Source of the DNA: Loxodes magnus
Lineage: Eukaryota > Ciliophora > Karyorelictea > Loxodida > Loxodidae
NCBI GenBank assembly: GCA_946699065.1
Contig: CAMPDV010000114.1
Coordinates: 124,001 to 188,000 of the forward strand
Reading direction: 5' to 3'
DNA length: 64,000 nucleotides
Translations under genes and position numbers: made by a program
The notes under the pieces: generated by a model
The model's database searches: none
What the model was told of the DNA's origin: nothing
The model's input: only the letters and a program-made list of their open reading frames with translations
In this document: positions 1-64,000 of the stretch, in pieces
How positions within the stretch are numbered: position 1 is the first letter of the stretch
Layout: every line of letters starts with the position of its first letter

Positions 1-1897
1 TTCTAGGTATTTACCTATGGATTAAAAAAACTGACTGATATATAATTATATAATTGATGATTTTATAATTACAGCTATAATAGGAATTAGATATAAATAG
101 CTGATAAAATAAAAGCTTAAATGCTTTATCTAAATTTATATTTTTAATATCTATAGAAAAATAATTATAAAAGTGCTATAATTTATTAATTATTAACTAT
201 TCTAATATTAATAATTTATATATTTCTTATATTCTACTACTATAAATCTATCTAGTGTGAATCTGCTATATTAGAGCATAATAGAATAATTATTTCAATT
301 TATTACATTTAGTTTCTAAATGGACATCTCAGTAAATTTTACATATTAGACAATAATGAAAAAAATTATAAGGTGATTTCCTAATACTTTAAATATTTGT
401 GAAGCTTACAGTTCTTCAATTAAAAATAGTAAGAGTATAATAATATTTAGATTATACTTGCTTAGTTATATACTAAAGCATTTCAATTATTACTATTTAT
501 ATACCAATCTATAAAAATCCTTTTTTCTTCTAATTTTTTAATCTGAATTTTCTAGCTTAAAATGGAGATTGTCTAAAGGCGAAAATAATATAGAATAGCT
601 TAAAAGATTATTATATGGTTTAAATATTAGATAGATGCTTTAGTATAACATTTATCTAAATGCTTTAGAAACTTCATTCTGAACTTGTAAAATTTGATTG
701 AATGAAATATTAGATTTTTCAATTTAAAGTTACAAAAGTAAAAGTGAACCACCAGTAAATAAAAATTTGCTTAGTTAAATTTTATGATAAGGTCCTTACT
801 GATAGAATTAATATAGCAGTTAAGAATCTATTTTAAAGAGATTTAGTACTGCTAAAGAACCTACTTTAATTTTTCTCTTACTTAATTTAACTTAGATAAC
901 TAAAAGGAAATTAAAAAATAGTTTTTAATGCTTAAGCTAAGGATAAATAAGTTCTTTAAGCAAGGCTATTAGATCATAATATTGAATTAAAAGTTAAAAG
1001 TTTAATTTAAATCTAAATTATCATAAATTTTTAATGTTATTTAAGTTATTATTTGCCTTAAAATATGAAGGGAAAATTATTACTTAGTTAGAAATTAGAT
1101 TAAAAGCTCATTTGAAATATGGGAAAATAAAATAATTTTCATTACTGAAGCTGCGATAAAAATTGCATTCAGATTACTAAAATCATTTAATTAGACTATT
1201 TAGCTTTTAATAATAAAAAGAATATAAAAGCCAGTTATTAAAAGTATAATAAATAAAGTCAACTATTATTTCAGTCTTTCAAACAAATAAACTAAAGATG
1301 CAGCTCTATAAAATCTCTTATAATGATAAAATTATCTTTGGTGATATATAAAAGAACTAACTATTTGAAATATTTCGATAAGAAAAATGACTTTATGTTA
1401 AAATAAACAGACTAATAATATATATAACTTATGACCAGAAATTAATAGCAAAACTTCCAAGTAGTCACTTATATTTTGGAAATTGAATAAAATAACGTAA
1501 AATAATTTCATTTATAATTGAATAAATAATCACTTTATCCTTTTTAATAATCAATTTGCTATTTTAAAATGAGAAGTTATTAATAAAAATTATGATAAAG
1601 CATTTCATTTTACTTATAAAATCATATGGCATAGTTACTTGAAATTTTAATTTAATTAGTTTACTTTTTATCATTAATATCTTACAAAAATAAAATATCT
1701 AAAGCTATTAATAATGCATAGTGATTCTAACAAAGTATTAGTATAATACTATTAAGTTATGATTAAATAAGGTTTATGCAAGTAATAAATAGTCCATTAT
1801 TAAATTTTTGCTGGGAATCTAATTATTTTTTATATACAGTTGGTAAATAATCTTAAAAACGGGTTTATTTAAAGGTTTCATCTAAATATTAATAAAA
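1..1897. other. intergenic, no gene recognised
   Basis: Very AT-rich DNA with no stretch showing coding composition in any frame under the TGA-only-stop code. Short AAGCTT/AGCTTA-type words are frequent, as in the other spacers. Confidence 0.5.
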
Positions 1898-2718
1898 ATG
1901 AATTAAGGCGAATATAAAAATTTTTGCAAAACAAGGACGTAAAACCTAGAACAAGTCGTATCGACCATGCTTACATAGGATTAGAGTCAGCAGTTGGCAT
2001 TCAGAGAAGTTTATAAGTAGTAGGTTGAGTAAAGTGCATTCATAGTGAAATAAATCACCTTCTACTAAGCGAAAGCAGCTTAGAATATAATTTCACATTA
2101 TCTGTAAAACAAAAAAATTCAGGAGCTCTTTAATGAAGAAAACTTTTAAGTAACAGTGTCTAATATAACTACGTTTACCTACAAATATTTAAATAAAAAT
2201 TACAATTTGAATAAAGAAAACTAAGTAAGATTTTATTTTAGGAGTAAATTCTTTAAAACAAGATGAATATGATCCTGGAAAACTTAGCTTACCAAGCATT
2301 CAAGGAGCAATTAAAGAGTTTAGACGTCTTTAAAAGTGATGATGTTGACAGAGACTTGGAAGATAAACTGATAGAAATTTTAATTAACTAGGATCAAAAA
2401 GAAAAATAGAAGTTAAAAGAGCAAATAAAATAACTTCATTTTTTAAGAGCTTCTTAATTAGAAAAAATGCAAAATAATCCTCCAAAGCTGAGAATAAAAG
2501 AAAGTACAATTTGTAAACGCAGAATCTTGGAAACCACAATAGGAAAAGCTAATTAAAAGAATTTTAGACAGAATTAGAAATTAAACTTGTGACAGTCAGA
2601 AGAAAACTAGAAATTTACCATAAGTGCCTAATTAGTTTTCTTCACAATTTTTCTCCTTTTCATCCTTTACTCCACAATTTACTTTGTATTTCCCAGACAA
2701 ATAGAAGACTTTATCTGA
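1898..2718 (+). CDS. single-pass membrane protein, unknown function
   Basis: A 267-aa product (TAA/TAG = Gln, one internal TGA = Trp) starts at the first ATG of the frame and ends at TGA. One 17-nt GT-AG intron is needed to join the two exons. Residues 1-200 are rich in Gln, Lys, Glu and Asn and look helical or coiled-coil (for example QAFKEQLKSLDVFKSD). Near the C-terminus a hydrophobic run (LVFFTIFLLFILYSTIYFVF) forms one membrane segment, followed by a short charged tail. The shape resembles a tail-anchored or SNARE/tether-like protein, but I do not recognise the family. If the final TGA were read as Trp the frame would continue about 5 codons to another TGA. Confidence 0.72.
2225..2241 (+). 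other. 17-nt spliceosomal intron
   Basis: GTAAGATTTTATTTTAG lies between two in-phase codons. Removing it joins two coding frames that are otherwise offset by two bases. Confidence 0.75.
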
Positions 2719-3736
2719 AGTTAAAGACGATGATTATAAAACTCCTATATTGTATTTTAATGTAAATAATGTTAAATCTAATTCCTTTTTAAGTTATTAA
2801 TTTTAACTAAATCGATAAAAGCAAAAAGAGACAACTTAACTAAATAAAATTAATTAAACGAGATAGAAATAAATCTAAGAAATTAAAATAGTAATTCAAA
2901 GAAACTTAATATCTAAATATTGACAATTAAAATTAATTTAAATAGCTATCTTATGCTTTATGAAAAATAAGTCCCTAATTTAGAAAAATTGTTTATTTTA
3001 ATAATTAATTCTAATATTACAAATTTTAATTTCAATATTAATTAGTACAGACTTAAAACAATTATTTTGCTGCTTAAAATAAAGATTGGATTTTTATATT
3101 AGTGATTCTAGTGTAAATTGAGTAATTGAGTATTTAAAATGCTTTACTTAGACTATTTTATTCATAGTTTATTATAAAAGATAAAATAAATTTGTTTTGC
3201 ACTCTAATATATTTAGTGTTGCAAATCACTTAAATATATAGGAAATAAAGAGTTATGCTATATTAAGTTAAGAATAAAAAATAAATATGAAATTAGTAAG
3301 AAATTCATATACTTTAATAGTTAAAAAAGCTCAAAATTGACATATCAATATAATTAATAATCTAGAGTTGATACTTACTAACCTTAAAATGAGTAAATTT
3401 ACAAATAACTAATAGGCGTTACTGAAAAATTAAAAGTAGTTATTTATTTATTTATTTAAATTAAGCCACTTTAAATAGAAATATTTTAAATAAGTTATAA
3501 AGTCACTAATTACTTTATTAAATTAAAAGTATTAGAGTAAAAAAATTTATATTTGGGTTATGCTTTTACCACTAAAAGCTTATAATTATTAGGTTTGATT
3601 ATGTTTGCATATCTTTTTGTGCATTAAAGTATTCAAAATAAATATTTCTTCTAGCTTTGAAGATCTTATTTCTTATAAATTGTAAATAAATATTTAAATT
3701 TAATTAAGTAATAAACTGAAAAATTAAAAGTTTGAA
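2719..3736. other. intergenic, no gene recognised
   Basis: AT-rich spacer between two plus-strand genes. It contains a short TATT tetranucleotide run near 3441-3458. I see no coding signal. Confidence 0.5.
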
Positions 3737-4645
3737 ATGAAATGCTATGTAGTTAGAAAATTTTGTTGCTGCTTTCCATTTAGGTATGGGGTTGCTATCA
3801 TAACGACTATAGATATTATTGTTGTTCTATTGTGTATTTTGAGTCTTATTCTAATTTATGACAAGCAAACTTTTTTATTATCGCTCATTCTGCTAATAAT
3901 TCAAGCCTTTTATGCTCTTATATGTATTGCTTTGAAGAAAGGAAGTGTCAAATGAAAGTTTTATTATGTATATAGCTTTTTGAAATTTATTATCCATAGC
4001 ATAATTATGGTAATATTGCTTAGTTTTTAGGTAATAAATATCAAGTGAATATAAGAACTTCTCTGTTGCTTGCTCTGAATATTCTAAACATATTGCGCTA
4101 TTACTTTATACTCTTATTCGACTTTTAATATGAATGGTCATTGATTATTCTCATGTCTATCCTTTACTAGTAGTTAAAATATTTAAGAACAGCAAAATAT
4201 TGAAAATAACACAGAATCTATTCTTAATTATTTTGAAAGAACGCGTACTTCTCAATAATAAATACTAAACTTTTAGCAATCAAATAACTTATAGAGAGGC
4301 TTATCCAAAAATCAAATTGATAAACTAGCTATAATATCAATTGACGAAACTAAAATACTCATTAGCGAGTAAAGTGACTCTATATGTACAATTTGTCTTT
4401 GTAAATTTTAAGTCAAGGACCTAATTAGAAAACTGAAATGCATGCATTAGTTTCATAAGCAATGTGTCGATATCTGGTTAAAAATGAATATGAAATGCCC
4501 ATTGTGTAGAATCGATTAGTTGTAAAGATTGCTTTTATTTATTCTAACTTATATAAATATAATCAATAAGAAAGAAGTTATTAGTAAATCATTTAACCAA
4601 CGAATGGTGTAGTAGTTTTCTTTTTTACTTTACTTATAAAAATGA
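3737..4645 (+). CDS. multi-TM RING-H2 E3 ubiquitin ligase-like protein
   Basis: A 302-aa product with five internal TGA codons read as Trp. The N-terminal half is strongly hydrophobic: two adjacent segments (VAIITTIDIIVVLLCILSLI and FLLSLILLIIQAFYALICIA), then about two weaker ones, suggesting a 4-TM anchor. After a Gln/Asn-rich linker comes a complete RING-H2 finger from about residue 217: C-T-I-C, then C-M-H-Q-F-H-K-Q-C, then C-P-L-C. This is the C3H2C3 cross-brace of RING-H2 ubiquitin ligases. The family predicts membrane-associated ubiquitylation; substrate and membrane are unknown. A conventional ORF stops at the first TGA, codon 73, and misses the RING. The stop TGA overlaps an ATG (ATGA) that opens the frame of the next gene. 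Confidence 0.88.
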
Positions 4646-4785
4646 TCAAAGTATTAAACTTTCTTTTTATTAATATAATGTTCATTTTCTATTTCATAGA
4701 CTACCATTTTTATTGTTTAAAAGGGTTGAATTATTTTAAAGCAAAGCTTTCAATAAGTATGCTATTTTTTATATTTTTAAATAAA

Positions 4786-4995
4786 ATGATGAAAATATTT
4801 TTATTAAGCTTTATTTTAAGTTGGTGTTTGGCTGCTGATGAAGTAAAAATTCCATGTACTCCGACAGCGCTGACAGGCCTTTTCATTTCAGGACTGATGA
4901 TAGTGATGTTTATTGTTGGAATTTCTATTATGGCTGGAATTGAAGTACCAAAGACTTATAGCAAAGTGAATTTATCAATTGGTAAGGAATCTTGA
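4786..4995 (+). CDS. small signal-peptide/TM protein, V-ATPase accessory-like
   Basis: A 69-aa product. The frame is open from an upstream ATG at 4642, but the internal ATG-ATG pair gives a clean signal peptide (KIFLLSFILSWCLA, then cleavage before AADEV), so I prefer it. A short lumenal segment with a single Cys leads to one transmembrane helix (FISGLMIVMFIVGISIMA) and a 22-residue tail (GIEVPKTYSKVNLSIGKES). This layout resembles the C-terminal anchor of V-ATPase accessory subunits such as Ac45/Voa1. That is an architectural comparison only and not a motif match. It ends at TGA with no introns. Confidence 0.6.
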   Translation: MMKIFLLSFILSWCLAADEVKIPCTPTALTGLFISGLMIVMFIVGISIMAGIEVPKTYSKVNLSIGKES

Positions 4996-5556
4996 TATTA
5001 TGGATATTTAAAACTGCTTTCTTTAATTACTTTCTAACACTTCACACTTAGATAGATCTTCTAATTTAAGATATACTCATTAGAACTATTTCTATATAAA
5101 AGCACAAAATTACCTTTCTTTCAAGAAATAATCTTATAACCAAAAGAATTCATCTGATTTAATCTAACTCTATCTATAGATATTAAATTTTCATTACATA
5201 GATAAATCCATTAAAGCAGAGTTACTATCCTTTCTTTAAATTAAAGCGACTTTTATGATAATTAGATTTAACCACCTAGAATTTGAATAGTTTTAATATA
5301 TCTCTCTAATTATAATTAATACTATAAAAGAAAATCTTAACTAAAGATATCTTTTAAAGGAATATTAGACAATAGTAGATATTATTTCTATAAACTAATA
5401 TTAATATTTCTAGCTTCTTACTCACACAATTTAATCAATAAGTATCTACTAAAGATTGAATTAAGAATATTAATATCTCTATATCTATAAGAAGAGAGCT
5501 AATTAAACTTATATTTAAATTCAAAATGAAAATAGCTATATACAGAATAAATTAAC
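4996..5556. other. intergenic, no gene recognised
   Basis: AT-rich spacer between convergent genes. I see nothing beyond low-complexity sequence. Confidence 0.5.
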
Positions 5557-7231
5557 TCATTCAATTTAGGAATACTTTCTCTTTTTTAGAGCACTCATAG
5601 CTAGCTTGCATACTGGATCTCTTAATTTTGGAATTTAATCATGAAGCTATATTTTTTAAATTGTTTTCTCATTTACAGTCTTCTAACTTCTAAAGAAATT
5701 ATTTTTATTTTCAAATATATCAAAATCCCCTTTTGGCGAAGCAGGCAAGGAACGCACATTTAACAAATTTTTGAGACTGGAGATTATTTTTTCATTATAT
5801 CGGGAGATATCTTCCTAACCTTCACCCATATAAGGACAAAAGAGTTTTTTTAGATCCTTTTTTCCTAACTTAAGTTATTCATAGCTTTTGAATTTGCTTA
5901 ATTATTAAATTTTCTGTATTAATGAATACCTTTTCAAATTTATCAGATACCACATTATTTTTTGCATTTATATTTTAGCTATAAAATACTTAAAGGTTAG
6001 AACAGGAAATGCTTTCTGTACTATTTTTATGAAAAGTTATAGACGGAAATGATAATGAATCCTATTTAATTTCTATTTTTTAAGCCTGAATTATTTCTTA
6101 CTTTATTTCTTGCTCTGTCGATTGCTTTATAAGCTTAGTAGCAGTTTTTACAAACAACCACTGGGTTATATAATTTTGATACTTTGAAATTAGGATTTTT
6201 CTCACTTATTTCTTACAGACTCAAAACTGCATTGAAACCTTACATTATCTATCGAGTTTAAGATCTTATTCTTTATGCTCATTAAAGGATTAGAAACTCT
6301 AGCACTCTAAGCGATCAAGTATAATAGACTTGTATTGTACAGTAAATATTTAAGGTTTATTTTTATGATTTTATGACTTAAAATTGCAATAATCATGTGA
6401 TTAGCATTTATTCTTAAAAAGAACAAAAGGCAACTTTTCCTATTATTAGATTTGTAGGTTACTTGAGTTCATGAGTCAAATAAAATCATTATCATCAATG
6501 AGAAAATCAAGCATATATGACTAAAATTACTATTTTATATCTTACCACTTTTGCATAACTTGAAATCAACCTAATTATTGCTTAGGCACGAGATTTCAAT
6601 GATTCATTTACTCTTGCATTTAACGAAAGACTTCCTTCTAGCATATTTTTATTATCTATGTTACGTCCAGCATTCTAAGAAATCGTTGTATCTTTCTAAG
6701 AAATTGTATTACTTGCTGATTTTTACTCAGTGAACTATCATATGCTAAAGCTTTCTTTCGAAAATATTCTTCTTGTTATACGAATGTTATGAACCTCATC
6801 GTACTCTACTCTGTATAATTTAGCATTCTATATAATGTCTGACCTGTGAAGGGATATAGCTATAAATACACGCTCATTACATTTTTTTATATCTTGGCTG
6901 GAATACAATTTCACCATCCTAAAAGCTTATTACTTGATAAGTTTCAGAACTTTTCTAATTTAGTCTTATTATAGCACAAAACTTCTAGTCTACGCTATTC
7001 TCCAATATAAACTTGCTAACTGCACTCAACTTTCATAACTTTGAATTCTAAGCTCTAATGGCAGCATTCTATATAAATTCTTACTTCTTTGAAGTCCGTA
7101 TAAAATCACTGATCTACTTCGCCTTCATACAAAAAAATGGTATGAGGAATAGCAACAGTAATTCCAAAAACTTGCTTAGTGGTAAATTTATTGTAAGTAA
7201 GACAATTGAGAAGTCAGTCATGCGAATGCAT
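5557..7231 (-). CDS. large hypothetical protein
   Basis: A 552-aa product in two exons separated by a 16-nt intron. It starts at an ATG giving MHSHDWLLNC and ends at TGA (C-terminus RKYSQIE). Several Trp are written TGA. Residues 10-170 look like an alternating beta-strand domain (VFGITVAIPHTIFLYEGEV, then KVECSQQVYIGEQRRLEVL). Residues 190-400 are helical and Gln/Lys-rich with several Trp/Phe-spaced segments. The tail is basic and disordered. I do not recognise the family. Two overlapping frames on this strand and one antisense frame are also open because TAA/TAG do not stop. I chose this frame for its residue composition, its continuity and the intron that joins it to the unambiguous C-terminal frame. 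Confidence 0.68.
5914..5929 (-). other. 16-nt spliceosomal intron
   Basis: On the minus strand this reads GTATTCATTAATACAG. Removal fuses ...DKFEK to KIQQLSKFK in phase 0 and restores one frame through both exons. Confidence 0.7.
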
Positions 7232-7759
7232 ATTAATTTATATATTCAATGAAAGTGTAAAGAATCAGTAAATATGCAAAAGTCTTTAAATATACTAACT
7301 TTTATATAGCTACTCTAAGAATTACTTACTTATAAGCAGGATATACGGTCTTGTAAAATCTATTCAACTAGTTTCTTAAGAACGATTCAATATGGAAGTT
7401 TTATAAAGATGTAGGAATAAAGCTTATGAAGTGTTAAGGGTAGAGTGTATATTTCTTAAGAAACAAGCTGCTTGCTATTGATGTTGGTAATATAAAGTTA
7501 TATTTAAGGATTAAGTTGCAAATATAATATTAATGAATGAAAAAATGTTGCAAGGTTAGAAGCCTAAGGAGGAGGTAAAAAGTGTTTTTGATAAAAGTAC
7601 TTTATACATAAATTTTAAATAATTGATCTTATTAATATATTATTTAAGAACATATATAAATAAAACTTATTTTTCGTTTTAATCCTTTAATTTAGATAAT
7701 TTACTTGAACTATCTAGTTAAAATTCCATTAATATCTAATGCTTTAATTTAAGATAAAT
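7232..7759. other. intergenic, no gene recognised
   Basis: AT-rich spacer between two minus-strand genes, probably holding the upstream gene's short 3' UTR and the next gene's promoter. No clear motif was seen. Confidence 0.4.
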
Positions 7760-8133
7760 TCAAGTAAATTAATAGTTAATTAAATGTCTCTCCTTATTTC
7801 CAAAGCAAAGGTAATATCTTATACAGCAAATCCCTTCCAATTCTTAGTAGTAATTTGTACTTTATAAAAATCCTTTAAATTCTAAACGTAAAGGGCATTG
7901 ACAAACTTCACAATATAAAAGATAAAAGGAAAATAGTTAGAAATATAAGCAACTCACTACAAACGATTTAAAAAATACGTATAAAAGGCATAAAAAAGCG
8001 AATAAACTAGATAACTCTTTAACCAAATAAGAGTCATTATCAGAGCAATGAGTTTATAATTAAGATTCTTAGGATCAGTTATTTGATAAATTAAATACTG
8101 AGAGAATTTACCTGCCTGATATGAGTATTTCAT
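7760..8133 (-). CDS. small multi-TM hypothetical protein
   Basis: My model gives 118 aa in two exons joined by a 17-nt intron. The start used is MKYSYQAGKFSQYL; a later Met in the same frame is possible. After the intron two long hydrophobic segments follow (ICLFAFLCLLYVFF and FVVSCLYFQLFSFYLLY), then a Cys-bearing segment CEVCQCPLRLEF and a polar tail ending at TGA. I do not recognise it. The two other frames here are also open, so the exon structure is provisional. The start codon overlaps the start of the divergent plus-strand gene by about 13 bp, which suggests that one of the two starts is misplaced or that the 5' ends truly overlap. Confidence 0.5.
8007..8023 (-). other. probable 17-nt intron
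   Basis: On the minus strand this reads GTTAAAGAGTTATCTAG. Removing it joins the Met-bearing frame to the TGA-terminated hydrophobic frame and yields a continuous membrane helix. Confidence 0.5.
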
Positions 8134-8732
8134 AATAAATATCATTCAGAGAAACTGGACTGCAAAGGCTGGAACGTTCTTTTGCAAGGAATTCTTCTTT
8201 CAGTATTAAATACTTAGGAGTTACAGATGGAAATTTAGGAGTTCTAAGTAAAAGATTCCCTATCCCAGAAAGAAAAAAGCAAGTTTCACCAGATAGAAAA
8301 GAGACCTAGTAATTAATTTAATATCAAAAAGAAGAATTTCGTGTAAATAAATATTCTATTCCAAAACCTCTAGTTCCAATAAAGATAAAACCTTCTACCA
8401 ATAAAGAACCTCATTTTGAACTTGACGTTCCTCATGTCCAGGCTTCAAGAAAAGGAGTTACAGGATGAAAACTAAGTCGTTACATTCCAAAATAGAAATA
8501 AATAAAAGATAATATTGATAAAAGTACTATCATGTAAGTTGTAAAAGATTAATCAATTTAAAAAAAAGAATAAGAGATACCAGCACATAATAAATCATAG
8601 AAGAATCAATCCAGTGAGAGAAGTGAGTAGATAAAGTAATTCCCAGACGAAGTTAATAATTTTTATAATAAGCGCAAATATTCTGATAATTTTAAGATTT
8701 CAACTTATAAGGTATTCTATAATGCAGGATGA
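8121..8732 (+). CDS. basic, disordered hypothetical protein
   Basis: A 203-aa product ending at TGA (with the option of Trp read-through). It starts MSISQQISFRETGLQRLERS and is rich in Lys, Ser, Pro and Gln with few hydrophobic runs, so it is probably disordered. Short Pro-containing pieces such as KYSIPKPLVPIKIKP and SRKGVTGWKLSRYIPKQ look like cytoskeleton- or cilium-associated linear motifs, but I recognise no domain. The composition resembles the unknown protein at 20085-20804. It lies head-to-head with, and slightly overlaps, the minus-strand membrane gene. Confidence 0.72.
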
Positions 8733-9988
8733 ATTGTATGTTTAGTATTTGCAATATAAAACCTAGAATTTTAATTAATATAATTGTTTTTATTTAGCTG
8801 GATTAAGTACTTACATATCTATTTCTCTTCTTAAAATCTCTTTATATAAACTTATTTCAATCTTTCATAAAAACACAAAGTTTAAATTCGTTATCAGCTA
8901 TTTCTACACTCTTTCATGTTATATAATTTAATTAATTCATTTTTATCTTTTCTCAATACTTAAACTGTTTTCTACTAAAAACTGCAAAAGATAACAATTT
9001 TACAGTTTCGGTTTATTTCTATTACTACTATAAAATTTTAATAAATACCTGAGTAATCCATTTATTAAACTTATTCCTCAATAGTTTTCTTTATAAGTAT
9101 TTTTAAATTTTGCAATATTATTGATAACATTATATTGTCTAATGCAAGTATCATTTTTAATATTTTATATCCTTTATATCATAATATGGTTTTTAACTTT
9201 TATAGTTGTGTTTTAAATATATAATTTTCTCGCAAACTATTATTTAAAATATCAGCATATTACGATAGAATTAGAATAATAATCGATAGTATGCTTATAA
9301 ATAAAATTTAATAATGCTTGAAAATGTTTATATTACCATTCTAACGATATTAACTATTTTACTTCTGGTTGGTTTGACTTTGACATTCTAAATTAATCTA
9401 AATTTATTAAAATAAATATCAAGTATAATTTTAAAATTTACTTGTTTTGCTTTATTCAAATGGATATATATGAGAATTCTCTTAAGTAATAAACTATTAA
9501 TGATTTGGCTATTTTAATTTATACTAAAACTTAATTTTATGCTTTACTAGTTTACAATTATTTAATAATGCATTTATGCATAATTCACTTACTATTGCAT
9601 AACTTTAAGCCTCTTTCTTTAAATTAGTTGTTTTTTATTTAAACTTTTAGTGATTAAATCTAATTAAAATTTACAATAAATTCTAGTTCAAAATACTTTT
9701 TTAAGATTAAGTAATAGAAATCATAATCCTAAGTGTTATGCTGATAAATTCTATCAGTTGACCTTGCATAAAGTTGAATTTATATTAAGTAGAGAATAAG
9801 AAAATGTAGAGATAATACTTATACTATCATTATAATCAAAAGTTTTATTTAAACTTAACGCAAATAAAACTTCTCTTTTTATATGTTTAGAATTAAGATT
9901 TATAAGTATTATTATCATATAATGTACTAATTAATTAGATAGAAAAGCATAGTAAAAGTAAAATTTTAAATTAACATACAAACTTTTT
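8733..9988. other. intergenic, no gene recognised
   Basis: About 1.25 kb of AT-rich spacer between convergent genes. I see no coding-like composition and no RNA gene. Confidence 0.5.
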
Positions 9989-11781
9989 TCATTTTATGTT
10001 CTTACTTTTTAAATATTTTGGCATTGAATTGGATCTTTTCATTTTATAGAGGGATTATAAATTTTTCATTCCGTTGGGCTTGAATGATCTGGAAGTTTTC
10101 TTTATCCAAGTAAATTGAAGTTATGATTTATCACCGCTTTTTGAATTTTTCTTTCTTTTTTTACTCACAAATTTTGTTTAAGGAAGATCATTTGAATGTT
10201 CAATTTCCTTCTCTTAAATTTTGTAGTTTCGAGATTGTTCTTAATAATTTTTTTGCTCTGAGAGTTTTTGCTCTATTTGCTATATCTTATACTAATTTTC
10301 TTTTAACTACTATTCGAAATACTCGAAACTTCTTTTATTTTTGGAATTAGGAGATAAATCAGTTTTAATATTAAGTAAAGAGTTTTCTTTATTTTTCTTA
10401 TTTTTAGCTTTTTATATTTACTTTATTTTTAGTTAAATACTCTCTGGAGTTTCCTGTATACTTTGAGAGGCGATTGGATCACTAAGAAAATTGCTTTCCA
10501 AGTTTAGGTTAACAGCTTCATAATCGCTAGAATTGGTAGTTATTCTTTTAATAACATCTCTTTACTTAATGCACATTTCATATAATTGAACCATTTTCTC
10601 CTTTAACTCTCTATTACTCTTTTAATACATTTAAATTTCTTATATTTGCTTCTCATTTTAAATCTGAAATTTCTTTTCTAAATCATCTATTTTTTGTTTA
10701 ATTAAATTAATATTTTGGAAATTTTGACTGCTGTTTATTTAATTTTACAACGTTTTATTTACTGTGTTTTTTAATTCCAGCTATTCAAGAAGGGATTCTT
10801 TAGTTTTATTTATTTTAGTTATCTCTTTCTCCAGCTCTTTTATTTTAATATCCTTTAAGCGAAGCATATCTTATAATTAATCATGCTTTTAATCAATTTA
10901 AACTTTCATTTCCTTTGTGCGCCGCTCAAAAGCTTAAACTTACTCATGAAGTCTCTTCTTTTCATTGCTGATAACATTAGTTGAAAATTAAGTTTACTGA
11001 ATTTCATTTCCTAAAGTGTAAACTTTTTCTTGATATTTGTTTAGTAACTACTATTGTATATAATCACTTTCTTCAGTTAATTACCTCAATCTCATTTCAA
11101 TCTCTTCCTCCTATTCCCTTTCACTCAATTTCTCTCATTTATTGATTACCTCTTATTTATGCTATATATTTTATTCCTAGTTTACTTATTAGTCAATTTA
11201 AGAGTTTCGATCACTTTTTTGCTAAAAATTTGAATAAAGATCTCTAATATATTCTAAATCATTCATTTTGGGAGATGCCACTTACTAGGCAGAAGAAAAA
11301 TTACTTGGCATCTAACTATCTTCCAGTAACTTTAAAGACTCCTGTACTATTTTCTAGCTTTGCTTAATAGCTTCGTCAATTTTACTTGTTGTGGAAATAG
11401 TTTCTTAAGAAAATTCCATTTCTCCTTCTACTTTGATAAGTGCTTATTAATGCTTCTATATTAAATCATCCATATACTACTAATAAGATTAGTGTTCTTG
11501 CATTACTTTAAAAAGTTCTTTATTTAAATTAAAAGAAAAAAGATATCCAACTTTATTTCTAACTACTACTTCTAATATTGCTCAATCTTTTCTTTTGCTT
11601 GTTCTATCTATTTATGTAACCTTTACGTTTCAAGTAAGTTAACTCTTTTAATTCTTCGGTTATATAATCAGAAGCTTCTTTTTTATTTTTATATTAAGTT
11701 TATAAAGCTTTTGAAGGAATTACGATTAAGAACTTTTTAAAAGTCTTTGAAACTTAAATTATATGATAAATTGCTTGGCAT
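9989..11781 (-). CDS. coiled-coil protein
   Basis: A 585-aa product in three exons. The N-terminus (MPSNLSYNLSFKDFQKVLN) is followed by long heptad-like helical stretches rich in Glu, Lys, Gln and Leu (for example KDIKIKELEKEITKINKTKE and LEKKFQIQNEKQIQEIQ). A Ser/Asn-rich region and a basic tail (RSFKPNGMKNL, then SMPKYLKSKNIK) precede the TGA. Splicing out 16-nt and 19-nt introns gives an exact multiple of three. The second intron is less certain because an alternative frame around it also looks helical. Architecture suggests a basal-body, cilium or cytoskeletal structural protein; no named family was identified. Confidence 0.75.
11608..11626 (-). other. 19-nt intron (probable)
   Basis: On the minus strand this is GTAAAGGTTACATAAATAG. 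Together with the 16-nt intron it makes the whole gene frame-consistent. Confidence 0.55.
11708..11723 (-). other. 16-nt intron
   Basis: On the minus strand this is GTAATTCCTTCAAAAG. Removal restores the frame into EASDYITEELKEL. Confidence 0.65.
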
Positions 11782-11955
11782 TTTAAAGAGTAAATAGATT
11801 GCTTTCTTAAAGTATGAGTTTCTTTGGCTAAATAAAAATAGCAGGGAAGTAATATGGAGTGCTTAATTGATAGTTATAAATTAAAAGAAGAGCATTGCTT
11901 AAAAAATGGTGAAATAATTTAAATTAAAAGAAATTAAAAATTAAGATTGCTATAT

Positions 11956-13047
11956 TCATAAAATCAACTCTTTTTCTACCGGTTCAAAGTATTCCATATA
12001 CTCGTCTTTTGTTACTTCTTTCAGACTTGAATGCTTCCATTTTGGCTTTTTATCTTTGTCCACAAGAAAAGCTCTAACACCTTCAAAGAAATCGGCTCCT
12101 TTCATGAAATGCTAGGACATTCTATATTCCATTGAGAAAGCGTCTTTTAAAGGTAATTATTTTCCTCTCGAAAGCTACTCAAAAACTACTTTTAGGGAAA
12201 GAGGACTGACTGTATTAAGACTCTTGAGTGTTTGCTCGCACCAACTACAATTTTCTTACTTAGATTTAAGACTTTCAAATATTTCTTCAACACTTTTTGC
12301 GTTTTCAAAATGCTCTTTAATTTTTTCTATAAACTTATATGGTTTATCTATCTTCTAACAAAATTTGGATATTTTATCTGAGTACTTCTATCTGTTACTA
12401 AATTCATTAGTTTCGTTGTGAACTATTACTTCTAATAAATTTAATTTCTCTTAGTCTACATAGCAATTAGCTAGTCCCAATCTTACAAGATCTTCTCCTT
12501 GTATTCTTGCTCCTGTTAAGCCCATGAAAAGTCCAATTCCATTAGGTAGTTTACTAAGGAAATAGCTACCACCAACATCAGGGAAGAATCCTATTGCAGT
12601 TTCTGGCATTGCCAGCACACTGTTCTACGTTGCTACGATGTGCGAAGAATTCATTGAAATTCCACAGCCACCTCCCATTACAATTCCGTTCCAGATAGAG
12701 ACTTAAATAGGATTCATTATAGCCAAGGCATAATCAAGTTAATATTCAAACCAGAAGAAATCAGAAAGAATATTATTATTTTTTCCAGTGATTTTAGCAT
12801 CATAAAGAGAGCGAATATCACCACCCGCACAAAATGCCTTATCACCTATGCCACGTACTGTGACCACTCTAATATCAGAGTTATTCCACTTCTGCAATTC
12901 TGGTAGTCACATTTGTATCATATCAAGATTAAGTGCGTTCAACGCCTTAGGTCTATTTAATACAACTTCTACACTCTTATTCTTATGAGTAATTAGCACT
13001 GGTAAATCTTTAGAGCTCATTAGGCGTATGAACTTGCGTATCATCAT
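11956..13047 (-). CDS. HIBCH: 3-hydroxyisobutyryl-CoA hydrolase, mitochondrial
   Basis: A 363-aa intronless product, about the usual HIBCH length. HIBCH hydrolyses 3-hydroxyisobutyryl-CoA in mitochondrial valine catabolism and belongs to the crotonase superfamily. Visible hallmarks in order: [15 protein letters not shown]; the CoA-binding oxyanion segment [26 protein letters not shown]; the catalytic [20 protein letters not shown] block typical of [22 protein letters not shown]; and the HIBCH-specific C-terminal part [19 protein letters not shown]. The N-terminus [12 protein letters not shown] is short, basic and plausibly mitochondrial-targeting; Met2 and Met10 are alternative starts. One Trp is TGA, several Gln are TAA/TAG, and the stop is TGA. 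This gene anchors the genetic-code reading. Confidence 0.96.
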
Positions 13048-14231
13048 TTTTAATACTGCAAAAAGTAATTAATTTTTAACTAAATCATAACTAATAATTA
13101 AAAATATCTTAATTATACTTTCCACTATTCTTTTTAAATATCTTCTTACTCATTTCTTTGTTCTTCCTCTCTTAATATAACTTCGTCAAATTATATCCAT
13201 TTTATAGATACTATTTAGAAGCCTTATATTCTTAGAATGCTCTTTTAAAGAAGCTTGAAGATAAGAACTGATTATATACTTCAAACATGTATATACAAGA
13301 GAATCCTTTTTATTAATATAAAATTTAGAAATTTTCTGATGCATTATCAATAAAATAATATTGAGAATTTCTCTTTAAATTAGTAGATATAAAGCCATTT
13401 ATTTCATTTGGTACTATAAGTTTATTTATCTCTTATAAATTCCTTTGACAGCACAAATTAAATAAATGATATTTTATAATTAAATGTTTTAGATGCTAAA
13501 TATTATTTCTATAATAAGTTCATTAGAGAGTAATTAAATATGATATTATAGTACTTGATCTTATATTTATAAATAGCTTACTAATGTAGATAGAAAAGCT
13601 TTATTTAACCAGTATATTAATTTGTTTCTATTTATCATTTTTTATATCTAATTGTATTAGATTTAAAGTATTTAATTTAGCTTCTTTAATGCTTCATATT
13701 GTATGGGATTATAATTTTTTAAAGATAGTTATTTACTAAAACAATGACTTAGATATAACTAGCAGCTTATTAATTGTAATACACCATTAAAGATAAGTTT
13801 CTTCTAATGCATTTATTATCCCAACCATATTTTTATATTTACTGTAAACTATTTTTATCCCTAAATTGTGACACTTTTAACTAATTAAGTTTTATTTCTA
13901 CTTTATTTTTCAACCAATATTATAACTATATTCAGATAGTAGGAATTACTATAATTATTAGCTAAAAGTAAGCAAAACTAGAAAGAAGCAATGGTTTAGA
14001 TAATTTACCTCTATATAGATAAATTAAACTTTTATTAAGTGATCAATATTAGAGATAGTTACTCATAATTAAGGTGATTAGGAAGGTTTTAATTTATCTT
14101 AATACCTTTATATCTTTATAATACTATTTTCTGTAAGAAGATATAAATCATAAGTAAAAAGCAATAAGCTTTATCTAGATCATAATAATAATAATAATAA
14201 TATACTTAAAGTTAGTAGAGTTTTGCATTCT
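13048..14231. other. intergenic, no gene recognised
   Basis: AT-rich spacer containing an ATA trinucleotide run (see separate entry). I found no coding composition before the hairpin cluster at its right end. Confidence 0.5.
14182..14202. repeat. (ATA)7 microsatellite
   Basis: A perfect ATA trinucleotide tract of seven units lies in the spacer just left of the hairpin cluster. Confidence 0.9.
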
Positions 14232-14332
14232 CTGGAATTGCAACCAGTTCCTGCGGACAGTTTTTTTAACGTGGGTGTGATCCACGACCTTTTTATTAAG
14301 TGGAAGGTTACCACTGTAACCGTTCAAGTGGT
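14232..14332. ncRNA. candidate structured RNA: three perfect hairpins
   Basis: A GC-rich island in an AT-rich spacer. It contains CTGG(aattgcaa)CCAG at 14232-14247, CGTGG(gtgtgat)CCACG at 14270-14286 and GGTTAC(cact)GTAACC at 14306-14321. An alternative pairing is ACCACT with AGTGGT. The middle hairpin has anticodon-arm geometry (5 bp, 7-nt loop, T at the second loop position) on either strand. However, no D-arm or T-arm lies at tRNA spacing, so it is not a normal tRNA. A T7 run lies between the first two hairpins. The strand and class of RNA are unknown, and the right end overlaps the 3' end of the neighbouring minus-strand gene. Confidence 0.35.
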
Positions 14333-15014
14333 CTTCAAAAAGCTTTTATTTGTAGATCCCTGTTGGAGTTATTCATAGTTTATTGAGTTGTCTCCATGTT
14401 CTTTTCTGCTCTTATTCGTTTGTTTTCTTTCATTATCAACAGTTTTTTAAAATATGTTGATTTGATTTGCAACATCAACAAAGTTTGCATTATTGTCTTT
14501 ATTTCGTTCTTTTTTATGATAATTTATTTTCTATATTTTCTAATCTTTTAATGAAACTTGTAGCAATCATTTCTTTTTCTGGATTCAATTCTGTTTTTAA
14601 TTCTATTGGTATTTTTTCTATTTCCATTTTTGTGTCGTATTTAAAATTTTATTATGATTAAGTTCAGAGTTATTCTTCCGTTATTAATTTGCTACAAATA
14701 AGTTATCTTCTAAGTATTAGTAATTCGTTGTTCTAATCTTCTATGTTACTCATTAGTTCCCGTATTTTTTCGCCTAAGTTGTAAGTTGTTTCTTCATAAT
14801 TTGAGATTACTTTTTACATTTGGTTTAATTAAATTTAAAGTTTTTGATTAGTTTCGTTTTTAGGTTAACTTATCTCTATTTATCCTACCATAACTTTACC
14901 TTCTGAAGAAGAGCTTGACTCCTCCTATTGTTATTATTTTTTCTAAATTTCTTTTTCCGCTTTTCTCTTTAGGTTTCTAAGTTAATTTTTTGAGAGTCTA
15001 AGAGATTAATCCAT
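14324..15014 (-). CDS. Ser/Gln/Asn-rich hypothetical protein
   Basis: Roughly 225 aa. It starts MDQSLRLSKNQLRNLKRKAE, a basic helical segment, followed by a Gln tract, a five-Ser run (QEESSSSSEGKVMVG), a coiled-coil-like middle (MQKVISNYEETTYNLGEKI, then IEDQNNELLILRRQL) and a hydrophilic Asn/Lys/Gln tail ending STNKSFLKTT-TGA. The N-terminal and C-terminal parts are in frames offset by one base near 14521-14560. The only GT-AG candidate there is 13 nt long, so either the intron is unusually short or a one-base frameshift is present. If the first frame is instead kept, it runs through the hairpin cluster into the ATA repeat, which looks less natural. No family was recognised. Confidence 0.6.
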
Positions 15015-16061
15015 TTTTTTTATCTAGATAATAATTAGGATAAATATTTAATATAATAGAAATAATCTTTAATTAAGATTCTTGTAGCTGTTTAAGTAAT
15101 AAAATAAACCTAAATAAAAATGTTATTTAGATCATATTAAATTAAATAGAGGATTAATTAATTTCTCTTGTAACTAAATAAACTAATATTGCTTTCTAAT
15201 ATTAGACTGTTTTGTGTTTAATCTATTAAAATTTATTAATGGAAGCTGCTTAATTAAAAATAATACTTATTAAGGAAAGTTAGAATTATAGAATAAAGAA
15301 ATCATAGATAGCTGTATTGTAAGTATTTGATTATTTAAAAATAATTATTATTTGCTCATATTATGAAATATAGTGTATGTAGCATAGAAACAATAGTTAA
15401 TAATTATAAGAGAGCTAGCTTTCCTCACTTAATTATATTATATTATCTATATATAACGAGACTTTATGCTATTTTATTGAAATACATTAAAAAGGTTAAG
15501 TATTTAGTAATTTAAAATATCTGCTATTTTACGCCTGCTAAATAAGTTAATTCCAAATAAGGCAAGAAAATAAGCTGAACTCTTCATAAATTATAAAAGT
15601 AGGAGTTTAATATATTGATGATTATATGCAGATATACTGATAATAATTAAGCTAGTAACTTAATAAAGTGAGGTGCTATTACTAGAAAATGATATAACCA
15701 CCACATTAAAATAAATAAATAGATTATAATTATTTATACAGCATTACAAAAAAGAAACGGAAGAAATGAATAAAGTAATTATATCTTAGCATTATTATAT
15801 TTTCGTAGATTTACATAATCTTTTCTTATCTACTTTGATTATATACTTTTATAAATCTATATGATAATCTTCACTACAAAACAACTAGTAAACTTACTTT
15901 TAATTATAAAAATATAAAAGTATTAGAAGCTAATAAACTGAAGAAATTACCTTCAACTTAAAATTTTAAAGAGATTGAGAAGAAATTAAGACTTAATATT
16001 GAAATAATAAAAGAATAGTATAAAAGAATAAGCAAAATTCCTTAAAAATATAAAAGGAAAA
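15015..16061. other. intergenic, no gene recognised
   Basis: About 1 kb of AT-rich spacer between two minus-strand genes. I see nothing to annotate. Confidence 0.5.
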
Positions 16062-17138
16062 TCAAACTAAGTCTTTTTCGAAAGAAATTTCGTGCTTTTC
16101 TTCCTATTCTTCATTTATATTTTCAATACTTGATACTTCTCCTATTTACAACAATTGTTAATCAAATTACTTAGACATTGTTGGTACATATGAAGTATAT
16201 TTTTCTTTTATTTTCTTATCTTTTAAATGAACAAAATCAGGACTTTGAGACTCAATTCTCTAAATTTTTTAAGATTCACCCTATTACTAACTTGAAGAAA
16301 ATTCCTCAAGTACTTCTTTTTCAGATGCTTTAATTCTATTCTATGTTTAAAATTACTATTCATTTGAAAAACTAAACACTTAAAAATCTACTAATTCTTA
16401 ATTATTTTTCTTTAAGTTTGTGCCGAAAGTCATTACTCTTTATAATTAGACATCAGGAATATCATCCTATTTTAATTATTGTTGATTCTTAATTCTTAAA
16501 TCTTCTTGCTATTTTTATGGGAAAAGAGGAGTATTTTAAAACATTTCTTCTTTAGAAGGAGGTATAAAAGGTTAGTTAGTATCAACTTTCTATTAAAAGC
16601 TTTATCTATCCACCTAGTTTTTCATGCTATTTGGCTCACTCTCTGTCATTCTGATATTAATTTATTGATTTTCCTTCTGATATTGTTCAAGTTGCATACT
16701 ATCTTTGATTTATATTTGCTTCATATCATATTTTTATTAACTGTCAACAAGAGGAGCTTCGTTTGACAAGGATATTAAATCAAAGGCTAGTTTAATTTTG
16801 AGAATGGTATTTAGTAGGCTAAGAATAATTACTACTGTGAATATTCCATCTGAATAAGTAGAACTTCATTTCCCACTAGCAATACTGATTAAGATTCAAA
16901 ATCCATCAACTAATACTAGAAAGACAGTTAAGTAATATACTACTCTTACCATTCTAAGTAGCTTATTAACTTGAGACTACTGATAACGATATAAAATTAG
17001 CAAACTCACCAGAATAAAGGGAAAATTAGCATCTGCTTTGAGGAGAGACGTAATATAGCTTGTAATCTAGATATAAAATCTTACTATTAGAGCAGTGAGC
17101 AAGTACATGATCTCTTTGTATGTGGCTCTAAATGACAT
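16062..17138 (-). CDS. membrane protein with long disordered cytosolic tail
   Basis: A 358-aa intronless product ending at TGA. Residues 1-130 hold about four hydrophobic segments (IMYLLTALIVRFYIQITSYI, FPFILVSLLILY, YYLTVFLVLVDGFWILISIA and GIFTVVIILSLLNTILKI). The remaining 220 residues are hydrophilic, Gln/Ser/Glu/Lys-rich and without obvious domains, with several TAA/TAG-encoded Gln pairs and acidic patches near the end (ENINEEQEEKHEISFEKDLV). The four-helix bundle plus tail recalls tetraspan adaptors, but no signature residues identify a family. The internal TGA codons fall at Trp positions inside or next to membrane helices (DGFWILI and GKWSS). Confidence 0.78.
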
Positions 17139-20084
17139 GCTTTTAATTTCTAAATGAAAGAAAGAAATTCGTTTAATTAAATGCCAAAATATTATTTATT
17201 TATATTTAATAATAGCTTAAATTATTTCCTATAGATCATTTAATCCACAACCTTTAACTTACTCTTGTAGATTTCTTTTATTAGTATCTCCTTTATATCT
17301 ATATTCCCTAACATTCTATCTTATATTATATAAAAGTTATTTAAAACCCCAATTACTATACTATTCTATATTACAACTCTTTTTATATAAGGTGGAATGT
17401 ACAATCATATAAGTATTAAATAGCATAGCATTATGTCTAAATTTTTCCAAAAGAGACTCATTAAAGTTATAAACAAATAATATTTTAAATTAGTAATGCA
17501 GCTTTAAAAGATTAAAGCCCTAAGGAGTTTAATGACTGTAGATAATATTATTATATGGCATATAAAATTTAAGCTAATATTAATAAAGTAAGCATTCAAA
17601 GATAAAAACTTGGTAGTATCAGATTATAATATCTTTAAAATGCTTATATCTAACTATTTATTACTTCAATTGATAAAATATGCTAAATACAACATTTTTA
17701 TGTTTAAATTAGTTTTGTATTAAGGCAAAAATAAGTACTTGTTATCAGTTTGCTAACTTAATTATTATTAAATTGGATTGTTGAAGGTAGAAATGCTTAG
17801 ATTTTAGGTAATTTATACTAAATTTAATAAATATATTTAGGAACAATCTAGATAATATGCTATGTATTAATAATACGAGCACATGTATAGTTACATTCAA
17901 CAAGCAGATTTTATCCTTTTTAATACTTATTCATCTAATTAAGTAAATAGGAAAGTATTGATAATGCTTACAAATATTAAAATGAAGATAGCGATAACTA
18001 GTTTATATTATCTTTATATCAGTATAAAATCTTCAGTAAGAGTGGTTGCCTATTTAAGACTTTAAGATTTTGCTTTATCTTAATTTACTTAGAAGCGTAA
18101 TAAGCAAAAACTAGTCTAGATTATTAATTATAATAGCATTTTAAATGAAAAGGCTTATTATATAAATATATAATATTCTATCATTAATTTAATTAAAAAT
18201 TGATAATATTAATTATGTTCATTTTAAAATTGGTTATGCTAGGAAATATTAAACTCTTATATAAGGTAAGCGAAAATAGAGATATATTTTAATAAATGCA
18301 ATAAGTATTATTTTAGTGTTAATGCTAATTAAATATAAAACAGCCTGTAAGATAATTATTAAGTGTAAATACATTATTTCTGCCTTTTAGCAGAGAATGT
18401 CTTTGATAATAATAATTGAATATGCTAAGCAAGCATTATATAGCAATCTAAGTTTTATTTATCAAATTTAAGTAAATTAATAAATAATTCAGCAAATTTA
18501 AAGAAGCATTGGACAAATACTTGCATTGCGATTTGTTATAATAAAGCTAAAATATAAAAGTAGATATAACAGAAACTTTATTAAAGAAAAAAGAAGAAAG
18601 TGGTTTGACATGAATTTTAGTTTCTTTAAGTCATTATAAAATTTATAATAAACTACTCAATATCTAATATATGAATAGAGATTAAAGCGTTTATAAATCC
18701 TTTAATGAAAGAAATTTTCTATCCAAAAGTTAAGAATTAAGAGTAAATTAAAAATTTGTAAATGAGATATAAAATTTAGCTTAAATCTTTGAAGGAAATA
18801 ATAATAATATAGATTGAAAATAGCACAGCTTTATAAAAAGATTCTAGATTTTAAGTTATTAAATTTAAATTTATTGATAAACTGAGCAAAATTAAGCCTA
18901 TTAAGCATTCAATAGTATATCAAACTATAGCCTTAAATAATAAATATTTCTCTTAAGATTTAATGATTCTCAGTATTTAATGCTTTAATCTATAATATCA
19001 CTTTATTAATAGGCTTATTTAAAAATAAATAAAACCTAGATTAACAAGATAAAAATTATTAAAATATTCAGATTATCTTGCTTAATAAAAATTACCTTTA
19101 AATTAAAGCTAAGAAAATAAAAAATTAATACTTATAAATTTAATAAGCCAGCAAATAAATTCAATAATACAAAATTAATTTTAATATTTGCACAGCTTTA
19201 AAATAATAAGAATAAACAGCTAAAAAATTATGTCTGCTAGTAAAACATAATATTGAATAAAAATAAATCCTTAGAATAAATCTAAAGAAAGTAAATAATA
19301 GAGGATTTAAATTTAAATTGCTTATTTAATTAATAATATTCTTTCAACCTTTTTTACTTTTTAAAATATTATTTTAAATCTAAATTAATAGCTACATTAT
19401 AAACATTTATTCGAAATTTGATATATTCTTTTTTAATTTTTGAAATTTATCAATTATTATTCCTTAGATTTTACATTTATTTCATTGATCTTTCAGTTAA
19501 ATAATATTTCTTTATAATATTTATAGTAATTCTATAAAACAAAGCTCATATTATAAATTAAACCTCCTTATGCTATTTTTGTTTAGTCTATTATGAAGCA
19601 AAATAAATGAATATATTTTATAATAGTTGTGTAAGTGATTTCTGCTTGATTTTTATTCATAGCTATTATGCCTTTTTTGATAATAATTTAATCTTAGTGC
19701 TTTAGTATAAGCATATGATAATATCTGTTAGAGTAAAATATTAGTGATTCCTAGAAATGCTAATTGAAAGATTTAATAAAAGCTCATTTGATTATAATGA
19801 CTAGTTTATCTTTAGTATTATAAATAGCTAATTATCTTATTATGCTCTAATTTTCTAGTCATCTTAGATACTCATTTACTAAGATTAAAACAGGATATAA
19901 ATTTAAACCTACTTTCATTATACTTCTATCATTACTTAAGATTTTAGTCTTATTCTATAAAAAGAAGCAAGGGTGTAGTTGGGTAATAGAGGTAGAGATA
20001 AAAGTATGAAAGTAGGGCATTTAATTTATTTATGTAACTTAATTGAAATCCATTTAGTTTTATTCTTATTTCAAGAAAACTAAA
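17139..20084. other. 2.9 kb intergenic region
   Basis: AT-rich spacer between divergently transcribed genes. One plus-strand frame (17433-18203) lacks TGA for 256 codons, but its composition matches the surrounding DNA and such runs are expected by chance when TAA/TAG do not stop. I do not call a gene. Confidence 0.5.
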
Positions 20085-20804
20085 ATGTCAAATGAAAAAA
20101 CACATCTGATGAGCTATGGAAACTATATAGTGTCACCACGTTTAAATTTCGTAAAGCCAGATTTCACCGCTTAAAAACCTGATATCCCAAGGATAAAAGA
20201 ATAGGAGTTGATTGATTCTTAAACGCTGAAATTCTATTAGACTATGCCTTTGTAGAGAACTATGGCAGTTGAGAATCCAATAGAGCCTTTAAGAGTCTAT
20301 GAAATTAAAGAAAAGCCAAATTCACTTGATTACGCGAACAAAACTTAGAGGAATATTTTTCACAAAGTTAAAAATGGGGAAAATACAGGTCAGAAATGGT
20401 ATGAAAAAAACTTAAGTTCAAGAGATTTGATAGAAAATGTAGGTTAAATTCGAAGTGAAGTGAAAAAGATATATTTGAACAAAAATTCCTTTAATTATAT
20501 ATTCCCTACTTATGTTATGGATTTTTCAGGCATTCCTAAAGAGCAGCTGAAAGAAACTCCAAGTCGTAAAAGTCGTCTTCCTTTAAACGTAGCACATATG
20601 ACAGTAAGTCCTTTAAGTGCTTTTAAAAACACGATAAGAAAAAATACATAATATAAAACGAGCTGCTAAAAGCAAGATTTCTTTCCAGATTATCATCCTG
20701 AGTTCATCCCAACTGGCAAAAATTATTTTAGATAGAGGACGAAAGATACCGAGTATAGAGAGGCTATGTGCATTGCCAAACAATTTATCAAAAGCAAAAA
20801 ATGA
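20085..20804 (+). CDS. hypothetical protein, possibly cilium/cytoskeleton-associated
   Basis: A 239-aa intronless product (MSNEKTHLMSYGNYIVSPRL...QFIKSKK), ending at TGA with in-frame TAA and TAG read as Gln. It is hydrophilic with many Pro-flanked short motifs (FVKPDFTAQKPDIPRIKEQE, FPTYVMDFSGIPKEQLKE, SRLPLNVAHMTVSPLSAF and FFPDYHPEFIPTGKNYFRQR). This dispersed-motif layout is typical of axoneme inner proteins and other filament-lining proteins, so a ciliary role is a reasonable guess; I recognise no named family. A conventional ORF sees only a 63-aa fragment of the middle. Confidence 0.8.
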
Positions 20805-21493
20805 CAATTTAATTATTACCTCCAAATATATCACTTTATATCATCTTACAAATAGTTCTTTCCTCTTTACGTTTCTCATTATACAAAGTCCTATTTTTAA
20901 ATTAACTTCTATCATTATTAAATCCAGATAGAGAATTCATATCACATTAGTTTTAATAAGAAAAGTTATTACTTTATTTGATTATTAGATTAAAGTATAA
21001 TTCTTTAAGTAAGAATATTAAAAGACAAAGTAGGTTACATTTTTCCATTATTTCATTTAATAAAGCTTAACTATTATTATTTTTGGTTAATAATCTAGAT
21101 TATTTTAAAATATTCATTGCTATATTTAGAACTGCTTTTCGAGCTATTATAAGAAAGAATATGGTTGTTAATTTAAAATGAACTATAAGTAATAAAATAA
21201 TTTACCTTTTAGTACCATAACTAGAAATGCTCTTATCTGAATTATTTACTAAAATAGATAAAATTTTTAATAAATAGAAAAAGTTCAGAAAATCCTTTAA
21301 ATAGCTTTTATTTTGATGTTTCAGTAATTTATTGTTTCTTAGTTTATCATTAGAATTATGAATTTCAAGAGTATACTTACGATGTTAATTAATAAAACGA
21401 ACCAGAGAGAAGGCACTGATTAATTATTATTATAACTTGAGTTTGCTTTCTTTTATATGTGAATTAAAATATAACTAAAGAGTAGATATAACA
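20805..21493. other. intergenic, no gene recognised
   Basis: AT-rich spacer between convergent genes. Nothing supportable was seen. Confidence 0.5.
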
Positions 21494-23017
21494 TCATGAC
21501 ATTACTCTCTGAAAATGCTTTAAATCTTCATGAACTTCTTTTCTTTTCTTGTTATCTGGCTAAGTAACTTTTTATCTATCTTTTTCTTCTTTTAACATTT
21601 TTTCTTGAGCATATTGATTTTCTACTTCAATAGCATCATTTAGTGTTTTATATTGATCTTAATCATAAATATCATTGTAAAATTTGTCTAGATCAAATTA
21701 ACAAGATTTTTTTTCCAATAGTTCAGTAAATGTTTATAACTTCTTAAATTGCTTATTTTATAACTAAGAAAAACTTTATAGCAAGTTAGATCCTTTTTCC
21801 TAGGTCATTATTGAGAGACTCTTAACTAAATATAAAGGAGTTCGAGGCTTTGAATTAGTATTTTTCGGCGAGCTAAGAAAGTCTGAAGTTTACTCAGATT
21901 TGAGTGGCAAAGAACCACTTTATAGCAAATTGCTTTTCTTCTTAGTTCGTTTAGTAGCATGAGAAGTAAAAGCCTTTCTCTATGTTAAAAAGACTTTGTC
22001 TAAGTTTTCTTTGAAATTCGTATTTTTTGGACTTAAACTCTTAGCTGTCTAGACTCTAAGCTACCCAGTCGTTTAAGGAAAAAAGTCTTTTAATTGACTT
22101 TTTATTTATTCTTAATGAAACTATTTCTATCCTTCTGTACAACTTGTATATAAAAGTCTGTTTCTGCTTTTCCGGATAAATTAATCAATTCTACTTCCCG
22201 ACATGGGTGTTTAACAAAAAACTGAAAGTGTTCCTCTCTTCATTTCTTGGATTAACTACTTTCTAAAAAGAGGACTAATATGTTTGCTATTGACAGAAAC
22301 AATTTATTCATCTTGTTAGGGAATGGAATGTTTCTTTTTAGCTACGGAAGTTTTTTGCTTCAGAGTCTAAGTAACTAACTCTTCTACAGTCAATTCTTTA
22401 CATTTGAGAGTTCCAAATTTTCTTTTATTTCTGCTGATTACATCCCTAAACTTTTGTACTTCCTATAGAGTACAAATTGGAACTTGCTATTTTTTTTTCT
22501 TGAAAGAGGTAGAACACATAAGAGAATTATAAGCTTCTATTATCTTAAGTAAATCTGGATTGTTTTAATATAGTAATGTTTAATTAAGTTTCATCTTCCC
22601 TTTTTAGTAGATGGAATTGTTCTTCCATAACTCGCTTTATTAAATGTTTTAAAGGGCTATTTTATTTTACTTTAGTGAGTGAACATTCTAAATAGTTTTT
22701 ATCTAATAATCATTTCACATATTGACAGCGTCTGTTTATTAAGCTTCGCAATCATTAATGATGCTATCGCATTTCATTAAGAGACTTTTTTTGCTATTAA
22801 TCATTTCTGTTTTCTTTTAAAAAAGCTTCTTTCATACCATTGAAATATTACTCTGCCCTTCTTTAGCTTCCCCTGGAATATAAGGATATTCTTTTTCCTA
22901 TTTAGTTAGAAAAGAAGAATCAGCAGACTTAAACTGGAATAGGCTTAGACGAGAATGAGTATTGGGTTAAAGATGATTATTTGATTATTCTTTGGACAAT
23001 TCTTAGAATACCTTCAT
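21494..23017 (-). CDS. basic helical hypothetical protein
   Basis: A 507-aa single-exon product starting MKVFQELSKEQSNNHLQ and ending HFQRVMS-TGA. The N-terminal 250 residues alternate short helices with basic patches (FQKKTEMINSKKSLLMKCDS and STSFKKKKQQVPICTLQEV). The middle is Ser/Lys/Pro-rich and disordered with repeated S-P-K-N-T-N elements (LSPKNTNFKEN and SSPKNTNSKPRTPLYL). The C-terminal 90 residues form a coiled-coil (DAIEVENQYAQEKMLKEEKD). No catalytic motif was seen. It could be a cytoskeletal or chromosome-associated structural protein. Its start codon lies only 12 bp from the start codon of the divergent plus-strand gene. Confidence 0.78.
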
Positions 23018-23029
23018 ATAATAAAAGTA
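23018..23029. promoter_or_regulatory. 12-bp divergent intergenic gap
   Basis: Only 12 bp separate the start codons of two head-to-head genes. Both core promoters must therefore overlap the opposite gene's coding region, or the 5' UTRs are essentially absent. Confidence 0.5.
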
Positions 23030-23476
23030 ATGAAATAAAAGGAAAAGTTCAAAACTTTAGATTTCTAGTAAAAGCAACTTTAATTATATAAAAAGACCAT
23101 TTCATCAGCACCCTTCAATGTAGACGAGTAGGAAATACAACATTTTGTTGGAAATCTGTAGAAAGACTACTTGTGAAATAAAACATATAATACGCTATAG
23201 AATGATAGGCTCTCTAGGTTAAAATATTACCCTTATTTGTATTTATCTGAAAAGAAATAAACTACTAAAAAGTAACCTAATAATTTCAATATTTTCGCTC
23301 TTACAGCTGAGCAGACTTGTGAAAAGACATAGGAATTCGCGGATAAAAAAAGCATAAAAACGAATACAATGAATGAGAAAAACTGAAAAAAAATGTAGGG
23401 GAAGGCATTTGATCATATCAAGAAAGGAAGTCTAGTAAATTTCCTAAAGGAAGACTTAGATAAACTAGATTCATGA
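23030..23476 (+). CDS. small hypothetical protein
   Basis: A 148-aa single-exon product. It starts MKQKEKFKTLDFQQKQLQLY, has two TGA-encoded Trp, and ends NFLKEDLDKLDS-TGA. It is hydrophilic, Lys/Gln/Asn/Glu-rich and helical with no membrane segment or recognised motif. The frame was chosen over two other open frames because its composition is protein-like throughout and it has a start and a TGA stop. It is divergent from the 507-aa gene. Confidence 0.68.
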
Positions 23477-24100
23477 TAAAACCAATTATAGTTGTTAGAA
23501 AAAGAACTGATGATTAGAATAATTGATTTTTAAATGAAGAATTCATAAAACAGTAATTACATATAATAAATATACAATTCTATCTAAAACCTTAGGAAAT
23601 AATTTTAATTTGTTTTAGAATAAAAAGGTTTAAGTTATAACATAAGTTTAATAAAACCATCCTAGCAATACAGATTAAATAAATATAACTGATATGAAGC
23701 ATTATAATACATTTCTAAGTTTTAAATTACCTAATTTATTGTCTCTATAGTTGCTTTTAATGATATATTAAATGATTTCTGCTTTATACTATAGTTAAAC
23801 TTTAAATGCAAATAATATTTCAAATTAAATCTTTTCTAAAGTTAATTTTTCAACTTATGAATGTATAAAATTACAATCTTCATGCTTTTGTTCTAAAGTA
23901 TGTAAATGTCTTTAGCCATAATTTAAAACTTAATTTAAATCTAAATTAGTAATTAAAAGCTTTATAAAGCCTAAATTAGCTTCTTATTTAATTAAAGGAT
24001 AGATTAAAGCTGGATAGATACTTATGCTTTTGATACAATCAACTATAGCTAATATTTTACTTTCGTATCTTAACATTAGAGAGTTATTTAATTATCTTTA
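23477..24100. other. intergenic, no gene recognised
   Basis: AT-rich spacer between convergent genes, with no coding signal. Confidence 0.5.
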
Positions 24101-24754
24101 TCAATGAAATAAGTTTTAATATGTAAGGAATACAGAAGAAGATTAAGATGGTGTGTAACTAGCAGAATACTTTAATAGAAGCGAATGATTTAGAATAGAG
24201 GATAGTTAGTAAGGCTTGGTAGTATAATAGTGTAAAATTAAACTGAAACTAATTTAAATTAATAAAACAGATTATTATTCGTTATTGTTCTTCCAATTAT
24301 ACATTCTCCTTTCTAACCTTTTCTTCATTTCTTCATCTATTTTTAAGGTGGCAAATTTCTTTTTGGCTTCGTTTTAATAACAAATGTGAACATGGGAAAC
24401 TTTTCCAGAATGTATTAATTCAGCTGAAAGACCACATTTACATTTGAAGTATGTAGCAAGTTTAATATAGAAGTATGCTGTTTCTAAGTCAACTGGTAAA
24501 TATTTACCTTTTAAATGAATTTCACCAATACGATAAGCTGCTTCTGCACTATAGCGAGAGAGCTTTTTATATAGAGCAATTGCTTACTTTACATCAGGTT
24601 ATCTCTTTGATGTACCTTTCAATATAAGCTAAGCAAGCATTAATTGGCTGTCTGTCGATGCTCCATTTTATATTTCATCTAGAAGTTCTTCGTACCACCT
24701 TTCTTCACATTCATGAACAACTTCTGATAGCGGTACTTTTGATTCTTCACTCAT
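24101..24754 (-). CDS. Sel1-like repeat protein
   Basis: A 217-aa frame starting MSEESKVPLSEVVHECEERW. Residues 35-110 show two alpha-helical repeats of the Sel1 type, with the pattern A-x-Y-x-x-G followed by D-x-x-x-A (LMLAQLILKGTSKRQPDVKQ, then AAYRIGEIHLKGKYLPVDLE and TAYFYIKLATYF). Sel1 repeats are TPR-like adaptor folds in protein complexes. The clearly protein-like part ends near the WKNNNE segment at about residue 160. No TGA occurs in any frame for a further 160 nt, so the last 55 or so residues are low-complexity and may be a genuine extension or a mis-called 3' UTR. Confidence 0.72.
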
Positions 24755-25966
24755 TTTTCTCTTTATCAATTTAAAATAAATTAGAGATTTCTAAAGTTCT
24801 TATCTTCATTTAAGTAAACTACAAATGTAATTACACTCCAGTACTATACTTTAATACTGCTTTTATTGCTTAAATTTTACCATTACTTCTAAGAAAGTAA
24901 ACCTCTATCCTTGCTATAAAATTCATTTTCAGATCACTTTAGTACTGTATTCTAGTCTCTATGGCAGTGGATTACATTAAGATACTGTAATTTAAATAGT
25001 GGATATAAGATAATATCTTCCTATATTAGCGTTTTAAGCATTATAATAAAGTCTTTTTAGATTGCAATTAAATAAAGAAAATACTAACTAAGACAATTAT
25101 CCTTTATTACTTTGCTTCTTGTCTAATCATTAATGCTAAGATCTTTGAAAATTATATAGAAACATATTGGTAATAAAGCTGAAATAAAATGGAGCTACTG
25201 ATAAATAAATTAATAAGGCATAAACTTTAAGTAATACTTGGTAGATATGATTGGATCATCATATAGTTAATTAACATTTCTTAAGCTAATTCAATAGTAG
25301 TAAGAGTCTAATTTTAAACTAGTCTAAGAGATTTTCCTAATATATTTATAAGACTTTCTAAAATAAACTAGAGTTGTAGAATTATATTAGAATCAACTCT
25401 TAGAAAAATCCTTTACTCTTACAGATAATCATTATTTTAATCTTTTATCTCTTTAGTAAGACTTATAAGTTAACTCTAGTTTAGTGATAAAAATAGCTTA
25501 TAAAATAAAAATTATTGCTAATTAAATGCTTTTAATAAATAGCTTAGCTTATAAAAAGCTTTTATACATATTATTTTAAAAGGATCAATAGTAATTAAAT
25601 AGAATCTATTCAGATTATTTTCCTTCTAAACTTAATTTTTAAGCTTAGCATTTAAAAGCTTTATAAGAGGATTTATTTTATATTGGTTGTCTCTAAATAT
25701 TGAAATATCCAAATTTTTGGTTTAAGTTAATATAAAGAGCTAAGTCTTCTATAGTTTTTTTCTTATCTTTATTCGTTTGTATAGAAACCTCTTTAAACTA
25801 AATGCATTAAATTACAGAGACATATTTAGCAATTAAATAAAAGCTTATAAAAAGAAAAATAAGGTTATATTTGAATAGTGTAAGCTGTTCTTGCTAAAGA
25901 GCTTGTATATTTAAAATTGAAGTTAATGATAATAAATGTGTGTTAAATTGTATTAAATAACATAAA
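24755..25966. other. intergenic, no gene recognised
   Basis: AT-rich spacer between two minus-strand genes. A TGA-free minus-strand frame of about 350 codons crosses it, but its composition is that of intergenic DNA and it is not called. Confidence 0.45.
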
Positions 25967-27914
25967 TCAATATTTGACAGGAGAAATCGAGCTATATTGT
26001 GTTCTTTATCTGGCTAAGTTATCTTGTAGTCGATAAATCGCCTGCAAATTTAAAACTTACTTCTTTCATGTGATCTAAGAATTGCTAATTTTGTTGTTTT
26101 TACTCCGTTGGTGAAGTTCTTCCACTTCTAGTATTAGCTTGTTAAGAATATGTAGGAGTTCTGCTCTTCTTTAGTTCTGTTTCTAATGCATCACTTCAGT
26201 TTTTTAGATACTAAACCTCTTCTTAAAATTACTGACTCTACTACTACATTTTAGATGAAAGCTTTTGATATATATCAGCTATTTTGTTCTCTGATTCGAA
26301 CTTTATTTAAGCTATTTCTTCACTTTTCTTCATTTTTTCTAAATTAAACTGATCTTTGATAGCCTTTATTTGGTTTTCATACTCAAAAATAGTTGTTTAT
26401 AATTAATGAATTTAGTTCTCTGCATTGAGCCTTCTTTCTCTTTCCTACATAAGATCTTTACTCAAGTTCTAAAGTTCTTCTGAAGATTTGAGAGTATCAG
26501 TCTATCTTATTTCTTTTTCTTAAATCAAAGCATTTTTATATTTAGCCTCTAGCTCTTCCGTTGTTTATTTCCAATGAGACACTTCAATCTACTACCTCTC
26601 CTAAGTAGAAGAGATAAGTAACTACATCTAATGATTATCCTCCTTCAAAATATTTATTTGCTATTTCTATTCCTCCATCTTTTATTAACTCTGAATTGCT
26701 GCCTATTTGTGTTTAACAAGTTCTTAATCAAGAGTACTCAGCTTTGATTATAGATTTAGATTTTAGGTTTTTATCTGTTCGATGACATTCTCTTACTACT
26801 TAACAGTTGATTGCAAGCTCTATAGTTATTTTTTAGTGGCTGATTTTTAATTTTCGTTTTATTAAACTCTTTCACTAAACATTTGAAGTTTAGAAGAAAG
26901 TTTGTTATTTTCCTCTGTGAAATATTCCAGTTTCTATTTAAAGAGAAGCTTCTCTTATTATAAAATATCTTCATTTTCTATCTTACAATCTCTCAGTTTT
27001 TGAGTCATCATATCAAGTTCTTATTCTTTGTTAGACAAATCGTTTAAGAGTTTTTAATGAAGTTCTTATTTCTCTTTTAGCGAACTTTTTAAGCTTTATG
27101 TTTACTCATTTAAGCTTTGAATTTCAGATTCTTTATTTTAGAATAATTTTTCTAATTCTGCACTTTGAAGTTTTCCTGTGCTCTTAAGAGTGAAGATTTC
27201 GTTTTAAAATTAAGTTTTCATATTTTCTTCTTTGATTTCAAAATCCTTTCTAAGTTACATCTCTTTTTGAGTTACTTCTTACTTTAACTCCGATATTTAC
27301 CTTTCAAAACTCTCTTCTTGTCTTGCTATAAAAATTTCCTTATCTTATAGCCTTTTTTGAGTTTCTTAGGATTTCTACTTGGTTGCTGTAAGCATCTGTT
27401 GTAACTTTGTGATTTCATCTACAAGTTAGAGTGATTCTAACTTTCGCTTACTAAGTTCTTCTTGTAAATTTGAGCAGTTTACTTCTCATTATTAGGACAT
27501 TTTATTCTACATATCAAGCTCATTAGCAGCTAAATTATACTTCTACTTCCAGTTTTCAATTTCAGTTTGATTTTTAATGTGTAATTATTTGAGAGACTAG
27601 TTTTATTCCTCTAATATATAATAATCTTGCTATATTTAGTTAAAAGCCATCTATAGGTCTTTAAATTACGAATTCATCTCATTTATCTCCAGCTAAAATT
27701 GCTTTGATATGTTTTAGGCTTAAGCCTTCAGTTACCTCTCTTCTTCTAGCTCTTATTATAGGCTTTGAATAGCATCTCTACATCTTATCAGGAGAGTTTC
27801 TCTACCTGATTTTTCCCACTCGCTTTACATATTAATAGCATAAGGTTAAAAAGTGGTAGGAGTATGCATAGCTTAAGAAGCTTCTCTTAATACTTATTCT
27901 AAGCTTTTAGACAT
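25967..27914 (-). CDS. long coiled-coil protein
   Basis: A 642-aa product in two exons joined by a 19-nt intron. It starts MSKSLEQVLREASQAMHTP. Residues 50-570 are almost uninterrupted coiled-coil, rich in Gln (mostly TAA/TAG), Glu, Lys and Leu (for example QELEEERQLKAQAQNISKQF, KLESLQLVDEITKLQQML and RERRLNAENQIHQLQT). A Ser/Thr/Pro-rich linker (SRTPTYSQQANTRSGRTSPT) follows, and after the splice the tail is AIYRLQDNLARQRTQYSSIS. The gene ends PVKY-TGA. It resembles centriolar, basal-body or rootlet scaffold proteins in architecture. Homology cannot be assigned from coiled-coil alone. Confidence 0.85.
26042..26060 (-). other. 19-nt intron
   Basis: On the minus strand this is GTAAGTTTTAAATTTGCAG. 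Removal joins HMKE to AIYRLQDN in phase 0 and leads directly to a TGA stop; without it there is no nearby stop. Confidence 0.8.
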
Positions 27915-28073
27915 TTTAATATATCTAACTATTAATTTAAATCTATCTCTTTTTCTTATTCTCCCCTATATCTAATACTATCCTTTTAACTTTCTTAGCC
28001 TACCTATGCCCTTTATTATTGCTAAAAACAAAAATTAAAGAGAGAACTAGATTCAAGAAGACTCGAAAGTGAA

Positions 28074-28256
28074 ATGGTTAAGTCTCATGCAATAGTAAGG
28101 TTTACTGAGGGAAACGTAAATGCTATAAGGAATAATAAATAAATAATTACTTAGTTATAATCGAATCTTGATATCCTCTTATATATGAAAGAGACTTTAG
28201 TGAAATAACCTTTATACTAATAATTTAGTTAGTAGATCAGAAGGAAAGCTAAATGA
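28074..28256 (+). CDS. small hypothetical protein, possibly 5'-incomplete
   Basis: About 60 aa from the first in-frame Met (MVKSHAIVRFTEGNVNAIRN) to TGA (QIRRKAK). It is helical and basic. The upstream in-frame sequence (KLKRELDSRRLESE) also looks coding but has no ATG, so a short 5' exon may be missing. It lies in the 500-bp space between a minus-strand and a plus-strand gene. The family is unknown. Confidence 0.45.
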
Positions 28257-28414
28257 TACCTCTTACATCATATAAACAAATTTAGATAGTAATATATCTC
28301 ATAGATAGTTCTAGATAGTTGAATAAAAAAGCCTGAAGGAAAGGATTTAAAGGGTTGAAATGAGGGTTTATAAAGAATAAGTTATTTTAATTATTCCTTA
28401 TATTTTTAATAAAA

Positions 28415-28747
28415 ATGCAAAACATTCAAGAATATAGGAAAGCTGCACGAGAGTCTATGCAAGCGATGATTGATAGAGCCCTTGTGCAAGATGCAGTATC
28501 TTAAAGAAAGAAAAATCTAATGCGTAAAGGCAATCATTTGCTTTCGCTATTTTTTATATTTCCTGTAGGCATGGTTTTTGTAACTTCAATGTTCCAAGCC
28601 CCAACAATGCATGGTGGCTTAACAAAAAGCATTGAAAAATGGTTCTTAAGAAATGTCAGATCAACAAGAGAAATGTACCGTGGTGAAATCTTTTATCGTG
28701 AAAAGGAAGTAGCACCATATAAAGAAGAAGTTGATGAATGGTATTGA
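28415..28747 (+). CDS. small single-TM protein, probably mitochondrial
   Basis: A 110-aa product starting MQNIQEYRKAARESMQAMID and ending KEEVDEWY-TGA, with one TAA-encoded Gln. It has an amphipathic N-terminal helix, one transmembrane segment (HLLSLFFIFPVGMVFVTSMF) and then a charged helix with Arg/Glu/Tyr-rich sequence (EMYRGEIFYREKEVAPYKEE). Its composition and GC content are clearly coding. The layout is that of supernumerary inner-membrane respiratory-complex subunits, but no specific subunit is recognised. Confidence 0.78.
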
Positions 28748-29383
28748 GAAGTTAACTTTAAAAGACTATTTAAATATTATTTGTTAAAGATAAAAATCAA
28801 TTATCACTACCTTTATAATCACTTCTTCTTAATACTAAGAATAAGTTCTAATGATTAAGCACTCCTCATTGAGGTTAATTATAAAGATAAGCATTATAAG
28901 TACTTATTGCTATTATCTTCTTCTGTATAAATTAATCTTTATTAGAACTTCTATCTATTTATTCATAGCATACAATGCATAAATATAAAGACTTAGTTTT
29001 ATTTTATTTTAACTCATTATGAAAAATACCACTTTTTCCTAACTCACACAAACTAATTAGGTAATCATATATAGCACTCTCATATTTAATTTGCTCAGAT
29101 AGCAAACAAAATATAGCATAAGCTAATTTCACTAAAATTCTAACTATAAGATAAATATAAGCTTATACAAATCTTCCATCTAATATCTTCCTTATACCTA
29201 TGAAGAGTATATATTAAAAAGTGTAAATAAGAGGAGAAATAAATTGTTTAATAACGTTAAAATTGATATTCCTTGGGAGTTCTATATACTTACTATTATA
29301 AAAACTTTTCAAAAATCTTAATAATTATTAAATAATATGAAATTAGCTAAAATACCTCTATTAGTATAATCATTTAGAATCTA
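28748..29383. other. intergenic, no gene recognised
   Basis: AT-rich spacer; nothing seen. Confidence 0.5.
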
Positions 29384-29506
29384 TCAAAGTAATACCGCTA
29401 CTAAAAAGTAAGCTCTTCCTACTTTATTTCTTTAACTCCTAACTCTGCTTTAGGCTGCTTGCGATGCTTGCTGCTGCTTGATATCTTAGAGATTTAGTGC
29501 TTTCAT
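29384..29506 (-). CDS. possible 40-aa peptide or exon
   Basis: A GC-richer island encodes MKALNLQDIKQQQASQAAQS then RVRSQRNKVGRAYFLVAVLL-TGA. The Gln/Ala-rich helix with a hydrophobic end is protein-like, but the frame is short. It could be an exon of a larger gene whose other parts I could not place. Confidence 0.3.
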
Positions 29507-29971
29507 CCTACGCTTGCTTTTATTTATAAGCCTAAGATTTAATGGCAAGGGTAATTTAAGAATTATACAGCTAAAAATGAAAATCATAGTAACAATAACA
29601 AAATTAAGACTAGCTTAGAACTATAGAAGCACTAAGACTAATTTTTAAATAAATACAGTTACATTATAAAAATGTGATTTGATAATAATGCTGCTATGTA
29701 TAACTAAGAGAATACTGAGAAATGAAATAAAAGATATAAATACTTGCATTTATTTTAATTCTTATTAACTCTAACTAAATGGTTGCTAGTTTCGTTGTCA
29801 ACTTATTTTTGCAAGGATTTTCCAATAATTTAAAAAATAGATTTTTAAGTTTAAGGTCTAAAAATAAAAAGATGAACTATTAAAAGATGTATAGTAGATG
29901 TGCAATTGATAAAAAGAAATGATGTTGCAGTCTAAAAAGAAAATAATTTTTAAGTTTCTATATAGAATATT

Positions 29972-30361
29972 TCATTTCGTCTAGCTTATTACAAGCTTAC
30001 ATTTGTTTAAGTCCATGATTTTAGGAGGAATGAAAAGAGTGTTCTACGGCTGAGTTTTCGAATGAATATTTTAAAGACAGGTAATGCAGTATCTCTCAAG
30101 GCATTTCGACTTTATCTAAGTATCTAAAACGTTCCGATTAATAATTCTTCTAGTGCGCTCTCCAGGGACAGTACCTGATTTTCTGAAATGTTATAGTATG
30201 GTCTTAGCTGTGTTTAGTTTTATACTAAGAGCATTAGCTGCGTCTTGAATTTGCATTTTTTCCACTAACACCAACTTTAGCAGTTACTCCTTCATTTATT
30301 GAGAAACAAGAGCATAGTTTCTCTTAGGCTGATTTACAATTTCTTTTGTAATCCCCTTCAT
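29972..30361 (-). CDS. HTH protein, transposase-type DNA-binding domain
   Basis: A 129-aa product ending at TGA. Residues 18-62 form a clear homeodomain-like helix-turn-helix of the kind at the N-terminus of Tc1/mariner/IS630-type transposases: QQMKEQLLKLVLVEKM, QDAANALSIKLNTAKTILQH, then FRKSGTVPGER. The A-A-x-x-L-x-I-x-x-x-T recognition-helix pattern and the F-R-K-S-G linker are typical. No DDE catalytic domain follows. The rest (NRNVLDTQIKSKCLERYCIT) is Cys/Lys-rich and unrecognised. It may be a domesticated DNA-binding fragment, a remnant of a transposon or a stand-alone regulator. No terminal repeats were seen around it. Confidence 0.62.
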
Positions 30362-30589
30362 TTCCGTGATTGATTTTTTATAAGAAATATAATAGTTTAA
30401 AAGTCATAAATTCAATATCCTTAACTTTTAAATATCAATATTAGTGTAACTTATATTAAATCCTTTTTGTAATCTATTTTTTAATTTTTTAAAAGTAACT
30501 TTCTAACTTAAATATGGTTCAAAGATTTAAGCTTTATCATTTGTTACTCTCTATTTAATCTAAATATTGCTTATAATACTTATGATAAC

Positions 30590-30889
30590 TCAGTATGTAA
30601 TCATATTTTCTTCTTAATATATAGATTCTATTTTTATTTTTTTGAAATTAGATTTACCTATTACTGCAACACTAATCTTCATTGATAAACTTTCTTCTAT
30701 TTTTTCCAAAAGTTCTATGCAAGTAGTTAGACTCATTTAAACATGCTAACTACTTTAATATATTTCAAATAGATATTACACAGACTTTTAAAGCTCTAGC
30801 TAAAAGAATTAGTCCGTTCTATCAAAGCAATTTCTTGGATTTAGTTTTAATAGATCTCTATAAAATGCATCCCAAATTAAGCAATGCAT
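30590..30889 (-). CDS. small helical hypothetical protein
   Basis: A 99-aa product starting MHCLIWDAFYRDLLKLNPRN, then FDRTDQFFQLELQKSVQYL, ending QEENMITY-TGA. It is helical and acidic/basic mixed with no membrane segment. It lies about 230 bp upstream of the HTH gene on the same strand, so the two could be parts of one spliced gene, but no 16-19-nt intron links them. Confidence 0.55.
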
Positions 30890-31902
30890 AGTTTCTCCTT
30901 TTACTCATGATCAAAATTGTTTAAATGTTAATTTCTTATGCGTGTATTTAAGTGTAATGAAATCTTCATATTAAAATTTAAGAGATATTAATCCCTTTTT
31001 AGAATAATAAGGACTAATTAGAATTAGAAAAGCTATTATTATCAATGTTTTAGCAATAAAAGTCTCCTATACAAATAAGCACAATTGGGAAGTTTGTCTC
31101 TATATTACTTATCTTCTTTGAAGTTATAGAACTGACATATAAGTTAAGCTATATTCAATAATCATTAAGTTTATAATAATATAGTCGTATAGTGCTATTT
31201 AGCTTGCTATTTTATCATTTTGTTCTGTATTTTTTTCTACTATTATAGTATGAAGCTAACTTCTTCCTCATTATTAAGTTAGCTAATTATTTGATAGTTA
31301 TAAATATTAAGAAAGGACTTAATAAAAGGAACTAAGGGTAATAATATTGAGAAATGATTTGTTGTATATAATATCATCCAGAATAGATCTCTTAAGTAGT
31401 GTCTAGTTATTACAATGCAAGCTAGTAAACTATTATGGGCTTTTATTTCTTTTATCCATATAAAAGGATTTTATATTTCTTAGCAGTGGTTGTTCGTTAA
31501 AAATTACTTTAGAAATTCAACAGTAGAGTAGTGCTAAGAAGATAAATAAAATATAGAATGATTAGTAGCTGATGAAAGTATAAAAGCATGAATATCAAGC
31601 AAATATAACTAATTAAAAGAATAAAAACCTTACATTCAATTATTACTTCTAGTAAATAATCCTATCAAGGGAAAAGAACTAATCAGAAGGTTTTTTAATT
31701 ACTATAAATTAGATTCCATAAAGTATATCTAGTAAAGTTAAATAATTTCTAAAGGCTATATTATTTAAATCAGTAATAATTGATCTACTTATATAGCTAT
31801 TGATTTTATAGGTATGACTATAAATTAAATAAATCAAAAAGAATTAAAATTTGAATTACTTAAAGAAAAAAATGTCTAAGGTAAAGTTTTTAGATTAAGA
31901 AT
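30890..31902. other. intergenic, no gene recognised
   Basis: AT-rich spacer between two minus-strand genes. An 8-bp inverted repeat (TCTTAGCA ... TGCTAAGA) lies near 31480-31545. I see no gene. Confidence 0.45.
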
Positions 31903-33396
31903 TCATTCATGGGGTTCTAGAGTATCTATAGATTCATCAGCTTCCTCATCAGAACAATCTTTGAGCTAATCAATACATGATTTCCAACTAAGCATACTTT
32001 CTTAATCCTTTTCTACTTTGAATAAATTCTTAGGTCTTCTCTTATTGTCTAAATTCTCGCTATTTTCACTTCGATTATTTTCTATCTTATTAACAATTTC
32101 TTTGAAAGAAGAAATCATAGAAGAAAGCTAACCTTCAACAGCTGTTGCTCCAGAAAACTAGCTTCAAGATATTTTATCATTAAACTACCCAACATTTTTG
32201 CTTAGCTTTTCTCCTATCTAGCAAAGATTATTCAACGGTTCAGTAATGTAGGAAGAAGTTCGGTAAACCATTCAAGAGCAGACAGCATTAATGAAGATAT
32301 TAGCGAAAATGCTAGTCATTATAATTCTTTTATTTAACTTACTCTTTTCATCACTAATATCGCTCCCTATTTTATTCTTGTCTTTACTACAGCCAAATAG
32401 AACTATAAGCTATCAATTTGTATTAGGAATTGTTTAATATCCAAATAGATAAGTTTCACCGTAAATGGTCATATAAAGATTACCACTTGATTTATTATTT
32501 GATATTTCTTCGAAAAGGCCAGCTAATCAATCTGAATCAAAATCTAGTTCCTTTTAATTTAACAATTGAAGGTTGCTGTAAGTTAAATTAGATCTAGTTA
32601 TTACCAATCATACGTCAGTACCATTATAGTCTTTTTTGAAAACTGAATTAAAGCTAGTAACAGGTATTAGTGCCCCTACTGCAAATTTTTCCTAATTATA
32701 TTACTTTAATACTACAAAAGCCTTTTCCTCATCCAAATTAATATTCCAATTAGATGTATTTACTGGACCCTGTAGCTTGTAAGGGTTTTATGAGTCTCAA
32801 TCAATATTTAGAAGAATATCAGGTGGCTTCATTATATCGATTTCAATGCTGGGATATATTCTAAAATGCTAAGTTTCTTAAACATAGATAAACAGGTATG
32901 CAGTAGTATAGAATAGCATTTGATATGCAGAAGGAAAGACATAATTTAGTAATTGGGTTTATTTTTCAATTGATTCATAATTGCTTGGAGCATTATTAAA
33001 AGTTTTAAAGCTTGATTTTTTCCTATCTTATGGAATCCAATCTATTACATCAAGCATAAAATACCCTATAGCATCATCTACAGGAATTAAAACCTCGCTT
33101 GTTAATTTTTATCTATAGAACTCTCCTATATAGGTAACAATATAAGTTATATAGTCTATTGTTCTGTTCACTGATATTGCCATATAAGAAGCTGTCAATA
33201 GCTATCCTTCTGCATTTTAATCTTCTAAGGTGTTTTCCATAGCTTACGTAATTAACCTATCAGATAGCAAAGTTGAAATGGTTACACCTAGTGTAAACAC
33301 GATAAAGACAACAGCAGATATTCAAAAGTAGCAACAAAGCAGTTATCATCGAATTTTTCATCTCCTTACTTTAGCAAAAAGCTTAATGTATGCCAT
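31903..33396 (-). CDS. Cache-type sensory receptor protein with HAMP-like linker
   Basis: A 497-aa intronless product ending at TGA. A basic N-terminus precedes TM1 (ISAVVFIVFTLGVTI, about residues 26-40). Residues 41-357 form an extracytosolic domain with a long first helix, alternating strands and features of double-Cache ligand-binding domains (YEVxP-like LTSEVLIPVDDAIGYFMLDV, YPSIEIDIMKPPD, and FVVLKQYNQEKFAVGALIPV, then NLYMTIYGETYLFGY). TM2 (FANIFINAVCSWMVY) runs straight into a HAMP-like segment, YITEPLNNLCQIGEKL. Only about 110 residues of Ser/Lys/Glu-rich tail follow, with no kinase, cyclase or methyl-accepting module. Cache/HAMP proteins sense small molecules across membranes. Here the output must be a partner protein or the short tail. 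The Cache call is from architecture and needs profile confirmation. Confidence 0.72.
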
Positions 33397-33499
33397 TATG
33401 ATATTCCTTTTAAGATTAAATAAGCAAAGTTAATAAAATGCTTTAATTCTAAATAATCAAATATAGAACGAATATAACTTTAATAGAAAGTTTTTTCTA

Positions 33500-34405
33500 T
33501 CAATACGAGCAGTCTTTGAGTTGGTCTAAAATACTATTTCCGTGATATATATAACTAAAACCTCTAAGTCTCTCTTCTTTATCAACTTCTGATGATCTTT
33601 AATTATATGCTCTCTCAAACTTATTCCCGCAGATTCTTCCACTTGCATTTATACTAAGGAGAGGATTTCTAATTATAGCAGGTGAATAAGTTAGTTTAGT
33701 AATCTACATGCCGGGCTTATAATATTCAGGGTTAATTATTGGATCTCTTACACAGGAAAGAATATTCTTCTTCTTTTAAGGTTCTTTTTTGAAAGTTCCA
33801 TCAAGTATTTTTTCTTCCATATACTTCTTCATCTGCTTTTATTCTTCTAAGCCTTTTTCAAATCTTTTTTTTCCAAAATAGCTATTAACATATGAAAAGT
33901 TCAAAACAACACAAGCCAATATACCAAATAAAGTGATAAATATACCTGATTCAAATATTGCATCTCTTTATGCTTGTTTATCCTTTTCTTCATTCTACTT
34001 TTTATAGTGTTCCGATGCTTCATTCCACTTAGGATCATAGGTGTAAGTTTCTTTAATGTCTTAGTATCATTTTGAATCTTAATTAGCTGGATCAGAATAG
34101 GTTTGATCAGAATAGGTTTTATTAGTGAAGCCTTCTTTTTTATTTTACAGCCAGCGATCATATTATTTTCTCTTAGTTTCGTCTCCAATAATCTAATAAG
34201 CTTCATTCACTTGCTTAAATTTATCAACGTTCCCTCCACAGTCTGGATGATGCTCTAGAGAAAGTTTGAAATATTTCTTTTTTATTTAATCTAAAGTAGC
34301 AGTGCTATTAATGTCTAAGATTTAGTAGCAAGTTTTTCCTTCGAAGATTTGAGAGTTGTACTCAGAAAAGCATCTAAGAAATTGACTTTTAGAGACTCTG
34401 AACAT
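33500..34405 (-). CDS. membrane-anchored DnaJ (Hsp40) protein
   Basis: A 301-aa intronless product. The N-terminus (MFRVSKSQFLRCFSEYNSQ) is short and basic/hydroxylated, plausibly mitochondrial-targeting. Residues 25-85 are a J domain: CYQILDINSTATLDQIKKKY, FKLSLEHHPDCGGN with the HPD tripeptide at 53-55, then EAYQIIGDETKRKQYDRW. A Tyr/Asp/Gln-rich linker follows, then one transmembrane helix at about 153-173 (GIFITLFGILACVVLNFSYV) and a Lys-rich, non-membrane C-terminus ending LDQLKDCSY-TGA. The J domain stimulates an Hsp70 ATPase, and the anchor places it at a membrane (mitochondrial inner membrane or ER). There is no Gly/Phe region or zinc finger, so it is a class III J protein. Confidence 0.93.
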
Positions 34406-34487
34406 TTTAATTTCACTATATTATATTATCAAATTTACTTATCCAATTAATTAAAATGTGTAAACGTGTCTTTAATTCCACTATAAA

Positions 34488-34652
34488 TCATGATGCCCTT
34501 CTATCTAGCTAATATGTAAATGCATCTTCAGCAACTATACAACCAATACTGGTATAAAATGAGGGTTATAAGCTTCCTGCTTTTTAAAATTGATAATTAG
34601 AGATTCTTTGTTAGCTTAGAATGCATGAAGTTAGTAAAATAAATAAATACAT
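34488..34652 (-). CDS. small secreted peptide (signal peptide)
   Basis: A 54-aa product starting MYLFILLTSCILSQQRIS, a good signal peptide, followed by a short polar body (FQKAGSLQPSFYTSIGCIVA, then EDAFTYQLDRRAS) and TGA. Reading that TGA as Trp extends the protein by 25 residues (WFIVELKTRLHI...) to a second TGA only 7 bp before the DnaJ start, and the extension also looks protein-like. It is therefore a genuine case of TGA ambiguity. No family was recognised. Confidence 0.45.
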
Positions 34653-36164
34653 TAAAGATGAACTAAAATATCTTATTTTATACTATTTACATTATAAACC
34701 TGAATGCTATTTCTTTCAGAGGCTCGTTTTAATTCTCATACTATATAGATATAAATAAAGTCTAATAAACCAAAAACCAAGTAAATTCATAAATAACGAC
34801 AAGTTAGCAGGAACAAGTAATAGCTATAAAGTAAGATTAAGATAAAGAGATTTTATATAATTTACATTATAAAGCCTTTTTAATATAACTTACATCTATT
34901 TTAAAGGCTATTAATCAAGATATACTTACATTTATTCCCTACTTATTGTGTATTTGAGAACTTGCTTATAGCTAGCTCATAAGATTACGCTATTGATAGG
35001 CATTAATATTGTAAATTTTTGAATGGAGACAATAGTAGCATCTATGATAATCTAAGATGTTTTACTTATAAATGACTAGATGAATGTTATTTAAGAGATT
35101 ATACCTTAATTGTTTCTAATTTAATTATCTTTGATTAATTTTATCAAATTTCAAACCCTAAAGATAAAGTATTAAGAGAAGCTTCTTTCAATAACTGAAA
35201 AACTATAAGAAATTAAATAAAAGTTTATTATCAAGCAATCAGCTTATTAATCTTAAGAAATAGAATGTAATAATACTATTTAATCCAATCTGACTATCTA
35301 GCATTTTAGCTAAGTCCTAAAAAGAAAACTATTAGTTAAAGACTACATTAATATGAAGTATTCACACTAATATAGTTATACCTCATTTAAAGTGCATTAC
35401 CTATATAGTTTTAAGGAGATTTATCCTCTTAGTTATGCCATATTTAATCTAAAGCAGTTATATCTAATAGATTAGAATGAGTAAATTATAATAATTTTTA
35501 GGAGGTAGAAATGAATTAAATGTATTAGTAATTAATAATTCGACTATGCTAAAGGAATAGGATAAGAGATTATTATATTCCCCTGCTTTATAGCTTTAAT
35601 TATGAAATTTATTTATATGATAGCTTAAATAACCTAATGATGTAGATGTTCACCTTCATATTAAATATAAATTCTAATTATAAGCTGCATTCTTTATAAT
35701 AAAGAAGAAGTTAAGCTTAGTAAAAATGATTGCTTTGCTTTCAAAATATAATCACAAGAAAGTGATAAAATAAGTATCATTTTAGTTATATTAAAGTGAT
35801 TCTTAGATATCTGATTTAGAAGTCTTATATATTAATTTAAAATTAAAGTATCTAGTATATTAATAGTAAATGGAAATATTGCACCTTATTATTACAGATA
35901 TAAGATTATACGATTAATTATTATGAAAAGCTTATAGACCAAATATATATTATTGGTATCTTAATTACTAGAAATTCTCAGCATACATTTAATTAAAAAA
36001 TAAAGCTTTTATTTAATATATCAAGTAATAAGATAAGGTATAAAAGAGATAGGAACTTAAAAGAAGTAGCATTAGAAGTGTAAAGATGTAAGGAATGAAA
36101 AGGAGATGATGGGATTGGGAATTAATTAAATAAAGGACAAAAGTTCGTAATGACTAAAAATTAA
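34653..36164. other. intergenic, no gene recognised
   Basis: 1.5 kb of AT-rich spacer between two minus-strand genes. I see no coding signal. Confidence 0.5.
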
Positions 36165-36806
36165 TCAGAACTCTTGTTGCTAATTCAGGAAATTTAATGA
36201 TTTTACTTCTTTTTCTCCAAAAATTTGTAACTATTTGAAAATCTATAAGCGAGGCTTTTCTTTAGATAATTTGATGTTTGGATCCTTTAACCATTCAGCA
36301 TAAAAAGTAGGATAAGTGTTACAAACATCTAAAGATGTCTTTCTACTGGCCCAAATACTTTCGGTTTAAGTAGGACTTACTGAATGATTAATCGATTATC
36401 CGCTAGGAGAACATGGCTCAGTTGAAAATGTACTACTTTGCTGAAAAGCAAGAGTAGACTTTTTATTCTGAGAACCTAAAGGAGAAACTTAAATTTTTTG
36501 TTAATAAGTTTTTGTAGGTGTAACTGGAATAGTAGCGTGAAGAAATTAACATCTCTAACCGTAAGGACAATAGCCTTTTTCATAAAATTTTTAGCATTTT
36601 ACAGTTTTATATTTATTTGAGATTTTCTTAACACGCAATTCCTCAATTCCATGGGCAAAGTTACACTATTCTCCTCATTGGCATTAGTTCATCTCTCAGT
36701 TATGGCAGATTTCTGTCTTATATTTAGACACGAAATCTTCATTCTAAGGTTTAGATTTTTGCAGTGTTTTGGCCTTGTCGGACTGCAAGGAAAATTTATC
36801 CGCCAT
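36165..36806 (-). CDS. tandem CCCH zinc-finger RNA-binding protein, TIS11/TTP type
   Basis: A 213-aa intronless product (MADKFSLQSDKAKTLQKSKP...), ending QQQEF-TGA. It has two CCCH fingers, each preceded by the diagnostic K-Y-K-T lead-in: finger 1 is C34-x7-C42-x5-C48-x3-H52 (ICHNWEMNQCQWGEQCNFAH), and finger 2 is C71-x8-C80-x5-C86-x3-H90 (CQKFYEKGYCPYGQRCQFLH). Their spacing matches tristetraprolin-family proteins, which bind AU-rich elements in mRNA 3' ends and promote decay. Finger 1 is one residue short of the canonical x8. The remaining 120 residues are Ser/Gln/Thr-rich and disordered, with a conserved-looking patch (VCNTYPTFYAEWLKDPNIKL). Confidence 0.93.
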
Positions 36807-37573
36807 GAGACTATTATTAATTTTTGATTTCAGTTACTTATATTTACTGAATAACGTATCTTCAATACTTTGAAAAATAAAACATCTCTAACTAATTAAC
36901 TTCCTTAACTAAACAATTCAAAAACTATTTTATTATATCATTACCAATGTATTTTAGGTAAGGATTAAGCTACCAATTTAGTTTATGTTAGTCTCGTTGC
37001 TTTTCCTTGCAAATTAGTAAATAATTAGATAAAAAGGCTAATATAATGATATGCTTCTAATTAACATGATTAGCAGTATATCGCACTTATGTAATGAGAC
37101 ATAATATAGTCAAGATCTTAATAGTATTAAGACCAAAATTAAATAATTTGCTATTTAAATGATTAAATTACTATTAATCTATTGATAAGCTTTTAGGAAT
37201 CAAATAGATTTTGTCTACTAAAATATGAAGTAAACTAAAACTTTTTATTGCCTATTTCAAAAAATATAGGAATTATCTTAGCTTATTATATCTTTGATAA
37301 ATTTAGATCCTAATTAAACATTTACAAAGGATATAGAAAGTATAGATATCAAATAGATAAGAAAATCTTTTAATCTGTTTTAAATTTGTATTATTAGATT
37401 CTTTTATGCTATTAAAAAGAAATCCTAAACTGAATAATTTCGCTACTGATATGAAAGTATTTCAATGATAATAATCTCTATGCTAATTAAATGCTTAATG
37501 TAATTTAAATCATGTAGTTATTTATATCTATGCTTTAAATAAGGAAATATTAGTTAAATCTTTATATCTAAAA
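36807..37573. other. intergenic, no gene recognised
   Basis: AT-rich spacer between divergent genes. Nothing was seen beyond presumed promoters. Confidence 0.5.
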
Positions 37574-38611
37574 ATGAGCTTTTTTACTTTAATTTGAAAA
37601 AGCTTGTACTCGTTGTTCAGCGATAAAGATCTCGATCATATAAAGCCTAAAGCTTAAAGTGTTAACCTTGCTTTTCTTTTTGTTTGCTTTGGAAGTTCAT
37701 ATAAAATTCTTTGCCCTGTATTTAGAAACCTGGGTTGCGGATATTTATGTGATTATGAGTTTTAAGGAACTGATATAAACCACTGGATTGCAGCTGTTAT
37801 ACATGCACCTATATTTTGAATTGCTTTATATTGGTCAAATAATAAAGTATTTTTAAGTTCTATAAACTCCCCTGAATTTCATACAAGAAAGAGATGATAA
37901 TTTCTTAATGATTTTATTATAGCTGTTTTCATTTATGGAAAAGGAATGCATTCAGCTGCTAATAATTTAGAGCTTTACGCTTCACGACACTAACTTAACA
38001 GCGGAAAACTTTATGACATGGTCTATTTCTGGGATGAAAATTTTAGTCATTGAGTTTAATTCGCCACTTTCTATTTAATTTTAGCTATTTTCGTCATTCA
38101 TGATAGACGAAACAGAGTACCTTGCTTTAAATTCTCACTTCTTATGGCAGCTTGGCATGGAATATCTTGTGGTTTAGGCATAGTGGAAGGGAATAACCCC
38201 TAATTTATGTTCTACATATCGATTGTGCTATTTTCTGCTTGCTTTTATAGAATTCATAAGTTTAACTTGAATTTTTAATCAGCTTGGAATGAATATTTTT
38301 TTAGGCATTGTTTTTGTCTCGCTATAATCATACCAATTGAAGTAATGCTTTGGTATTTCTTCTAAAACAACTCCTTTATATAACCTTCCCAACTTCCTCG
38401 TGACTAGAAGCATTTAATTTGGAAGTTTGTGGTTGCTACAGGAAGTGCTTTTACAATATTTACGTTTATTCTGAACTTCATTATCAACAAAACTAAAAAC
38501 CCGCAAGATGACTCAGATAGTGAACTTAAAGATAAAAAAGACGTATTAGATATAAAACAACACTTACTATATTAAGATAATGTGTAGAATTCTAACGTTA
38601 CTAATATTTGA
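37574..38611 (+). CDS. multipass membrane protein with conserved-looking His/Asp motifs
   Basis: A 345-aa intronless product ending at TGA, with several TGA-encoded Trp. About seven to eight hydrophobic segments span most of the sequence. Polar residues inside or beside helices form motifs: YGKGMHSAANNLE, VYFWDENFSHWVQF and MAAWHGISCGLGIVEGNNP. Histidines and acidic residues repeatedly near helix ends suggest an intramembrane metal or hydrolase site, similar in spirit to the CREST superfamily (alkaline ceramidases, PAQR), though I cannot assign it. The C-terminal 45 residues are charged (QDDSDSELKDKKDVLD) and probably cytosolic. Confidence 0.82.
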
Positions 38612-38952
38612 ATGCTTTTATTTTATTAACTTACATATAATCTCTATTTAACTATCTAACCTATATCTTACAGTCTCTATCAGATAAATCTATATTTACT
38701 TATTATTAATTATTGCTACTTTAATTTGTAATCTTTAATGACTGATAAAACTTAATAGTTGCGTTTCTATTAAAAGCACAGTTATTCAAAGATAAATAAA
38801 TTAGAGGTTTGATAGACTATGTTTGTTGTTTTTCATTTGATTAAGTATTTTTTACTTAATGCTTATGAATAGAATTATTAATTAAGCTGATAGAGTTAAA
38901 TTAATTAATTATTTAAGAAAAACAAATATTTATTAATAAATCCGTCTCTTAC
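38612..38952. other. intergenic, no gene recognised
   Basis: AT-rich spacer between convergent genes; nothing seen. Confidence 0.5.
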
Positions 38953-39781
38953 TCAAAAAGGACTGCCTAGTAAATCGTACCCTTCTGAAATCTTTATTTT
39001 ATAAAACTTAGCCCAAGCCTTACCAGTGACTATTATAGTATCGCCAATAGAAGCAATCCCATTTAAAACTTATCCTCTAAGAGATGAAACACTTTCTTTG
39101 CCCTATTTTGCAAGATCTGTCATATCTAGTCATCCATTAATAAATCCAGTGCTTATGTCAATTCTTGCAATATAATCTTTATACCAGATATTAGCCCAGA
39201 TTTCGTTGAATTACTGTATATATTCTAATTCATTAATGTTAGTATAATCTTTCTTTTTGTCATGAACAGTAATTTTACTAACTACACTAAGATCACTAGG
39301 GTCTACTTTAAATATGTACTTAGTTCCATCAGAAATGTATAAATAAGTTCCATCAGTAGTTAATCCCCATCCTTCTTGAATTTCATCAGGCAAAACTTCC
39401 TCAGAAAGTAAAGTTAGGTCACTTTAGTCGTATACAAATCTATATTAAGCCTTACATCTTTCTTTCCTACCAAGTAAGTTGCCATATTTTACCGTTCAAG
39501 CTGACACAGCCTTCAGCGAAATAGCTCTTCTGGATTTTAATTTGCTGTACAATTTCTATTTAGTCAAGATTAGAGCTAATATTCCATTTTAGTAGCTTTG
39601 ATTTTCCATATAGTCCACAGGATTCTACTAAAATATCTGGAGACTCAAAGTAAAGTCCCTAGGTAAAATAAAGGTCAGGCTAGGGTTTCGAATAGCTTTT
39701 AAGAATTTCAAATTTATAAACAGTCACGCTCTAAGCAGTGAAAGAGACAAGAAGAATTCCAAGTAAGGTAACAAAAGCCAT
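38953..39781 (-). CDS. glutaminyl-peptide cyclotransferase, plant/bacterial beta-propeller type
   Basis: A 270-aa product in two exons (16-nt intron), with a signal peptide (MAFVTLLGILLVSFTAQS); a longer start 21 nt upstream is possible. The enzyme cyclises N-terminal Gln to pyroglutamate on secretory proteins. Family landmarks in order: DLYFTQGLYFESPDILVESC then GLYGKSK; YFAEGCVSLNGKIWQLTW; across the splice RKIFVYD; EGWGLTTDGTYLYISDGTKY; NELEYIQQFNEIWANIWYKD then YIARIDISTG; VLNGIASIGDTIIVTGKAW; and AKFYKIKI. These match the papaya-type glutaminyl cyclase (five-bladed propeller), not the metallo-enzyme of animals. A 60-aa ORF on this strand is only the middle of the gene. Confidence 0.93.
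39440..39455 (-). other. 16-nt intron inside a conserved domain
   Basis: On the minus strand this is GTAAGGCTTAATATAG. Removal joins LTWQERK to the IFVYD strand expected in glutaminyl cyclases, so protein homology supports it strongly. Confidence 0.88.
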
Positions 39782-40110
39782 ATTATAATGAGCGATAACC
39801 ATTAAAATCCAATATAAACAAATACTCATTTTTAATATACTGTGCTAGATTCTTCAACTTCCTTTAAGCTTTTCCTAGATAAAGTTGCTAGAAAACTATT
39901 TAGCAACTATATCCTCTATTCAATAAGCATTGGCTAGTTAAAAGCTAAGTAAATTAAAAAATCTGAAATACTGTTTTTGTTAAACGAAAGAAATGATAGA
40001 AGCGATAAATGTCTTAATTAAGAGGCCTGATAACAGTATAGGTAATAATTTCTTTAACTGTTCTTAAAGAAAATAAATTAATAATAAATTTAAACTTCTC
40101 ACTTTGATAT
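39782..40110. other. intergenic, no gene recognised
   Basis: AT-rich spacer between divergent genes, presumably carrying both promoters. Confidence 0.5.
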
Positions 40111-41820
40111 ATGGACGATTTATGCAAATAACTATAGAAAATTTACTAAGAAGAGATAGAAATAAATAACTTCTGAAAGATGGTATGTGACTCCTGTCAA
40201 GACATTCTTGTATCTCCATAGAAAACATTTAAAATACCTTAAATGCCTACCCTTGAAACAAATATCACAGTATCAACAGCTAACTCTTTTAATACCTAAT
40301 TAGCATTAAAGAAGTAAAGTATATAGAACAAATCTATTAAATATTCTAATCAAACTTTTGTCGAAACTGAGCTTTCTGATAATCCTACAAACTAAATGCT
40401 ATCCCAAGCTTTAGAAAAAGCAAAAAAAGTATGAGAAGGAGAAATTAATTTTAATAACAATAAAGCTTACCCTCTATGAAAATTCAGATCTAATACGACT
40501 ACCCAAACTAATAGCGTCTCTTAATCAAAAAAGATGAGTTAAGTTAATAGCTAGATACCTACTCCTCACGAAATTAGCTTTAAATTTTAGCAGAAGTAAT
40601 AGCCATAAAAAAGCAGAGACAATGAAAGGAACAAATCTCTACCTCCTAATAAAGCTCAGCAAGCTAATTAAAAATAAGTATAAAAGAATGAAAAGTAAGT
40701 GAAATAGGCTGAAGAGCAGATTCAATTTGTTTAGAATGTAAATCTTTAAATAAGTTAAAATACTTAAGAAAAATAAAGGCAAGTTATTTGGTTTCCAGAA
40801 TGAAGATTATTGACTTTTAACGAAAACTGATTTAGTCGATTTCAATAAATTAAAACATTTTTGAAGGATAAAATGATCGAATTTAAGAAATATGACTTAT
40901 CAGAGCATGAATTAGTATCAAGGAACGAATTTAGGAATATGTTGATGAATATGAATTAATAGCAAATAAAAATAAATAAAGATGATGCTTTGATTTTATA
41001 ATTACTCTCTTCAAACTAATTAGCTGAAGAAATTTCTCAAATAATATAGGATGATTAAATCCTAGAAATGATGAAATCTGCGTGTATTGTAGATACTTAA
41101 AAGGTGCATATGCTAACAGAAAGTGAAGTTCTTCATGTTTTTAAATGTTGATGGATTTATGAATGATTGGAAAAATAGTAATCTATACTTAATGAATAAT
41201 AGTGTACTAAACTAATAAAGAAAAAGATATAGATATGAGACTAATTTTTGAATAGAACATTTGAAGTATAATAAGTTAACAGTAATAGTGAAGAAACTAT
41301 CAGAAACAAATAAATTATTAATCAGCAAAAATAAATCTTCAAAAAAATGCATAAAAAGTGCCTCTAAGCAGTTATGAGAGAACGGAATGATGAAACATTA
41401 TTAAAAAATTTAATAAAAATGTTTGACCAAAAGAACGAAAAATAGGAGGACTTAGATTCAAGGATACTGAATGGTATCAATTTATAAAAAATGTTGAGTG
41501 TAGTAGAAAATTCAGATTTATAGTAAATGAGAGAAATATATAGTATCTTTGAATTTAAAGGGAAAAATTACTTGAAAATAATAATGAAGAATAATACTTA
41601 ATGTAGACAAATTATATAAGCTCTTAATAATTTATTTAATCTTACTCTCTTAAAAAAAGTTTAGCTCTCTATCAAATTTTTTCTTAATTATTTATCAAAA
41701 GAAACTAATTTATTTTAATCTAAAGCAAAGTCTTTTAACTTCTAATACTTAGATTCTAATCTTCTATCAAATTTCCTTTGCTTTATTTATCATTACTTAA
41801 AATATAGTGCTATTAATTGA
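40111..41820 (+). CDS. Gln/Asn-rich hypothetical protein
   Basis: A 569-aa single-frame product starting MDDLCKQLQKIYQEEIEINN. A possible zinc pair (CDSCQ) lies near residue 33. Residues 45-220 are Gln/Asn/Ser/Thr-rich and low-complexity. From about residue 225 the sequence becomes compact and aromatic (VIWFPEWRLLTFNENWFSRF), then helical (IKTFLKDKMIEFKKYDLSEH and DDALILQLLSSNQLAEEISQ). Many Gln are TAA/TAG. The last 100 residues are hydrophobic/AT-rich and may be an extension reaching a distant TGA. No family was recognised. The layout suggests a regulatory or RNA-associated scaffold with a prion-like N-terminus. Confidence 0.7.
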
Positions 41821-42246
41821 TATACTGTAGAAAAGAATTTTTCCAGTGTGAAATAAGCATGCGAATGGATTTTTTATAAATTAGCTAATTTGTTTCTAAA
41901 AATAATTAGAAATGTGATGCTAATTATTATATAGTACAAACATACTTTAAAAATAGAAGAAATAAGAATAATAAATACATTTAAAATATAGAGATTAAAT
42001 AGTAGAATCGTAATATATAATAAAGCATTAGGAGTCTTATTAAAGCTTATTCTAAATTAGTAATAAAACTTAGTTCTTGTATTTTAAAAACTCAGAAAGC
42101 TTCAATATCTAAATTATCTTAGAGACTTGTATAAAGAATTGAAAGATATAAAATTGTCTTAATTAATATGAATAGTATGATTAAATATTATATAGATGAT
42201 ATTTTACTAATGACTCTTTTTAAATGAGAATGCATAATTAGCTAAA
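41821..42246. other. intergenic, no gene recognised
   Basis: AT-rich spacer; no features. Confidence 0.5.
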
Positions 42247-43017
42247 ATGGAATATTTTATGTGTTAGATAATTCAATGTGTTTCCCTTGCTGATTTATAA
42301 TGCTATCAAAAAATAAATGATTAAATTTATATTTCTAAATGTCCTCAAGGGTAACTATGTACCTCTTTAGATTCATTAAAAGGTGGACTAGAATAGGAAT
42401 TTTGTAAAGATTTTAATGGAAATACTGAGATAAGATGAAATCCTACAGGTAACTTGAACTCTTAGAAAAATAAAACTTATATCTGAAAGAAAAAAGGTGA
42501 ACAATGTAAATTGGGATAGTGCGGATTAGGATTAACTTGCAATAAAGAGCATTGCATATAAATTGGCTCTGTACTTGAAGGTCAATTTGCTCAAACTGAA
42601 ATTGCATGCAAGGAATTTACATTAGATTAAAATAATAAATGTATTTAAGCTCCTAAAAGTATTAGTAAGCTACCTGTTAAATGCTAAAGTAATGAAGATT
42701 GTAGATCAGATTAAGGGAGTATAACTACTTGTGAATGTAATCTAGGCGGATAAAAATTTTGTAGATTGCATGAAGGTGATGAGCCTTACTTAAGATATAA
42801 AAGAGCACTTTTTAATTAGGATACAGAATAAATAAAGGGAAGTTGACTCGAAGTAATGTACTGACCATAACTGTAATAAATTCCAAAATGCACAAATGCA
42901 GTTTTCAACGAAATATATCTTTACGAATATTATAGTAACGGATCTACTCTTTCCAGCTTTATACTTTTTGTTGTTCTTCTTTTTATTTGAAAGATTAGAC
43001 AAGAAACTTTAGTTTGA
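42247..43017 (+). CDS. Cys-rich surface protein with C-terminal TM
   Basis: A 256-aa product ending at TGA. About 20 cysteines spread over residues 6-180 in patterns such as CPQGQLC, EQCKLGQCGLGLTCNKEHC, CQSNEDCRSDQG and TTCECNLGGQKFC. These suggest an extracellular disulfide-rich ectodomain built from short EGF/variable-surface-like modules. A single transmembrane segment near the C-terminus (SSFILFVVLLFIW) with a short basic tail makes it a type I-like membrane protein. No signal peptide is visible at the chosen start, so a 5' exon could be missing. Ciliate surface antigens share this general layout, but no specific family was identified. Confidence 0.75.
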
Positions 43018-43151
43018 ATTTAATAAAGTAACTTTTTTACTTATTTGAGTTTATAATCTATTTACATCCTTTAAAAAAATAATTTTAAAGGTATATAATT
43101 ACCCTAATTGATTATAAAGCAAATACTTATACAATTAAATTGATAGTCACT

Positions 43152-45161
43152 ATGAAATAATTATTGGGACCTATAAATTTAGAACTTCCTAAGGAAGAAA
43201 ATAAATTAACATTTGATAAGTGAAATAGGAATAAGAAAGATAAAAAATCTTAACGAGCAAAAGTAAATTTGAAAATATAAGAATAAAGCAAAGAATACTA
43301 AGATCAAAATGTTAAGCTATATGAATATAACGGATAAACTGAGCGTATTATTTCAAGGATGTAAATAACTTAGATAGCAGCAGGAACTTGTCATGTATGT
43401 ATATTAACTAGGGAATAATAAGTTTTATCTTGAGGAAATAATATGTTTGGCTAATTAGGACTTGGAGACAATGTCAACAGAAGTTCTCCCACTCTGATTC
43501 ATTGTTTAAAGGGAACTTTACATATAGCATCAGGAAGTGCTCATAATGCAGCCTTGCTTTTTGATGGGATATATATGTGAGGAAATAATTCTTTCAAATA
43601 AATACCTGTTGAGTAACCAAGCTTCAATGTTCCTACTAAAATTGAAAGTGCAAGTTAACTTTATATTGTTTAATTTGCCCTAGGACATGCACATACTCTC
43701 ATGCTAAATAAGTGAGGCAATATATATGCATGTGGACATAATAATTATGGCCAATGTGGAGTGAATCCTACCTAAAGCATAGTGCCAAGTCTTGATATAA
43801 TTAATTTAAAAAATATTACATCTATAAGCGCAGGAAAAAGTCATTCATTGGCACTTAATTAATCCAAATAAATATACACATGAGGAAGAAATAATATGGG
43901 GTAAATAGGAACTGATATTAAGCTTTAATTAACTCACGTACCTGCTCTATTAGACATTTAGAAAGTTAAATTAATCTCATGTGGAGATGAATTTTCTTTA
44001 GCTCTAACAGAGTAAAACCAACTTTGAGGATGAGGATATAATGGGTGCAAATAAATTGCTTAAGAGGGAAATATAATAACTAATCCAGTCTAGATTCAAA
44101 ATACTATTATGGATTCACCTATTATAAATATATAATGTGGAGCTGGTTTTATGGCAATTTAAGTATAAAGTAAGAAGCTTTTTATAAGAGGACATGTTGG
44201 TGAAGTATAATCATTTAGAAAAAGTCTAGAACAGCAAATTTTTCACACCTGTAAAGTGTATCGTATAAGTGCCGCTAGAACTTGCCTTTTTGCTTTAGTA
44301 GAAGATACTCCTATATTTGTTCAAAAGGACTTAGTAAATAAATTGAATAATTAATTAGGGTTAAGTCAAACATAAACAATACAAAAAAGCAAAAAATAAA
44401 AAGGATTAAGTAGCTTTAAATAATATTCAGACTAAATCAGCAGTTAAGTAGAGTAATAAGAATAGTAAGATTATAATTTAAAAGGATCGCAGAATAAATA
44501 AGAAGAAAGGCTAAAACAATCAGAATTAAATTAAGATAAAAATGAGAATGAAGAAAGGCAAGAATAAAAGTAAGAAAAATAAGAATGAAGTTAAGTATAA
44601 GAAGATAGTGAACTTGATGATGTAATAGACTCTTCATTAAATTTAGATAGATATCCTGAACTCAGACTCTATTTAGGAAGCTAAAGCTGTAAATTAATTT
44701 GCAGTTCTAAAAATTAACTTTCTTAAGGGCAGAAAAAAGATGATAACAAGTTGCCTGAAATCAGATAACCTTCTTCAGAGCAAAAGAAAACTTCGTAGTT
44801 TTCAAGAGAAAAAATATTAGCATTACAACGAGTTCGATAGGAAGCAGAGAAAGAAATTCAGATGCAGACTAGTATGAGCATACCCAAGAAATAAGTTTCG
44901 CACTAGCTTCTTACTTCGTTAGTAACTCCCTAAAAACTTCTAAATAAATCATAAAGTATCGAGCCTTAAATACATGAAAGAGTTAGCATCATAAAATTTA
45001 ACCCCTATAATAAATTTGAAAAATCACTTGAGAGATGCGAGTCCTACAAAGTATAGATAGAGGAAAGCAAAAAAAGGATAATGGAGATGAATCTTAAAAA
45101 CTTAAAAGAGAATAAAAAGACAGTAAACAAAAGGATAGGAGGAGGATTTCACTATTTATGA
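43152..45161 (+). CDS. RCC1-repeat (beta-propeller) protein
   Basis: A 669-aa intronless product. Residues 75-340 carry about five to six RCC1 repeats, each with the S/A-G-x-x-H-x-x-x-L ... W-G-x-N-x-x-G-Q-L/I/C-G signature: VLSWGNNMFGQLGLGD, IASGSAHNAALLFDGIYMWG, ALGHAHTLMLNKWGNIYACG then HNNYGQCG, ISAGKSHSLALN, IYTWGRNNMGQIGTD and ISCGDEFSLALTEQNQLWGW. RCC1 propellers act as GEFs or interaction platforms. The C-terminal half is disordered and Gln/Glu/Lys-rich with coiled-coil potential (QEERLKQSELNQDKNENEE), ending VNKRIGGGFHYL-TGA. Because the repeat consensus fixes Trp at TGA and Gln at TAA/TAG repeatedly, this gene is the best proof of the genetic code used here. Confidence 0.95.
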
Positions 45162-45499
45162 GTTTTGCATTATTATTGTCTCTTCTTATTTATTAATTTA
45201 AGTTAAATCAGATTAAAATCCAATAAATCATTAAAACATTTAGCATTAGTATTATATCTTACTAGTATGTTAGTATAAATCATTATTTTATACTAATTAA
45301 TGCCATATCTTGCTTTCTTCAGATTTATATTAATTTACTTTGCAAATAATTAAAATAATTAAATTAAGGAAGGAGAATGAAGAAAGTTGAGTTTTGATTA
45401 AGACATCTATAAGATAGATTTAAAAATAGGTTTATTGTGACTTTGCAGTTAAAAATCTAATGTGATTTAGATAAATTATTGCGACTAGTCACTAAATGG
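45162..45499. other. intergenic, no gene recognised
   Basis: AT-rich spacer before the kinase remnant; nothing seen. Confidence 0.45.
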
Positions 45500-46560
45500 T
45501 GAAAGTTAATAAAAATAATCTTCTAAAAATCGTGCTGTCTTGAGTACGAATTTGGCAAAAATCAAGATATCTGTGTCAACAGCTTCAGCAACTAAAAATG
45601 CGATAGAAATGGATCTAGAAGAATTAGAGCAATTTAAAGTCCTAAAATTTGGTAAAATAGGTGATATTGAGGAATATTACGAACGTTTATAAGTGTTTGG
45701 TGAAAGTTGTCCATCATTAGTCTGAAAATATAAAGATAAGTCTAATGGATCTTAAAACCCTTAAAACCGACAGAATTAAAAATCCAGAGTTAAATAATAC
45801 AGCTAAAAATGAATTTACACTTATGAGTCGTATTATACATCCTTATATCATAGAAGTTTAAGAATATTTCTTTTATTTTTAAAAAGGAAGAATTTATAAT
45901 GTTATGGAGCTTGCTAAAGCCAAAGAAATGTGAATTTTTATATGGAAAATGGTTGATATCTAGGTATTATTTAATGTAGAAGCTCTAGCTGCCAAAATAT
46001 TTAAAAATTAGTAGAAACAATTTATAATGAATGTACATTCAAGGAATTTGCTATAGAGATCTAAAATCTTAAAACATTCTTGTTGATGCTAAAGGAGAAA
46101 TGCTGAAAATAATTGACTTTAATGTTTTAAAATATATTGGTAAACCTTATGAATAAGCAAGAAAAATGCTTTTTTTTTACAGGAACTCTTAGTTATTGTG
46201 CTCCTGAAATGCTGAAGAAAGCGCCTATGGAAAAGAAATAGGTATGTGAGTGCAGGTTGTATCTTATTTCAATGTTATCAGGAGATCAACCCTTTCCTGA
46301 AGAAAATTAGGCTAAACTAATGCAACAAATCAAAAATTGCAAATATAGTTTCGAAGATGAAATTTGGGAAGAAAGTAAGGAGGATTCTCGTAATCTTATA
46401 AAAAAGTATATGAAAAAGAATGTGTCAATATAATTAAATCTAGGTTAGGCTTTATAGCATCCTTGGTTTAGGCTTTATTTAGAAAATAATATCTTTATTG
46501 TCCTTATAAAATTTACTAATGATATGATAGATAAAATCAAATATATTTAAATGAAATCTT
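45500..46560 (+). pseudogene. decayed Ser/Thr protein kinase (CAMK/CDPK-like)
   Basis: Kinase subdomains appear in correct order but in shifting frames. They are: an N-lobe start (IGDIEEYYERLQVFGES, glycine loop eroded); LKTLKTDRIKNPEL then KNEFTLMSRIIHPYIIEVQE; VMELAKAKEM; the catalytic loop as YRDLKSQNILVDAKG; DFN in place of DFG (LKIIDFNVLKYIGKPYEQ); LSYCAPEMLKK; GCILFQ and MLSGDQPFPEE; and the C-lobe end LQHPWFRLY. At least five single-base indels separate them. One is a T9 run near 46170, one lies between the V-H-S and G-I-C-Y-R-D-L-K segments, and three lie within 46220-46275. No 16-19-nt intron explains these shifts, so I call it a pseudogene. Assembly error in homopolymers is the alternative. 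Confidence 0.75.
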
Positions 46561-46765
46561 TCTAATATTATACCAGACTATTACAGCATTCTAGCTTATA
46601 AGTAATAAGCTAATAATCTCAATAGTTAATTATATAATAGCAGTACGATAAAGTGCTTATAATTAAGTTGCAATTTCTTTTAAATACAAATATATAAATT
46701 TGTACTAATTAGTTTGATGGAAATAAGTAATTGACTGCTTTTAATTCTTCAGTAAAAGAATAAAA

Positions 46766-47381
46766 ATGGAAAGTCTGGAAGTAATCAGGTTTAATGATTT
46801 AAAAGGAAATTATAAAGTGAAGTCGGATCATTCTCGTATTGAAATTAACTGCTTTTAAAGTAGAATTAGTCTTTTTTCTAAAGTAATACTTAATTTAGAT
46901 TCAAGTTTTGGTCGTGAATGGATTTCAGAATAAGGTTACAATAAAAAGATAAGCTAGAATAAAGTCTGTTCATATTCAAGGCATCCAAAATAATATTAAA
47001 GTGAGAGGAAGGGTCAAGGAAATATTGGTGTCTGGCTAGAACAATATTGTTGTTGATATGAGAAAATAACTAAAAAATGAAACTAGCGTAGAGTCTATTC
47101 GTAAAAGAGCTAAAAGCTAAAAAACTCAAAAAGCTGTTCACGCTTTACCTAGTTGTAAATTTGAAAAGCTATAGAATGGATATCAAAAATAATGTATGAT
47201 TTGTCTAGAGGATTTCTAAGAAAAAGACTATATTAAAACCCTCCCCTGCTTTCATATATTTCACCGTCGATGTGCTAAAAAATGGTTGGAAAAGAGATGC
47301 AAATGCCCTATTTGCAAAATTAATATTATGAAGAAAAAAGTAGAATAGCATAGCAAATAGATGTTGTCAGTTAGTTATTGA
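46766..47381 (+). CDS. DUF3060-like beta-repeat plus RING-H2 protein
   Basis: A 199-aa product in two exons (16-nt intron). Residues 40-105 contain regularly spaced strands of a beta-helix-like repeat: VLVVNGFQNKVTIKRQAR, VHIQGIQNNIKVRGRVKE and ILVSGQNNIVVDMRK. The G-x-x-N-x-(V/I)-x-(V/I) rhythm resembles DUF3060 or adhesin-like repeats. A short basic linker leads to a complete RING-H2 finger at 138-178: CMICLEDF, C-F-H-I-F-H-R-R-C, then CKCPIC. The combination implies a ubiquitin ligase whose substrate- or partner-binding part is the repeat. It has no membrane segment and ends QMLSVSY-TGA. Confidence 0.85.
46883..46898 (+). other. 16-nt intron
   Basis: GTAATACTTAATTTAG separates SLFSK from IQVLVVNGF. 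Removal is needed to join the N-terminal frame to the repeat/RING frame, and the total becomes a multiple of three. Confidence 0.8.
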
Positions 47382-48244
47382 CTTGTTTCTTAATATGATT
47401 ATTTCTTATTACCATTCTTATTAAATAAGCTTATTACGGAAAGGGGTATTTGTCATATCTTCTTTTACTTATTAAAGCCAAATCATTTATATGTAGCTTA
47501 CTATTTATTCCTTAAGGATATTTGTATTTATTATAAATTTAGTTGCATATCAGAAAGACTATTAAATAGGTAATCTGGAAGAAACAATATAGTAACTTCT
47601 TTAAATTTAAAATCAAATTACTAAAATTCTGATTAACATTCAGGCACAAACTTAACTAAAGTTTCTGTCTTTTAAAAGCCCTTAAAAACTAATATCTTAA
47701 TAAGCTATTTTAATTATTAGTCCTTAATTAGTTGTTAATGTTGAATTTAAATATAACTAGATTGTATAATTTGATTATTTCTCCTATTAAAGATAGTATT
47801 ATTAATATAATTAAGTTAGCTTAACTTCACAAATATCCAAATTGCTTATACAATTATAGTTTTATATTTCTCTGCTTTATATCCTTTAATAAATGCACTA
47901 AGCATTTTTTCTTTGCTACTCTTTTAAAATAGTTGGTTAAGATGTTTTAAAAAGGAAATATTATAATAGATGCTGATTAAACGATTTAAATACCTTTTTT
48001 AGAGTGATAAGTAGAAAGTGAAAAATATTAAAAGTAAGATATTATTTAATATCAACATTAGATGATTCCCTTAACTGTATCTAAGCCTACTAAGTTAAAA
48101 TTTATTCTTCACTGTACTTTGTTAATCTCTTTCCTATGAATAAGTATATGATCTTTCCTTTAATTAATACTTTAATTCAACTTTTATCTTATTACTTAAA
48201 ATAGAAATTACTTTCTCTATTAGTTAGAAAGTTAAAATATAGAA
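47382..48244. other. intergenic, no gene recognised
   Basis: AT-rich spacer between two plus-strand genes; nothing seen. Confidence 0.5.
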
Positions 48245-48848
48245 ATGAAGCTAGAGATTAAGACCATAGAGTAGATATTTTATGGTAATTCATAAATTAA
48301 ATTAAAAGCTTTTATTGGTAAGTTCTTGAATCTTCTTGACAACAATCTAATGTACAAGGAATTTTTATCCTATTTATAAATCTTGCAGTAAAGAATGGAC
48401 ATAGCTAGATACTACGAAGTATTAAACTCCGTATACAACTGGATTGAAAAGTACACAATTCATCATAAAAATAGAGAGAGTTAAAGGTATTATATTTTAG
48501 TGGTTGAGCTAAAATCCAAGTGGTTTGAACTATTTATATAAGAAACCTTTGTACTTATAAAACTTAAGCAAAGGGTACGAAGTCGAATAAGAGGTGGCCA
48601 ATAGTCAATTTAGCAACCCTACTTTTCATCCAAATTCTAAACTTGATTCATAATGTTCTTAAGCTACTTGAATAACTGAGCTCTAAGCTACTTAAAAAGG
48701 ATCATTAGTATCATTTCTTAATAAAAATACCTAACCAAATAAAAAGCTACGGATTTCTTATTAAAAGTATAGACATTTCCAAAAAGAAAACTTAACTTAC
48801 TGATCTTCGTACAGATTAACATAGCAATTTTGTCATAATGCGGCATGA
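48245..48848 (+). CDS. hypothetical protein, intron placement uncertain
   Basis: About 194 aa. The N-terminal frame (MKLEIKTIEQIFYGNSQIKL, then KAFIGKFLNLLDNN) and the C-terminal frame (NPTFHPNSKLDSQCSQATW, then QKYRHFQKENLTYWSS, ending QQFCHNAA-TGA) differ by one base. A 19-nt GT-AG intron at 48575-48593 reconciles them. A 37-nt intron at 48352-48388 would also do so and would place the middle in a different but equally protein-like frame (TPYTTGLKSTQFIIKIERVK). I cannot decide from sequence alone. The product is soluble with no recognised domain. Confidence 0.55.
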
Positions 48849-49276
48849 GCCTTTAGTCTCCTTTTCTTAGAATCATTGCTACTATCGATAAATGAATATT
48901 GAATATTCGACATTTTAATCTAAATTTATATAAATAGCTTTTTAAATCATTAGGATAATCTTAACAGATCAAGTGTAAAACTTGCAAATAAATTTTAATT
49001 ACTTTAAACTAAAAATTATTAAACAGCATAAGCAAGATAATACTAAGGAAAAGGCTAAAAGAGAATAGTATATGGCAACTGTTTATTCTAGCATTATTTT
49101 GGTTTTATGCTAAAATAGCTAAATTTATACAATATATTTCAAAGAACTTTATTTAAGAGGTTAATAATTCTTAAATTATTATAAAGTATGTACACATAAA
49201 ATATCAAAAGAACATTCGTTTATTTCTTACATAATATTTCCATGCTCTAAAACAAATTTTCAGAAAAGTGGCGTTT
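48849..49276. other. intergenic, no gene recognised
   Basis: AT-rich spacer between convergent genes; nothing seen. Confidence 0.5.
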
Positions 49277-50436
49277 TCAATCCTCATAGTCTTCATCTTT
49301 TGGATATAATTGACTGTTCTATTTCTCTAAATCTCTTACCTATCACTTGCCTAACCGTTTAAGCTTAATTATTTTATCACATTATTTGAGCTGTTGCTTC
49401 TACTTTAGAATTTTTCCTATAAGTGATGTTATCTTGCTACGAATTAATAGAACACCTATTCTACTTAACCAAGCTTGTTTGCTTTAGAATTCTGTTCTTC
49501 ACTCTTACTAGGTGTACACCTAGTCGAACTTGAAAATCGTGTAGAAGACTATGGACTTGTATGCTTAGCAATCAAATTCTTTTTAGCTGCTGTATTTTTA
49601 GGATTTTGAAATTAGAATTGGTTAGGTCCAGGAGGTGGTGTATTTTCCATTCTATTCAAATTTCTTGGACTATTCTAATAAGAACGAACACTACTGCAAC
49701 CTTTCATCTCATTTTTCTATTTTTTAATTTAGAATGAAACTGGTGACTATACACCAGAATTCTATCTAGTTTAAGCATTTTTATAATTGGGTTACTTATG
49801 CTAAGGTGGAATTTTATGACTTTAAGGTCTTTTCATTTTCATTACACTGCTTTCATTTGACCTATAGAAGCTTGATACAGGAGACTACATTTTGACAGTT
49901 TAACTACCTGAAAATATTTTTTTTTCTATATCCCACTTAATCTTATCCATATTTAAATTTTAAGCTCTAGTAGAAATACTTCCTCCTAGTCTAGGAGGAC
50001 TTTACAGATTTGAGGTAGGTTTTTTAGCCTTGAATCTTTTAGGACTTAAGCTTAAAACTCTTTCAAAGTTATTGGTATTGTTATTATAAGAGAACTATAT
50101 CCCATATCTTTCTTATACTGTATTATACAGGTGTAGAATTAAAGCTCTTACTTTGTCTTCATCTTTTTTATAGCTAAACCCTATTTTACTAATAAGAAGT
50201 AAACTTTACTCAAAGCTTCTAAAATCTATTCCTTGATTTTTCAAAGATTTTTCAGAGTTTCTCTACAAAACTTCTAGAATTTTCTAGAGTTCCAGCTTGC
50301 TGAGAATATCAGGAAATATTTTGACGTCTTTACAGAACCTAGCGAACTATTCTATACTAATAAAGGCTTAATTGGAATTAAGTTAACTGAATATTTTTTA
50401 AAGAGGTAGTTTGTTGGCTTGAAACAGCTGATTCTT
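49277..50436 (-). CDS. EF-hand-like N-terminal domain protein with Ser/Pro-rich tail
   Basis: A 380-aa product in two exons (17-nt intron). Residues 10-110 form a compact helical domain with EF-hand-like helix spacing (QFARFCKDVKIFPDILSKLE, then QGIDFRSFEQSLLLISKIGF and DKVRALILHLYNTV) but without intact calcium-binding loops. It resembles the N-terminal helical domains of ciliary/cytoskeletal proteins such as p25-alpha-type folds, which is a structural guess. Residues 130-310 are disordered, Ser/Pro/Asn/Lys-rich with many S-P sites (LSLSPKRFKAKKPTSNLQSP and NTPPPGPNQFQFQN). The end is a basic coiled-coil (KITSLIGKILKQKQQLKQ) and an acidic terminus (LYPKDEDYED-TGA). Confidence 0.8.
49437..49453 (-). 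other. 17-nt intron
   Basis: On the minus strand this is GTTCTATTAATTCGTAG. Removal joins LGQVEQV to KITSLIGKIL and leads to the TGA stop. Confidence 0.72.
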
Positions 50437-53400
50437 CATTTATGATATTGGTGACTTATAAAATATGGAAGTTATAATAAAAAATCAATATTAAACTTTC
50501 CATTTAACTCTTTATATGAAAATCATACGAAAAAAAAGTTATTACAGTAAATAGGGCCAAATGCTTTTATTTGTATTTATAAGAATCTGTTAAAATTTAT
50601 CTTCATTTAGTCACTAAAAAATAAGGATTTGAATAATGGTAAAGCAATAGAATAAATGTGAGACTGTAGGTCGAAGATGAATAAGCTATTTATCTAAAGT
50701 GAATGCAAAATTTCTTAAAATCAAAAGATTAAAATAATTTTATGTCTTCATTTTAAATTTAATATGCTAAGTATGATGGAAAGATACTATCTTTAGATAT
50801 TTAAATTACAATTAGATAAAATTAATTTCTTAATAAAAACAAACAATATCATTATAAGTATATTAATTAAACCTTGCAAATATTGATAAAATACTATTTA
50901 AGAATAAAATTGGTTTTGATAGTAAATATGTATGAGAAAATACGATGAATATTATCATTAATATTCTTATTTAATACAATAATTTAATTTATATTACCTT
51001 AAGTAAATTAAATTTGAGACGAGATTGCATAGATTATTTAAAATCTTAGCATTATTCAAAGTAAATTTGGCAACAAGACATTTTAAGAGCAAGAAATTAA
51101 GGAAAGCTAAACTATTTTTATTATTACATACTCAGAAAATATAAAAAAATTCATCAATAAGCTAGACAATTAAAAAAAAAATATCCCTTGGAACTAATGT
51201 ATCTTTTGTGAGTTTATAAAAACTATTCTAGTAAAAATTAAAAAAAGTAAAACTTACATATTTTCTTTAATAATAAAGAAATTAATTAGGAATAAAATCA
51301 AATAGTGAAATTTTATTTTAAGAAAATTTAACTTTCCAAATAAGTTTAGTTTGAAGCATAATAGAGAATAGAATTAACTAATTCTAAAATTACTAAAAGG
51401 AGATACTTAAATAAAAAACAGCTTGATTTTTTAAAGAAGTATTTCACATTAAATAATAAGTAGATCTTTATTTTTTAAATAAAAATAGACTTTTTATTTA
51501 TTACTTTTTCTTATTTAGCATTTTTTATCATAAAAAGTATTTAAAAAATTTATCTTTATCAATTGGGCTAATGTTAAAGCTTTATTATATTTAATAATCT
51601 TTAAAATGTATATTGATTTTTATTTTTCATTCTTTTTCTATTTTTATTAATTTTAGATTTTATCTGCTTGATTTTAGTAATTTTCTCTTTAAATATTATT
51701 CTTTTTACTCCTTTAATCTCAAACCTATTTTTTGCTTCTTTTCATTAATAATTAAATCAAACAAATTTAAAGCATTTTATCTAAAACCTTTTTTTAAATG
51801 GAATTAAACTAGTTTATTTATTCTTGATTTTCTTTTTTTTTATTTAATCTTTAATTATTTTTATCATTCAAATATCTTATATTTTTTATAAATTTCATTA
51901 AAGCTTCTTCTTTTATTTTGTAGTATTTAAAACTTTTATTTTATATATATAATATAACAAAATGATTAAATTGAAGAGTTATTATTAATAAATCATAAGA
52001 TCATAATTTTAAATCTGCTAGTTCATTTTTTAATTCATGTTTCGTTCAAATAATCTTGCTCTATTTTATTTTGCTTTGTTAAGAAAAAATAAGCTTAATT
52101 TTTTTTATTATAGAGTATTTTATATAAAATCTTACTCTACGAATTGGTGTGAAAAACTAGTTAATCATATAAATTAGCTTTAAGTTTTATTTTTAATAGT
52201 TTTTCTTATATTTTAACTATTTTAAGTAATTTTTCAGAATTGAGCTTTAAAACATTACTAAGATAGGTCAGTTACAGTGAAAATTTAAATTACTATTAAT
52301 TAGAAGGAAGATGAATTAAGTTATAAATTTAGCTATAGTTGTAAAAACTTATTATTTAATAGTTTTAATATGGTAAACTTTGATAATTTTTAATTTATTA
52401 TGAAATCGCTATCAAAATTAGAGAAAAAAGTACTTTAATCTGCTTCTTTATTTCGAACTATACAGTGATTTGCTAAGTATTTAAATTGTCATTTTTTAGT
52501 TAGACTTAAATGTTTAGAAATGAGTGTCTATAAGTATGTAATAATTAGTACTTAATTATTATAAAAATTGCTCTTTTTCTTATAGCAACTCATCTTTTAA
52601 CATTTGATTTAGAATTGCTTTAATGATAAATTCTTAAGTATAAAATTCATTAGTACTAGAACAGTTCTATTTCTTATGCTTAATTGTCTTCTTTAATTTA
52701 TATCATTTAATTTTTTCGTGAATAAGATTTTTTATTGTTTAAAATAAATCAATGGTACACAAGATTTTTACCCTTATAAAAGGTATAAATTATCCTTTAT
52801 GTTTATCGAAAGGTTTTTAATTTAAATATAGCTCTATATGAAAATTAAATAAAACTCACAATTAATATAGTAATTAATTTGCCAAATAGCAAAATCTCTG
52901 ACTAACTCACCTCTTTTTAGTTATCTTTTATTTTGGTAGATGTAAATCACAAGCTATTCGAAAGATAATTTTTGATAAACAATGTTCTATTATTATCCTT
53001 TAATGATTTTATTTTATAATTATAGAAGAACAAAAACCAAAATAACTAATATAAAGGAATGCGTATATAATAGTTATAAGTTGATTCAATAATTATAATT
53101 TTAATAATTTCTTTCAAACGTATAACTTACTAAAATATTTTTACTGAGACTAATGAAGTGGATACAGTGCTAAAGCTTTTGGTATTTAAATCTGTGAATA
53201 ACTACAAATATTGATTGAAAAGTTTAGACGAAAAAGTAAAATAGTCTATATTAACTAAAAAAGCATTAGTTACTTGAAATTTAACTATTAGCAAAGAGGT
53301 TGATTATACTTTTCATATTTAAATAAGATTTATTATTTTTATCTCATTTTTAGAGTAAAAGCATATGAAAATAGAAGATTTAAAGTAGGATATAGTAATT

Positions 53401-56335
53401 TAATTATTAGCTTTTTCTTTAAATGTATAAAGACATTTTAATAACTACTTGAAATATGAGATAAAACTTAACTTTATAGATAATTTTAAAAGTATGCATT
53501 TAGTATTTTTTAAGATTTATATTTTTAAGAAAAGAGACCCTTATAATTAATTTTATAAATATATTATATAGCTTAGCTAATTCTGTAAATTAAAATTAGT
53601 TTTTAACATCTATAAGCTTAAGAGCTATGACACATATTTAATTTTAAAAATAAGCTTTTTTTACTTAAAAAAATAGTTTTTCCATTTAATTTTTAATAAT
53701 TTATCATAATGAAACTTGTTCAAACTCCACAATGTGATTTTAAATATAAAAATCTGATTGAAAGGAGTAATTAACATATCTAAAGATTAAAAAAGTTTAA
53801 ATATTAACAGTTATTTAAAAAATAATTTCTAATTAGAATATATTAAAATTTAATTAATAGTTCTTTATTAAAACATTTAATAGCGATATATGCAAAACTC
53901 TTTATACATATAGAAGACAATAAATATTTATAAAGTAAGATAAAATCTCAAGCGTTTAAATTAAATTTTAGATATTTATTTTCTTCTTATATAAGAAATA
54001 TTATACAGTGACTATTAAAAATGATAAATTGTAAAAATTGACAAACTACTTTAGATATGTCACTAATATCTTAAGTATTATTCTAAGCATGGGTAGAAAT
54101 TATTATTTTTAATAGCTTTAATTAGCTAACTTATTGATTTAAAACCTTTTTTTTACTTTTGGCTAATAATTAAATACTTTATTAGAATTTTGCAAAAATA
54201 CATACTCACAAAAACTTTTCACTTATAAATTCTTAGCAAAAATTATTCGAATATTGTAATGAAATTAACAAATATCTATAAAGTAGAAATCACAGAATCA
54301 TAAAATAAAAGGTAAATATATAATAATGAAATAGGCAGAAAATGAGAATTTCCTTATAAGCAAAGTTTATAAAATTTATTAGAGTTATAAAATTTATATA
54401 AAGCTTTGCTGAGAAATTGAATCTAGATAAAAGTGTCTTAAACTAAATAAAATTTATAATTTATTTAAAAGTTAACAAATAAAGAATTCTCATAGATTTA
54501 GCTATTTTGGATTATTTCATTTATTTCTAAAATATAAAAGCATTAATATACATAAGTATAAAACTTATTATTTTATAATCTTCATTAAATAAGAGTTTAG
54601 AAGGATTTTTAAATCTAAATAAGAGATAGAAAAATAAAAATAAAGCATTATATTAAACTTTTTTTATCTTTTATCTATAATAAAATAATAAAAATTATAT
54701 ATAAATAGAATATAATTGAAATGTGGAATTTTCATTACAAATTTTTCCTTCTTATAGCTTTAAAAATGTAAAATAAAGATAATTTTTAATATTTATTTAT
54801 TTAGCTTTATGAAATTCTAAAATTTTAGTTTCATATGATTACAATACAATAAATAGATTGCTTGAGGTAAATAGAGATAACAAATATATCTTAATAACTT
54901 AAGAAAGAATGCATCAAATTTATAATAAAAGCTATATATTATAAAAGTAGACTTAGTATAATTTACAAGGTAATAAATAGACTTAAAATTCCTATAAACT
55001 TTATTTTCTTAATGTATTAGGCCTAGAATTCATTCAAGATATCATGTAAAATTTTGCTAGTACTTTTACTCTCAATTACACTTAAAGAATCCAAAATTAG
55101 AATTAAAATTTTTTATAATGGAATATAATTTCTATATTATAAATAAAATGATGATATAAGAGATAAGAGATATAAGAAAATTAAATATCTGAATATTAGT
55201 AGAAATAATAAATACAAATATTTATCAAAAAATAAACTTATCTTTGCTTTTCATAAAATAAGCTAATAAAACTAAATCAATAAACATATTATAGTTCATT
55301 ATATCTTTTATTTATTTGCTTATTTTCAAAATTTAAACTTCCGATTTTCACTCATTCTGAAACAAAATTATAAATAATTTAATACTTTAATAAAGCCATG
55401 TTGAAAAAATATAGCAGAAATATTTAATATTGGAGTTTTAGAAGAGCATTTGTATCAATAAGAAGAAATTGAGAATATTCAAAACAAAAAGAGAAGAGTA
55501 ACAATTAAACCAAAAAAGTTTAAATTAGATAAAATGTTCTAAATGAAATTATTCTAATGTATACATTTAATAAAAAATAAATATATCATATACTTAATTA
55601 CTTTTGCTTTTAATTACTTTAAGTTAGAAAATTCCATTCACATAAATTAAGATTTCTTTTCTTGTGCAAAAATAATAAAATTTATTTTAAAATAAAAGAT
55701 ATCAATCTCACTTATTACTTAACCTAAGAATATTATATTTTATATAGTAGAATAAGATATTGTAATAATATTAAAGATATTTAGAAATTATGAGTAAGAG
55801 ATATTGCTTAGTCTTAAAAAGTTCCACATGAAATAAATAAAAAGTAAAAGGAAGGAAAAAATTAACTATTTGAAATATTCTAAAATATTAAAAGTAAAGT
55901 TATATTAGTGATACTTACTTTAGAAAATTTACCAAAGGCTAAAAAATTAGAAATATATATTATATTTTGTAATATAAATAAGTATCCTATTAAAAGTTGG
56001 ATAACAAAAGATATATAAATTAAATAAATATAAATTATTATTTTAAGCAATTTTTATTTATATACTGAATTTTATTTAATTATATCCTTCTAGATAATCA
56101 TGTTTATAAAATAAAAATATATTTATTGTTATTTAAATTTTGCATAACGATTTCTTTTAACATAGTTAATTGCTATTAAGTTAAAATTTAACTTATTGAT
56201 AAATGCTCTTTCTCACAATTATTATTAAATGTTTTAAATATAAATTTATTATTAGAAGTCTTAATCATATGCTCTTTATTATTTAATTAATATAGTTTTT
56301 TTTTAATATTTAACTAAAAGGTTATTTAATAAATC
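50437..56335. other. 5.9 kb gene-poor region
   Basis: The longest gap in the window. It is uniformly very AT-rich, with T-rich and A-rich blocks, and short conventional ORFs here (for example near 51613) encode only Phe/Leu/Ile/Lys low-complexity sequence. I see no coding composition, no tRNA-like structure, no long inverted or direct repeats and no mobile-element hallmark. Confidence 0.55.
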
Positions 56336-59300
56336 TCAGAATTTTTTCCCTTCAACACATAACTCGCAATATATCATAAAGAAATCAAAGTTACAGTAAA
56401 ACTTTCTAAATTAAAATGCCTTTCCACAGTCCTAGCATGTTACTACGCTATCTAAGTCTCCATTCTTCTTTCTTTCTTCAAGGATTTGATTAACAGTAAT
56501 TTTGTCAATATTAAAATAAGAAAATAAATGATTTTGACAAAAATATTAATTGCACTGCTGACAAAATCAATATATATCTTTATCTGCTAAGTTACACTAA
56601 GAACATATCATATCATTATTATTTTCTTTCATTTTAGCTTTTAGCATATTTTAGCATAAACTACATAAAAAAAATTCGTTGTAGCAATTTTTTAGTCTGA
56701 ATCCTTTTTATTCCATCAAATCATATGTAATTTGATTAACATTTTTAACTAAGCCATATGAATTTCAAAGCTAGAAAAATCCCAAGGTTCCAATACTAAA
56801 CTTTAACTTTAGCTTGTTCTATTATATTTAAAAAATTCAAATAGGAGATATATTTTAGGAATATAAATATTAATTTTACTTACTCCATCTTAAATAAACA
56901 AATTCTTCCTGAGTAAAACAAAAGAAATCTTCATAAGTAACAGTAAACTAGTCTTAATCAAGAATTTAGCTTTACTACTGTTAATTGCTAGAATTAGCTA
57001 TTTATTAAAAATTTATCAACTTTACTTTTTTATTCTTTCTATTATCAAAGCCTGAAATAACAAGTATATTTGTTTCATCAATAGTTTAGATATAGCCAAT
57101 GTAGTCATCTACTAATAATCTTCAAATATTTTCTTAATTATCAATATTTTAGATTATTATATAGCTATCTTCTGCATAAATGAAGAAATAATTAGTCATA
57201 TCAAACTCGTAAAAGTAGTTAATAGCTTGCTTTTTATTAATTTGATGCTTTTGTGTTTAAGTTATTAGTTTACTATTTTATACCTTTATCTGTGCTAAAT
57301 CCATTTTTTGTAATTCAAACTCTAAAATTTCTTGTTGAGATCTTTAATTTTAAAGTGCTACAGTCTAATTTCTCCATTGAAATACATGTAAAGGAGATAA
57401 TAATGGAATATCATTCCATCAAATTTCATTAGTAAGAGGCTACCAGTGAAATAGGAAATGATTTTAAAGATTTTATTCTCTAATGTAGTAGAAAAATATT
57501 CCATTCTCATTTTCTAAAACTTCAACTTTGGTAAATTCAGGCATAAAGAACTGGAAGCTTTTATATTGAGTCTCTTGTAGCTAATATTGATATAATTTAA
57601 AACTTGTTGTATCTAAATAAATGAGATTGAATTTGCAGATTATAACAAGATTATTTCTTATAAACTGTAAGTAAGCAAAACTATCAGAATCTTCTCTTAT
57701 TTTAATCCATATTTTGGAAAGAATAGTTCCGTTCTTTTTTAAAATTATCAATTTCAAAACAGTCTTTAATTATGTTTTTTCTATTTCATAGAAAGCAAAA
57801 AGCTATAGATCACTAGAAAATGAATACATTTTATTATTCTTTTTGAATTCTGAATGTAGTTAGTTTATTGCATTTTTCTAATGCATTAGCATTTTCAAAT
57901 TTGTTACTTATAATTCGCGATTTTCTTCAGAAGCCATTCAAATTTCTTCGTTACTTGCACTTCAATTGAGTGCAGATGCTTTTTAAAGTATTAAATCTCC
58001 AGTTTAAATACTAATTACCATTAATTTTTGAAAATTGCAAGTAATTAAAAGCTTTTCGTTACTCCATAAGGGCATTTAATTAGCAAAATAAGCTTCAACT
58101 CTTTATTTGATTTATAAGTTATGAATAGTGATATATTCTTTATTTAATACAGCTATCTAATTTTAGTCTATTATTTACACATAATTAATTTTTCCTTATT
58201 CTACTTCATAGTCTATTAGGTTGGATTGATTTCTTCTGTTACTAAGAAGAATTTACTCGTTTTTATTTTCAAATCCAATTAAGATTAAATTGAAATCTCC
58301 ACACTATCCAAAGTATCTTACATCTCCTTCTTGATATTTTTCGACTTTAAATTCCTCTAACTTTTAGTTAAGTTCTTGATCAATTCTAAGAATTTAGAAA
58401 ATTCCATTTTATATTTATTAATTTATGATTGAGACTCCTTCCTCATATTAAACTAAGCTGCTGTTGTAGTACTTTTTATCTTTAATCTTTTAATAATTTT
58501 GAATATTTCATTGCTTATATAAAGATTGAGGCTATTTTTGGATAATTTGTAGTTGAACTTCCTACTCTTTTAGTTGATCGAACTTTTCGCCTAAAAACTT
58601 GAATAACTTAAAATTATCCCTTTACATCTTACAAAGAACAATAATGCTTTAGTCCTAATCTCCTAAAATCTTAGCTCCCATAATTTATTTTACACCTTAG
58701 ATTTTTCTTTCTTGGCTTAGAACTTCTATCAGTTAATAATTTTCTTTAGATTCTATTATTTTTTAAATTTTCTGTATTTTTATTTTGTTTTACTAGAAAT
58801 CCTGTGTCATTAAACTGCTTGATATGACAGTAAGAAGATCATTATGAAGCTTAAAATCCTCGATGAAATTAAGTCAATTGATAGTTTTTTACTCTTTAGA
58901 AGAAAAAGTGGTTCCTTCAAAATTAACATCATTTAGATCAGTTTCTTTCATATAAATATTTTGCATTTTACAGTTTTTTATGATGCTTTTGTTAAGTTTG
59001 CATCTTACAAATATTCCATTACATAAATCTGCATTCTCTATTACTAGATTCTATAAATCCTCATCTATGAACTAATGGCCAGCTTTCACTAGAATAGTAA
59101 AGGCATTTGAACTTGCTACTTTGTATTCTTCATTATTTTATGATAATTTAATACAAAGCAATAGTTGCTGGACTAAATCTTAGTATACTTTCTCTGACTA
59201 GCTTTAAAGTAATCCTACACAAAAGTCAATAACTTAAGGATTATCGTAAATAGGAATCCTTTTGAAGTTTTCATTGCTTACCTGATATTTTCCTTCAAGC

Positions 59301-61717
59301 ATTGCATCATTTTTCTATTAATCCTTAAGTTCCAGCTCGAAAAGATTCATGCATTGGAAAAACTCGAAAATACTTCTATGAATCCAATTATTAGTAGCGC
59401 TTTGATCCTCTTAAAATTGGAATTATAGAGGAAGAGCTCTCTAAATAGATAGCTTCTATTAATCTTCTTAAACATGGTTGTTAATAATTTAGTTAATTTG
59501 CTTTATTTGAAATGTTCCTTAGGTATTTTTCTTCTCAATACTCTGTTCTAAGCAAAGTTCTTTGCAAATAGTAAATAGTAAGTTAATAAAGCTATTACAG
59601 AACTCTGTATACCACCCTTTTGAGCTGAATTACTTAACATACTTTCTTTATTTTTTAAACATTTCAAAAAGGAAAGAGTTATATATTTTAAATAAGCTTC
59701 ATTCTTCTCCTTAAACTGTTACATTTTCATATTACTAATTCCTTTATTTTATCTTTGCTAGTAATTAAGTTACTTAAAACAGAACAAAAGGATTTTAAAT
59801 AACCTCTGATAGATTAGCATGCTTTTATATTATTTCATAGCATTAAAGCCCTGAATCTACCTATAGTTGCTTCTAAAGATTTTGATTAACCTACATTATT
59901 TTAGAAAAATACTCTATTATCATATTTTAGTCAAATGGCTATATGTAAATTATTTTTAAGTATTTGTCTATTCTCTTTCCTTACATCACTGGCTAAAACT
60001 TATGTTTTCAGTATGGATCTTATATCAACTATTAGTATCTAGAAGTAGTTATTACTTTTGCTTAAGGATACTATACAAATATGTCTTTTACTATGTCAGC
60101 CTTTTCCTATGTTTCATCATATCCATCTAATATAAATATAATTTGACTATCATCCAGTTTAGTTAGCTCTTATTTTAAACCCTTTAGATTTTCTTTATTT
60201 AGATAGGCTTGTATTGGATCTACATCTCTTGAGTAGCATAAATTGATTAAGAATGGAATTTATTTTCTACTTTTTAGTAGCTCATCATAAATTTTGTAAG
60301 ATAGAGTTGTCTTTCCACTACCTGAATCACCTAAAACAAGTAAATGCCTTGGTTAGCTTGATAATGATGTAGATTAAAAGTTAGGATCAGGCTCTAAGAA
60401 TTTTAGAATTTCTTAAAGAATATCTCTTTAATCTTAAGTTTATTAGTAAATAGTATCTGAGCATTTAATAGGCACTAAATGTTAGCTTTTTAATATTTAA
60501 GATCTTATATAATTATCTTTGAATTGCTCGTAACCTTGACGCAATCTCTCTTATTAATTCAAATATTCCAGAAGCTATAAATCAAAGCCTTTTAATTAAC
60601 TAAAGGATCATTAATCTAAATAGAACTATTATTTTGTTAGTATTTCCTATATTGCTTATTCTATCTGTTAATTTGATTATAGCTCTTCTATTAATTCTTA
60701 AACCTTTTTATTTCCTTTATTCTACAAAAGGCATCAAATAAAATTTTGCCTAATCCTCCATTTAGAGCTATAATTTTTATTAAGAGGATAGAAATCTAAA
60801 TAGATTACAGATTAAAGGCCTTTGAAGTTTTAGTTTCCAAATACAATTTCTTATAAAATACTATCATCTTAACTAATTTTTGCCGCTCTGAAAAGACATT
60901 AAAGGGAATATTATTTAATCTTCCAAGATTAGTGGTTTAAGAATAAATACTACATTAACTGTATAATATCTCTAGGATTCTATTATTAAACGCTATATCT
61001 TTTTTACAATTTCAGTCTTTACACCATTAAGTCTAAAGTAAATATTTCATTCACTAAATCTTTTTTCTATGAATTTAAGTCTAAAATGTTTTGCTAACTG
61101 TTTAGAAAATTTAAAGTAGCTTCTTAGTTTTTATTATACTTAATCCTATAAAGAATTATTGCCTTTTCTTTTAACTAATCACTAAAATCTCCTTAGTTGG
61201 TCGAATTTAGAATATTTTGAATAATATCAGTCTCTAGCTATAAGCCATAATCAAATATTCTCAATTTATCATTGCTTAAAGTTTTTTGAATATTCTTAAT
61301 AGTTTGGCTTTGCTCAAATTTATTATAAGCTTATAGATCTTTTTCTTTTTTTAAAAGAGCTACCAGCAAAATTCTACAGAAACAAGCTAAGTGTTTTAGT
61401 TCAGCCATAAAATTATTTGTGTCATTTCTTTCAATGAAAACCTTATTCATAGTCTCAATCAAATTTTTAATTATGGATTACGAAGCTTAAATTGATGCTA
61501 GTTGTTATTTCTAAAGTTAAATCCTTAAGCTTCTTAATTTCTATTAGTTTTCATTTTAAGAAGCTAATTTTATTTAATCCCCTAATTTTGAAACTTCATT
61601 ATCATCTTTATCTTAAACCCCAAATCCATTGCTTTAAGGTCTAAATTTTGCCTGTTCATAATTTTAATTTTAATTTTACTTTTTCTTTTTCTTGAAGCAA
61701 GGGCATTAGCTACCCAT
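56336..61717 (-). CDS. NLR-like NACHT NTPase with lipid anchor, pentapeptide repeats, propeller and zinc module
   Basis: A 1793-aa product in one uninterrupted exon. The N-terminus MGSQCPCFKKKKK has Gly2 for myristoylation, Cys5/Cys7 for palmitoylation and a polybasic patch. Residues 15-450 are helical and Gln-rich. The NACHT/STAND ATPase has Walker A GDSGSGKTT (463-471), Walker B with the NACHT acidic pattern IIFILDGYDE (526-535) and the sensor TTSR (557-560). Helical winged-helix/superhelical sequence follows, including a GWYTEFCNSFINLLFTICKE block. Residues 896-940 are nine pentapeptide repeats (ADLCN, GIFVR, CKLNK ... TDLND, VNFEG). A long beta-rich, propeller-like region spans about 1060-1680. 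The Cys-rich C-terminus has CSLC, CSQC, CQQC-x3-FC-x2-H, CQDC and CELC and ends at TGA. STAND NTPases oligomerise on ligand sensing; here signalling is probably at a membrane. Ligand and output are unknown. Confidence 0.9.
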
Positions 61718-62741
61718 TTTAAGCAAAATAATTAAAGCTTTAATTATAAAAATCTAATATAGTATTAAGAATAAAGTGTCTTCATAGATACTATCTTTAA
61801 TATATAAGATAATTAAATATAGATATACTTAATTGACTCTTACTAACACTTTTTCATAACTATATGGCTAAGAATATTAGCACTATCAGCTAAAATTATA
61901 TAAACTACAGTGATTACTCTAGATCTATAAATAGCTTTATGAATTTATGGAATAAACTACTTATATAAGTAGCGCTGCTTATAATTTGCATTTATTATTA
62001 TTCTTTATGAACTATCTATTTATTCTTTACTCAATTAGTCCAATATTTTTGGAGTAGCATCTAATCTAAACAATCATGTTCATTTGATTCTAATGCTAAG
62101 ACTTAGCTTATATATTGAATTTAGTATTTTAATAGTAGGTTACTGTATTATTATATAACTAGATATTAAGAAAACTAATTCCCTTTGTATTAAAATAGCC
62201 TTATATTAACTAATAGATAATTGCTAACGTTAAAATTAGGCTTTTCTTTAATAATTCATAAGATTAGATTCTTAACCTTATGAAGTGCTTTAGTATTAAA
62301 ATAAGGATATAGAGGCTATCTTTTATTTTACTCATATTACTTTTATTTATAAGTGCTTTATTAATCTTTGTATATACACTATCTAGCAATTTAATTAGAA
62401 AGCTAATTTCTACTCTAACCTTATTATATGCTAACTAGACTGTCTTCTAGATTCATTATTCAATTACCTAGCTTTTGATTCCAAACTACTAATTACTAAA
62501 ATGCTTATATATAATATAATAATCCTTATTAGCTTTAATCTTACCTTCATCTATAATTAAGAGAGATATTTAAAATTAAAGAATAGAACATAAGGTCACC
62601 TTACAGCTTCTAAAAGCTAAATAAAGAGGTATATAGTTTAATAAATAATCTAGTAAGCTAATTAGGTGACTAGCTATTTTAAGCAGTTCTATCTTAATAC
62701 ATTTAATAAAAGTAGAGATATGCTTTATTAAAGGATGCAGA
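61718..62741. other. intergenic, no gene recognised
   Basis: 1 kb AT-rich divergent spacer upstream of the NACHT gene, presumably including its promoter. No recognisable motif was seen. Confidence 0.5.
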
Positions 62742-63068
62742 ATGGTTAAATTAATATATCTACAAAAAAAGTCGGAAGAGAGATTGAAAGTAAGAATTAA
62801 GTATCAAGGTATCCAAATTATAGGAATAAATTGAAAGAATAAAGTTTTTACTAGGAACCATAATGAAAGCAACAAGTTGTTTAGTTATAATCTAAAGAAA
62901 AAAGCTAGAATAATTAATATAAAATAAACTAATTCCGCCTCAATATTATTTAAAGGATATTGGTAGCATAGATTTATTAAATTAAATGATGGTAATAATA
63001 ATTAGCTAAAAGGCTTAACTAACATAGGTTTATAATAAGTAATAAAAATATATAACCCATAGCATTGA
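62742..63068 (+). CDS. small basic hypothetical protein
   Basis: A 108-aa frame starting MVKLIYLQKKSEERLKVRIK, then GIQIIGINWKNKVFTRNHNE, ending VIKIYNPQH-TGA. Composition (Lys/Arg/Asn with regular hydrophobics, one TGA-Trp and one TGG-Trp) is more protein-like than the flanks, and the DNA is slightly GC-richer. No domain was recognised. Its status as a real gene is uncertain. Confidence 0.4.
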
Positions 63069-63306
63069 GATTTCTATATAATATGATATCTAATTAATTA
63101 AAAAACTAGTTAATAGTATTTTATTTTCCTTTAGTCTAGTAATATATTGCTAAAGTCTTAAAGCAAAAAAGTAATATTGCTATATATAATGATAAGAGAT
63201 AAAAGATTCTACTAGATATAAAAAGAATAGATTAAAGCATCTTTATTATGAGATATCATGTGAGGTATATAGATAGAGAAGTTATTTAATTAGTTTTTAT
63301 ATAAAA

Positions 63307-63594
63307 ATGGAAAGTTATTAATGTTCTATCTGTATTGATAAAGCTTAAGATCCAGTAGTAGCTTCTTGTGGACATCTATTTTGCTAGCTTTGTATTGATA
63401 GATGATTGGAAACCAATCGTACTTGTCCAGATTGCAGATGCAGTATATAAAGCATTATAAAGATAGGAGGTACCACTAATAATATCAAAATAATTCAAGA
63501 AAGTTATGGAACTAAAAATATAGTTAGAGATTTGTTCCTTTGGGTTGGTATAATAATAACTTGCTACTTCTTTTATATGGCTTTATTTTTGTGA
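63307..63594 (+). CDS. RNF5/RMA1-like RING protein with C-terminal TM
   Basis: A 95-aa product. A compact C3HC4 RING starts almost at the N-terminus: MESYQCSICIDKAQDPVVAS, then CGHLFCQLCIDRWLE and TCPDC. A short linker follows, then a C-terminal transmembrane helix (LFLWVGIIITCYFFYMALFL) and TGA. The RING-then-C-terminal-anchor layout is that of RNF5/RNF185/RMA1 ER-membrane ubiquitin ligases used in ER-associated degradation, though this protein is shorter and has one membrane helix rather than two. Trp in the D-R-W-L-E motif is encoded by TGA. Confidence 0.9.
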
Positions 63595-63947
63595 CTTGAA
63601 CCTACTTTAATTAATTTGGTTAAAAGAAAATTATAAGTGTCTTAAGTTTCTAATATAAGAAGTTCTTTCTATAATATTTTAAAAATCATTCAAGCACATA
63701 AAGCATCATATTTAAAATGATCTTAATGATTACTAAACTTCACACAATTTTTATTCAGATTTAAGTATCTTTTTTATAAAATCTTTATAGTCAAAGCTTA
63801 ATGAAAGCTTTTGATTAAATTTCTTGTTTTAAAATAAATTTTTTAAGTATAAATGTTTAGATACACTATACTTGATAAATTTAGTTATATATAAAATTCA
63901 TACTAAAGCTTTAATACAACTTATATACAATCTAAACTTAGATAAAG
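63595..63947. other. intergenic, no gene recognised
   Basis: AT-rich spacer between two plus-strand genes; nothing seen. Confidence 0.5.
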
Positions 63948-64000
63948 ATGAAGAAGTACCAAGGAGCTATATTATCATATTCTTTAAAAGGACTTTCATA
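63948..64000 (+). CDS. start of a gene cut by the window end
   Basis: An ATG followed by 16 protein-like codons (MKKYQGAILSYSLKGLS) runs off the window edge. The codons are GC-richer than the preceding spacer. It is too short to identify. Confidence 0.35.
   Translation, partial: MKKYQGAILSYSLKGLS

What the first reader, a model, noticed from the sequence alone, without database searches (positions are those of the whole stretch)
56336..61717. A ciliate NLR-like protein: lipid-anchored NACHT + pentapeptide + propeller + zinc module
One intronless 1793-aa gene combines MGSQCPCFKKKKK (dual acylation plus polybasic), a complete NACHT ATPase, nine pentapeptide repeats, a long propeller-like region and a multi-CxxC terminus. 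STAND/NACHT proteins in animals, fungi and bacteria mediate immunity or self/non-self recognition. This domain combination in a ciliate with a myristoylated anchor is not one I know, and it could be an undescribed membrane-proximal sensing system.
Basis: partly seen in the sequence, partly recalled or inferred. Interest (0 to 1): 0.9.

Follow-up and report, generated by a model that had tools for sequence, protein, structure and literature searches.

The report
Lipid-anchored NLR-like protein in Loxodes
A single-celled ciliate carries a large family of genes built like the NLR immune-sensor proteins of plants, animals, fungi and bacteria, and most of those compared start with what looks like a fatty membrane anchor; what they do in the ciliate has not been tested.

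Summary
The gene is real: minus strand, 61717 to 56336, 1793 aa in the karyorelict code (table 27). The assembly's size matches the published Loxodes magnus somatic genome. NACHT and pentapeptide domains are confirmed by profiles. The 730-aa "propeller" has no Pfam match, but its profile scores above all 200 shuffles against WD40 arrays. The tail has near-invariant zinc-type ligands. It is not a lone oddity: of 18 family genes compared, 15 begin MG, 14 of these with Cys at 3-7. The core order (NACHT, pentapeptide, propeller) is known from Mortierella fungi and their bacterial endosymbionts. Lineage features are the acyl-type start, another helical N-terminal domain, the degenerate propeller and the zinc tail. 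New here: paralogues are mosaics; the window gene is 99.8% identical over 3.3 kb to an inverted copy 22 kb away, but 56% before codon ~400. The genome also holds at least 100 loci of a sister NACHT branch; the four read carry HNWD-like WD40 arrays, most variable at three of the four positions under selection in Podospora. Best reading: a membrane-tethered STAND sensor in an NLR-like repertoire. Function is inferred, not shown.

The parts
56336..61717 (-). whole gene, 1793 aa plus stop TGA at 56336-56338, karyorelict code (TAA/TAG=Q, TGA=W or stop)
61679..61717 (-). residues 1-13, MGSQCPCFKKKKK: N-myristoylation / S-acylation type motif plus Lys run
   Evidence: sequence; MG start in 15 of 18 family genes compared
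60593..61585 (-). residues 45-375, all-helical N-terminal domain in a low-confidence model; weakly HEAT/ARM-like in other members; absent from the short paralogues
60508..60526 (-). codons about 398-404: switch from 56% to 99.8% nucleotide identity with the inverted paralogue (mosaic boundary)
59918..60367 (-). residues 451-600, NACHT NTPase core
   Evidence: 2.5e-6; 13 of 13
60305..60331 (-). residues 463-471, Walker A GDSGSGKTT
   Evidence: near-invariant in family
60113..60136 (-). residues 528-535, Walker B FILDGYDE
   Evidence: near-invariant in family
59078..59917 (-). residues 601-880, helical / winged-helix region with conserved W778-x-H780 (NACHT winged-helix His motif; the role is recalled)
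58883..59047 (-). residues 891-945, pentapeptide repeats (beta-helix)
56693..58882 (-). residues 946-1675, beta-rich region, divergent propeller by profile comparison only
56339..56692 (-). residues 1676-1793, zinc-type module: C1685, C1705xxC1708, C1719xxC1722, C1727xxH1730, C1761xxC1764, C1784xxC1787

Best explanation
The gene encodes a STAND-class NACHT protein of an expanded NLR-like family in Loxodes magnus. Most likely it is tethered to the cytosolic face of a membrane through N-myristoylation at Gly2 and S-acylation of Cys5/Cys7, helped by the Lys run. The C-terminal divergent propeller (with pentapeptide rod and zinc tail) keeps the NACHT switch closed and binds a cue. Binding allows ADP/ATP exchange and oligomerisation, which clusters the helical N-terminal domains at the membrane to signal. 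The repertoire diversifies by gene-conversion-like exchange, in which the anchor/helical module and the NACHT-propeller body can be shuffled separately. Shown: gene, family, conserved NTPase motifs, conserved N-terminal motif, domain order, mosaic structure in the assembly. Inferred: acylation, oligomerisation, ligand sensing, and a role in recognition of microbes or non-self.
For: NACHT in 13 of 13 members with near-invariant Walker A/B, sensor-1-like ITT and winged-helix His motifs. Of 18 genes surveyed, 15 have an in-frame MG start 37-62 codons upstream of the first conserved block; 0 of the 24 other in-frame Met in those stretches are followed by Gly (my count); Gly is 3.0% of residues. 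The genes are related, so these are not 15 independent events. External relatives are NACHT-pentapeptide-WD40 proteins, called NOD-like receptors in print. Mosaic identity between paralogues. Large repertoire: 148 NACHT matches and 100 of 100 scored candidates of a sister branch, whose WD40 units in the four genes read vary most at positions 25, 7, 9, 6 (27 is ninth), against 7, 9, 25, 27 under positive selection in Podospora HNWD. In plants, mutating the acylation sites of PML5, RPS5, L3 or L5 abolishes cell-death activity (PMC11467418, passages).
Against: No functional, expression or localisation data. dN/dS is below 1 in every region with more than 5 synonymous differences, propeller included (12 pairs), except a 39-codon N-terminal tail in L021/L022 (1.75; the same tail gives 0.64 in L022/L023), so classical diversifying selection of the sensor is not seen in this branch. 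No high-identity internal repeats in the window gene. Four of 20 sequences start MQ(E/Q)N and L003 starts MCC. The window start MGSQCP lacks the Ser/Thr of the M-G-X-X-X-S/T consensus quoted. The propeller model is not confident, and no effector fold was identified for the N-terminal domain.
Confidence: 0.5

Rival explanations
1. A non-immune membrane scaffold or trafficking switch: the same STAND chemistry anchored at cortex, phagosome or extrusome membranes, expanded in Loxodes for cell-biological reasons.
For: Purifying selection dominates; zinc ligands and the pentapeptide region are conserved across paralogues; a NACHT protein required for protein secretion is reported in a fungus (PMC13311144, start of abstract in the listing).
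Against: Repertoire size and a sister branch with HNWD-like arrays; mosaic exchange between paralogues.
Confidence: 0.28
2. Conspecific self/non-self or mating-related recognition rather than defence, as for fungal HET-E/HNWD.
For: The sister branch has tandem 42-aa WD40 units, most variable at or next to the HNWD specificity positions.
Against: Ciliates do not fuse hyphae (recalled); no polymorphism data between strains; the window gene itself lacks such repeats.
Confidence: 0.12
3. The near-identity to the inverted copy is an assembly or polishing artefact and the family is less mosaic than it looks.
For: The assembly is repeat-rich and the difference between the two published assembly sizes is put down to misassembly of low-complexity repeats (PMC11441545, passages); some loci are near-identical including flanks, probably haplotigs (L014/L018 99.3% over 8 kb); L010 carries a frameshift. 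Only the window/L010 set has a sharp edge just before NACHT; the other two sets change more gradually on at least one side.
Against: Three sets of paralogues show different high-identity tracts, while their flanks stay mostly at 32-55% in two sets and 27-83% in the third (L021/L022).
Confidence: 0.1
4. The MG-Cys N-terminus is not lipid-modified and the protein is soluble.
For: Purely a sequence motif; the window protein has Pro at position 6 where the consensus quoted has Ser/Thr; one MG member (L020) has no nearby Cys.
Against: 15 of 18 genes share the start, in otherwise poorly conserved sequence.
Confidence: 0.15

Closest known systems
NACHT-PPR-WD40 NOD-like receptors of Mortierellomycota and Mycoavidus/Glomeribacter endosymbionts (PMC11291939; P0002-P0018 here)
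   Same: order NACHT, helical region, pentapeptide repeats, propeller; best profile match 2.5e-49, mapped to residues about 450-940
   Different: P0005 and P0004 have clear WD40 arrays, and P0005 an ARM_5 N-terminus, to which the Loxodes N-terminal profile gave no match; none of the 8 relatives printed with a start begins MG; Loxodes rows form one separate clade, 100/100
Acylated plant CC-NLRs (RPS5/PML5 group, PMC11467418)
   Same: N-terminal Gly/Cys acylation sites on a STAND receptor; there needed for cell death and proper localisation
   Different: NB-ARC/LRR proteins with coiled-coil effector (recalled in part); no homology shown beyond the STAND class; resemblance taken as convergent
Podospora HET-E/HNWD family (PMC2873952)
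   Same: NACHT followed by propeller; the four L. magnus sister-branch genes read have tandem, mostly similar WD40 units, most variable at similar positions
   Different: the window gene has no regular WD40 units; no HET domain match
C1_2 / AN1 / B-box type zinc fingers
   Same: spacing of Cys/His ligands; weak Pfam matches in 2-3 of 16 members each
   Different: in the window's own tail none reaches a curated cut-off; the fold is not established

Membership tests
STAND / NACHT NTPase | NACHT profile match | tested here: met
   27.9 bits, cut-off 26.7; 13 of 13 members
STAND / NACHT NTPase | Walker A, D-G-x-D-E Walker B, sensor-1-like ITT strand, winged-helix His | tested here: met
   alignments and near-invariant columns; motif roles are recalled
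NLR immune receptor | tripartite build: N-terminal effector, NACHT, C-terminal repeat sensor | tested here: inconclusive
   helical N-terminus without known effector fold; propeller by profile only
NLR immune receptor | triggers defence or cell death on recognition | not testable with these tools
   no experiment or expression data
NACHT-PPR-WD40 family of Mortierellomycota/Mycoavidus | homologous NACHT-to-pentapeptide core | tested here: met
NACHT-PPR-WD40 family of Mortierellomycota/Mycoavidus | recognisable WD40 repeats | tested here: not met
   0 of 17 members hit a WD40 or propeller model up to E 10; only remote profile similarity
NACHT-PPR-WD40 family of Mortierellomycota/Mycoavidus | ARM_5 / NLR_Helical N-terminus | tested here: not met
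   no profile match to the Mortierella N-terminus (P 0.14); HEAT-like at best in other members
HNWD (HET-E type) | tandem near-identical 42-aa WD40 units | tested here: not met
   window gene: no such repeats; met only in sister-branch genes
dual-acylated (myristoyl/palmitoyl) proteins | Met-Gly start with nearby Cys, conserved in the family | tested here: met
   15 of 18 genes MG, 14 of those with Cys at 3-7; Ser/Thr at position 6 is missing in the window gene itself
dual-acylated (myristoyl/palmitoyl) proteins | actual lipid attachment | not testable with these tools
   needs labelling or mass spectrometry

The most novel reading that the evidence does not exclude
Loxodes magnus, a single-celled ciliate, has an innate recognition repertoire of well over a hundred NLR-like loci in two sister branches: a membrane-anchored branch with degenerate propeller and zinc tail (this gene), which recombines anchor modules with sensor bodies by gene conversion, and an HNWD-like branch with rapidly turning-over WD40 arrays. 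This would be an NLR system in a eukaryotic lineage where the paper searches made here found none described.
Probability: 0.45. Interest if true: 0.92.

Novelty: new variant of a known kind. Interest (0 to 1): 0.78.

Why it matters
NLR-like repertoires are studied in plants, animals, fungi and bacteria. For ciliates, which engulf bacteria and can host endosymbionts, the paper searches here turned up no described gene family of this kind, only a pathway assignment of 14 transcripts to "NOD-like receptor signaling" in a rumen ciliate (PMC6925433, passage). A repertoire of this size, with a conserved acyl-type start and mosaic exchange between anchor and sensor modules, would let one ask in a single cell how such receptors diversify, and whether acylation of STAND receptors arose independently of plants. 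It also bears on where the NACHT-pentapeptide-propeller architecture comes from, since many of the relatives found are endosymbiotic bacteria or the fungi that house them.

Tried and rejected
Single-sequence PDB search gave only a P-loop match at 0.23; NCBIfam gave nothing useful. Profile search of PDB: pentapeptide proteins and two P-loop proteins for the core, nothing meaningful for the N-terminus (best 0.015, a LOV2-DARPin fusion), the tail (LapB 0.0065; Ubp8 and Upf1/NAM7 about 0.2) or the propeller (best 0.37). The A5 full-length search found one relative only. The two AlphaFold models had mean pLDDT 53 and 40; Foldseek with the first gave 0 matches at E 0.001 or better, so no fold claim rests on it; the second was not searched.

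N-terminal homology between the two Loxodes branches was tested and not supported (score 27.3; block-shuffled maximum of 40 runs 31.1). The sister-branch N-terminus against the Mortierella N-terminus scored 34.1 (P 0.0027) without a shuffle control and is left open. Internal repeat detection in the propeller by self-alignment gave nothing. Diversifying selection was looked for and, with the one exception told under evidence against, not found.

(rows 2-4) and 113 translated the wrong frame and their empty rows mean nothing; one search repeats rows 2-4 in frame. A first script for the repeats stopped on an error and was redone. Rows dropped: near-duplicates L015 and L044 from the 18-gene survey; L018 (frame change at its N-terminus) and L003 (start MCC) were not in that set, 45 of 61 candidate repeat units were kept, those in register; the tree used 19 of the 28 outside relatives held.
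Full report
What it is. The finding gives coordinates but no strand. The gene is on the minus strand; table 27 (TAA/TAG = Q, TGA = W or stop) turns 61717-56339 into 1793 residues beginning MGSQCPCFKKKKK. The window lies in a 705.7 Mb assembly of 7,843 contigs, contig C114:124001-188000; the published Loxodes magnus somatic (MAC) assembly is 706 Mbp and uses this context-dependent code (PMC11441545, passages read). That the organism is L. magnus is an inference from size and code; no record name is shown.

Is the reading frame real? Under this code no stop is absolute, so an open frame is weak evidence. Comparisons are better. Of 13 long paralogues, 11 align with the protein in a single frame from residue 9-57 to 1790-1792; L010 and L018 change frame. 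In the 19 genes whose ends I read (the window gene and 18 paralogues), the first TGA after the aligned end lies within 3 residues of a conserved (E/D)G(K/R/T), and the nearest coding TGA is at least 56 codons upstream, as expected from the depletion of coding TGAs before stops in this species. The gene is 25.4% GC, its 500-bp flanks 21.6% and 14.4%. "Intronless" is consistent with the alignments: the only residues with a counterpart in fewer than a fifth of the 18 other aligned sequences are 27-38, 427, 970-974 and 1170-1173. RNA was not available.

Domains. NACHT reaches its curated cut-off. In the family the P-loop, the FILDGYDE Walker B, the ITT sensor-1-like strand and W778-x-H780 in the winged-helix region are near-invariant (motif names and roles recalled). 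The pentapeptide stretch is sub-threshold in this protein, but 13 of 13 members match, the profile hits solved pentapeptide proteins, and two AlphaFold models give it pLDDT 80-91. Residues 946-1675 have no propeller or WD40 match in any of 17 members, at E up to 10. Compared as a profile with the WD40 region of 13 outside relatives they score 40.6; 200 column- or block-shuffled versions reach at most 26.6 and the reversed profile 18.9. Compared with the WD40 arrays of the Loxodes sister branch they score 33.3 against 22.4 for the best of 40 shuffles, over much the same stretch. AlphaFold makes the region all-beta but without confidence (pLDDT 22-50), and its alignment contained WD40 proteins, so that model is not independent. 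I therefore call it a divergent propeller by remote homology, not a demonstrated one. The tail has near-invariant ligands C1685, C1705xxC, C1719xxC, C1727xxH, C1761xxC, C1784xxC; 2-3 of 16 members touch C1_2, AN1 or B-box models weakly. The N-terminal 45-375 region is helical in a low-confidence model; 8 of 11 members hit Vac14_Fab1_bd and 6 of 11 HEAT_2, all weakly (best 3.9e-4 and 0.0076); the window's own domain hits neither.

The anchor. The first 50 residues are otherwise the least conserved part, yet of 18 genes surveyed 15 start MG, 37-62 codons before the first conserved block. Of the 24 other in-frame Met codons within 150 codons upstream of that block in the 18 genes, none is followed by Gly (my count), and Gly makes up 3.0% of family residues. 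Fourteen of the 15 have Cys within residues 3-7, and eight of the 15 start MGCG. The genes are relatives, so these are not independent events. Three of the 18 (L024, L039, L040) start MQ(E/Q)N and lack both anchor and N-terminal domain; three other short genes (L021-L023) lack the domain but keep the MG start. One further member, L003, starts MCC. This is conservation of a motif, not proof of lipid; the window gene has Pro, not Ser/Thr, at position 6. Plant NLRs offer a precedent: 21 Arabidopsis CC-NLRs carry putative sites, and mutating them in PML5 abolishes cell-death activity (PMC11467418, passages read).

The family. A full-length search of the genome scored 26 of 801 candidates and returned 26 related loci, counting the window gene; a second query added two. 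With the window's NACHT alone there are 148 matches (147 of 433 candidates scored); 66 of the 148 score above 66 bits, some of them two pieces of one gene, and the rest lie at or below 65 bits (my count). Four of the lower-scoring loci were fetched (L045-L048), and all four belong to a sister branch: a helical-looking N-terminus, a NACHT (clear by profile comparison, though 23.9 bits and below Pfam's cut-off in L045), a pentapeptide-like stretch (by eye), then 14, 11, 14 and 14 WD40 stretches by Pfam (L045; L046-L048). Querying with that branch, 100 of 100 scored candidates (1,339 at first look) match at E 1e-140 or better over 380 or more of 420 residues, so 100 is a floor set by the tool. 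These are assembly loci; haplotigs inflate them (for example L014/L018, 99.3% over 8 kb with flanks).

The sister branch looks HNWD-like. In L045 the WD40 array is 13.7 copies of a 126-bp unit. Of 61 candidate units in the four genes 45 were in register; median nucleotide identity between units is 0.88, 0.65, 0.79 and 0.89. Pooled, the most variable of 42 positions are 25, 7, 9 and 6; 27 is ninth. In Podospora hnwd genes positions 7, 9, 25 and 27 of each unit are under positive selection at the binding surface (PMC2873952, passages read). My register was set on the GH of the unit and the paper's numbering was not checked letter by letter, but the 2-16-2 steps (7, 9, 25, 27) agree. These four genes begin MK(L/M)KGGGC(G/C)S(A/T)K, so no Gly2.

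Mosaics. The nearest relative of the window gene is an inverted copy on the same contig, 5' ends about 22 kb apart. Nucleotide identity is 46% in 300 bp before the start, 56% over gene positions 1-1150, then 3,293 of 3,301 identical from 1250 to 4550, then 46 differences up to the stop, and 47% after it. Synonymous divergence falls from about 1.7 in the N-terminal domain to about 0-0.01 in NACHT, pentapeptides and the first part of the propeller. The L010 N-terminus is no closer to any other member read (37% at most) than to the window gene (40%). Another set shows the reverse: L013 and L014 are 100% identical over codons 60-400 and 59-89% from codon 910 on; L021 and L022 differ at the front and agree behind. 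This is what gene conversion or modular exchange would give; raw reads are needed to exclude assembly artefacts. The copy L010 has lost its frame near the end.

Against an arms-race reading of this branch: in 12 pairs dN/dS is below 1 in every region with more than 5 synonymous differences, except a 39-codon N-terminal tail in L021/L022 (1.75; L022/L023 give 0.64 there), and the window gene has no near-identical repeats.

Outside relatives. The single-sequence search of 5.8 billion proteins found one (Glomeribacter, 4.9e-20). The profile of 13 members found 27: 17 named as Mortierella-group fungi, one Tatlockia, one lancelet, eight without an organism name (my count); not all have pentapeptides or WD40 repeats. 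The full-length profile found one. No row that carries an organism name is from a ciliate, but the method needs shared words and cut its candidate lists, so absence elsewhere is not shown. In a tree of the core, 16 Loxodes rows form one side with 100/100 support against 19 others; the tool warned of long branches, and rooting and direction of transfer are open. Searches of open-access papers for NACHT or NLR with ciliate terms showed no description of such genes (listings only, apart from one passage in PMC6925433 that assigns 14 rumen-ciliate transcripts to a NOD-like pathway), and the L. magnus genome paper has no "NACHT" in its main text.

Verdict. A genuine member of the NACHT/STAND class and a new variant of the NACHT-pentapeptide-propeller architecture, with an acyl-type start, its own helical domain and a zinc tail, in a large, mosaic family. 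The working model (membrane-tethered, nucleotide-gated sensor) fits the anatomy; immunity is the likeliest use but unproven.

Noticed in passing
L045-L048 (G000:C932, C66, C203, C366); one search list: Sister branch of at least 100 NACHT loci; the four read have a pentapeptide-like stretch and tandem 42-aa WD40 units, HNWD-like, with N-termini MK(L/M)KGGGC(G/C)S(A/T)K.
   Followed up: partly
L004 (G000:C24:779397-779726): A NACHT/nSTAND1 locus preceded in frame by a CHAT (caspase-like) domain, Pfam 1e-6, above cut-off: a possible protease-STAND protein in the same ciliate.
   Followed up: no
L007 (G000:C10:523980-524459): A locus matching NB-ARC (3.6e-14) better than NACHT; L008 has a similar P-loop stretch.
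   Followed up: no
L010 / L043 (G000:C114, about 207565-212950): Inverted paralogue of the window gene with a frameshift near codon 1560; pseudogene or assembly error not decided.
   Followed up: partly
window 63307-63600 (+): Small RING-finger protein (Pfam zf-C3HC4 1.2e-12) followed by a hydrophobic stretch, 1.6 kb upstream of the gene in divergent orientation; resembles RNF5/RNF185-type ligases (recalled).
   Followed up: partly
L003 (G000:C16:1333766): Distant family member with NACHT and pentapeptides starting MCCESRP instead of MG, perhaps S-acylated only.
   Followed up: partly
L049 (G000:C102:290563): Another family locus with the long N-terminal domain upstream of its P-loop; contig C102 holds several further NACHT pieces.
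   Followed up: no
window 11956-12717 (-): ORF resembling 3-hydroxyisobutyryl-CoA hydrolase / enoyl-CoA hydratase (by eye).
   Followed up: no
window 34067-34525 (-): ORF with a DnaJ-like stretch (by eye).
   Followed up: no
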